From contig JACQAG010000017.1 in the NCBI GenBank assembly GCA_016195085.1, forward strand, positions 1-44,292: a stretch of DNA of 44,292 nt, in the 5' to 3' direction. The notes below the pieces were generated by a model. That model ran no database searches, was not told where the DNA came from, and saw nothing but the letters and a program-made list of their open reading frames with translations. Positions 1-44,292 of the stretch are shown piece by piece (within the stretch, counting starts at the first letter, position 1; each line of letters opens with the position of its first letter). The translations under genes and the position numbers were made by a program. Source of the stretch: Pseudomonadota bacterium. Its GTDB lineage: Bacteria > Pseudomonadota > Alphaproteobacteria > SHVZ01.

Positions 1-1
1 C

Positions 2-64
2 AATGAGCCCTGTCCCTGCGGCTCGGGAAAGAAGTTCAAGAAGTGTTGCGGAAAACCGCCCTGA
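2..64 (+). CDS. SEC-C motif protein, C-terminal end only
   Basis: Only the last 20 codons of a gene that begins left of the window are present. They encode a SEC-C zinc-binding motif of the form CPCGSGKKFKKCCG, followed by a stop at 62-64. SEC-C motifs close SecA and many unrelated proteins. The KFKKCCG form is more typical of stand-alone SEC-C proteins than of alphaproteobacterial SecA, which usually ends in a KYKHCHG form; that comparison is family knowledge, not something visible here. The gene runs toward the accessory island and may belong to it. What lies upstream cannot be seen, so the full protein cannot be named. Confidence 0.75.
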   Translation, partial: NEPCPCGSGKKFKKCCGKPP

Positions 65-125
65 TCCCAGCACCGGAAGCGCACGGTGCGATGATGCTGG
101 CTGCGCAAGCTTCATCTACCCGTCG

Positions 126-236
126 CCAAAACACCGCTTACAATATGGCGAGGTCATCGGCGAGACCTCGACCGCGGTCGCAGCCGGCCAGCTTGTGCAT
201 ACGCACAATCTGGTGAGTCGGCGGGCGAAGCGGTGA
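126..236 (+). pseudogene. 3' remnant of a UxaA-type SAF-domain gene
   Basis: This frame encodes YGEVIGETSTAVAAGQLVHT followed by HNLVSRRAKR and a stop at 234-236. The pattern YGEVIG, then a short loop, then G-x-x-VHxHNL is the end of the SAF domain in the altronate/galactarate dehydratase (UxaA/GarD) family. Small UxaA subunits of about 100 residues end in just this way. Homology starts abruptly near 129-141, and nothing upstream in any frame supplies the missing first part of the domain. It therefore looks like a gene tail left by a deletion or insertion. It has no visible ribosome binding site and is not expected to be functional. Confidence 0.55.
222..233 (+). repeat. 12-bp direct repeat, left edge of island cassette
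   Basis: The sequence CGGGCGAAGCGG occurs here, inside the last codons of the SAF remnant, and again at 5447-5458 just past the methyltransferase start. The two copies enclose exactly the four-gene cassette. It could be a target duplication or recombination scar, but 12 bp of GC-rich sequence may also match by chance. Confidence 0.3.
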
Positions 237-324
237 TGAGCGATCATTTTGTCGATATGACTTAGCCCAGAAACCACGACCGCCCGCTCAGGTCTTCACG
301 CTGCGCTTTTAGCCAAGCGCACGA

Positions 325-1242
325 TCACGGCGGTGGGACCGCAGACTTGATAGCAGAGCGACAAGCTGCGAGGGCTTCTGCCTGTAGCGGAACGTCGTTA
401 TCACCGAAATCCATGTACCGGAGTTGCGTATTTTCCCACTTTCCACCGCCCTGATTAATGGGCAAGTGCGTTTCCAGAGTGTTTACCTCGACTACGAAGA
501 GCCGCGGCTGCTCATGCAGTAGCCATAGATGGAACTCATAGTTCATACTATTGATCGCGGTTTCCCATTCGTTGCGTGTCACAAAGAAGGTGGCCTCCTT
601 CAACCGCATGGTGCTTCCTTTCACCTCGATCCTCAGCACCTCGCTCCGATCCCGGTCCTTCACCGATAAGACATCGAATCCTGAGACATTTGATTCGATC
701 GCCTGCCATTTCGGTTCCTTACCGGTTCGCGCTCGCTCCTGCGTCACTGTTAAGCGTTCTGCGAGGCGCCCAATCCGGAGATTGAACCCAGATTTCTTCG
801 ATCGGATGCTTAAGGCGACAAAATCCCACCACTCCACGACAGCGTCGTCATTACCTTCGAACAACCCACATGACTTGAAACACTGCTCTACGTTGGTCGG
901 CATAGATCTCTGGGCCTCAGCGCGCCCGAGAAGTATGCGCTTCGCCCAAGGCGGTGACTCGATGGCGATCAGATCGGCAAGTTGGGCTCGGAGAAAATGG
1001 CCCTCATCCACTAGTTCCGCGATGACATGACCGCGGTCAGTTAATCGCAATGCCCCGTCTCTCGACACATTCGCCCACTGACATTTCTGAACCAGAGCCA
1101 GCACCGCTGCTGCGTCTGCAACCTCGAAACGACGAAAGCTTTCGCGGAATAGCTCCACGGTGATCGCCTGGTCGCGAACTAACCTCAAAAATGACTGGCT
1201 CGAGTACAGCACGCCGACTGAGAACATCGTCACCGTCGCCAT
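325..1242 (-). CDS. DUF3883 (PD-(D/E)XK-like) protein of the island cassette
   Basis: The predicted protein has 305 residues. The C-terminal half (about 150-260) matches DUF3883, the domain at the end of NO VEIN-type proteins. It shows an AERL...QER helix, then GFD with D190, then IEVKGS with E206 and K208, then FFVTRNEWETA. The D...ExK spacing fits a PD-(D/E)XK nuclease-like fold, so it is a plausible DNA-cutting or DNA-binding subunit; activity is inferred. Residues about 40-100 look like a winged helix (RLTDRGHVIAEL). It is the last gene of the four-gene minus-strand cassette, and its start overlaps the end of the helicase gene by 13 bp, which suggests coupled translation. Base composition is lower in GC than the dcw genes. 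I cannot assign it to a named defence system. Confidence 0.8.
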   Translation of the reverse strand: MATVTMFSVGVLYSSQSFLRLVRDQAITVELFRESFRRFEVADAAAVLALVQKCQWANVSRDGALRLTDRGHVIAELVDEGHFLRAQLADLIAIESPPWAKRILLGRAEAQRSMPTNVEQCFKSCGLFEGNDDAVVEWWDFVALSIRSKKSGFNLRIGRLAERLTVTQERARTGKEPKWQAIESNVSGFDVLSVKDRDRSEVLRIEVKGSTMRLKEATFFVTRNEWETAINSMNYEFHLWLLHEQPRLFVVEVNTLETHLPINQGGGKWENTQLRYMDFGDNDVPLQAEALAACRSAIKSAVPPP

Positions 1243-3023
1243 GCATTCAGGTGGTTGACGAAGTCCGCCAAATCCTCATCGTCGAAGGCATCAACGTCTG
1301 CATCAAGGTCGACCGAAACAGGCTCAATTCGAAGGCCTGGATCCTGCAGAACCTCTGCCATGCGTCCAATTTTTGTGATCAATCGGCGGTTGACAGACTC
1401 ATCGACCGTGTTGAGACATATCAGCATTTCGACTGTTGTAATCTGATCTGGTCTCAGGCCAAGGCGATGGATGCGGTCTTCTGACTGAAGAAACTGTGCT
1501 GCGTTATAGTTGCGATCGAGGTAGATCGCATGATGACAGACCGAATGCAGGCTGATGCCTTCACCGCATGCCGCCGGGTTCGCAACGAGGACATAGCAAT
1601 TCGCATCGTCGTGAAACCTCTTGATCTTCTGCTCTCGAGTTCCTTCTTCGTCTTCGCTTCCAGCATCCACTCCCCCGTGAATATAGTCCGCACCGAGATC
1701 GATCAGGCGCTGAGCAACAATTTCCACATTGTCGACAAAACTCGACCATATGATTGTTTTTTGACCTTTCAGGGCCAATTGGCGTGCTCTCAGGCATACC
1801 GCTTCCAGTTTGGCACTGTCACCCTCTTCCAAGACTTCAGCCAACAGATCCGTGTGTTCAAATTCCACGGCACGCGCCAACAGACCTGGGTTGGACACGA
1901 CCTGTAAAAGGCGCAATGCACTACGGCCGATGCGCCTCAATTTCATTCGGTCTGCTATATGCAAACCTTCAGCTTCTCTAGCTGCTTCCGATGACAGAAG
2001 ACGATAGAGCTCATGTTGAGCGGGCTTTAGCGGTACAGGAATTAGGCGTCTCTCTACCGCCGGCAAATTCAACTCTGCTTTCGTGGTTCGCACGTATACG
2101 GGCTGAATCATATTCGTGACGGTGTTCTCATCGGCATTGATCTCGGGGAAGAGGAATCGGAACTGTGGGACCAAGTCGGCCAAGTCGTTTGGCATCGGTG
2201 TCCCCGACATAATCAGCTTATAAGAGGGTATATCGCTTATCGAAAGGATCGCATTCCCTATAACTCCTGACAGCCCGCGCTTTATACGATGCGACTCATC
2301 AAGGAACAGAATGCTGTCAGAGCCTGAAAGAAAGTCCCCTATCTCTGCCAGCACGTTCGGAAGTTGCTGGTATGTGATGAGAGTTTTGCTTGGTTCCGTA
2401 CGCAGTATTTGCCGAATTGTTGCTCTGCCGCCCGTGAGCCTCACGAAGGGTTCGCTATCTCGTAAACAAAGGCCCAACTGTTCTTCCCACGCAGCAAACG
2501 CATTTTTGGGTGCGACGACAAACAGGCGAGTTGTCTCAATTCTTTTTAACGCGTAGACAGCCAAAGCTTCGGTTGTCTTCCCGGCGCCCGGAACGGAAAA
2601 GGTTGCCGCTGAAGGACGCGTGGCGAGCCTCGTCACATTGCGCTTCTGTTCGTTCGTGAGATCGCGAATGAAGCCCGCACCTTGTAATCGGCGCAACATC
2701 TCGCCAACGTCAAGCGGTTGCGCTGCAAGGGTCGCTTCATAGGCATCGTGGCGCAGGTTGGCGAGCTTGAGGCGTTGTTCAGCCGATGAGTGGACCGCAA
2801 CGCCGAATTTTTTACGACTAGCTTGATACGCCAAGCCATCTCGACAAGAAAGGAATGCCCACCAAGGCATGGCAAGTGAGACGGCAGTCAGCTCTAAAGT
2901 TTGCGGATTGCTGTCGAGGCAAAGTCGACGGATGTGTGGCCAGATCCTCGGATCACCCACGTAACTTAGGACGGCCCTCCTCGTCTCTTCATCGTACGAG
3001 ACAAGGACATTATTGTTCTCCAT
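1230..3023 (-). CDS. SNF2-family DEAD/DEAH-like helicase/translocase
   Basis: The predicted protein has 597 residues and complete superfamily 2 motifs. These are Walker A VPGAGKTT at 144-151, motif II DESH at 242-245, motif III SGTP at 273-276, motif V around GEGISLHSV (487-495), and motif VI QSEDRIHRLG at 513-522. Motif VI and the DESH/SGTP pair point to the SNF2 group, whose members usually move along double-stranded DNA without unwinding it. The first 120 residues are not a domain I recognise. The acidic C-terminal tail (DADVDAFDDEDLADF) is unusual. The gene overlaps the ParB-like gene upstream by 14 bp and the DUF3883 gene downstream by 13 bp. In this context it is probably the motor of a DNA-targeting system. 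Confidence 0.9.
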   Translation of the reverse strand: MENNNVLVSYDEETRRAVLSYVGDPRIWPHIRRLCLDSNPQTLELTAVSLAMPWWAFLSCRDGLAYQASRKKFGVAVHSSAEQRLKLANLRHDAYEATLAAQPLDVGEMLRRLQGAGFIRDLTNEQKRNVTRLATRPSAATFSVPGAGKTTEALAVYALKRIETTRLFVVAPKNAFAAWEEQLGLCLRDSEPFVRLTGGRATIRQILRTEPSKTLITYQQLPNVLAEIGDFLSGSDSILFLDESHRIKRGLSGVIGNAILSISDIPSYKLIMSGTPMPNDLADLVPQFRFLFPEINADENTVTNMIQPVYVRTTKAELNLPAVERRLIPVPLKPAQHELYRLLSSEAAREAEGLHIADRMKLRRIGRSALRLLQVVSNPGLLARAVEFEHTDLLAEVLEEGDSAKLEAVCLRARQLALKGQKTIIWSSFVDNVEIVAQRLIDLGADYIHGGVDAGSEDEEGTREQKIKRFHDDANCYVLVANPAACGEGISLHSVCHHAIYLDRNYNAAQFLQSEDRIHRLGLRPDQITTVEMLICLNTVDESVNRRLITKIGRMAEVLQDPGLRIEPVSVDLDADVDAFDDEDLADFVNHLNAWRR

Positions 3024-4245
3024 CGCCTCGTGCCCACTCAGACAGCTCGGCCACTAGCCGTCCAATTTGCTCCAGATCTGGCAAACATCCGTCCCGCAAT
3101 GTCCCGGACTCTATCCCTTCTTTTGCGGCCTGCAGCGCCTCTCTCGCCCGACGTATCTGATCTGCCACGTAGCCGGTCTTTTTCTTATGTCGTTTTTTGG
3201 CAGCCTCGGCATCGAGAGTGTCACGTATTGCTAGGCGCGCGTTCTCAAAGTTCGCCTGATCGTTGAGTGCATCAGCCAACCTCGTTAGTTGTTCGCTTTT
3301 GTCCTCCTCGGCCTCTAGATCCAGCTCAGCGATGAGATTTTCGGCCACATCCTCAATAACGTCTCCAACGACCTTTATCTCCGCGTATGTACGTTTTCCT
3401 TCACCGGCTTCGTCGGCCAGGCAAAAGGATGCCTTTTCGAAGATTTCCTTATATGGCTCAGGCTGCTTGAGTTTCTTGCGCGTTCTACTGATTTGGCGAA
3501 AGGCAAATTCCTTGTCGTCCAATTCAGAGTACCGTTTGGGTTTTCCTCGGCTCTCAAGATAGGCATCCGCATAGTCGAGCGCGTCGAAGAGTTCGCGTAA
3601 GTCCTGTGAATCAATCTCGTATAGCGCCGATATCTGTGCTTCGGCATACCCATGGGTAGTCTGTTTTTCTCGATACATCAGAGCCTCAGCGGTCCAGCTG
3701 TAATCTGCCTTCAGGTCTTCTTTCAGCTGTAGCGTCGCCTCTAGCGCATCGAGATCTCGGTCATCGCAGGGCGGGAGGATCACTACATCGATGGTCGCGA
3801 AGCGTTTGTACGCCGAAGAGTCTTCCGCATAGAGGTCTCGCCAAGTCGCGAGGCGACGGTTTCCGTTAATAACAAAGCCCTGCGCCGAAAGAATGATTGG
3901 CTCAGATTGCTCGACCTTCTTGAACTCTGCGAAGAGATTCTTGCTATCGTTCTCCTTTGCTAATTTGACGAGCAGCTTGTGTTGAACCTCCTGCGCCTCT
4001 GCAGACTCTAGATCTGCTCTAAAGAAATCCGAGGGGAGGTCCGAATGCTGCGCGAGATACTCGGCTTGCCGATCTGTTGTCCGACCGTTCTCTAACCTGT
4101 AGAGCGGCAGATCGAGAGGCAACCGATGGATCGGGAGGTACTGATTGGATCCTTGAAACGGTACGGGGTGCGTCTTGTTGCTGCTATTATTCTGGAGCTC
4201 TAGCAAGAACTGCTTGCGTCGCGGATATCGCCAGCCGTAGTCCAT
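3010..4245 (-). CDS. ParB-like domain protein
   Basis: The predicted protein has 411 residues. Residues 117-140 read PIILSAQGFVINGNRRLATW, the layout of the ParB/sulfiredoxin-like domain (a strand, then G-x-x-I-x-G-x-R-R followed by a helix). A preceding segment (about 45-65, LYRLENGRTTDRQAEYL) fits the domain's first strand and loop. The middle part (about 150-240) has the helical look of a ParB DNA-binding region but no motif I can name. The rest is charged and probably coiled coil (about 290-400). The ATG at 4245 has a GGGGGCG stretch about 5 nt upstream. It lies between the methyltransferase and the helicase. Partition is unlikely, because no ParA is present; a DNA recognition or nuclease role in the cassette is inferred. 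Confidence 0.65.
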   Translation of the reverse strand: MDYGWRYPRRKQFLLELQNNSSNKTHPVPFQGSNQYLPIHRLPLDLPLYRLENGRTTDRQAEYLAQHSDLPSDFFRADLESAEAQEVQHKLLVKLAKENDSKNLFAEFKKVEQSEPIILSAQGFVINGNRRLATWRDLYAEDSSAYKRFATIDVVILPPCDDRDLDALEATLQLKEDLKADYSWTAEALMYREKQTTHGYAEAQISALYEIDSQDLRELFDALDYADAYLESRGKPKRYSELDDKEFAFRQISRTRKKLKQPEPYKEIFEKASFCLADEAGEGKRTYAEIKVVGDVIEDVAENLIAELDLEAEEDKSEQLTRLADALNDQANFENARLAIRDTLDAEAAKKRHKKKTGYVADQIRRAREALQAAKEGIESGTLRDGCLPDLEQIGRLVAELSEWARGDGEQ

Positions 4246-4348
4246 CGATCGCCCCCGTATCGACTATCCGCGGATTCCAGAACCTACATTGCGAGAGTGT
4301 TGATTGCCATCGCTTGCCCCGACGTCTCTCCAATAGCACTACTGAGCA

Positions 4349-5386
4349 CTATGCGATCTGGTCGCGGCGCACCGACATTGGAGAGGTGCGATGGTCATAA
4401 AGGGGGCGCGCGTGGGATCTAAATCTCATTTTACCCGACAGTGCCCCATCGATCCGCGCCTTGGCAAGTTGCGCGTAAGCTTCGTCGATTTCGCATCCCC
4501 AAAAGCGCCGTTGATGAATAGCGGCTGCTACACCAGCCGAGCCCACTCCTGCGAATGGATCGAACACAAGATCGCCTTCGTTTGAGAGCGCAAGCACTAA
4601 CCTCTCCACGAGCCCTACCGGGAATTGACAAGGGTGCCCAGTTTTCTCGACGTGGCTTGCTTTGACATTGGGGATATCCCACACGTCGATATCAGCAGCT
4701 GGGACCTCCCAAACATCCTCGGGGTTTTTTCCCATAGGGTGACTCGAAAATTTTCCTGCATTGGGGCCTTTGTAAGCCCGTTTGCCAGGATACTTCGGTG
4801 GTATCCGGACTGCGTCGAGGTTGAATGTATAGTCGTTCGATTTCGTGTACCAAAGTACCACCTCATAGCGACCACTAAACCGCCGTCGCTGATGCATGCC
4901 GTGGCCATACCGCCAAATGACGCGATTCCGAAGTTTAAGGCCGTGCTTGAGAAAAATCGGATGGAAGATGTAGTCGAGCGGCGCGATAGACCCGTTCTCC
5001 ACGTAGTTGCCTATTTGCCAGCATAGGCTGCCTGAAGGCTTGAGACGCGTAACCAGCTTGGCAATTATCGCTTCGTGCCATTTTGCATAGTCTTCAAGCC
5101 CCTGCTTGGTCTCGTAGTGCTTGCCAAGGTTATACGGTGGAGACGTGACCACGAGGTCCCATAATGCGGCCTTTGGCAGCGATGCGAGCACCCGCTCAGC
5201 ATCGACATTCCAGATTATTGCTGCATGCTTGGATAGTCCCTTTGGAACACGCTTCCACAGCCTAGTTCGTTGCGGTGCCTGACGCGTCATGGTTGTTGAT
5301 GTGCCCCCTTTTGACCAGACAAGTATTGACGCGGACGAAGGTGACGCGTTCTTAGCCCCTTCGTCCATAGTCGAGTAGGTTCCCAC
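4349..5386 (-). CDS. Beta-class DNA methyltransferase (N6-adenine or N4-cytosine)
   Basis: The predicted protein has 345 residues. Catalytic motif IV TSPPYNLG lies at 81-88, and the S-adenosylmethionine-binding motif I, DPFAGVGSAG, follows at 276-285. The order IV then I defines the beta class of amino-methyltransferases. Residues 249-256 (TGHPCQFP) are the usual motif just before motif I. The target base and sequence cannot be read from this. The start is uncertain: GTG at 5386, ATG at 5368 and ATG at 5290 are all possible, and the conserved part begins near residue 56. It is the first gene of the island cassette and is separated from the ParB-like gene by 103 bp. It probably marks host DNA for the other three proteins; that pairing is inferred from position only. 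Confidence 0.93.
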   Translation of the reverse strand: MGTYSTMDEGAKNASPSSASILVWSKGGTSTTMTRQAPQRTRLWKRVPKGLSKHAAIIWNVDAERVLASLPKAALWDLVVTSPPYNLGKHYETKQGLEDYAKWHEAIIAKLVTRLKPSGSLCWQIGNYVENGSIAPLDYIFHPIFLKHGLKLRNRVIWRYGHGMHQRRRFSGRYEVVLWYTKSNDYTFNLDAVRIPPKYPGKRAYKGPNAGKFSSHPMGKNPEDVWEVPAADIDVWDIPNVKASHVEKTGHPCQFPVGLVERLVLALSNEGDLVFDPFAGVGSAGVAAAIHQRRFWGCEIDEAYAQLAKARIDGALSGKMRFRSHARPLYDHRTSPMSVRRDQIA

Positions 5387-5446
5387 GCCATTTGACGCAG
5401 TTCAGGGTCCGTGACGCAACGGAGTGTGGCGCTGAGCCTGAGCCGC

Positions 5447-5458
5447 CGGGCGAAGCGG
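5447..5458 (+). repeat. 12-bp direct repeat, right edge of island cassette
   Basis: This is the second copy of CGGGCGAAGCGG, 12 bp before the ligA stop codon. Together with 222-233 it brackets the low-GC genes. Confidence 0.3.
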
Positions 5459-5469
5459 AGAGAGACCCC

Positions 5470-9245
<3,776 letters not shown>

Positions 9246-9302
9246 GGTCCGTCAACCGCTTCGAGAGAAGCCGGAGCCTGCCAGAGGCGTGCCGGCGGCG
9301 CA

Positions 9303-9319
9303 ACAGAGCCTAGGTTCCG
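9303..9319 (+). repeat. Target-site duplication, left copy (17 bp)
   Basis: ACAGAGCCTAGGTTCCG lies immediately before the IS left end and is repeated exactly at 10690-10706. Confidence 0.85.
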
Positions 9320-9325
9320 TGTAGC

Positions 9326-9369
9326 TAGCTCGTGATCTGTCCGGAGTTTGTAGCTCGTGATCTGTCCGG
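9326..9369 (+). repeat. IS left terminal repeat with tandem 19-bp box
   Basis: Two identical 19-bp boxes, TAGCTCGTGATCTGTCCGG, start at 9326 and 9351, 25 bp apart. They are probable transposase binding sites. The right end (10641-10658, reverse complement) matches the first 18 bases of the box at 16 positions. Confidence 0.8.
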
Positions 9370-9393
9370 TTCTAGAACCACTCCAACGAGGGG

Positions 9394-10581
9394 GTGGGGA
9401 TGGACCGGGTCAGAGTAGACGAGGGAGTTCGGAGGATGCGTTTTGAGGGATTGTTGGATCGTCATGAACGGGGCGAGTTGAGCCAGTTGGAAGCGGCGGA
9501 GATGCTTGGGATGGGGGAGCGGACGTTTCGGCGCTGGCGCGATCGGCTTCGCGAGGAAGGGCCGTCGGGGTTGGCGGACCGTCGGCTGGGCAAGCCGTCC
9601 GCCAGGCGTGCCGGAGTGGCGGAGATCGCGCGAATGCTGGAGCTGTATGCGGGGAGCTATGCGGACTTTACGGTGAAGCATTTTCACGAGCAGCTGGTGA
9701 AGCGGCATAACTACCAGCTGGGTTATACGGTGACCAAGGTGCACCTGCAGCGCGCTGGCCTGGTGCAGCCGGCGCCGCGGCGCTCGGCGCATCGCAAGAA
9801 GCGCCCCCGGCGGCCAATGATCGGCATGATGCTGCACCAGGACGCTTCCAAGCATGCTTGGTTGCCCGGCGATCGGCGCGCCTACGATCTGGTGGTGACG
9901 ATGGAGGATGCGACCAGCGCCCTCTACTCGGCGTTCCTGGTTGATGAGGAGGGCACCGCCTCGAGCTTTCGTGGGTTGAGCGAGGTGATCGAGCGCCACG
10001 GCCTGTTCTGCTCCCTCTATACCGATCGGGGCGGCCACTACTTCCGCACGCCCAAGGCCGGCGAGCCGGTGTCGCGACAGCTTCCAACCCAGGTCGGCCG
10101 CGCCCTTGCCCAGCTCGGCATCGAGCACATCGCCGCCTACTCGCCGGAGGCCCGCGGCCGCTCCGAGCGGGCCTTCCGCACCCTGCAGGACCGTCTGCCC
10201 AAGGAACTCAAGCTCGAGCGGATCACCACCATCGAAGCCGCCAATCGTTGGCTCGCCGACACCTATATCCCCGCCTACAACGCCGCCTTTGCGGTCGTCG
10301 CCGAGCAAACCGGCTCCGCCTTCGTCGCCGATGCCGCGGGCGCCTGGCGCGAGATCCTCTGCCTCCAGGGCGAACGCCGGGTTGGCAACGACAACACCCT
10401 CAAATGGCGCGGGCTCTGCCTGCAGCTCCCGCCCAGCCACCTCAGACCTCACTTCGTCAAGGCATCCGTGCGGGTCCACCAGTATCCAGACGGCACGCTC
10501 TCCGTCTTTCTCGGACCCCATCGGCTCGCCAACTACAACCCTGATGGTCAGATCACCCAACCCATGGCCAAAGCCGCGTGA
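9394..10581 (+). CDS. DDE transposase, ISNCY/IS1202 type
   Basis: The predicted protein has 395 residues. It opens with a helix-turn-helix (about 28-50, SQLEAAEMLGMGERTFRRWR) that probably binds the IS ends. The retroviral integrase-like catalytic core follows, with D148 (LHQDAS), D209 (YTDRGGHYF) and E256 (GRSERAFRTLQDRL). An N-terminal helix-turn-helix and a core with this long first Asp-Asp spacing match transposases listed as ISNCY, IS1202-related. The frame is intact and all three acidic residues are present, so it could be active. The start used here may not be exact; ATG 9400 would be an equally good candidate if the upstream codon is not used. It is the only gene of the element. Confidence 0.93.
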   Translation: MGMDRVRVDEGVRRMRFEGLLDRHERGELSQLEAAEMLGMGERTFRRWRDRLREEGPSGLADRRLGKPSARRAGVAEIARMLELYAGSYADFTVKHFHEQLVKRHNYQLGYTVTKVHLQRAGLVQPAPRRSAHRKKRPRRPMIGMMLHQDASKHAWLPGDRRAYDLVVTMEDATSALYSAFLVDEEGTASSFRGLSEVIERHGLFCSLYTDRGGHYFRTPKAGEPVSRQLPTQVGRALAQLGIEHIAAYSPEARGRSERAFRTLQDRLPKELKLERITTIEAANRWLADTYIPAYNAAFAVVAEQTGSAFVADAAGAWREILCLQGERRVGNDNTLKWRGLCLQLPPSHLRPHFVKASVRVHQYPDGTLSVFLGPHRLANYNPDGQITQPMAKAA

Positions 10582-10689
10582 CACGCTTCCACGAGGCCGA
10601 TTTTCCCCGGGGCATGCCCCGGGGAAAATCAACAACGAAGCGGACAACTCACGAGCTACATAAACCGGTCAACTTGACGCGCTAGCAAC

Positions 10690-10706
10690 ACAGAGCCTAG
10701 GTTCCG
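10690..10706 (+). repeat. Target-site duplication, right copy (17 bp)
   Basis: This is an exact copy of 9303-9319 directly after the IS right end. Removing the IS and one copy would restore an unbroken sequence running from the recN upstream region to the next intergenic region. Confidence 0.85.
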
Positions 10707-10770
10707 GCGCCCGAACAGGGCGGGGCTCCTTCCTTCATTCGTCATGCCCGGCCATGGCGAAAAAGGGACG

Positions 10771-10871
10771 CACCACAGAGACACGGAGATCACAGAGAAG
10801 ATCGAGATGCCTGCGCCCTCGGCGCGCATAAAGCCCTTTCTTCTCTCCGCGACCTCCGTGTCTCTGTGGTG
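10771..10871. repeat. Imperfect palindrome (ACCACAGAGACACGGAG type)
   Basis: The left arm begins CACCACAGAGACACGGAG at 10771. The right arm, read backwards from 10871, begins with the same 18 bases and stays similar for about 30. The loop is about 40 bases. As RNA this would fold into a long hairpin. Similar ACCACAGAGACACGGAG palindromes are scattered in intergenic DNA of many bacteria. No coding potential is visible from 10707 to 10958, so the gap holds this repeat and little else. Confidence 0.7.
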
Positions 10872-10979
10872 AACTCGTCTTTCCTCACTAAGGGCTCCGG
10901 CGGCCCTTCGAAAACCGTTGATCGTCAGTTAACTCCGCGCCATCTATGATCGGGGGCGGTGCAAGGGGGCGCCGATCCC

Positions 10980-11366
10980 GTGAAGATACTCAGCGCATTC
11001 AAGCTCATCGCCGTAACGATCCTCGCCGTCGCCATCTTCTACGTCGGCGGCATGGCCGGCATGCAGGCGCTGCACTATTACGGCAATTTCGAATGGGCCG
11101 TCACCACCGCCGCCTTCTGGCTGGGCGGTCTCTTGATGGTCCTGGTCGTAGTCGAATCGGTGAAGCGCACCATCGTGGCGATCGCCTCCCTGGTCGAGGA
11201 CGAGGTCCCGCCGGCGCCGCAAGCGGCCTCGGAATCCGACGCGGATGCGGGCCCGCTGGCGAAGCCTGTCCAGCGTCCACCGGCGCCGCCGCCAAGTGCG
11301 GCCAAGCCGGCCCAGCCGGCGAGCCCGCCCAAGCCGGCAGCTTCCGCAGCACCGCCGAAGAAGTAG
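10980..11366 (+). CDS. Small membrane protein with two transmembrane helices
   Basis: I do not recognise the family. From the GTG at 10980 the protein has 128 residues; a GTG at 10959 would add seven. I prefer 10980 because AAGGGGG lies about 11 nt upstream. Two hydrophobic segments (about residues 6-30, FKLIAVTILAVAIFYVGG, and 38-60, WAVTTAAFWLGGLLMVLVVV) should span the inner membrane. The last 55 residues are rich in proline, alanine and lysine, with no domain, and probably stay in the cytoplasm or periplasm as a flexible tail. It stands alone on the plus strand, facing the piuC-like gene tail to tail with 1 bp between the stops. No function can be given. Confidence 0.6.
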   Translation: MKILSAFKLIAVTILAVAIFYVGGMAGMQALHYYGNFEWAVTTAAFWLGGLLMVLVVVESVKRTIVAIASLVEDEVPPAPQAASESDADAGPLAKPVQRPPAPPPSAAKPAQPASPPKPAASAAPPKK

Positions 11367-11367
11367 A

Positions 11368-12039
11368 TCAGTTATCCGCCCAGCGCTGCAGCAGCCGGGC
11401 GTAGACGCCGAGCATCGTCTGGCGCGAGCGGCCGGGCTGGCCGAGCTCGCGCACGTCGTTCAACAGCCTGGCGAGGTCGTAGAGGATCTCCCGGTCCGCC
11501 GCCTCGCGCACGTGGCTCTCGATCCAGGTGACCGCCGCCAGCCGCGTGCCGCGGGTGACCGTCTCCACCCGATGCACCTGGACGCTGCGGTAGAACACCG
11601 CGTGTCCGGCCGGCAACTTCAGGCGTGCGGTCCCGTGCTCGTGGTCGATGGCGAGCGCGCCGCCGTCATAGCTGCCGGGATCGGAGAGAAACAGCGTCAT
11701 CGACAGGTCGGCGCGCAGGCGCTCGTTGTTGCCGAGATCCAGGAGCGGACTGTCGAGATGGTCGCCATAGGCCATGCCGATGTCGTAGCGATTGAAGATG
11801 ATCCGGTGCAGCTTCCTCGGGTAGACGTAGTTCTGCACCATCGGATTGCGGCGAATCGCCTGGTCAACCACCTGCGCCGGGCCGTCATCGGCGACGTCGG
11901 AGAAGAATTCGAGGTTGTTCTTGGCGAGCTTGGCGGCACCGGCGGCGCTGGCGCGGCCGTCGGCGAAGGGTGCGGCGGCAATGCGGGCCATGACCCTGCC
12001 GAGCTCGTCGGCCGTCAGGAGGTCGGGTACGATGAGCAT
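11368..12039 (-). CDS. PKHD-type Fe(II)/2-oxoglutarate dioxygenase (PiuC/YbiX family)
   Basis: The predicted protein has 223 residues, the normal size for this family. The double-stranded beta-helix iron site is complete: H94 and D96 in YGDHLDSP and H156 in VHRVETVTRG, with R166 (GTRLAAV) as the likely 2-oxoglutarate-binding arginine. The tail WIESHVREAADREILYDLARLL is typical. The substrate is not known. In other bacteria piuC relatives lie beside TonB-dependent iron receptors, but none is present here, so a role in iron uptake cannot be supported by context. The start ATG at 12039 gives MLIVPDLLTADEL, matching the usual N-terminus. Confidence 0.93.
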   Translation of the reverse strand: MLIVPDLLTADELGRVMARIAAAPFADGRASAAGAAKLAKNNLEFFSDVADDGPAQVVDQAIRRNPMVQNYVYPRKLHRIIFNRYDIGMAYGDHLDSPLLDLGNNERLRADLSMTLFLSDPGSYDGGALAIDHEHGTARLKLPAGHAVFYRSVQVHRVETVTRGTRLAAVTWIESHVREAADREILYDLARLLNDVRELGQPGRSRQTMLGVYARLLQRWADN

Positions 12040-12129
12040 CCAGCCCCGTCTCTGCCAGGAGACCGGGACTTTGGCAAGGGCAGCCCTTTCGGGCCGCCGG
12101 AGGAATCGGCGCTCGAACTCGAGGGGGAA

Positions 12130-12498
12130 CTAACGGCGGAGCGCGCCGGCGAGCGCCCCTCCGGCGACTCGCCAGCTCAGGGCCGGGGCGACGCCGCGCG
12201 TGGCGAAGGCGGCGGCAAGGCGGAGCCGCCGCCGCGCTTCGTACAGGCTTTCGGGCGACAGCTCGACGGCGCGGGTAAAGCCCATGAGCAGCGCCTCGTC
12301 GGTGATGAGGAAATCCAGGACCGCGGCCAGATGCTGGGTCGCGACCGGCCGGCGCCGCAGATCCGCCTCGGCGAGGCCGGCATGGGAGAGCAGCCGGCTC
12401 AGCCCGGAACGGCTGCTCATCAGGAAGCCGAGCACGCGGATGGCCAGGGTCTCGGGTTGATCCGCGAGCGTGTCGGCGGAGTATTCAGACGGCAACAT
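12130..12498 (-). CDS. DUF3572 family protein
   Basis: The likely protein starts at ATG 12498 (122 residues) and reads MLPSEYSADTLADQPETLAI. GGAG lies 5 nt upstream of this ATG, while the longer frame up to 12606 adds residues without conservation. The core ETLAIRVLGFLMSSRSGLSRLLSHAGLAEADLR, followed by LAAVLDFLITDEALLMGF, fits DUF3572, a small alphaproteobacterial family of unknown function. The C-terminal 50 residues are alanine/arginine-rich and not typical. It lies 90 bp upstream of the piuC-like gene on the same strand, and the two may be cotranscribed. No catalytic residue can be pointed to. Confidence 0.7.
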   Translation of the reverse strand: MLPSEYSADTLADQPETLAIRVLGFLMSSRSGLSRLLSHAGLAEADLRRRPVATQHLAAVLDFLITDEALLMGFTRAVELSPESLYEARRRLRLAAAFATRGVAPALSWRVAGGALAGALRR

Positions 12499-12606
12499 GC
12501 GCGCTCCCATGCTCGACAGCCTACACCATGTGGGTCGATCGGGGCTGGATTCCAGCGAGGGGGCGAAAGGCCCCGTATCGGGCCCTGAAAACCCAGCCGG
12601 AATCAC

Positions 12607-12655
12607 CTGAGCGTGTGCCGGAGGGGCGCCTCGCCACCGCTCGGCACAACCTCAG
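12607..12655. terminator. Candidate hairpin downstream of bamD
   Basis: CTGAG-N3-GTGCCG at 12607-12620 pairs with CGGCAC-N3-CTCAG at 12642-12655. It lies just past the bamD stop (minus strand) and could end transcription, although no run of T follows it. Confidence 0.35.
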
Positions 12656-12696
12656 CGCGGATCTCGTGCCGAGGGCCGCCCCTCAGGGCTGGATGG

Positions 12697-13494
12697 CTAA
12701 AACACCCGGCTCCACATGCGGCCGAGCCAGGAGCGGTCGCTGGGAACCGGCGTCAATCCTTCGCCGGCGAGCAACACGTAGCTCTCGTGGTACCAGTCGC
12801 TGCCGGGATAGTTGTAGCCGAGCACCGCGGCGGCCGATTGCGCTTCCGTGCGCACGCCCAGACGGAGATAGGCTTCGGTCAGCCGGTGCAGCGCCTCGGG
12901 CACCTGCTCGGTCGTCTGGTACTCCTCGACCACCCGGCGAAAGCGGTTGATCGCCGCCAGATATTGCCCGCGCGTGAGATAGTAGCGGCCGATATCCATC
13001 TCCTTGCCGGCGAGGTGGTTGCGCGTGAGATCGACCTTGAGCCTGGCATCGCGGGCATATTTGCTTTCGGGAAACCGCCGGACGACCTCATCCAGGGCTT
13101 TCAGCGCCTTCTCGGTGATCTGCTGGTCGCGGCCGACATCGGTGATCTGCTCGTAGTAGCAAAGCCCTTTCAGATAGTAGGCATAGGCGATGTCGCGATT
13201 GCTCGGGTGCAGCTCGATGAAGTGATCGAGGGAGGCGATGGCCGGGTCGTACCTGTTGTTCTGGTATTGGGAGTAGGCGGCCATCAGCTGGGCCTTGGTC
13301 GCCCAGCCGGAGTAAGGGTGCTGGCGCTCGACCTCGTCGAACAGCGCCGCCGCTCCGGGGTAGTTCTGCTGGTCGAGCTGATCCATCGCCGCGTTGTAGA
13401 TCGTCTCGACCGGCCGCTCGACATAGGCCGTGTCTTTGGCGCTGCAGGCGGCAAGCGCGATCAGCGCGAACGAGCCGACGAGCAGGTTTCTCAC
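12697..13494 (-). CDS. bamD: Outer-membrane assembly lipoprotein BamD
   Basis: BamD is the lipoprotein of the BAM complex that helps BamA insert beta-barrel proteins into the outer membrane. From GTG 13494 the protein opens with RNLLVGSFALIALAAC, a lipoprotein signal peptide with lipobox LAAC; a GTG at 13515 would add seven residues before it. The mature part is a series of TPR-like helices (ETIYNAAMDQLDQQNYPGAAALFDEVERQHPYSGWATKAQLM), as expected for the family. Total length is about 265 residues. It follows lpxC on the same strand with about 100 bp between, an arrangement common in alphaproteobacteria. Confidence 0.95.
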   Translation of the reverse strand: MRNLLVGSFALIALAACSAKDTAYVERPVETIYNAAMDQLDQQNYPGAAALFDEVERQHPYSGWATKAQLMAAYSQYQNNRYDPAIASLDHFIELHPSNRDIAYAYYLKGLCYYEQITDVGRDQQITEKALKALDEVVRRFPESKYARDARLKVDLTRNHLAGKEMDIGRYYLTRGQYLAAINRFRRVVEEYQTTEQVPEALHRLTEAYLRLGVRTEAQSAAAVLGYNYPGSDWYHESYVLLAGEGLTPVPSDRSWLGRMWSRVF

Positions 13495-13596
13495 AGGTCC
13501 AACCACCGTTTCCACATCCCCCGAGACGACGAAGCGGCGGATTATATCAGGGATGGCTCGAGAGCCAACCGCCCGGATCGGGCGGGTGTGCCAGCG

Positions 13597-14640
13597 CTAG
13601 GCCGAGGCGGCGATCGGCTCGGCGGCGGCGGCGTCGAGCGCCGGAACTTCCACGCGGCGCCAATTGGCCGCATCGCCGAAGAGCTGCGACAGCGCCTGAT
13701 GGGTCAAATGGTGGCCCGAGCGATGGCCGTGGAAGTGGCCCAGCATCGGACCCCCGGCAAGGTAGAGATCGCCGATGCAGTCCAGCACCTTGTGGCGGAC
13801 GAACTCGTCGTCGTAGCGCAGGCCCTCTTCGTTCAGCACGCGGTCGCCGGCAACGACGACGGCGTTGTCGAGCGAGCCGCCGCGCGCCAGGCCGGCGGCC
13901 CTGAGCTGATCCAGCTCGTGCAGGAAGCCGAAGGTCCGGGCCCGGCTGATCTCGGACTTGAAGGTGCCGTTCACCAGATGAACCGCACAGTGCTGCTTGG
14001 CCACCGCCGGGCTGTCGAAATCGATGTCGAAACTGACCGACATGCCGAGCGCGGGGCTCAGCCTGGCATGGCGCTCGGCATTGCCGGCGCTGATCTGGCG
14101 CAGGATCTGGACGGCGCGCCTGGGGGCGTTCTGCTCGATCTTGCCGGCGCACTCGATCAGGAACACGAAAGGTGCGGCGCTGCCGTCCATGATCGGCACT
14201 TCCGGCCCATCCACCTCGACCACGGCATTGTCCACCTCGCAGCCGGCGAACGCGGCCATCAGGTGCTCGACCGTGGCGACCGCCACGCCGTCCTCGCGGC
14301 CGAGCCGGGTGCACAGGCGCGAGTCGACGACGTTGTGCCAAAGTGCGGGAATGTCCGATCCGCGCCCGGCCGCATCGGTGCGCCGGAAGCGGATGCCGCT
14401 ATCGGCCTCGGCCGGCATCAGGGTCATGGAGACGCGAGCGCCGGTATGCAGCCCCACCCCAGAGCAATGGATGGCGCTCTTCAAAGTCTTCTGGCGTACT
14501 GAGAAAGCGTGCTTGGGTTTGACCGGTCGGCGGACTGAAGGCACCTGGGTCTGCAACTCGGGCATATCGCCAACCACTTCCGGAATGACTTGTGAGGGAC
14601 GCTCCGGAAGACATTTAGTTGCATCTTCCGGAGCTGTCAT
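13597..14640 (-). CDS. lpxC: UDP-3-O-acyl-N-acetylglucosamine deacetylase LpxC
   Basis: LpxC performs the committed step of lipid A synthesis, removing the acetyl group from UDP-3-O-acyl-GlcNAc in the cytoplasm with a zinc ion. The zinc ligands are seen as VEHLMAAF (His) and [14 protein letters not shown] (His and Asp), and the catalytic-site segment [10 protein letters not shown] follows. The protein has 347 residues. The conserved part begins at [17 protein letters not shown] (about 51), so there is an N-terminal extension of about 45 residues. The start at 14640 is supported by AAAGGTGAT directly upstream. The AT-rich 73-bp gap before it contains TTGAGT-N17-TAACAA, a possible lpxC promoter, though close to the ATG. 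Confidence 0.98.
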
Positions 14641-14713
14641 ATCACCTTTTGTTACTGTTTGTGACAGGAAAACTCAAAGTCTTTCAGAGGCTTCCAACGG
14701 TTTTCGGCCTCCT

Positions 14714-16474
14714 CTAGTTGGCCTGGCGGCGCAGGAAAGCAGGGATGTCCAGAAGATCGTCCTCGGCGCTGGTGCCGAGTCGGTCGGACGGATCGAGATG
14801 GCCGAGACGCGCCTGGGCCGATTGGGCTGGCTTCGCCGGCGCCGGGGGGGAAGCCGGCCTCGCCGCCGCTGCCGGCTTCGAGGTCGCCGGCTCCCGGAAC
14901 AGGCTCTCGGCCGGCTGGGTGCGGCCGATGCCGACCACCCGCTGGAACAGGCTTGGGCTCCGGGGCTTCTCGCGCGGCCCATTGGCCATCGCCGCGGCCG
15001 CGAACGGATCCGCCACGCCAGCTTCCGCGCGCGCGCTCGCCGCCGCCGGACGGGGCGCGATGAAGGGCTGGCCCAGCGCCGTCATCGCCGGACGCGGCGC
15101 CGGTGTCGGTGCTGGGGCAGGGGCCGGGGCCGGGGCCAGCTCGATCGGGGCCATGACCGGCTCGGCGCGGGCCTCGAGGGCGGGCCCGCCCGGCGCTTTG
15201 TCGATCGCCGGCACGGGTGCGACCGCGACAGCGGGCTCCGCCAGGACCGGGGCGACCGGCAGCGGCGCCGGCTCGATCGCCGGTTGGGCCATCGGCTGGG
15301 CCATCGGTTGAGCCACCGCCAGGGCGGGAGCGGTCGCCACCACCGGGGCGGCGATCGGTGCCGCCACCGGCTCTCTCGCCAAGGCGGTCTGGCCGAGGGT
15401 GATCGGCTGCGCCATCGCCGGCTGGGCGGCGGCGCGGGCCGGGGCCGCCATGCGGGCGGGCTGACCCACGACGGTCAAGGCCGGACGCGGCGGGCGCTGC
15501 TGCGCCGACTCGATGTTGATGCCGGTCGCCACCACCGAGACCCGCATGCGGCCCTTGAGGGCATCATCGAAGGTCGAACCGAAGATGATGTTGGCCTCGG
15601 AGTCCACCTCCTCGCGGATGCGGTTGGCGGCTTCGTCGACCTCGAACAGCGTCATGTCGAGGCCGCCGGTGATGTTGATGAGCACGCCCTTCGCCCCCTT
15701 CATCGAGGCGTCCTCGAGCAATGGATTGGCGATGGCCGCCTCGGCTGCGTCGATGGCGCGCTTGTCGCCCTCGGCCTCGCCGGTGCCCATCATCGCCTTG
15801 CCCATCTCGCTCATGACCGTGCGGATGTCGGCGAAATCCAGATTGATCAGGCCCGGCATCACCATGAGGTCGGTCACGCCGCGCACGCCCGAATAGAGCA
15901 CGTCGTCCGCCATCTTGAAGGCATCGGCGAAGGTGGTCTTCTCGTTGGCGACCCGGAACAGATTCTGGTTCGGGATGATGATGAGGGTGTCGACGTATTC
16001 CTGCAGCTCCTCGATGCCGGCTTCGGCGATGCGCATGCGGTGCGCGCCCTCGAAGTGGAACGGCTTGGTGATGACGCCGACGGTGAGGATGTTGCGCTCG
16101 CGCGCGGCGCGCGCGATCACCGGTGCCGCACCGGTGCCGGTGCCCCCGCCCATGCCGGCGGTGATGAACACCATGTTGGCATAGTTGAGATGCTCCAGGA
16201 TCTCCTCCAGCGCCTCTTCCGCCGCGGCGCGGCCGATCTCCGGCCGGGATCCGGCGCCGAGGCCTTGCGTCACCCTGGTGCCGAGCTGGATGCGCCGCTC
16301 CGCCATGGTCATGGCCAGCGCCTGGCTGTCGGTGTTGCACACCAGGAAGTCGACGCCTTCCAGGTTCGAGCGGATCATGTTGTTGACGGCATTGCCGCCG
16401 GCACCGCCGACGCCAATCACGGTTATGCGCGGCTTCAACTCGGTTTCCCGGGGAATGCTGATATTGATGCTCAT
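14714..16474 (-). CDS. ftsZ: Cell division GTPase FtsZ
   Basis: FtsZ is the tubulin-like GTPase whose polymers form the Z ring. The predicted protein has 586 residues, longer than the 320-400 of most bacteria. The globular part (about 10-320) has the GTP-binding motif GGGTGTG at 109-115 and the T7-loop segment [19 protein letters not shown] linker of about 230 residues, almost all Ala, Pro, Val and Met, follows. It ends in the conserved C-terminal peptide DIPAFLRRQ (about 576-584), which binds FtsA and other partners. Long linkers are common in alphaproteobacteria. The gene follows ftsA after 76 bp and precedes lpxC after 73 bp. Confidence 0.99.
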
Positions 16475-16550
16475 CGTCCTTCTCCGTTCCTCGATAAGAG
16501 GGTCAAGGTGTTGTCACGCCCAACCGGCCGTCGCCGGCACATCGCCTTCT

Positions 16551-17807
16551 TCAAAAATTCTCCCTGAGCCAGTGTCCGAAGCGGCCGAACAGCCCGGCCG
16601 ATGCCGGGGGGACCGCGCTCATGCGTCCGACTCGATCCGGAATCTCGCCGACCGCGTAATGCAGCAGGCCGGCGCAGGTGGCGAAGGCGGGACCGCAGGT
16701 CGACTCGGCGAGGCCGGCCATGCCGATGGGCCGGCCGAGGCGCACCTGCTTGTCGAGAATGCTGGCGGCCAGCTCGCGCACGCCCTGCAGCTGGCTGGCG
16801 CCGCCGGTCAAGACCACGCGGCGGCCGGCGAGCTTGTCGAAGCCGCTCGCTTCCAGCTGGCCGCGCACCAGCTCGAAGGTCTCTTCGAGCCTGGGCTGGA
16901 TGATCTGGTTGAGGTAGGACTTCGGCACATGGTTGGGCTGGCTGCGGTTGTCCTCGCCGACCAGCGGCACGTCGATGAGCTCGCGCTCGTCGGTGGCCGA
17001 GGAGGTGGCGCTGCCGTAGAGCGTCTTCAGGCGCTCCGCCTCGATGAGCGGCGTGGAGAGGCCGCGGGCGACATCGTTGGTGACATGGCAGCCGCCGACC
17101 GTCACCACGTCGGTGTGCACCACCGCACCATCGAAGAACACCGCGAGCGAGGTGGTGCCGCCGCCCATGTCGATGACGGTGACGCCGAGGTCGACCTCGT
17201 CCTCGACCAGGCTGGCGAGCCCGGAGGCGTAGGGAGAGACCACCAGCTTCTCGATGTCGAGATGGCCGCGCTCGACCACGTTGACGAGGTTGCGGACGGC
17301 ACCCGAGGCGGCGGTCACCACGTGCATGCTGGCGCCGAGCCGGTCGCCGAACATGCCGCGGGGATCGCGGATGCCGCGATTGCCGTCGATGGTGTAGCCG
17401 ATCGGAATCGAATGGATGAGCTGGCGCTCCTCGGCGTCGGTCACCGGGCTGCCCTGGTCGAGGACGCGGCGCATGTCGATCTCGCCGACCTCGTGGCCGG
17501 AGATCGCCACCTCGACGCCGACCGTTTCCGAGGCGGGATAGCCGGCCGAGAGATTGACGATCACCTGCCGGATGGTCTCGTTCGCCATCTTTTCCGCGGC
17601 GTTGACCGCGGCGATGATCGAGGCTTCCGCCTGGTCCATGTCGACGATGGCGCCGCCGCGAACGCCCTTGGCCACCTGATGGCCGATGCCGGTCACGCGC
17701 GGCAAGCCGCCGTTCTCGCTGCGCGCGATGAAGCAGCAGATCTTGGTCGAGCCGATATCGAGGGCCGCGATCGTGCCGCTACGGGTCTTGGGGTTAAGCT
17801 TTGCCAT
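16551..17807 (-). CDS. ftsA: Cell division protein FtsA
   Basis: FtsA is an actin-like ATPase that tethers FtsZ to the inner membrane and recruits later divisome proteins. The predicted protein has 418 residues. The first phosphate-binding loop is ALDIGSTKICCFIA (about 14-27), and the second is VIDMGGGTTSLAVF. The subdomain 1C region (about 85-165) is present. The C-terminus FGRFGHWLRENF looks like the amphipathic membrane-targeting helix. It lies between ftsQ (38 bp upstream) and ftsZ, the normal order. Confidence 0.98.
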   Translation of the reverse strand: MAKLNPKTRSGTIAALDIGSTKICCFIARSENGGLPRVTGIGHQVAKGVRGGAIVDMDQAEASIIAAVNAAEKMANETIRQVIVNLSAGYPASETVGVEVAISGHEVGEIDMRRVLDQGSPVTDAEERQLIHSIPIGYTIDGNRGIRDPRGMFGDRLGASMHVVTAASGAVRNLVNVVERGHLDIEKLVVSPYASGLASLVEDEVDLGVTVIDMGGGTTSLAVFFDGAVVHTDVVTVGGCHVTNDVARGLSTPLIEAERLKTLYGSATSSATDERELIDVPLVGEDNRSQPNHVPKSYLNQIIQPRLEETFELVRGQLEASGFDKLAGRRVVLTGGASQLQGVRELAASILDKQVRLGRPIGMAGLAESTCGPAFATCAGLLHYAVGEIPDRVGRMSAVPPASAGLFGRFGHWLRENF

Positions 17808-17845
17808 GGGTGATGCGCGTCTCTCTCAATTCCTCGTCGTTGCCG

Positions 17846-18694
17846 TCAGGTGGCCTTGCCGTTGCCGCGGGTCCGCTGCTTGGCACCCTCCGGCGAAACC
17901 TGGATCACCAAGCGGTCGGGCAACCGCAAGTCGATGGTCACCACGTCGCGCTGGAGCACGTTGCTGGTGCGTTCGAGGTTGGCGAGCTGTGCCCAGGCTT
18001 GGGCGATGTCGGTCTCCGGCAGACGCACATCGACGCCGTTGTCGAGCTGCAGATTCCATCGCCGCTCGGCGACGCGAATGGCGGCGACCACGCGCTTCTG
18101 CAGCATGGGCTCGCTCGCCAAGAGATCGAGCAGCTCGGCCGCTGCCGGGGGCGCATCGTCGCCCACCAGGACCGGCAGCGAGGCGAAGCGCTCGATGCCG
18201 CCCCGCAGGATCACCACGCCGTCGCGGTCGACCAGGACCAGCTTGCGATCGCGCTGCCAGAGCGCCATCGGCGTGCGTTCGGTCAAGCGGACGCGGAGCG
18301 TGCCCGGGAGCGCCCGCTCGACCACCGCGCTCTTGACCCAAGCAAGCCGCTCCAGGCGCCGCCGCGCCGCCTCGGGGCTGACGGCGAGGATCGGTTGCCC
18401 GCGCTGGACGTCGAGGGCGGCGAGCACGTCCTTGGCCGCGGTCTCCCGGCGACCTTCGAGCAGAACCTCCTCCACCCTGAGGCCGAAGGCGGCGGTCATC
18501 CTGAGCGCGCTTTCCGCCGCTTGGCCTTGCAGCCGATCGAAGGCACCGGAGCCCCAGAGAGACTGCGCGCCGAAGGCCGCTCCGGCTGCCGCGGCCACGG
18601 CCAGGAGGCCGATGAGCGACGGCTTCAGCCAGCGCAGCGCCACGCGTCGGCGCCTGGGCTTCGCTTGCGCGGGGTCGCGGATCATGAATCGCAT
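17846..18694 (-). CDS. ftsQ: Cell division protein FtsQ
   Basis: FtsQ is a single-pass inner-membrane protein that links cytoplasmic and periplasmic parts of the divisome. The predicted protein has 282 residues. A basic N-terminus (AKPRRRRVALRWLK) precedes one hydrophobic helix (about 28-46, LIGLLAVAAAAGAAFGA). The periplasmic part has a POTRA-type domain (about 68-140, LRVEEVLLEGRRETAAKDVLAAL) and the FtsQ beta domain with RLPDRLVIQVSPEGA at the end. The ATG at 18694 lies inside the end of ddl (13 bp overlap) and has GAGGAGG 4 nt upstream, which decides the start. Confidence 0.97.
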   Translation of the reverse strand: MRFMIRDPAQAKPRRRRVALRWLKPSLIGLLAVAAAAGAAFGAQSLWGSGAFDRLQGQAAESALRMTAAFGLRVEEVLLEGRRETAAKDVLAALDVQRGQPILAVSPEAARRRLERLAWVKSAVVERALPGTLRVRLTERTPMALWQRDRKLVLVDRDGVVILRGGIERFASLPVLVGDDAPPAAAELLDLLASEPMLQKRVVAAIRVAERRWNLQLDNGVDVRLPETDIAQAWAQLANLERTSNVLQRDVVTIDLRLPDRLVIQVSPEGAKQRTRGNGKAT

Positions 18695-19584
18695 CTCGCC
18701 TCCTCGACCATCCAGGTCACCAATTGCGTGAAGGAAATGCCGTGATAGGCGGCTTGCTCCGGCACCAGGCTCAAGGGCGTCATCCCCGGCTGGGTGTTGA
18801 TCTCGAGGAAGACCAGCCGACCCGGGCTCTTGGTCGTGTCGTCGTAGCGGAAATCCGAACGGGTGACGCCGCGGCAGCCGATGGTCTGATGCGCCAACAG
18901 GGCAACGCGCAGCGTCTCTTCATAGACCGCGGACGGCAACGGCGCCGGCACCAGGTGCACGGCCCGGCCCTCGGTGTATTTGGCCGTGTAATCGAAGAAT
19001 GCTTCTTTCGGCTTGATCTCGGTCACCGCGAGCGGTCGATCGCCCATGACCCCCACGGTCAGCTCGCGGCCGGGAATGAACTCCTCGACCAGAACGTCGT
19101 CGCCGTAGCGCCAATCCTCATCGGGAGCGCGATTGTCGCCATTGCGGACGATACGCACCCCCACCGACGATCCCTCGGAGATCGGCTTGACGACGAAGGG
19201 CGCCGGCATGGCACCGAACGCTTCTCGCCGGCGCACGACCTTACCCTCGGCCATGGGCACGCCGACCGAGCCGCAGAGGTGCTTGGTCTGGACCTTGTCC
19301 ATGGCGATCGCCGAGGCGAGCGCGCCGGAATGGGTGTAGGGGATGCCCATGATGTCGAGCAGGCCCTGGATGCGGCCGTCCTCGCCGAAGCGGCCATGCA
19401 GCGCGTTGAAGCAGATCTCGGGGCGCATGCGGTCGAGGACGAGGGCGATGTCGCGGCCGACGTCGATCTCGCTCACCTGGAAGCCGCCCTGGCGCAGCGC
19501 CTTGGCGCATTCGCGGCCGCTCACCAGCGAGACCTCGCGCTCGCTCGACCACCCGCCCATGAGTACGGCAACGTGCTTGCTCAT
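18682..19584 (-). CDS. ddl: D-alanine--D-alanine ligase
   Basis: Ddl joins two D-alanines with ATP to give the dipeptide that MurF adds to the peptidoglycan precursor. The predicted protein has 300 residues. The N-terminal domain opens with VAVLMGGWSSEREVSLVSG and contains CFNALHGRFGEDGRIQGLLD. The ATP-grasp part has KPISEGSSVGVRIV and ends with LVFLEINTQPGMTPLSLVPEQA, which supplies the Mg2+-binding Glu and Asn. It overlaps murB upstream by 4 bp (ATGA) and ftsQ downstream by 13 bp. The type letter (A or B) cannot be set here, but the short form in the dcw cluster is normally DdlB. Confidence 0.98.
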   Translation of the reverse strand: MSKHVAVLMGGWSSEREVSLVSGRECAKALRQGGFQVSEIDVGRDIALVLDRMRPEICFNALHGRFGEDGRIQGLLDIMGIPYTHSGALASAIAMDKVQTKHLCGSVGVPMAEGKVVRRREAFGAMPAPFVVKPISEGSSVGVRIVRNGDNRAPDEDWRYGDDVLVEEFIPGRELTVGVMGDRPLAVTEIKPKEAFFDYTAKYTEGRAVHLVPAPLPSAVYEETLRVALLAHQTIGCRGVTRSDFRYDDTTKSPGRLVFLEINTQPGMTPLSLVPEQAAYHGISFTQLVTWMVEEARCDS

Positions 19585-20519
19585 GGGGCAGTCGCTCCCG
19601 GACCCGGCTCGCCCACGATCTTGATCTCCCAGCGCAGCTCGACGCCTGACGTCTCGCGCACGCGCCGGCGCACCTCCTCGCCCAGCGTTTCGAGATCGGC
19701 GGCGCTCGCGGTTCCGGTGTTGATGAGGAAGTTGCAGTGCTTCTCCGAGACTTGCGCCCCGCCGACGGCAAGCCCGCGGCAGCCGGCACGCTCGATCAGC
19801 TGCCAGGCCTTCGCACCTTCGGGATTGGCGAAGGTGCTGCCGCCGGTGCGCGCGCGCACCGGCTGGCTCGCCTCGCGCTGAGCGCGAATGTCGCGCATGC
19901 GCTGGGCGATCTCTTCCGGCTCCCCCGGCTCGGCGCGCAACAGCGCGGCAAGGAAGATCCAGCCCGGCGGCACCTGGGAATGCCGGTAGCCGAGGCCAAG
20001 CTCGGCGCGGTCCAGCCTGTGCTTGATCCCGTGCGGGTCGAGCGCGTCGGCTTCGAGGGTGACGTTCACCATCTCGCGGCCATAGGCGCCGGCATTCATC
20101 CGCAAGGCGCCGCCGATCGTGCCGGGAATTCCCGACAGGAATTCCAGGCCGGCGAGACCGGCCTGCTCGGCCGTCAGCGCCACATTGAGATCGAGCGCGC
20201 CGGCGCCGGCGCGCAGCATCGTGCCCTCGACCGCGACCATGGCGAAGCCCTTGCCGAGGCGCAGGACCACACCACGGATACCGCCGTCGCGCACCAAGAG
20301 GTTGGAGCCGACCCCAATCACGGTAACCGGCACGTCGGAGGGCTTGCCGGCGAGGAAGTCGGCGAGATCTTCGGGATCGGCCGGCCGGAACAGGACCTCC
20401 GCCGGGCCGCCGACGCGAAACCAGGTGAGCGGACCCAGAGCGGCGTTCTCGGCGTAGCGGCCGCGCACGGCCGGTAGCCGTTCGATCAGGCTGTACATGG
20501 ACTTCCGCAGCGGCCTCAC
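19581..20519 (-). CDS. murB: UDP-N-acetylenolpyruvoylglucosamine reductase MurB
   Basis: MurB reduces UDP-GlcNAc-enolpyruvate to UDP-MurNAc with NADPH and FAD, the second step of the precursor pathway. The FAD-binding part has [21 protein letters not shown] and [22 protein letters not shown]. The C-terminal part contains the GSTFANPEG segment with the catalytic serine and ends [13 protein letters not shown] chose GTG 20519, which overlaps the murC stop (GTGA), giving 312 residues; an ATG at 20498 would shorten it by seven. The reading frame stays open far upstream through murC, but that part is a shadow of murC. Confidence 0.97.
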
Positions 20520-21949
20520 GACGCCGCCTCCCGTGTCGCGGGCATCAGGCGCTGCAGCTCGCGCGGCAGCCCATTCGCCCAGTTCGTGATGCTGCCTGCA
20601 CCGAGGCAGACGACGAGATCGCCCGGCCGCGCCGTCGCCGCCACCAGCGCCGCCAGGTCTTCCGGCTTCTCCAGCGCCACCACGCTGCGATGTCCGCGGG
20701 CGCGCAAGCCCTCGACCAGCGCATCGCGGCTCGCCCCTTCGATCGGCTGCTCGCCGGCGGCATACACATCGGCCACCACGACGCAGTCGGCGTCGTTGAA
20801 GCAGGTGCAGAAGTCCTCGAACAGGTGCTTGAGGCGCGTATAGCGGTGCGGCTGCACCACGGCGATCACCTGGCCCGAGGGACAAGCGCCGCGGGCGGCC
20901 TTGAGCACGGCGGCGATCTCCACCGGATGATGGCCATAGTCGTCGATGACGGTGACGCCGCCCACCTCGCCGGTCCGGGTGAAGCGGCGCTTGACGCCGG
21001 CGAAGGATCCGAGCGCCCGGCGCAGCACTTCCTCCTCGATCCCCATCTCGTTGGCGACGGCAATGGCGGCCAGCGAATTCTGCACGTTGTGCTGGCCCAC
21101 CATCGGCAGCCGCATGTCCACCAGCGTGCGGCTCTCGCCGCGCGCCCGGTCGTTGATGATCACATCGTAGCGGGCGCCGGACGGCGACAGCCTGATGTCG
21201 ACCGCGCGCACGTCGGCCTGCGGGCTCATGCCGTAGGTGATGATCTTGCGGTCGGCCACCTTCGGGATCAGCGCCTGCACCACGGGATGGTCGATGCAGA
21301 GTGCGGCGAAGCCGTAGAACGGGATGTTCGCGACGAAGCTGGCGAATGCGTCCTGGACGGCCTCGAAGGTGCCGTAGAAGTCCAGATGCTCGGGATCGAT
21401 GTTGGTGACCACCGCGATCGTCGCCGGCAGCTTGACGAAGGTGCCGTCCGACTCGTCCGCCTCGACCACCAGCCATTCCCCCGAGCCCAGCCGGGCATTG
21501 GTGCCATAGGCGTTGACGATGCCGCCGATGATCGCCGTCGGATCGAGCCCTGCCGCCTCGACCACGCTGGCGATCATGGTCGTGGTCGTGGTCTTGCCGT
21601 GGGTTCCGCCGACGGCGATCGACCATTTGAGGCGCATGAGCTCGCCCAGCATCTCCGCCCGGCGCACGACCGGCAGCAGCCGCTGGCGTGCTGCGACCAT
21701 CTCGGGATTGTCCGGCTTGACCGCGGAGGAATAGACGACGACGGAGGCATCGCCCAGATTCTCGGCGCGGTGGCCGACCTTGACCTTGATGCCCTTGTCG
21801 ATGAGCCGTTTGACGTTGCCGCCCTCGGAAAGGTCGCTGCCTTGGACCGCGTATCCCAGATTGTGCAGAACCTCGGCGATGCCGGACATGCCGATGCCGC
21901 CGATGCCGATGAAATGCACGGTGCCGATGGTGAGCGGGAGCGCTCTCAT
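20516..21949 (-). CDS. murC: UDP-N-acetylmuramate--L-alanine ligase MurC
   Basis: MurC adds L-alanine to UDP-MurNAc in the cytoplasm, using ATP. From ATG 21949 the protein has 477 residues, the family's usual length. The N-terminal Rossmann motif is [17 protein letters not shown] (12-28), and the ATP loop is GTHGKT at 115-120. [11 protein letters not shown] and [12 protein letters not shown] complete the Mur ligase centre, and [18 protein letters not shown] marks the C-terminal domain. The start overlaps the murG stop by 4 bp (ATGA). The frame remains open upstream to 22405, but that extra part is a shadow of murG. Confidence 0.98.
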
Positions 21950-23091
21950 GCCGCGACCTCCCGGATGCCGCCGTGGCCGCCATTGGCAGGTGCGATCTCG
22001 AGGACGAGGCCGGCCAAGCGTTCGGCGGCATCGAGGCGGCCGAGGGCGCGCGCCTTCTCGGCCATCTCCACCAGCCGCGCCGGTACGACCAAAAGCGGCT
22101 CCAGCCTTGCCGCCAGCGCCTGCGCGGTGAACGCCGCTTCCGGCATCAACCACGCCGCACCGGCATTCTCCAAGGCTTGCGCATTGGCACCCTGCTGATT
22201 GTCGCTGTGGTAGGGATAGGGAACCAGGATCGAGGGGCGGCCCGCCGCCGTCAGCTCGGCCACCGTGGAGCCGCCGGAACGGCAGATGACGAGCTGCGCC
22301 CGGGCGAGACGCTCCGGCAGATCGGCGAAGAACGGCGACAGCTCCGCCTCGACGCCGAGCCCGAGATAGATATCGCGCGCCGCCTCGATGTCCTCGGGGC
22401 GGCATTGCTGCACGATGCTCAGGCGGCGGCGGACCGACTCCGGCAGGAGTGCCACCGCCTGGGGAACGATGCGGCCGAAGACGCGCGCCCCTTGGCTGCC
22501 GCCGGTGATCAAGAGCGACAGCGTGCCGTCCGCCGCCGGCGCCGGGTAGGGCGCTTGGCTGACGCGGGCGACGGCGTCGCGCACCGGGTTGCCGGTCATC
22601 ACCACGCGGCCGCGGTCGGCCTGCTTGATCTGGCTCACGGCTTCGAAGGAGGTGGCGAGGCGGGTTGCGTGGGAGGCGAGCAGCCGGTTGGCGCGGCCGA
22701 GCACGGCATTCTGCTCGTGCAGCACCGTCGGGATGCCGAGCTGGCTTGCGGCAAGCAGCGTCGGCACCGAGGCATAGCCGCCGAAGCCGGCGATCGCCGC
22801 GGGCCGCAGGCGCTTCAGGAGCTGGCGTGCCTCGATGAGGCCGAAGCCGAGCTCGATCACGCCCAAGAGCTTGCGCGTGAGCGAGCGGTCGCCGAGCCCG
22901 CTCGCCCGGATGCGATGGATCTCGACCTCGCCGCCGGCGACGGTGAAGGCTTGGCCGCGGCGATCGGTGATGAGGGTGAGCGCGTAGCCGCGACGCGCCA
23001 GAGCTTCCGCCAGTGCCGCCGCCGGAAACATGTGGCCGCCGCTGCCCCCCGCGGCGAGCGCGATCAGGCGTCTGGTGACGATCTGGCTCAT
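21946..23091 (-). CDS. murG: Lipid II synthase MurG (GlcNAc transferase)
   Basis: MurG moves GlcNAc from UDP-GlcNAc onto lipid I at the inner face of the membrane, giving lipid II. From ATG 23091 the protein has 381 residues and opens [31 protein letters not shown], with the glycine-rich donor/acceptor loop GGSGGH. The second domain shows [13 protein letters not shown] (GGSQGA loop) and [25 protein letters not shown], the UDP-GlcNAc-binding motif. It overlaps ftsW upstream and murC downstream by 4 bp each (ATGA). The longer open frame to 23826 is a shadow of ftsW. Confidence 0.98.
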
Positions 23092-24212
23092 CGTTGCCCG
23101 CTCCCGCCGGTCCGCCGCCGCGTCAGCGCCAGCAACATCCCGGTCCCGAGCGCCAGCGCCACCAGCGAGGAGCCGCCATAGCTGACGAAGGGGAGCGTCA
23201 TGCCCTTGGTCGGCATGAGGTGCAGCGAAGAAGCCATGTTGATGATCGCCTGCAAGCCAAACTGGGTCAGAAGCCCGGTGGCCGCCAGCAGCACGAAGAG
23301 ATCCGTCTCCTGAAACAGCCGCGAGAAGCCGCGCAGCACCACGAAGGCGAAGAGGCCGACGATCAACAAGCAGACCAGCACGCCGAACTCCTCGCCGGCG
23401 ACGGCGAAGATGAAATCCGCGTGCACGTCGGGGATCACGTCCTTGACCCGGCCTTCGCCGGGCCCACGCCCCCACAGGCCGCCGCGGGCGAAGGCTTCGA
23501 GCGACCGCTCGACCTGGTAGCTGTCGCCCGATGCCGGGTCGAGGAAGCGGTCGATGCGGCTCGCCACGTGGGGCAGCAGGAGATAGGCGCCGCCGAGGCC
23601 GAGCGCGCCGGCGCCACCGAGGGCCGCCACATAGATCATCGACAGGCCGGCCAGGAAGAACTGGCCGAACCAGATGGCCGAGATCACCACCGCCATTCCA
23701 AGGTCGGGCTGCAGGATCAGCAAGCCGACGACCAGCGCATAGAGCACGCTGGCGATGAGATTGCCGGGCACCCCGGTGCCGCGGCGCTGCTCGGCGAACA
23801 TCCAGGCCGAGACCACGGCAAAGCACGGCTTAACGAACTCGGAGGGCTGCAAGGAGAGCCCGGGGAGGTTGATCCAGCGGCGTGCGCCCTTGATCTCCAC
23901 GCCGTTGATGAGCGTCAGTGCTACCAAGGCGATGCCGATCGCGAGTCCGACCACCGCAATCCGGCGCACGGCCATGGGCGAGGCGAGCGAGATCAGCACC
24001 ATCAGCGTCACCGCCGGCAGCAGCAGAAGCATCTGACGGCGCACGAAGTAGAATCCGTCGAGGCCGATGCGCTGGGCGACGGCCGGGCTCGCCGCCAGGA
24101 TGAGGATGGCGCCGATGCCGATGATCATCGCCAGCGCCGCCAGGGTCCAGCGATCGACCGTCCACCACCAGCGGCCGAGCACGCTCGTGTCGCTACGGGC
24201 AATGGCGCTCAT
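23088..24212 (-). CDS. ftsW: Peptidoglycan glycosyltransferase FtsW
   Basis: FtsW is the SEDS-family enzyme that polymerises lipid II at the septum, working with FtsI. From ATG 24212 the protein has 374 residues and about ten hydrophobic membrane segments. SEDS features visible are [37 protein letters not shown] and, near the end, [34 protein letters not shown]. It overlaps murD upstream and murG downstream by 4 bp (ATGA on both sides). The frame stays open upstream to 25487 as a shadow of murD. Confidence 0.98.
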
Positions 24213-25597
24213 TGCATGCTCTCCGCCGCCAACTGCTTGACCAGGCGCCGGAACTCCTCGCCCCGCGCCTCGAAATCGGCGAATTGATCGAAGGAGGCGC
24301 AGGCCGGCGACAGGAGCACGACCGCACCCGGCCGGTGCTCGGATCCTGCCATGCTGGAGGCCTCGCCGACGGCGCTCTCGAGGTCGCCCGAAAGCGTGTA
24401 GGGCACCCGGCCTTCGAGCGTGTCGGCGAAGGCCCGGGCGGCTTCGCCGATGAGGAAGGCGTGAACGATCCGCGGGAAATACCCTTCCAGCGAGGCGATG
24501 CCGCCTTCCTTCGGCTTGCCGCCGGCGATCCAGTAGATCGCTTCGTAGCAGGCGAGGGCGCGGGCGGCGGCATCGGCGTTGGTCGCCTTCGAGTCGTTGA
24601 TGAAGGCGACGCCGCCGATCACGGCGATCCGCTCCTGGCGATGGGCGAGGCCGGGATAGAGGCTGAGCGAGGCAGCGATCCGCGGCGCCACCAGGCCGGC
24701 GGCCTTGGCCGCGGCATAGGCCGCGACCGCGTTCTGCTGGTTGTGCTGCCCTGGGAGGTTGGGCAGTTTGGCGAGGTCGAGCATCGGCCGGCTCCAGCCA
24801 TCCATGTCGTCGATGAGCCAATTGTCTTCGACATAGACCCCACCCGGCGCCGGTCCGCTGGCGGAAACCGGCACCACCGACTGGCGGCCATGCTGGATGA
24901 GATCGTCGTAGATCTTGCGGCTGGTCTCGTCGTCGAGCGCCACGATGGCGGTCGCCTCGCCGCCTTGCCCGCGAAAGATCCGGCGCTTGGCCGCGACATA
25001 GCCCTCGAAGCCGCCATGGCGATCCAGATGGTCGGGGGTGACGTTGAGGAGCACGGCGATGTCGAAGTCGATCGAATGCGTGAGCTCGAGCTGGTAGGAG
25101 GACATTTCCAAGACGTACCAGCCATCGACATCGAGCGCCGCCAGCGACAGGACCGGAACGCCGACATTGCCGCCGACTTCCGAGCGGAGATCGTGCTGGC
25201 GAAAGAGATGGCCGATGAGCGTGGTGGTGGTCGATTTGCCGTTGGTTCCGGTGACGCCGAGATAGCGGCCGTCCGGCCGGGCCCGGCCGAGGAGATCGAT
25301 GTCGCTGACGAGCGCTGCCTTGGCCGCGAGCGCCTTGGCGGCGATTGGATGCGGCTTGGGGAAGCTGTGGGGAATGCCGGGGCTGAGCACGAGGGTGCGC
25401 ACGCGGCCCCAATCGGCCGTCTCGAGATCGACGATCGGCACGCCCGCCGCCGCGGCCGCCTGGCGACGCTCCGGCGCATCGTCCCACGCCATCACCTGGG
25501 CGCCGCTCTCGATGAGCGACTGTGCGGCGGTGAGCCCGGAGCGCGCCAAGCCCAAGACCGCGATCGGAACCTCCGCCATGCCTGGAATGGTGATCAT
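24209..25597 (-). CDS. murD: UDP-N-acetylmuramoylalanine--D-glutamate ligase MurD
   Basis: MurD adds D-glutamate to UDP-MurNAc-L-Ala. From ATG 25597 the protein has 462 residues; an ATG at 25579 (MAEVPIAVLG) would be six shorter. The N-terminal domain has AVLGLARSGLTAAQSL, the ATP loop GTNGKST is at 117-123, and VLLNVTPDHLDRHGGFEGYVAAK and INDSKATNADAAARAL complete the Mur ligase fold. The end VVLLSPACASFDQFADFEARGEEFRRLV is the family's C-terminal signature. It lies 5 bp after mraY and overlaps ftsW by 4 bp. Confidence 0.98.
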   Translation of the reverse strand: MITIPGMAEVPIAVLGLARSGLTAAQSLIESGAQVMAWDDAPERRQAAAAAGVPIVDLETADWGRVRTLVLSPGIPHSFPKPHPIAAKALAAKAALVSDIDLLGRARPDGRYLGVTGTNGKSTTTTLIGHLFRQHDLRSEVGGNVGVPVLSLAALDVDGWYVLEMSSYQLELTHSIDFDIAVLLNVTPDHLDRHGGFEGYVAAKRRIFRGQGGEATAIVALDDETSRKIYDDLIQHGRQSVVPVSASGPAPGGVYVEDNWLIDDMDGWSRPMLDLAKLPNLPGQHNQQNAVAAYAAAKAAGLVAPRIAASLSLYPGLAHRQERIAVIGGVAFINDSKATNADAAARALACYEAIYWIAGGKPKEGGIASLEGYFPRIVHAFLIGEAARAFADTLEGRVPYTLSGDLESAVGEASSMAGSEHRPGAVVLLSPACASFDQFADFEARGEEFRRLVKQLAAESMQ

Positions 25598-25602
25598 CCT
25601 CT

Positions 25603-26691
25603 TCACCGGATCTTCAACGTCGACAGTCCGGCGATCGCCAAGATCATGGCGATGATCCAGAAGCGGATGACGATGGTGGGCTCGGCCCAGCCCTTCTTCT
25701 CGAAATGATGATGCAAGGGGGCCATGCGGAAGACCCGGCGCCCGGTCAGCTTGAAGGAGACGACCTGGACGATGACCGACACCGTCTCCAGGACGAAGAG
25801 GCCGCCGATGATGGCGAGCGCGAATTCGTGCTTGGTCACCACCGCGATGGCACCCAAGGCGCCGCCCAAAGACAGGGATCCGGTGTCGCCCATGAACACC
25901 ATGGCGGGCGGGGCGTTGAACCAGAGAAATCCCAAGCTGGCACCGACCAAGGCGCCGCACAGGACCGCGAGCTCGCCGGCGCCGGGCACGTGGTTGATCT
26001 GCAGGTAGTTGGCGAACACCGCATTGCCGGCGAGGTAGGCGATGAGCGCGAAGCAGGCTGCGGCGATCATCACCGGCACGATGGCAAGACCATCGAGGCC
26101 GTCGGTCAGATTGACGGCGTTGGAGGCGCCGACCATGACGAAGGCGGCGAAGGCGACGAAGGTCCAGCCGACCTGCAGGAGCACCGTCTTGAAGAACGGC
26201 ACCGCGATGGCGGTCGACAAGGGGCCGCGCGAGAGCATCACGACCAGCACGGCGGCGGCCACCGCGATGGCGATCTGGCAGATGAGCTTGACGCGCCCGG
26301 GCAACCCGCCCGAGGAGCGCCGGGTGAGCTTGAGGTAATCATCGCCGAAGCCGACGAGGCCGAAGCCGATGGTGACCAGGAGCACCGTCCACACATAGCC
26401 GTTGGTCAAATCGGCCCACAGCAAGGTCGAGATCGAGAGCGCCAGAAGGATGAGGACGCCGCCCATGGTGGGCGTGCCCTTCTTGGTGATGAGATGGCTC
26501 TCGGGTCCGTCGTCGCGGATCGGCTGGCCGCCGTTCTGCCGGCTCTTCAGCCATTGGATGATCGAGGGTCCGAGCACGAAGCTGATGGCGAGCGCGGTCA
26601 AGACCGCGCCGCCGGTGCGGAAGGTCAAATAGCGGAAGAGGTTGAGCGGGCCGAACTCATCCGACAGCGGGAACAGCAGGTGATAGAGCAT
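25603..26691 (-). CDS. mraY: Phospho-N-acetylmuramoyl-pentapeptide transferase MraY
   Basis: MraY transfers phospho-MurNAc-pentapeptide to undecaprenyl phosphate, forming lipid I in the inner membrane. The predicted protein has 362 residues with about ten membrane helices. Signatures include [16 protein letters not shown] (about 70-85), [17 protein letters not shown] (the DD pair), [15 protein letters not shown], and [14 protein letters not shown]. The end has [22 protein letters not shown] with its HHH motif. The start ATG shares one base with the murF stop (TGATG), so translation is likely coupled. Confidence 0.99.
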
Positions 26692-28130
26692 CAGGCGCCC
26701 CGCTCGCTGCCCGGGGGCCGGTCGAGGGCCGCGAGCGCTTTGATGATGGGCGCCATGTTGGTGCCGAGGGAGCCCTTGACCGTGACCACGTCGCCGGCGC
26801 GGATATCGGCGGAGACGAGCCGGGCCATCTCCTCGCTCGTTCCGGCATGCAGCCCCTGGATCGTCGGCGGCAGCGCTTGGCGGAGGTGCTGGGACAACGG
26901 CCCGACCGTGTGCAGACGATCGATGTGGTTGGCGAGCACGCTTGCGGCCAGCTCGGCGTGGAGCGCCGGCCCGCTGGCACCGAGCTCGCGCATGTCGCCC
27001 AGAATGAAGACCCGGCGAGCGCCCGGAGCCGGCGCGATTTGGCCCAGCACCGCCAAGGCGGCGCGCACCGCAACCGGGCTCGCATTGTAGCTGTCGTCGA
27101 TCAGCTCGAAGCTGCCGCCGCCGGCGAGCCTGACCGTCCGCCGCTCGCCGCGGCCTTTGGGCGCTTTGATGGCCCCCAGCGCGCTGGCCGCTCGGGAGAG
27201 ATCGAGGCCGAGGAGATGGGCAGCGCCCAGGACGGCGAGGCTATTGATGGCCCAATGCTTGCCGGAGACCGGCATGGCGTAGCCGATGCTGGTTCCGGCG
27301 ATGTCGGCGGCGACCTCGACCGAGCCTGGCTGGGTCAGGCTCTGCACCAGCCGAAAATCGGCGCCGCGACTCTCCCCGAAGCTCTTGACCGTGAGCCCCC
27401 GCACCTTGGCAGCGGCCGCGAGCCGGTCGAAATGCCGGTTGTCGCGGTTGAGGATGGCGATGCCGCCCTTCTCCATGCCCTCGAAGATCTCGGCCTTGGC
27501 ATCGGCGATGGCTTCCTCGGAGACGAAGGCCTCGAGATGCACCGCCTCGACATTGGTGATGATGGCGATGTGTGGTCGGGTGAGGCGCGCGATGGGCGCG
27601 ATCTCGCCCGGATGGTTCATGCCCAGCTCGAAGACGCCGATCTCGGCCTCGACGGCCAGACGCGCCAGGCTCAAGGGCGTGCCGATCTGGTTGTTGAGAT
27701 TGCCTTCGCTGGCGCTGGTGCGCCGCTGGGCTCCCAATGCCAGGCGCAGCATCTCCTTGGTGCTGGTCTTGCCGACGCTGCCGGTGACCGCCACGAACCG
27801 CGCCATCGAGCGTCGGCGCGCATGACGGCCCAATTCCGTCAGCCCCGCCAGCGCGTCAGGCACGAGGAGGAGGGGGGCGGCCTCGGCGCCCGCGGGAAGC
27901 CTCTCGACCAGCGCCGCCGCGGCACCCTTGGCCAGCGCCGCGGCAACGTAATCGTGGCCATCGACCCGCTCCCCAGGGAGTGCCACGAAGAGATCGCCCG
28001 ACCTGACCGAGCGGCTGTCGATGCTGACGCCCTCTGCTTGCCAGGGCTTGGTCGAGCGCCCGGACGTGGCGCGCTCGGCCTCCTCCGCAGTCCACAGCGG
28101 CTGAGCCTGACGGAGCGATGGCGCCATCAC
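26691..28130 (-). CDS. murF: UDP-MurNAc-tripeptide--D-Ala-D-Ala ligase MurF
   Basis: MurF adds the D-Ala-D-Ala dipeptide made by Ddl, finishing the cytoplasmic UDP-MurNAc-pentapeptide. The predicted protein has 479 residues. The N-terminal domain contains [28 protein letters not shown], the ATP loop GSVGKTST is at 117-124, [21 protein letters not shown] follows, and [18 protein letters not shown] marks the C-terminal part. It overlaps murE upstream by 4 bp (ATGA) and shares one base with mraY. The N-terminal 20 residues are less conserved, so a slightly later start cannot be excluded. Confidence 0.98.
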
Positions 28131-29596
28131 GCTGCCACCCCCTCGAGTCCGCCGAGTGCCGCCTGCACCACCGCAGCATCGTCGAACGGACGCACCTGAC
28201 TGCCGATGATCTGACCCTGCTCGTGGCCCTTGCCGGCGACGACCAGCACGTCGCCGGGGCCGAGCGCGGCGACGGCATAGTGAATTGCTTCGGCGCGATC
28301 GCCGATCTCGCGCGCCGCGGGCGAGCCCGCCATGACCTGGCGCCGGATCGCGGCCGGGTTCTCCGAGCGCGGGTTGTCGTCGGTCACCACCACCCGGTCG
28401 GCGAGCTTGGCCGCGAGCCCGCCCATGATCGGGCGCTTGCCTGCGTCACGGTCGCCGCCGCAACCGAAAACCACCCACAAACGCCCTTGCACATGGGGTC
28501 TCAGCGTGGTCAGCACCGCTTCCAGAGCATCGGGCTTATGCGCGTAATCGACGTAGATCTCCGCCCCGTTGCCCCGCCTTCCGGCGAGCTGCAGGCGGCC
28601 GGGCACGCCTTCAATGAATGCCAGCGCGTCGGCCGCAGCCGCCGGCTCGGCGCCCGTCGCGATCGCCAGACCGAGGGCCTGCAGCGCGTTCATCGCCTGG
28701 AAGGCACCCACCAGGGGCAGCCGCACTTCGCGGCTCGAGCCCGACACCATGAGGGATAGGATTTGCGCGCCGGTCTCGGCGCGGCGTCCTGTCAGGCGCA
28801 GATCGGCCGTCTCGGAGGCCCCATAGCCGACGACGCCGATCCCGCGCCGCCGGCAAATGGCGGCGATCTCGGCGGATTCCGGCGCATCGGCATTGATGAC
28901 GGCCTTGCCCTTCGGCTCCAGCACCCGCTCGAAGAGACCGCGCTTGGCCGCCAGATAGGCTTCCCGGCTCGGGTGGTAGTCGAGGTGATCGCGGCCGAGA
29001 TTGGTGAAGCCGGCGGCGGCGGCGACGAGCCCGTCCAAGCGATACTGGTCGAGACCGTGGCTGGAGGCCTCGATCGCCAAGTGGTCGACGCCGTCCAGGG
29101 CGAGATCGGCCAGCGTCTCGTGGAGCAGCACCGGATCGGGCGTGGTGAGCGAGCTCATGGTCGGCCGCCCCGGGCGGATCACGCCCAAGGTGCCGATCGA
29201 GGCGGCGCGCCGGCCGAGCCGGGTCCAGATCTGGCGCAGGAAATCGACCGACGAGGTCTTGCCGCTGGTGCCGGTGACGGCGGCCACCGTCCTCGGCTGG
29301 GCGCCATAGAACCGTGCGGCCAGCTTGGCTAAGAGCCGGCGCGGCTCCGCGTCGGTCACCAGCACGACCCCACGCGCTTCTGCCGGCAATTCGGTGCCCG
29401 TCGGCGCCAGCACGACGCCGGCGCCGTGCTCGATCGCGGCCGCGATGAAGCGGCGCCCATCGGCATGGCTGCCGGGGAGTGCGGCGAAGAGATAGCCCGG
29501 GCGGACGGTGCGGGAATCCGCGGTCAAACCCTGGACGACGACGTCGTCCGGGGTCGGCTGGGTCCGCCCGGGTGGGATCAGGTCACTGAGACGCAA
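28127..29596 (-). CDS. murE: UDP-MurNAc-L-Ala-D-Glu--meso-diaminopimelate ligase MurE
   Basis: MurE adds the third residue of the stem peptide. The predicted protein has 489 residues. The N-terminal domain has LTADSRTVRPGYLFAALPGSHADGRRF, and the ATP loop GTSGKTSS is at 109-116. The motif DDNPRSENP (near 405) is the DNPR signature that selects meso-diaminopimelate over lysine, so the peptidoglycan should be of the A1-gamma type usual in Gram-negative bacteria. The gene overlaps ftsI upstream by 14 bp and murF downstream by 4 bp. Confidence 0.98.
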   Translation of the reverse strand: MRLSDLIPPGRTQPTPDDVVVQGLTADSRTVRPGYLFAALPGSHADGRRFIAAAIEHGAGVVLAPTGTELPAEARGVVLVTDAEPRRLLAKLAARFYGAQPRTVAAVTGTSGKTSSVDFLRQIWTRLGRRAASIGTLGVIRPGRPTMSSLTTPDPVLLHETLADLALDGVDHLAIEASSHGLDQYRLDGLVAAAAGFTNLGRDHLDYHPSREAYLAAKRGLFERVLEPKGKAVINADAPESAEIAAICRRRGIGVVGYGASETADLRLTGRRAETGAQILSLMVSGSSREVRLPLVGAFQAMNALQALGLAIATGAEPAAAADALAFIEGVPGRLQLAGRRGNGAEIYVDYAHKPDALEAVLTTLRPHVQGRLWVVFGCGGDRDAGKRPIMGGLAAKLADRVVVTDDNPRSENPAAIRRQVMAGSPAAREIGDRAEAIHYAVAALGPGDVLVVAGKGHEQGQIIGSQVRPFDDAAVVQAALGGLEGVAA

Positions 29597-31331
29597 TACG
29601 CTTCTCCTGTGGCCCTGACTCGATCACCAAAGCACGGCGAATTTCGGGCGAGGTTTCGTCGACCGGCGGAATTCCGTAGAGCGGCCCCATGCGGGTGATG
29701 ACCTTGCGCACCACCGGAGCCGCGACCCAGCCGCCGGTGGCGTAACCATGGCTGCGCTTGGTGCCCTTGGGCTCGTCGACCATCACCATGACGAGGTATT
29801 GCGGATCGTGCATCGGAAAGACGCCGATGAAGGAGGAGAGCACGGATTTGTGCCGATAGCCGCCATGGCCGACCTTTTCGGCGGTCCCGGTCTTGCCGCC
29901 AACCACATAGCCAGGTGCCGCGGCGTTCTTGCCGGTGCCTTCCTCCACCACCAGGCGGAAGAGCCGGCGCATGTCCTCGGAGGTCGACTGCTTGAGGATG
30001 CGGGTGCCCGCCGGCATCTCCTCGGGCGGCCGGCGGATCAGCGTCGGCGCCCGGAGGATGCCGCCATTCAAGACCGCGGCCGTGCCCATGGCGACATGCA
30101 ACGGGCTCACCGACAGGCCATGGCCGAAGGCGATGGTCATGGCGTTGATCGGTCGCCAGGGCCTGGGATAGAGCGGCTTGCCGGCCTCTTTCAGCTCGAT
30201 CGGCACCGGCTTCAGGAAGCCGACGCGACCCATGAAGGCGCGCTGGGTCTCCACGCCCGCATCAAGGGCCATCTTCGCCGAGCCGATATTGGAGGAGTAT
30301 TTGAAGATCTCCGGGACCGTCAGCCACCGGCGCTCGGCGTGGTAGTCGGTGATGGTGTAGCGCGAGATGCGGATCGGTTGGCGCGCGTCATAGCTGGAGC
30401 GCAGGCTGGCGGTGCCGCTGTCGAGAGCCATGGCGCTGTTGAAGATCTTGAAGGTCGAGCCCATCTCGTAGACGCCGAGGGTATTGCGGTTGAACCGGTT
30501 CTCGGGCGGCGAGGCACCGGGGCGGTTGGGGTCGAAATCCGGCAGCGAGACCATGGCCAGGATCTCGCCGGTGCGCACATCCATGACGATGCCCATGCCG
30601 CCGACGGCGGAGAATTCCTGGATCCCCTGCTGCAGCTCTTCCCTCAAGATGTGCTGCAGGCGGACATCGACGGTCAGCAGCAAGGGCTGCGTCTGGCTCT
30701 TCAGCCGCTCGTCCAGATCCCGTTCGAGCCCGGCCAATCCCCTGCCGTCGACGTCGGCGAAGCCGACGATGTGGGCGAATAGCGAGCCATCGGGGTAGAT
30801 GCGCTTGTCCTCGCGCTGGAAATAGAAGCCGGGAATGCCGAGGCGATTCACCTCGTATTGCTGGCGCGGCGTCAGGTTGCGTTTGAGCCAGACGAAGTTC
30901 TTCTCGCTGGAGAGCTTGGCTTGGATCTCCTCCGCGGCGAGGCCGGGCAGCACGGAGGCGAGCTTGGCCGCCGCTTCGCCCGCATCCAGCACGTCCCTGG
31001 GATCGGCGTAGAGCGAGGCGGTGGGCAGGCTGGTCGCCAAGAGCGTGCCGTTGCGATCGACGATGGGCGCGCGATCCGGCACGAAGCCGAGCGCGCGTCG
31101 GGCTTCGGCCAGGCGCTGCGGGGCGCTCCTGGAGACCGCGATCTCGATCAGCCTGCCGCCGATGACGGTGAATGCGAGCGCGAAGACCGCGCAGGTGACG
31201 AGAAGGCGGTTGCGGCCGATTTCGAGAGCTTGCTTGGCGGCACCCTCAAAGCGCACCGACCGGCCCGGAGGCGGAGCCTCCGGCCGGTCGAGGACGACGG
31301 GCCGTGCGGTGAGAGCGGCGGTTGGATTCAT
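29583..31331 (-). CDS. ftsI: Septal peptidoglycan transpeptidase FtsI (PBP3)
   Basis: FtsI crosslinks septal peptidoglycan in the periplasm, paired with FtsW, and is a target of beta-lactams. The predicted protein has 582 residues. An N-terminal membrane anchor (about 42-65, LLVTCAVFALAFTVIGGRLIEI) precedes the PBP dimerisation domain (RAPIVDRNGTLLATSLPTASLY). The transpeptidase domain has all three motifs: STFK at 292-295 with catalytic S292, SSN at 346-348 and KTG at 480-482. The start shares one base with the ftsL stop (TGATG), and the end overlaps murE by 14 bp. Confidence 0.98.
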   Translation of the reverse strand: MNPTAALTARPVVLDRPEAPPPGRSVRFEGAAKQALEIGRNRLLVTCAVFALAFTVIGGRLIEIAVSRSAPQRLAEARRALGFVPDRAPIVDRNGTLLATSLPTASLYADPRDVLDAGEAAAKLASVLPGLAAEEIQAKLSSEKNFVWLKRNLTPRQQYEVNRLGIPGFYFQREDKRIYPDGSLFAHIVGFADVDGRGLAGLERDLDERLKSQTQPLLLTVDVRLQHILREELQQGIQEFSAVGGMGIVMDVRTGEILAMVSLPDFDPNRPGASPPENRFNRNTLGVYEMGSTFKIFNSAMALDSGTASLRSSYDARQPIRISRYTITDYHAERRWLTVPEIFKYSSNIGSAKMALDAGVETQRAFMGRVGFLKPVPIELKEAGKPLYPRPWRPINAMTIAFGHGLSVSPLHVAMGTAAVLNGGILRAPTLIRRPPEEMPAGTRILKQSTSEDMRRLFRLVVEEGTGKNAAAPGYVVGGKTGTAEKVGHGGYRHKSVLSSFIGVFPMHDPQYLVMVMVDEPKGTKRSHGYATGGWVAAPVVRKVITRMGPLYGIPPVDETSPEIRRALVIESGPQEKRIASQ

Positions 31332-32005
31332 CAGCGCACTTCGGACGTCCTCATCATCTGAATCATCTGAGCGGGCGCGCTCGAGGCCTCGCTCAGGACG
31401 GTGAGCACGCTCGCGATCAGCACCGAGGGGGCGTCGACTAGGCTGGCGCGCTCATGCGCCGGCTCGGCCTTGGGGGGCGGGAGGTAGCGCGCGGCCTCGA
31501 TCGGCCTGGAGGGGTTCGCTGCGGGCGGGCTCGCCGGCGGCTTCGGTTGGGTCGCCTGCATGCGTTCGGGCCCGCTTACCGGCGCGGCCGAGACGAGCGG
31601 GCGCGGCTGCGGCGCGAGCTGGGTCTTTGCCGCCGGCACCGTTGCGCTGTTGGCTGCCATCGCGGCACGGGCCGGTATCGGTTTTGCCGCCGGAGCGCTC
31701 GCCGCTAGCACCGCCGCCGCAGCCATCGCCTCGCGGTCGGGCAGATTGGCGATCTGCGCGAACTGCGCCGGCACCACCGGCGACATTTCGAGATAGCGGC
31801 GCGCCATTTCCGCCAGCCGGTCCGGACGGTTGAGGAAGCTCCACTCGGCGGTCAGCACCTGGATCGCTTCCTGGTTCTCGACGATCTGTTTGTTGATGCG
31901 GGTGAAGCGCTCTTCCTGCGACTGCACCTCGTACTTGATCTGATAGAGACCGAAGCCGAGGAGGGCGGCCAATGTCAGCCAGATGAGCGTGGAACGACGG
32001 ATCAT
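31331..32005 (-). CDS. ftsL: Cell division protein FtsL with long C-terminal extension
   Basis: FtsL is a bitopic membrane protein that forms a coiled coil with FtsB and activates FtsW/FtsI. The predicted protein has 224 residues, about twice the usual length. The N-terminal 95 residues fit the family: a short basic start, a membrane helix (about 6-22, LIWLTLAALLGFGLYQI), a coiled coil (YEVQSQEERFTRINKQIVENQEAIQVL) and EWSFLNRPDRLAEMARRYLEM. The remaining 125 residues are Ala/Pro-rich without a known domain. Identity rests strongly on position between rsmH and ftsI. It overlaps rsmH by 4 bp. Confidence 0.9.
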   Translation of the reverse strand: MIRRSTLIWLTLAALLGFGLYQIKYEVQSQEERFTRINKQIVENQEAIQVLTAEWSFLNRPDRLAEMARRYLEMSPVVPAQFAQIANLPDREAMAAAAVLAASAPAAKPIPARAAMAANSATVPAAKTQLAPQPRPLVSAAPVSGPERMQATQPKPPASPPAANPSRPIEAARYLPPPKAEPAHERASLVDAPSVLIASVLTVLSEASSAPAQMIQMMRTSEVR

Positions 32006-32985
32006 GGTCTCGTCTCCTCAGAACCGGCGGCCATCGGCCAGGCCGGGGCTTGGGTCCGCTCGGCCACGCGCAGCCGAGCGGAACGGGCACGGGGATTGGC
32101 GGCCACTTCCGCCGCGCTGGGACGCAAGGCTTTGCGGGTCAGCAGGCGAAAGGAGGGCGGACGCGGCGCCTCTTCACCGGGGAGCCGACGCGAGCCCCCG
32201 GCGGCGGTGGCCGCGCGGGCCTTCATGAACTGCTTCACGCGACGATCTTCCAGCGAATGAAAAGAGACCGCGGCGAGTCTGCCGCCCGAGGCAAGCAGGT
32301 TTTCTGCGGCGCTCAAACCGCGGTCTAGTTCATCAAGCTCGTCGTTCACCTGGATGCGCAGCGCCTGGAAGGTGCGGGTGGCGGGATCGATGCCGTCCGC
32401 CGCGCGCGGCACCGCCTGGCGCACGATCTCGGCCAGCCGGAGCGTGGTTTGGATGGGCGCTTGGGCACGGGCGCCGACGATCGCGCGCGCGATCCGCCTG
32501 GCGTAGCGTTCCTCGCCGAGCTCGAAGATGAGGTCGGCCAGCGCCCGCTCGGACAGCCCGTTGACGAGATCGGCCGCCGACGGCCCCTGGCGCTCCATGC
32601 GCATGTCGAGGGGCCCGTCGGCGCGAAAAGAGAAGCCGCGCTGGGGGTCGTCCAGCTGCGGGGAGGAGACGCCGAGGTCGAGCGCCACACCGTCCACCCG
32701 CTCGAGGCCGCGACCGCGCACGAGCTCGATCATGTCGCCGAAGCGACCCTCCAAGACTTCGAGCCGGCCGGGAAAGCGTCGCTCGAGGCCCTGCCCGCGG
32801 GCGACCGCGTCCGGGTCGCGGTCGATGCCGACCACCCGGCAATCGCAGGATGCAAGCAAGGCCTCGGCATAGCCGCCGGCCCCGAAGGTGCCGTCGACAT
32901 AAAGCCGGCCGGCCTGCGGCGCCAAGGCTGCCACGATCTCGGCCGGCATGACCGGGTTGTGGACCCTCGCCACCCCTTGGCTCAT
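32002..32985 (-). CDS. rsmH: 16S rRNA (cytosine(1402)-N4)-methyltransferase RsmH
   Basis: RsmH (MraW) methylates N4 of C1402 in the decoding centre of 16S rRNA, using S-adenosylmethionine. The predicted protein has 327 residues. The N-terminus HNPVMPAEIVAAL and the SAM loop YVDGTFGAGGYAEALL (about 29-44) are typical. DGVALDLGVSSPQLDDPQRGFSFRADGPLDMRM is the RsmH signature, and RTFQALRIQVNDELDELDRGL and AVSFHSLEDRRVKQFMK follow. It overlaps mraZ upstream and ftsL downstream by 4 bp each (ATGA). Confidence 0.99.
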   Translation of the reverse strand: MSQGVARVHNPVMPAEIVAALAPQAGRLYVDGTFGAGGYAEALLASCDCRVVGIDRDPDAVARGQGLERRFPGRLEVLEGRFGDMIELVRGRGLERVDGVALDLGVSSPQLDDPQRGFSFRADGPLDMRMERQGPSAADLVNGLSERALADLIFELGEERYARRIARAIVGARAQAPIQTTLRLAEIVRQAVPRAADGIDPATRTFQALRIQVNDELDELDRGLSAAENLLASGGRLAAVSFHSLEDRRVKQFMKARAATAAGGSRRLPGEEAPRPPSFRLLTRKALRPSAAEVAANPRARSARLRVAERTQAPAWPMAAGSEETRP

Positions 32986-33458
32986 CGCTCGTCCTTATTC
33001 TCTTTATCTTCAGGAATGAGCGAGAGCGTCGGGCGCTGGCGCCGGGCCCTTTCCAGCGCATGGGCCTGCTGCACCTTGAAGGTCTCCGGCGCCCAGATCT
33101 GAAACGTCGCACCCTTGCCCACGAACATCGCCGTATCGGCGATCACGGCATGGGCGGCCAAGTCCTGGGGAAGCGTGATGCGCCCTTCCGGATCGAAGGC
33201 GAGCTGCTGCGCATCGGCCAAGACCGTGGTCGCCAAATCGTCCTGTTCGTCTGAGAAAAGATCGAGGCGATCCAAACTCTTAGCGATGCGCTCCATGCGG
33301 TCCATGCCGCACGCCTCGATCACCGAGAATTTGTAGGAGGGGAAGACGACGATGCCGGGAAAGCCGCTCTCCTCCAAGGCCGCGCGAAAGCTGGCCGGGA
33401 CCGAAACTCGGCCCTTCTTGTCCAGTTTGTTGACGAATTTGGACAGGAACAGGCCCAT
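32982..33458 (-). CDS. mraZ: Transcriptional regulator MraZ
   Basis: MraZ is a small DNA-binding protein that in E. coli represses its own operon by binding TGGGN repeats. The predicted protein has 158 residues with two SpoVT/AbrB-like halves: FVNKLDKKGRVSVPASFRAAL near the start and LAFDPEGRITLPQDLAAHAVI in the second half. GAGGGG lies about 6 nt before the ATG at 33458. It is the first gene of the dcw cluster, and five TGGG repeats lie 58-101 bp upstream of its start, so autoregulation is likely. It overlaps rsmH by 4 bp. Confidence 0.98.
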   Translation of the reverse strand: MGLFLSKFVNKLDKKGRVSVPASFRAALEESGFPGIVVFPSYKFSVIEACGMDRMERIAKSLDRLDLFSDEQDDLATTVLADAQQLAFDPEGRITLPQDLAAHAVIADTAMFVGKGATFQIWAPETFKVQQAHALERARRQRPTLSLIPEDKENKDER

Positions 33459-33515
33459 CCGATCCCCTCAGCGGCCACGTCCCTGATCGAGACGGCGGCG
33501 TTAACCGAGCATCTC

Positions 33516-33559
33516 TGGGACATGATGGGATATCATGGGGCGATATGGGCGTCAATGGG
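33516..33559. promoter_or_regulatory. MraZ operator: five TGGG repeats at 10-bp spacing
   Basis: TGGG occurs at 33516, 33526, 33536, 33546 and 33556, exactly 10 bp apart and so on the same face of the helix. MraZ of E. coli binds three TGGGN repeats with 5-bp spacers, the same 10-bp period. The TGGG strand here is the plus strand, opposite to mraZ. At 33566 a sixth unit is decayed (TAGT), and a further TGGG at 33577 is one base out of phase. Confidence 0.8.
33527..33555 (-). promoter_or_regulatory. Candidate mraZ (dcw) promoter within the operator
   Basis: On the minus strand TTGACG (33555-33550) and TATCCC (33532-33527) are 17 bp apart, a fair sigma-70 type match. They lie inside the TGGG array, so bound MraZ would block polymerase. 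Expected transcription start is about 60 bp before the mraZ ATG. Confidence 0.45.
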
Positions 33560-33696
33560 AAATCATAGTAATCGCATGGGCCTAGACAGTAGTTCTTAAG
33601 AGAGTATCACCTACTAGATCTGCGATGGACTGGCGACAACAGGGCAATGCATCCGCGAATTGAGCAGCAACCAAGTTGCCGGAAGATTTTACTTAT

Positions 33697-33711
33697 GTTC
33701 CCTTTATGTTC
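33697..33711 (+). promoter_or_regulatory. Candidate LexA box (GTTC-N7-GTTC)
   Basis: GTTCCCTTTATGTTC matches the alphaproteobacterial SOS operator GTTC-N7-GTTC. It lies between the 3' end of rnpB and mraZ, about 240 bp before the mraZ ATG. No SOS gene starts beside it. It may give the dcw cluster a damage response, be left from a lost gene, or be a chance match. The rest of 33590-33867 shows no convincing gene. Confidence 0.4.
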
Positions 33712-33867
33712 TCACATTCGACATCGCTCCGACTGCAACAGAGGAGCGGATTGGGCCGCGCCGGTACCTGTGTATGCACAAGGGCTTCCGTCCCGGTCTT
33801 GCCGCGGCGGTGCGCCGGGCGTTGGTGACCGCCTTCGCCCCGGAAATGATCGATGGCGACAATCGAG

Positions 33868-34285
<418 letters not shown>

Positions 34286-34291
34286 AGCCCG

Positions 34292-34320
34292 CATGTAGGC
34301 CCATCGACGCGGGGGGTCAA
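34292..34320 (-). promoter_or_regulatory. rnpB promoter
   Basis: On the minus strand TTGACC (34320-34315) and TACATG (34297-34292) are 17 bp apart. The first base of helix P1 lies about 7 nt after the second hexamer, which fits transcription starting at the RNA's 5' end near 34285. Confidence 0.6.
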
Positions 34321-34364
34321 GCGAGGCGCGCGCACCCCCCCTGTCCTGCTGCGCGCGCCAGCAC

Positions 34365-35096
34365 CTACTGAAACAGCCGCGCTTCCTTCAGCTGGTCATA
34401 GGCGGCATTGATCTGTGCCAGCTTCTCGGTTGCGACCTGCACCGCCTCCGCCGGCATGCCGGCGGCGATGAGATAGTCGGGGTGGTGCTCGCGCACCAGG
34501 CGGCGATAGGCGCGCTTGATCTCCTCCAGGCTGGCGTCCGGGGCGACGCCGAGGAGCTCGCAAGGCGGACATTCATCGGCGCCGACATTGCTCACGCGGA
34601 TGCGCTCGAACTCCTGATCGGAGAAGCCGAAGATGCGGGCCACTTCGCGGAGGTAGGCAAGCTCCGCCGGGTTGACGACACCGTCGGCCTTGGCGATGTG
34701 GAAGAGGCAATCGATGAGCTGCTCCAAGACCGGCGAGCCCGGCCCGAACAGGCCCGCGACCTGGCGGGCGTAGGCTTCGTAGCCGGCGGAGTCCCGGCGC
34801 GCCAGGTCGAAGACCCGCTGCACGCTGGGCGCATCCGCCTCGTCCACATGGAAGACCTCGCGGAAGGCGCGGACCTCGTCGCGGGTGACCACGCCGTCGG
34901 CCTTCGCCATCTTCGCGCCGAGCGCCACGACCCCGATGGTGAAGGCCACCGTCTTCGTTGGATCGCCGCCATCGCCGGCCAGGTCGGCGCGCAGGTGGTC
35001 GTAGGCATGGCCGGCGAGCGCACCCAGGAGCGCCCCCATCGGCCCGCCCAAGGCGAATCCGGCCGCGCCGCCGATGATCTTGCCCCAGAGGCTCAT
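34365..35096 (-). CDS. TerB and J-domain protein (DjlA-like co-chaperone)
   Basis: The predicted protein has 243 residues. It starts with a glycine-rich hydrophobic segment (KIIGGAAGFALGGPMGALLGAL, about 6-27) that probably anchors it in the membrane. A TerB-like helical domain follows (about 50-165), with the repeated pattern AKADGVVTRDEVRAF and AKADGVVNPAEL. The C-terminal J domain (about 182-243) has REHHPDYL with the HPD motif needed to stimulate DnaK. This layout is that of DjlA. It is 13 bp downstream of the glycosyltransferase-like gene and probably in one transcript with it. Confidence 0.9.
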   Translation of the reverse strand: MSLWGKIIGGAAGFALGGPMGALLGALAGHAYDHLRADLAGDGGDPTKTVAFTIGVVALGAKMAKADGVVTRDEVRAFREVFHVDEADAPSVQRVFDLARRDSAGYEAYARQVAGLFGPGSPVLEQLIDCLFHIAKADGVVNPAELAYLREVARIFGFSDQEFERIRVSNVGADECPPCELLGVAPDASLEEIKRAYRRLVREHHPDYLIAAGMPAEAVQVATEKLAQINAAYDQLKEARLFQ

Positions 35097-35109
35097 CCGA
35101 CCGTCCGTC

Positions 35110-36276
35110 CTAGAGTCCGACCTGCCGCATCATGCGCCCCAGCACCTTGGCGCTGTCGAAATGCTCGACGGCGATTTCACGTGCGGCGCGGCAATGTCCG
35201 GCATAGTCGGAATTGATCGCCTCCAAGGCGGCGAAGATGTCGTCCCAGTCTTGGAAGGCAAACAAGCCGCGCCCGGTGGGCGTGCGCTTCTCGAAGGCGG
35301 TCGACTGGGTGATCACCGGCCGGCCGGAGGCGAGGTAGCACACGCTGCGATCGCTGAACCAGCCCGAGCGGCCGCGCACGTAAATGTCCTTCGCCACGGT
35401 GAATTCGCCGCGCGAATCGCCGATGAATCCCGCATAGGCATCGAAGCTGGAGGAGACCGGCACGGGGTCGACCACATCCCATCCGCTCTTTGCCACCTCG
35501 GCATTGACGCCGGGGTTGGGCGTGATCATGGCCAACCGGAACCGCTGCTTCGTGCGATTCGGCAAATCGAGGAACCTCAAGAAGTTGCCGTGCTTCGACC
35601 ATTGATAGCGTTCGCCAGCGAACTCGATGTCCTTGATCGAGTGCTGCCAGGTGGCGATCGTGCTGAACTGGGCCGGTTCGCGGGCGAAGTCCTGGGGCCA
35701 GATGTCGGGGATGACCGGCGGCCGGGTCTTCAGCCAGGTGCGCGTGCCCAGCGGCACCGGGCAATCCGGATCGCCCAGATTCTCGCCGATCGTGTAGAGC
35801 ACGTTATGGGCGTCGATATAGGTGGCCGAGGCGGCGTCTCCCTTGGCGAGCTTGATCTGCTCAAAGATCGGATCGGTGTCCACCAGGATGCGCACCGGGC
35901 ATGCCATGTGCTCATCGCGCAGCTTGGTGGTGCCGCAGAGATTGATGAGCGCATCGGCCTCGCCATATAGGCGGAACAGCGCCTCCTTGCTCAACCCATG
36001 ATACGAATCCGGACGCGTCGGATCCCAATACGCCCAGCGGTCGCCCATGCCGAACCGCTCCATCATCTGGCGGATGAAGCCGATATTGTAGGTGGCATCC
36101 CACACCACGCTGTTCTCTCGGGGCGAGTAGGGGTTGGCACCGTTATCCTCGATGTACCAGGCATCGTAGCCGAGCCGCCGCAAGCCGAGGACGTAGTGAA
36201 TCGCCTCCATGGCGACGCCCGCCAGCGGCATCAGGCCATAGTAATGCAGCACGAGGACGGTCTTGGCGCGGGGCAT
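35110..36276 (-). CDS. Glycosyltransferase-like protein (GT-B C-terminal type)
   Basis: From ATG 36276 the protein has 388 residues; a GTG at 36309 would add eleven non-conserved ones. The N-terminus KTVLVLHYYGLMPLAGVAME resembles the acceptor loop of GT-B enzymes. The C-terminal part (RSGWFSDRSVCYLASGRPVITQSTAFEK, then GLFAFQDWDDIFAALEAINSDYAGHCRAAREIAVEHFDSAKVL) is the family 1/4-like sugar-nucleotide binding half with its conserved acidic position. I cannot name the sugar or acceptor. It is not next to other polysaccharide genes. Confidence 0.65.
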   Translation of the reverse strand: MPRAKTVLVLHYYGLMPLAGVAMEAIHYVLGLRRLGYDAWYIEDNGANPYSPRENSVVWDATYNIGFIRQMMERFGMGDRWAYWDPTRPDSYHGLSKEALFRLYGEADALINLCGTTKLRDEHMACPVRILVDTDPIFEQIKLAKGDAASATYIDAHNVLYTIGENLGDPDCPVPLGTRTWLKTRPPVIPDIWPQDFAREPAQFSTIATWQHSIKDIEFAGERYQWSKHGNFLRFLDLPNRTKQRFRLAMITPNPGVNAEVAKSGWDVVDPVPVSSSFDAYAGFIGDSRGEFTVAKDIYVRGRSGWFSDRSVCYLASGRPVITQSTAFEKRTPTGRGLFAFQDWDDIFAALEAINSDYAGHCRAAREIAVEHFDSAKVLGRMMRQVGL

Positions 36277-36473
36277 GGAAAGGAGGCTCCGGCGGGGGGC
36301 GGGGGACACTAGCCCGGATTGCGCGCCACTTGTACCCGCTCAACTGTGGCGCTCTTGCGGCAGGCTCCGCCGGCCGGAGGCCGCCATGACAGGGCGCGCC
36401 CGCGACAACCGGCGATTGCTCCCTGCGATGCCGACGGTGATACTGCGTCCAAGACGCCTCGGGGGGAACCTCG

Positions 36474-37457
36474 CTGAAGTTCGCCGTCATCCTTGGGCTC
36501 ATGCTTGTCTTGCTCGCCGGGCGAAGCTGGGGCGAGACCCTGCGCGCCTCCCATCAATGGCCCGTGGGCACCGGCGATTTCCGCGACCAGGCCTTGCGGC
36601 TGCTCGCGCGCGAAGCGGCCGTGGCCAAGGTCGGCCTCGACATCAAGGTCTCCGGCGCCTCCAAGCTGTTCAAGCCGCGCGACCAATGGACGGCGCTGCA
36701 GAAGGGTCAGCTCGACATCGCGCTCTTGCCGCTCTCCTATGGCGGTGTGCGCGACCCCTCGCTGATGGCGACCTTCATGCCCGGCGTGGTCAGAAGCCAC
36801 GACCAGGCCGCTCGCCTCGACGCCGCACCGTTCATGCAGGTCATCCGCACCATTGCCGAGGTCGACGGGGTCATCATCCTCTCCAATGTCTGGGTCTCGG
36901 GTGGAATCGTTTCGCGCGGCGGCTGCGTGCGCGAGCCGAAGGACCTGGCTGGACGTGCCGTCAGGGTTGCCGGGCGCTTCTACGAGCTGATGGCGGTGGC
37001 GGCGGGTGCGACGCGCGCCGAGTTGGCTCCGCCCGATCTCTACGGCGCCTTGCAGACCGGCCTCATCGAGGCGGTGATGGGCAGTTCCGACAGCCTGGTG
37101 CAGCTCAAGCTCTATGAGCAGGCGCAATGCCTGACGGCACCCGACGACAAGGGTGTGTGGTTCCTCTACGAGCCGATCGTGATGGCGAAGGAGACCTATG
37201 AGCGGCTGAGCGAGGTGCAGCAGAAGGCGCTCATCGCGGCCGCGACCAAGGCCGAGGCCTTCGCCATGGAGGCGGCACGGGCGGCCGACCAGGTGATGAT
37301 CGACACCTATCGCAAGAACGGTGTCGAAGTCACCTTCATGACCGTCGAAGAAGCCGAAGCGTGGCGCGAGCTCGCTATCTCCTCGGCGCATGAGACCTTC
37401 AAGCAGGAGGTGCCCGCCGGCGCCGTGCTCCTCGATCTGGCGCGCAGGGTGCAGTAG
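36474..37457 (+). CDS. TRAP-type substrate-binding protein (DctP family)
   Basis: The protein is a periplasmic binding protein that would deliver an organic acid to a TRAP transporter. The fold is seen in SHQWPVGTGDFRDQALRLLAREA, LKFGQ-like KGQLDIALLPLSYGG, DLAGRAVRVAGRFYELMAVAAGA and LYGALQTGLIEAVMGSSDSLVQLKLYEQAQCLT. The only in-frame ATG near the signal peptide is 36501, which would cut it short. Starting at CTG 36474 gives KFAVILGLMLVLLAGRSWG, a full signal peptide, with GGGGGGAA upstream. The CTG start is therefore favoured but unproven. No TRAP membrane subunit is present nearby, so it is an orphan binding protein. Confidence 0.8.
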   Translation: MKFAVILGLMLVLLAGRSWGETLRASHQWPVGTGDFRDQALRLLAREAAVAKVGLDIKVSGASKLFKPRDQWTALQKGQLDIALLPLSYGGVRDPSLMATFMPGVVRSHDQAARLDAAPFMQVIRTIAEVDGVIILSNVWVSGGIVSRGGCVREPKDLAGRAVRVAGRFYELMAVAAGATRAELAPPDLYGALQTGLIEAVMGSSDSLVQLKLYEQAQCLTAPDDKGVWFLYEPIVMAKETYERLSEVQQKALIAAATKAEAFAMEAARAADQVMIDTYRKNGVEVTFMTVEEAEAWRELAISSAHETFKQEVPAGAVLLDLARRVQ

Positions 37458-37684
37458 GAGCAGGCAATCTGCATAAGAATTGGGCGAGCATGCGTTGCGG
37501 GGGGCGCATGCCTGCTGCGCGCCGCATCGTCGGTCTTGATCGACGCGGGCTGCATCACCATTTGCTTTCGGCTAAGGGCTCGCTCAAGAGCCGAGCTCAG
37601 CGGCGGCCGCGATCGCCGTATCCAGCGCAAGTAAGGGAAGGAAGCGACCACGGGCCCGGATCATTCCGGTCTCCGGGAGTTCGC

Positions 37685-38266
37685 ATGCAGGTCATTCGCC
37701 CACTCGTGCCGATCGAAGCGTCGAGCATGCGCGAGCATTTTCTGCGCTTGCGCGATGAAGACCGCTATCTCAGATTCGGGGGGCCGGCGCGCGAGGGGAT
37801 GGTCGATCGCTATCTGGCCGGGATCGATTGGACGCATTCGATTCGGCTCGGATGCTTTCTCGATGCCACACTCCGCGGCTTGGCCGAACTGGTCAGGAGC
37901 GGCGAGCACGCGGCCGAGCTTGCGCTCACCGTCGAGGCGCCGTTTCAGCATCGAGGCATCGCCTCCGATCTCTTGCGGCGGGTTCTGGTCCTCGCCCGCA
38001 ACCGCGGCGTTCGTCAGATCATCTCTTACTGCCTCGCCGACAATCAGAACATGCGCGGTCTTGTCCGCAAGTTCACCGGACGCATCGAATTCGACGGCGC
38101 CAACGCCGCCGCGCATTTCTCCACCGGCGTCGCCAACCCGCTCTCCTTCTGGCATGAGAGCGTGCAATCGGCCAACGGCCTCGTTGGCAGCCTCGCCCAG
38201 CAGCTGATCGGCCGCGGCCAGGCCGCTGCCGGCGGCTCCGAGCCGGCGCCGAAACCGATTTCGTAA
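37685..38266 (+). CDS. GNAT-family N-acetyltransferase
   Basis: From ATG 37685 the protein has 193 residues; the open frame runs back to 37490 but those residues are not conserved. The acetyl-CoA loop is QHRGIASDLLRRVLVLARNRGVRQI (88-112), with the R/Q-x-x-G-x-A core. RPLVPIEASSMREHFLRLRDEDRYLRFGG at the start is seen in GNAT proteins that modify proteins or small molecules. The substrate is unknown. It stands between the TRAP-type protein and a repeat region with no clear operon partner. Confidence 0.85.
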   Translation: MQVIRPLVPIEASSMREHFLRLRDEDRYLRFGGPAREGMVDRYLAGIDWTHSIRLGCFLDATLRGLAELVRSGEHAAELALTVEAPFQHRGIASDLLRRVLVLARNRGVRQIISYCLADNQNMRGLVRKFTGRIEFDGANAAAHFSTGVANPLSFWHESVQSANGLVGSLAQQLIGRGQAAAGGSEPAPKPIS

Positions 38267-38360
38267 TTCGTCATTTGCCGGGCTTGACCCGTCGCTGTTC
38301 GGTTCGGCGTCTTGCGCATCGACGCGACATATTTGCTTTCGACTGAATTGATACAAATGG

Positions 38361-38490
38361 TCATGCGCGGGCTTAACCCGCGCATCCACGTCTTCCGTCG
38401 AGCAACGGCACCACGTGGATGCGCGGGGAGGGTCAGGGAGGGGTGATCCTCACCCCTCCCAAAGTCCACCCCCGTCAAGTCCGCGCATGA
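38361..38490. repeat. Nested palindromic repeat region
   Basis: Three inverted repeats are stacked. The outer arms are TCATGCGCGGGCTTAAC at 38361-38377 and its near complement at 38474-38490. The middle arms, CCGCGCATCCACGT and its exact complement, are at 38378-38391 and 38413-38426. The inner hairpin GGGAGGGGTGA-TCC-TCACCCCTCCC is at 38436-38460. As RNA it would give a three-way junction. No gene lies between 38267 and 38563. Confidence 0.7.
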
Positions 38491-38563
38491 CGACGAAATG
38501 CACTGTTCCCTCCCCCGTGAAACGGCACTAAAACCAGGTCCGGACGCGGGGGGCGAGGAACCG

Positions 38564-41500
38564 ATGGCGAGCGCGATGGCTGAAGGGCGCTGGGAGTTCT
38601 GGATCGACCGGGGCGGCACCTTCACCGACGTGGTGGCGAAGCGGCCCGACGGGGGCATTCTCACGCACAAGCTGCTCTCCGATAATCCCGAGCGCTATGC
38701 CGATGCGGCGATCCAGGGCATCCGCGAGCTCCTGGACCTGGCACCGGGCGAGATGATCCCGCCGGAGATGATCGGCGCGGTCAAGATGGGCACCACGGTT
38801 GCGACCAATGCGCTTCTGGAGCGCAAGGGCGAGCCTACCGTGCTGGTGATCAATCAGGGCTTCGGCGATGCGCTCCGCATCGCCTATCAGAATCGCCCGC
38901 ACCTCTTCACCCGACGCATCCAGCTGCCGGAGCTCCTGTATCGACTTGTGGTCGAGGTCAGGGGACGCATCGGCGCCCATGGCGAGGAGCTGGCGCCGCT
39001 CGACCTCGAGGCCGCACGCACCGGTCTTGCCGCCGCCTATGCCGATGGCATTCGCGCCTGCGCGATCGTGCTCATGCACGGCTATCGTCATGGCGAGCAC
39101 GAACGGCGTCTGGGCGCGCTCGCCCGCGAGATCGGTTTCAGCCAAATCTCCGTGAGCCATGCCGTGAGCCCGCTCATGAAGCTGGTCGGCCGCGGCGATA
39201 CCACGGTGGTCGATGCCTATCTCTCGCCGATCCTCAGGCGTTATGTCGATCGCGTGGCGGCCGAGCTCGGCTCGACGCGCCTCATGTTCATGCAATCGAA
39301 TGGCGGATTGACCGACGCAAGGCTGTTCCAGGGCAAGGACTCGATCCTGTCGGGACCGGCCGGCGGCATCGTCGGCGCGGTCGAGACCAGCCGCGGCGCC
39401 GGCTTCGAGCGGATCATCGGCTTCGACATGGGCGGCACGTCGACCGACGTGTCGCACTTCTCCGGCGAGCTCGAGCGCACCTTCGAGACCATGGTCGCGG
39501 GCGTGCGCATGCGGGCGCCGATGATGCGCATCAACACGGTGGCCGCCGGCGGCGGCTCGGTCTTGTTCTTCGACGGAGCGCGCTACCGCGTCGGACCGGA
39601 ATCGGCCGGCGCCAATCCAGGCCCCGCTTGCTACCGCCGCGGCGGACCGCTCACCGTGACCGACGCCAATGTGATGCTGGGCAAGCTCCGGCCGGAGTTC
39701 TTTCCCCACGTCTTCGGCCCCTCGGGCGACAAGCCGCTCGACGCCGAGATCGTGCGGGCCAAATTCGCCCTGCTCGCCCGTGAGATCAAGGAGGCGACCG
39801 GCAACGACCGTTCGCCCGTCGCAGTGGCGGAGGGCTTTCTCGACATCGCGGTTGCCAATATGGCGAATGCCATCAAGCAGATCTCCGTGCAGCGCGGCCA
39901 CGACGTGACCAAGTACACGCTCACCTGCTTCGGCGGCGCCGGCGGGCAGCATGCGTGCCTGGTCGCCGATCAGCTCGGCATGCAGACCATCTACATCCAC
40001 CCCTATGCCGGCGTGCTGTCCGCCTATGGCATGGGATTGGCCGATATCCGGGTCCTGCGCCAGCGCGCGGTCGAGGAGCCGTTGACGGACGCGCTGATCC
40101 CCGAGCTGGCGCAATGGCTGGGTGGACTTGAAAGCGAAGGCCGCGCCGAGATGGCAAGCCAGGGCGTGGAGGCGGGCCAGACCCAGGCGCTCCTGAAGGT
40201 GCATGTCCGCTACGAGGGCAGCGACACCGCGACCATTGTCGACTTCGCCGACCGCGCCGGCATCCTCGGCGCATTCGAATCCCTGCACCGGCAACGCTAC
40301 GGCTTCACCATGGCGGGCAAGGGCCATGTCGTCGAGGCGGTCTCGGTCGAGGTGATCGGCAAGGCCGCCGGCGTCGCCCCAACCCCGGCCAAGGTCCCCC
40401 GGGCGGCGGCGCTGCCGAAGCCGCTCGCGGTCGAGCCGGTCCATGGCGGCGGTCAGGTGCATCGCGCCCCCTTCTACGATCGCGAGCTCTTCTTGCCCGG
40501 CGCCGTCATCGATGGTCCCGCGATCCTCATCGAGGCCAATGCGACGACCATGGTCGAGCCGGGCTGGCAGGCGCGCGTCACGGCGGCGAATCATCTCGTG
40601 CTGAAGCGGGTCGTACCCTTGGCTCGGCGCCGGGCCATCGGCACCGAGGCCGATCCGGTGATGCTCGAGGTCTTCAACAATCTCTTCATGTCGATCGCCG
40701 AGCAGATGGGCGTGGTGCTGGCGAACACCGCCTACTCGGTCAACATCAAGGAGCGTCTCGACTTCTCCTGCGCGCTCTTCGACCGCGAGGGCAACCTCAT
40801 CGCCAACGCCCCGCACATGCCGGTGCATTTGGGATCGATGGGCGAGAGCGTGGAGACGGTCATCCGCAACAACCGGGGCAAGTTCCGGCCGGGCGACGCC
40901 TATGTGCTGAACGCGCCCTACAATGGCGGCACGCATCTGCCCGACATCACCGTGGTGACGCCTGTTTTCGACCGCGGCGACGCCCGCATCCTGTTCTGGG
41001 TGGCGAGCCGCGGGCACCATGCCGATGTCGGCGGCATCACACCGGGCTCGATGCCGCCCGACAGCCGCACGGTCGACGAGGAGGGCGTGCTCATCGACAA
41101 TTTCCAGCTGGTCGATCGCGGCCGCTTCCGCGAAGCCGAGCTCTTGGCGCTGCTGCGGTCGGGGCCGTTCCCGGCGCGCAACCCCCAGCAGAACCTGGCC
41201 GACCTGCAGGCCGAGGTCGCCGCCAATGCCAAGGGAGTGGCCGAGCTCCATCGCATGGTGGATGAGTTCGGGCTGGACGTGGTCGAGGCCTATATGCGCC
41301 ATGTGCAGGCGAACGCCGAGGAGCAGGTGAAGCGCGTGCTCGACGTGCTCGCCGATGGCAGCTTCGCCTATGAGATGGATGACGGCAGCGTCATCAAGGT
41401 CAGGATCTCGATCGACAAGGAACGACGCACGGCGAAGGTGGATTTCACCGGCACCAGCCCGCAGCAGCCGAGCAACTACAACGCGCCGTCGGCCATCTGC

Positions 41501-42202
41501 AAGGCCGCCGTCCTCTACGTCTTCCGCACGTTGGTCGATGACGACATCCCGATGAATGCCGGCTGCATCAAGCCGATCGAGATCGTGATCCCGGAAGGCT
41601 CCATGCTGAACCCGCGCTATCCGGCGGCCGTGGTCGCGGGCAATGTGGAAACCAGCCAGTGCGTCACCGACGCGCTCTATGGCGCGCTCGGCGTCATGGC
41701 TGCCGCCCAAGGCACGATGAACAACTTCACCTTCGGCAATGATCGCTACCAGTACTACGAGACCATCGCCGGCGGCTCCGGCGCCGGTCCGGATTTCGAC
41801 GGCACCGATGCCGTGCACACGCACATGACCAATTCGCGCCTGACCGATCCGGAGGTGCTGGAATGGCGCTTTCCGGTGGTTGTCGACAGCTTCCGCATCC
41901 GGCGCGGGTCGGGCGGCGGCGGTCGCCATCGGGGCGGCGACGGGGTCATCCGACGCATTCGCTTCAAGGAGAAGATGACCGCCTCGATCCTTGCCAATCA
42001 CCGCCGCGTGCCGCCCTACGGCATGGCCGGAGGCGAGCCGGGTCACGTCGGCTTGACCTATGTCGAGCGCGCCGATGGCAGCCGGACCGAGCTCGCCTTC
42101 CGCGACAAGGCCGAGGTGGAGCCGGGCGACGTGTTCGTCATCGAGACCCCCGGCGGCGGCGGCTTCGGGCGCGCCGAACGGGCGAAGCAGGCTGCCGATT
42201 AA
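38564..42202 (+). CDS. Fused 5-oxoprolinase/hydantoinase (HyuA-HyuB)
   Basis: The predicted protein has 1,212 residues, the size of single-chain 5-oxoprolinases that open 5-oxo-L-proline to glutamate with ATP. The first half (to about 690) is HyuA-like, with the phosphate-binding motifs [11 protein letters not shown] (14-24) and [14 protein letters not shown], and [20 protein letters not shown]. The second half (from about 697) is HyuB-like: [38 protein letters not shown] to [13 protein letters not shown]. The ATG at 38564 has GAGGA 6 nt upstream; the frame extends back to 38498 without conservation. The substrate could also be a hydantoin, as the family is broad. The long frame on the opposite strand is a shadow. 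Confidence 0.93.
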
Positions 42203-42247
42203 GCGCCGGCTTCCGGCCTCGATGCACAGCCTTACCCATGTTTCAGG

Positions 42248-42266
42248 GTGAGGCGGATGGCCTCAC
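42248..42266. terminator. Candidate terminator after the oxoprolinase gene
   Basis: GTGAGG and CCTCAC form a 6-bp stem with a 7-nt loop, 45 bp past the stop. No T-run follows, so it is a weak candidate. Confidence 0.3.
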
Positions 42267-42293
42267 GGTCCTGTGATCTCGATAGTGGCCCGG

Positions 42294-42322
42294 TTGCTCC
42301 GTCCTGGGGGCGACCCTAGGAT
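42294..42322 (+). promoter_or_regulatory. Candidate promoter of the ABC binding-protein gene
   Basis: TTGCTC (42294-42299) and TAGGAT (42317-42322) are 17 bp apart, about 58 bp before the ATG at 42380. The match is moderate. Confidence 0.35.
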
Positions 42323-42379
42323 ACGCGCCGATCATCTCGTGTCCAAGCCACGAGACGGACCAAAAACAGGGAGTGAGGC

Positions 42380-43885
42380 ATGAAACGCGCATTGGCCGTG
42401 ACGCTGTTGGGCGCGCTCCTGTGCGGGACCGCCGCTGAGGCCCAGACCCATCTCCGCATCGGGCTCTCGGAAGATCCCGACAGCTTCGATCCGACGCCGG
42501 GCAATTCCTATGTCGGCCGCATCGTCTTCATGTCGCTCTGCGACAAGCTCTTGGACGCCGACAAGAAGGCGCAGATCGTGCCGATGCTGGCGACCGAATG
42601 GAGCTGGGCTCCCGATCTCCTGTCGGTCACCCTCAAGCTCAGGCAGGGTGTGAAGTTCCAGGACGGCGAGCCCTTCGACGCGGCGGCGGCGAAGTTTACC
42701 TTGGAGCGCCATCTGACCCAGGCGGATTCGCGCCGCAAGAGCGAGATCCAGCAGATCAAATCCATCGACATCGTCGATCCGCAGACGATCAAGCTCGGTC
42801 TCGAGGTGCCGTTCGTCGCACTCTTGGCGCAGTTGGCCGACCGCGCCGGCATCATGATCTCGCCCAAGGCGGCGAAGGCGCTCGGGCCTGAGTTCGGCCA
42901 GAAGCCGGTCTGCGCCGGCCCCTATAAGCTGGTCGAGCGGGTGCCCCAGGACCGCATCGTGCTAGAGCGCTTCGCCGACTATTGGGACAAGGACAAGATC
43001 CACATCGACAAGATCACCTTCCTGCCCGTGGTCGACGACCAGGCGCGGATCGCCAGCGTGCAGACCGGCCAACTCGAGATGATGGAGCGTCTGCCCGCCG
43101 CCGATATCGACCGGGTGAAGAAGGATAGCCGCCTCAAATTCTACGGCACGGTGGGCTTGAGCTATCAGGCGCTCACCTTCAATCCCGGCCTGGGCGACGG
43201 CTCGAAGATTTCGATCAACCGCGACCCACGCATCCGCCAGGCGCTCGAGCTCTCCCTCGACCGCGACGCCATCAACCAGGTGGTCTTCAACGGCGCGGCG
43301 CTGGCAGGCAACCAGTGGCAGTCGCCGGCGAGCCCCTGGTATGTGAAGTCGGTGCCGATCCCCAAGCGTGACCTTATCAAGGCGAAGGCGCTCCTGGCCG
43401 AGGCGGGCCAACCCAACCCCAGCTTCACCATGCTCTTGCCCAATGGCGGCGAGGTCATGCGCGTGGCCGAGGTCATGCAGGCGATGGCCAAGGAATCCGG
43501 CTTCGACATCAAGCTCTTGGTGACCGAGTTCCAGACCTCCCTGCAGCGCGCCTACAAGGGCGACTTCGAGGCCTTCCTCATCGGCTGGAGCGGCCGCATC
43601 GATCCCGACGGCAACATCCACGTCTTCAACCATTGCGGCGGCGCGCAGAATTATGGCGGCTATTGCACGCCGGAGATGGACAAGCTCCTGGACGAGGCCC
43701 GCACCAAGGCCGGCATGGAGGAGCGTTATGCGGTCTATGAGAAGGTGATGCAGATGCAAGTCAGGGACGTGCCGCGCATCTACCTCTATCACCAGCAGTA
43801 TCTGTTCGCCTCGACCACGCGGCTCACCGGCTTCGAGCCCTATCCCGACGGCCTCATCCGCCCGCAGGGCCTGAAGCTGAACTGA
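42380..43885 (+). CDS. ABC transporter substrate-binding protein, family 5
   Basis: The predicted protein has 501 residues and is a periplasmic binding protein for peptides or related solutes. A signal peptide (KRALAVTLLGALLCGTAAEA, cleaved after AEA) is followed by LRIGLSEDPDSFDPTPGNSYVGRIVFMSLCDKLLD, the standard start of family 5. VTLKLRQGVKFQDGEPFDAAAAKFTLERHL and DPRIRQALELSLDRDAINQVVFNGAA are its signatures. GGGAGTGAGG lies just before the ATG. Unlike most such genes, it is not followed by permease or ATPase genes inside the window; a hairpin and repeats come next. With the upstream oxoprolinase it may handle pyroglutamyl or short peptides, which is a guess. Confidence 0.93.
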   Translation: MKRALAVTLLGALLCGTAAEAQTHLRIGLSEDPDSFDPTPGNSYVGRIVFMSLCDKLLDADKKAQIVPMLATEWSWAPDLLSVTLKLRQGVKFQDGEPFDAAAAKFTLERHLTQADSRRKSEIQQIKSIDIVDPQTIKLGLEVPFVALLAQLADRAGIMISPKAAKALGPEFGQKPVCAGPYKLVERVPQDRIVLERFADYWDKDKIHIDKITFLPVVDDQARIASVQTGQLEMMERLPAADIDRVKKDSRLKFYGTVGLSYQALTFNPGLGDGSKISINRDPRIRQALELSLDRDAINQVVFNGAALAGNQWQSPASPWYVKSVPIPKRDLIKAKALLAEAGQPNPSFTMLLPNGGEVMRVAEVMQAMAKESGFDIKLLVTEFQTSLQRAYKGDFEAFLIGWSGRIDPDGNIHVFNHCGGAQNYGGYCTPEMDKLLDEARTKAGMEERYAVYEKVMQMQVRDVPRIYLYHQQYLFASTTRLTGFEPYPDGLIRPQGLKLN

Positions 43886-43896
43886 TCGAAGCAGCG

Positions 43897-43926
43897 CCCC
43901 TCTCCCCGAACAAGCCGGGGAGGGGG
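43897..43926. terminator. Hairpin after the ABC binding-protein gene
   Basis: CCCCTCTCCCCG (43897-43908) pairs with CGGGGAGGGG (43916-43925) over a short loop, 12 bp past the stop. It is a strong GC stem without a T-run. Such a stem may stop transcription or protect the 3' end. Confidence 0.45.
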
Positions 43927-43994
43927 CCACTCCCCTACGCTCGCATCCTGATCGACATGTTCCTCAGTGTATGACGGAGGCTTGGATCGCTGCC

Positions 43995-44098
43995 GTGCGT
44001 GCTTCGACAAGCTCAGCATGAGGTTGTTCTTTTTTCCACTTCGATCTCGATGCCACGCACACCCTCCCTCATCCTGAGCTTTCTGTCGAAGGACGCAC
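43995..44098. repeat. Palindromic intergenic repeat (TTCGACAAGCTCAG type)
   Basis: GTGCGTGCTTCGACAAGCTC at 43995-44014, continuing to GAGG at 44023, is answered by CCTCATCCTGAGC at 44067-44079 and TGTCGAAGGACGCAC at 44084-44098. The arms are about 30 bp with a few mismatches. Repeats of this kind are spread through many alphaproteobacterial and other genomes. The remaining sequence from 43927 shows no gene. Confidence 0.65.
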
Positions 44099-44119
44099 AC
44101 CCGGTATGCAGGTGTCGCC

Positions 44120-44287
44120 TCATCCGACGAACGTCTCGGTCAGGACACTAGCCCGAACTTTACCCTGTGTTTTGCGATAAGCGCTTGAGCTGTTTGACTG
44201 TCTGCGGCTTTTCGGCTGCTTTTGTGTCCATGTAGATAGAGGGATATTACTTGACATGGCGCCAGCTTGGTGATTCAAGCTCGTCAT
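44120..44287 (-). CDS. Uncertain short frame at the window edge
   Basis: A minus-strand frame from ATG 44287 to a stop at 44120 would encode 55 residues beginning MTSLNHQAGAMSSNIPLSTW. I see no family match. It remains open to the window edge, so it could be the end of a longer gene. The local sequence is lower in GC than the core genome and could belong to a mobile element that continues to the right. Treat it as unsupported unless the neighbouring sequence extends it. Confidence 0.2.
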   Translation of the reverse strand: MTSLNHQAGAMSSNIPLSTWTQKQPKSRRQSNSSSAYRKTQGKVRASVLTETFVG

Positions 44288-44292
44288 GTTCA

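Follow-up and report, generated by a model that had tools for sequence, protein, structure and literature searches.

Here we report that genes for a ParB-like protein, an SNF2 protein, a DUF3883 protein and a methyltransferase (MTase) form a real conserved unit, one copy of which lies at one end of a 44,292-nucleotide stretch of alphaproteobacterial DNA (the whole of which is called the window below), and that this cassette probably represents an ATP-dependent restriction-modification (RM) system of an undescribed type.

Layout and recurrence of the cassette

The open reading frames at positions 325-5386 of the window (Table 1) confirmed what an earlier note on this DNA had described: four genes that all lie on one strand, three of which overlap (by 13 bp at the DUF3883/SNF2 junction and by 14 bp at the SNF2/ParB junction), and a GC content (0.52-0.56) below that of the flanking genes (0.62-0.73). 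The motifs named in that note were likewise found, namely TSPPYNLG and DPFAGVGSAG in the MTase, GFVINGNRR in the ParB-like protein, SVPGAGKT, DESH and motif VI in the SNF2 protein, and D190/E206/K208 in the DUF3883 protein. Since the conserved sequence begins ~55 aa into the open reading frame, the true start of the MTase is uncertain.

Table 1. Features of the cassette in the window.
Feature	Position	Strand	Remarks
DUF3883/NOV_C nuclease gene	325-1242	minus	305 aa ORF
SNF2 gene	1230-3023	minus	597 aa ORF
ParB-like gene	3010-4245	minus	411 aa ORF
Empty slot between MTase and ParB genes	4246-4348	minus	103 bp intergenic; a fifth gene sits here in ~60 related loci
MTase gene	4349-5386	minus	345 aa ORF, GTG start

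Using the SNF2 protein as the anchor, we drew 80 loci from 84,980 species genomes. The ParB-like protein was present in 78 and the DUF3883 nuclease in 73 of the 80 loci, with both in 71 (tallies made with profiles iterated on the same loci that they counted), and the set spans at least 12 bacterial phyla in a fixed gene order; at both the ParB/SNF2 and the SNF2/DUF3883 junctions the genes overlap by a median of 4 bp. Pfam independently found NOV_C in 52 of 53 relatives; the ParB of relatives mostly escapes Pfam. The candidate DUF3883 seed of one locus (L008) turned out to be a MutH-like protein; it was no part of the seed from which the tallies were made. With the ParB-like protein as the anchor, six of seven strong homologues, from one search of 385 genomes and another of 398, fell within the set, and searches in the same family and the same order, a group of 7 genomes, recovered the window alone. 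Among more distant SNF2 relatives, for which the comparison set was made up of viral contigs and not genomes, ParB was nearby in 9 of 70 and DUF3883 in 3 of 70. Overall, the co-occurrence of ParB and DUF3883 with this SNF2 clade is far beyond chance, and the association is limited to the clade; the claim of the earlier note thus survived the test that it had set for itself, which was whether the four families are found together elsewhere.

The cassette sits next to ligA and is absent beside ligA in six relatives. Its homologues occur often on plasmids and also on prophages, with integrases and relaxases around them, and many copies reside on large chromosomal contigs; integrases (6) and resolvases (3) were the commonest Pfam families among 100 neighbour genes, as raw counts without a control. 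The low GC content, the absence at ligA in six relatives and the integrases, relaxases and plasmids near homologues together point to horizontal spread of the cassette.

Predicted properties of the proteins

The earlier note had seen in the SNF2 protein a motor with full motifs, and this was borne out by Pfam (SNF2-rel_dom, 3.4e-15; Helicase_C, 2.6e-7), by a Walker A motif (FSVPGAGKT, containing K149), a DESH box and motif VI, and by the conservation of Walker A (103/103), DExH (103/103) and motif VI (100/103) in its relatives. We therefore predict an SNF2-family ATPase/DNA translocase, which would be expected to translocate. The DUF3883 protein matched NOV_C (Pfam E 2.4e-9) and its AlphaFold2 model (pLDDT 94) contains a winged helix (aa 7-82), a helical linker and a PD-(D/E)XK domain (aa ~151-291). 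E162, G188, D190, E206 and K208 are invariant in an alignment of 51 sequences, in agreement with the PD-(D/E)XK residues proposed previously, to which the model adds the N-terminal winged helix. The nuclease domain resembled NhoI (8q5n, Z 11.2), I-Ssp6803I (Z 11.2), Hjc (Z 11.0) and PvuII (Z 8.9); VIA-align gave Z ~11 for the PD-(D/E)XK domain and Z 7-8, near background, for the winged helix, and Foldseek returned no match at E<0.001 for this protein. As modelled, it is a wHTH-PD-(D/E)XK nuclease with an intact predicted active site, and it would presumably cleave DNA.

The AlphaFold2 model of the ParB-like protein (pLDDT 94) is clearly ParB-like and refines the earlier proposal of a ParB-like domain to a ParB/KorB/Noc-type architecture, with an NTPase domain (~aa 37-177) and an HTH domain (~aa 181-306) followed by long C-terminal helices. 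The closest matches, KorB (8qa9, Z 10.0 over 200 residues) and Caulobacter ParB-parS (6t1f, Z 9.5), cover both domains in the order NTPase then HTH, and hhalign aligned the HTH part with canonical ParB at E 1.9e-4. A sequence-profile search for solved relatives of this protein came back empty, and Pfam gave only a sub-threshold match to ddrB-ParB (PF18763, E 1.3e-3, 19.3 bits compared to a cut-off of 27.6), a family matched by 7 of 53 relatives at E up to 0.01. R55, Q113, the P-motif GNRR (128-131) and E169 are invariant in a 51-sequence alignment, and the P-motif arginines and the box-III-like Glu/Gln (E169/Q173) are kept in the family. Binding of CTP or another NTP and nucleotide-dependent clamping on DNA are predicted. 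None of the four cassette genes encodes a ParA partner.

The MTase belongs to N6_N4_Mtase (Pfam E 6.9e-52), as the earlier assignment to the beta class had it; it is of the 'beta-1' type, with M.RsrI and MboIIA as its nearest solved relatives, and is 49-58% identical to MTases in the same position of three related loci (L003, L019 and L020). This amino-methyltransferase is predicted to be the modification enzyme. An MTase gene was found within 6 kb in 90 of 103 related loci; of the remaining ones, about half are cut off by a contig end. In most beta-1 loci the gene lies upstream in the same orientation; C5 and beta-2 MTase genes frequently lie downstream of the trio or on the other strand. Pairwise identities within the ParB-SNF2-DUF3883 trio correlate at 0.69-0.82, compared to only 0.23-0.47 between the trio and the MTase, and each core tree requires 11 or more switches of MTase class (beta-1, beta-2, C5 or other), against a mean of 21.6 with shuffled labels. 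The trio co-evolves and the MTase is an exchangeable part, which is the logic of restriction-modification. Neither mirror-trees nor counts of class changes on the trees made any of the ParB-like, DUF3883 or BamHI-like proteins (see below) stand out as tracking the MTase: the DUF3883 C-domain did so slightly best in one set (0.3) and the BamHI-like protein in another (0.23), and the counts were equal across core trees (11, 11 and 11; 6-7 on a smaller set). Conservation is strong in the stretch after MTase motif VIII (median identity 0.74), and one common target within the beta-1 group is plausible; that this target has a GATC core, an idea drawn from the BamHI/BglII/BstYI, DpnII and MutH/Sau3AI families, is speculation.

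In ~60 related loci an additional gene, encoding a protein of ~153 aa from the BamHI/BglII/BstYI family (BstYI, E 1.5e-7; OkrAI, 1e-4; BamHI, 3e-3), directly precedes ParB. Where the (E)x(E/Q) motif would have its catalytic Glu, a position assigned by alignment to BamHI and BstYI, it carries Cys (34), Gln (21) or His (4) and in 0 of 59 sequences Glu, and for this reason it is probably a nuclease-dead DNA reader. This restriction-enzyme-like gene is present in most relatives and cannot be seen from the window alone. The genome of the window holds no copy elsewhere, and the absence is a secondary loss that the window has in common with loci L026 and L027; because the protein is dispensable there, it is a weaker candidate for a sole specificity subunit. 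In a Streptococcus prophage the slot before ParB holds a BanI/DpnII-like protein; profile searches with gene X and with the DpnII-like slot protein yielded no relative of solved structure.

Proposed mechanism and alternatives

In the restriction-modification system that we consider probable, the MTase would mark a sequence in host DNA, and the ParB-like, SNF2 and wHTH-PD-(D/E)XK DUF3883 proteins would make up the restriction arm. DNA would be engaged by ParB, alone or together with the winged helix of the nuclease, SNF2 would translocate on double-stranded DNA with ATP, and the DUF3883 nuclease would cut on meeting unmarked sites and so destroy unmarked invading DNA. Sequence reading would probably fall to the nuclease-dead BamHI/BglII-family protein in most relatives, and in the clade of the window, after loss of the fifth gene, to ParB, DUF3883 or the MTase. 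Such a cassette would be expected to restrict in a methyl-sensitive manner, to form a complex and to act against phages or plasmids. A more specific reading, which we hold only tentatively, is that the dead BamHI/BglII-family protein and a ParB/KorB nucleotide-gated clamp read unmethylated sites, load onto them and pass control to SNF2 and the detached nuclease, with a freely exchangeable MTase; ParB-type clamping would then serve bacterial immunity as a checkpoint between self and non-self.

We also considered a Type III-like architecture, in which the MTase itself is the site-reading subunit of the restriction complex, as Mod is for Res, with ParB as an accessory clamp or regulator. The lack of a separate reader gene in the clade of the window, the beta class shared with Mod, the upstream, co-oriented MTase of most beta-1 loci and the conserved region past motif VIII all speak for such an arrangement, but it is rather unlikely, since an obligatory MTase subunit is hard to reconcile with trios beside C5 or beta-2 MTases that are often downstream or on the opposite strand, since trio-MTase co-evolution is not tight, and since a Res-type (ResIII) helicase is missing. 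Still less probable is a module that maintains a plasmid or other mobile element by partition or addiction, with ParB bound to a centromere-like site and the nuclease-MTase pair killing any cell that loses it: RM systems can behave as addiction modules, the fold is ParB/KorB-like and a plasmid location is frequent, yet the cassette has no ParA, an SNF2 motor is foreign to known partition systems, copies occur in 12 phyla and many lie on large chromosomal contigs, and any addiction would follow from RM as a side effect and would not be a mechanism in its place.

An attack of the trio on foreign-modified DNA, with the MTase as an occasional passenger, is the least credible alternative. The nearest nuclease fold match, NhoI/Eco15I, is seen with methylated DNA and some loci lack an MTase within 6 kb; however, the enzyme is there in 90/103, about half of the exceptions are on truncated contigs, and a partner that methylates the cell's own DNA would kill the cell unless its mark and the trigger were different. 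P1-type proteins (DarB/DdrB) contain SWI2/SNF2-adenine MTase dyads and DdrB-like ParB domains and have been proposed to protect injected DNA (PMC5512222). The cassette might by analogy be a counter-defence or DNA-transfer module in which SNF2, MTase and ParB shield incoming mobile-element DNA; ddrB-ParB is the sole, weak Pfam match of the ParB-like protein, and homologues reside on plasmids and prophages. We regard this as unlikely, intermediate in probability between the Mod-like and the partition readings, because the cassette proteins are small and separate and not giant virion proteins, the nuclease active site is intact in most loci, MTases are swapped (C5 enzymes included), the ParB model carries a KorB/ParB HTH and many copies are on chromosomal contigs.

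If the restriction-modification reading is correct, an ATP-dependent RM type present in at least 12 phyla is absent from the PADLOC and NCBIfam catalogues searched, a ParB/KorB-type nucleotide-switch protein works inside an immune machine, and a Type II enzyme has been turned into a pure DNA reader, with cutting passed to a motor-driven nuclease. The cassette also opens a direct question: can a ParB clamp sense methylation?

Comparison with known systems

The earlier note could not match the set to a named system, and this held: profile searches of PADLOC 2023 and NCBIfam 2026 showed it uncatalogued, and no description of a ParB-SNF2-DUF3883-MTase set was found among 5.4 million open papers. 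SNF2-type motors occur in DISARM, BREX, Dpd, Zorya and Druantia, but the defining partners are absent from the four proteins. The DrmD, BrxHII, DpdE and ZorD profiles match only the generic SNF2 core, far below NCBIfam cut-offs (DrmD, 30 bits against 610; DpdE, 17 bits against 500), and the four proteins include no DUF1998 (DrmB) or PLD protein of DISARM (in a view that stops at the contig end), no PglZ or BrxC-type ATPase of BREX and no other match to Dpd/Dnd, the systems of 7-deazaguanine and phosphorothioate modification. Pfam likewise found no HsdM-type N6_Mtase, HsdS or HsdR of Type I systems. SpyI of prophage Phi1207.3, a suspected instance of the cassette, has LlaJI-like restriction subunits and was therefore rejected.

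Individual parts have known counterparts. Earlier work placed DUF3883 among restriction-endonuclease-type domains and tied it to SNF2 helicases, and fusions of SNF2 with DUF3883 occur in R-M operons that also encode Ava_2192-type HEPN-AAA proteins (PMC3710099); these operons differ from the cassette, and the ParB-SNF2-DUF3883-MTase set was not found described there. The NTPase-plus-HTH architecture is common to ParB, KorB and Noc; in contrast to these, the cassette protein has no ParA and is coupled to SNF2 and a nuclease, and it is not described in the parts seen of a 2025 survey of the ParB-CTPase fold (PMC12704722). By sequence match the fifth protein belongs with the BamHI/BglII/BstYI enzymes, from which it differs in its size, in the replacement of the active-site Glu in 59/59 scored sequences and in its absence from the window.

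In keeping with RM systems in general, an MTase gene is adjacent and the nuclease active site appears intact. The R-protein of CglI/NgoAVII is of the PLD type with a B3-like domain. CglI/NgoAVII, like the cassette, place MTase, nuclease and helicase-like ATPase on separate genes; they consist of an MTase, an R-protein and a DEAD-family N/H-protein only, and cleavage requires nucleotide hydrolysis and a nuclease-ATPase complex (PMC4267653, PMC5737866). The cassette contains neither a PLD-type R-protein nor a DEAD-family N/H-protein; instead its motor is SNF2, its nuclease is wHTH-PD-(D/E)XK (NOV_C), it has an extra ParB/KorB-like subunit, and most relatives add the dead BamHI-like protein. Type III (Mod/Res) and Type ISP systems share with it the logic of MTase, SF2 motor and PD-(D/E)XK nuclease, but its motor and nuclease are separate proteins, the former SNF2 and not ResIII, so that there is no ResIII helicase fused to a nuclease; moreover, its MTase can be C5 and a ParB subunit is added. 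On the best reading, the logic of the cassette would be closest to that of CglI/NgoAVII and Type III.

Gene content and genomic setting

The earlier note read the cassette as four same-strand genes, three of them overlapping, with a GC content below that of the flanks. The positions of the open reading frames and the GC values agree with this description: the ParB-like, SNF2 and DUF3883 genes overlap by 13 and 14 bp, and GC is 0.52-0.56 in the cassette compared to 0.62-0.73 in the flanking genes. The window starts at the first base of contig C17 of a 4.8 Mb draft genome, and only 325 bp lie left of the DUF3883 gene, where the visible cassette ends. The contig opens within a reading frame ending in a SEC-C zinc motif, either the SecA C-terminus or another SEC-C protein. 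Since no cassette genes occur downstream of ligA in 6 sister-genus genomes, the cassette was either inserted at ligA or lost in the sister genus. ParB_N (PF02195) was matched in 6/6 sister-genus genomes but not in the window's own genome (G000), probably due to incompleteness of the assembly.

Coordinates of features in the window and in related loci from other genomes (L numbers)
Feature	Locus	Position	Strand	Remark
MTase	window	4349-5386	minus	nearest cassette gene to ligA
ParB-like	window	3010-4245	minus	
SNF2	window	1230-3023	minus	
DUF3883	window	325-1242	minus	
ligA	window	5470-7578		cassette sits between ligA and contig start
SEC-C frame	window	2-64	plus	convergent to cassette
Fifth gene	L032	5225-5680		
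Fifth gene	L071	4842-5306		
Protein X	L004	6120-6962		
Protein X	L005	6132-6977		
Protein X	L006	599-1558		
Protein X	L007	6114-6980		
Protein X	L097, L100, L102, L110			
Lone ParB-like	L022	6460-8028		E 3.5e-70
Relaxase-like	L026	3111-4427		just before MTase
Integrase-like	L027	5930-7093		right after DUF3883
MutH-like	L008	8104-8847		
PLD-SNF2	L010	8185-10836		

Recurrence of the set

In a tblastn search with the ParB-like protein, the set turned up on Paracoccus, Azospirillum, Mesorhizobium, Kozakia and Rhizobium plasmids as well as in a prophage of Streptococcus. When 84,980 species genomes were searched with SNF2 as anchor and the best 80 loci were kept, these spanned 12 phyla and contained ParB in 78/80, DUF3883 in 73/80 and both in 71/80 cases, with a median intergenic distance of -4 bp for both ParB/SNF2 and SNF2/DUF3883. 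As the ParB and DUF3883 counting profiles were iterated on the same loci, members were checked separately: NOV_C was independently confirmed in 52/53 DUF3883 members and GNRR was retained in 94/99 ParB members. ParB-anchored searches (385 + 398 genomes) yielded 7 distinct strong homologues beyond the window's own genome, six adjoining SNF2 and DUF3883 and one, in genome G164, solitary. The three families thus co-occur elsewhere, which the note's claim required, and the set is a real conserved unit. Near distant SNF2 relatives (n=70, viral contigs), ParB was found in 9/70 and DUF3883 in 3/70 cases, all among the best-ranked matches, so the association is a property of the window's SNF2 clade.

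In L022, a ParB-like homologue stands alone, with no SNF2, nuclease or MTase gene nearby. L026 and L027, the window's two closest relatives, seem to be carried by mobile elements, judging from the sequence of their relaxase-like and integrase-like genes.

Predicted parts and their exchange

Pfam matches identify the MTase (N6_N4_Mtase, 7e-52), the SNF2 protein (SNF2-related, 3e-15; Helicase_C, 3e-7) and the DUF3883 protein (NOV_C, 2.4e-9); the sole match of the ParB-like protein, ddrB-ParB, is sub-threshold. AlphaFold2 models of the DUF3883 and ParB-like proteins, built from 51 homologues, were of high confidence (pLDDT 94.3 and 94.1). The former is predicted to begin with a winged helix (aa 7-82), whose Z of 7-8 is close to the background of such structure searches, and to carry a PD-(D/E)XK nuclease domain at its C-terminus (aa 151-291), with structural matches to NhoI (Z 11.2), I-Ssp6803I (11.2), Hjc (11.0) and PvuII (8.9), and E162, D190, E206 and K208 are invariant among homologues. 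In the ParB-like model, an HTH domain comes after a predicted NTPase domain (P-motif GNRR, box-III-like E169/Q173); over these two domains the model superposes on KorB (Z 10.0 across 200 residues) and on parS-bound Caulobacter ParB (Z 9.5). Profile comparison aligns segment 179-225 with the relatives' ParB HTH region (E 1.9e-4). In the model, the note's recogniser is therefore built like a ParB-type DNA-binding nucleotide switch, and it may bind CTP or clamp DNA; according to a recent survey, ParB-type folds may bind CTP, ATP or GTP (PMC12704722).

In beta-1 loci, the median MTase-ParB gap is 464 bp, and in 62 loci (L028-L093 and others) an unrecognised ~153-aa fifth gene directly precedes ParB. 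It matches BglII and BamHI in Pfam and BstYI (1.5e-7), OkrAI (1e-4) and BamHI (3e-3) among PDB profiles. In the alignment with BamHI (MEFETGN vs LCLQTGN), the catalytic Glu is replaced by Cys or Gln; among 59 sequences, 34 have C at this position, 21 have Q, 4 have H and none has E. The product resembles a Type II restriction enzyme pared down to DNA reading. A full five-gene cassette lies on a 1.7 Mb plasmid of Paracoccus denitrificans HAMBI_2443 (L003), in a stretch where the PLSDB table lists no gene. Elsewhere the slot holds a BanI/DpnII-like protein (streptococcal and related viral loci), a highly conserved 280-315 aa protein X (~290 aa; alphaproteobacterial C5/Vsr variant) that matched neither Pfam nor PDB sequences, or other proteins (actinobacterial loci). 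The window, L026 and L027, which lack the fifth gene, form a supported clade nested among carriers, so the window shows a derived four-gene form, and a search run without a positive control genome found no copy elsewhere in its genome. Sequence reading must there fall to another subunit, unless recognition itself has altered. On Lactiplantibacillus plasmids, L008 has a MutH-like third gene beside the ParB-SNF2 pair, and the L010 SNF2 protein has a PLD nuclease domain at its N-terminus (an extension of this kind is also present in L008), consistent with nuclease swapping within the same ParB-SNF2 framework.

The exchangeable component of the set is METHYLTRANSFERASE. An MTase lies within 6 kb in 90/103 loci, about half of the remainder ending at a contig edge, and its class is beta-1 (54, the window's type), C5 (20), beta-2 (6; 474-507 aa, in Bacillota, mostly inverted) or other (4). 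Genes for very-short-patch-repair (Vsr) endonucleases accompany several C5 loci. Pairwise identities correlate at 0.69-0.82 among the ParB, SNF2 and DUF3883 domains, but at only 0.23-0.47 between the trio proteins and the MTase, and each of the 3 core trees requires 11 or more switches of MTase class, compared to 21.6 with shuffled labels.

Probable restriction-modification role and comparison with known systems

Restriction-modification (RM) systems are expected to swap their modification enzyme while the restriction core stays stable, a pattern that is hard to explain otherwise. The main rival outside RM is a role like that of phage-injected polyvalent proteins, which hold Swi2/Snf2-MTase dyads and DdrB-like ParB domains (PMC5512222). 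On architecture, conservation and modification-enzyme exchange, RM is most likely: the MTase would methylate host sites, the ParB-like protein, with the putatively dead BamHI-like reader where present, would load on unmethylated DNA, SNF2 would translocate, driven by ATP, and DUF3883 would cut.

DUF3883 has been termed a novel restriction-endonuclease domain, with SNF2 fusions in other R-M operons (PMC3710099), and an archaeal survey placed it 'presumably' in a Type II REase group (PMC10609329). We found no description of the ParB-SNF2-DUF3883-MTase set in open-access literature on DUF3883 in defence or on ParB, SNF2, restriction and defence; one may exist in subscription papers, most preprints or REBASE, which lay beyond this search. 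PADLOC and NCBIfam gave only generic MTase or SNF2-core matches or weak NOV_C-level similarity, far under curated cut-offs where these exist, so the set is uncatalogued in these two collections. The defining features of Type III, CglI, DISARM, BREX and Dpd/Dnd, tested by parts, are not those of the set, which on this comparison would belong to none of them; its separation from DISARM, BREX and Dnd in the earlier note holds. The nearest experimentally known logic is that of Type III and of CglI/NgoAVII, in which separate MTase, nuclease and helicase-like ATPase cooperate and nucleotide hydrolysis is needed for cleavage (PMC4267653, PMC5737866).
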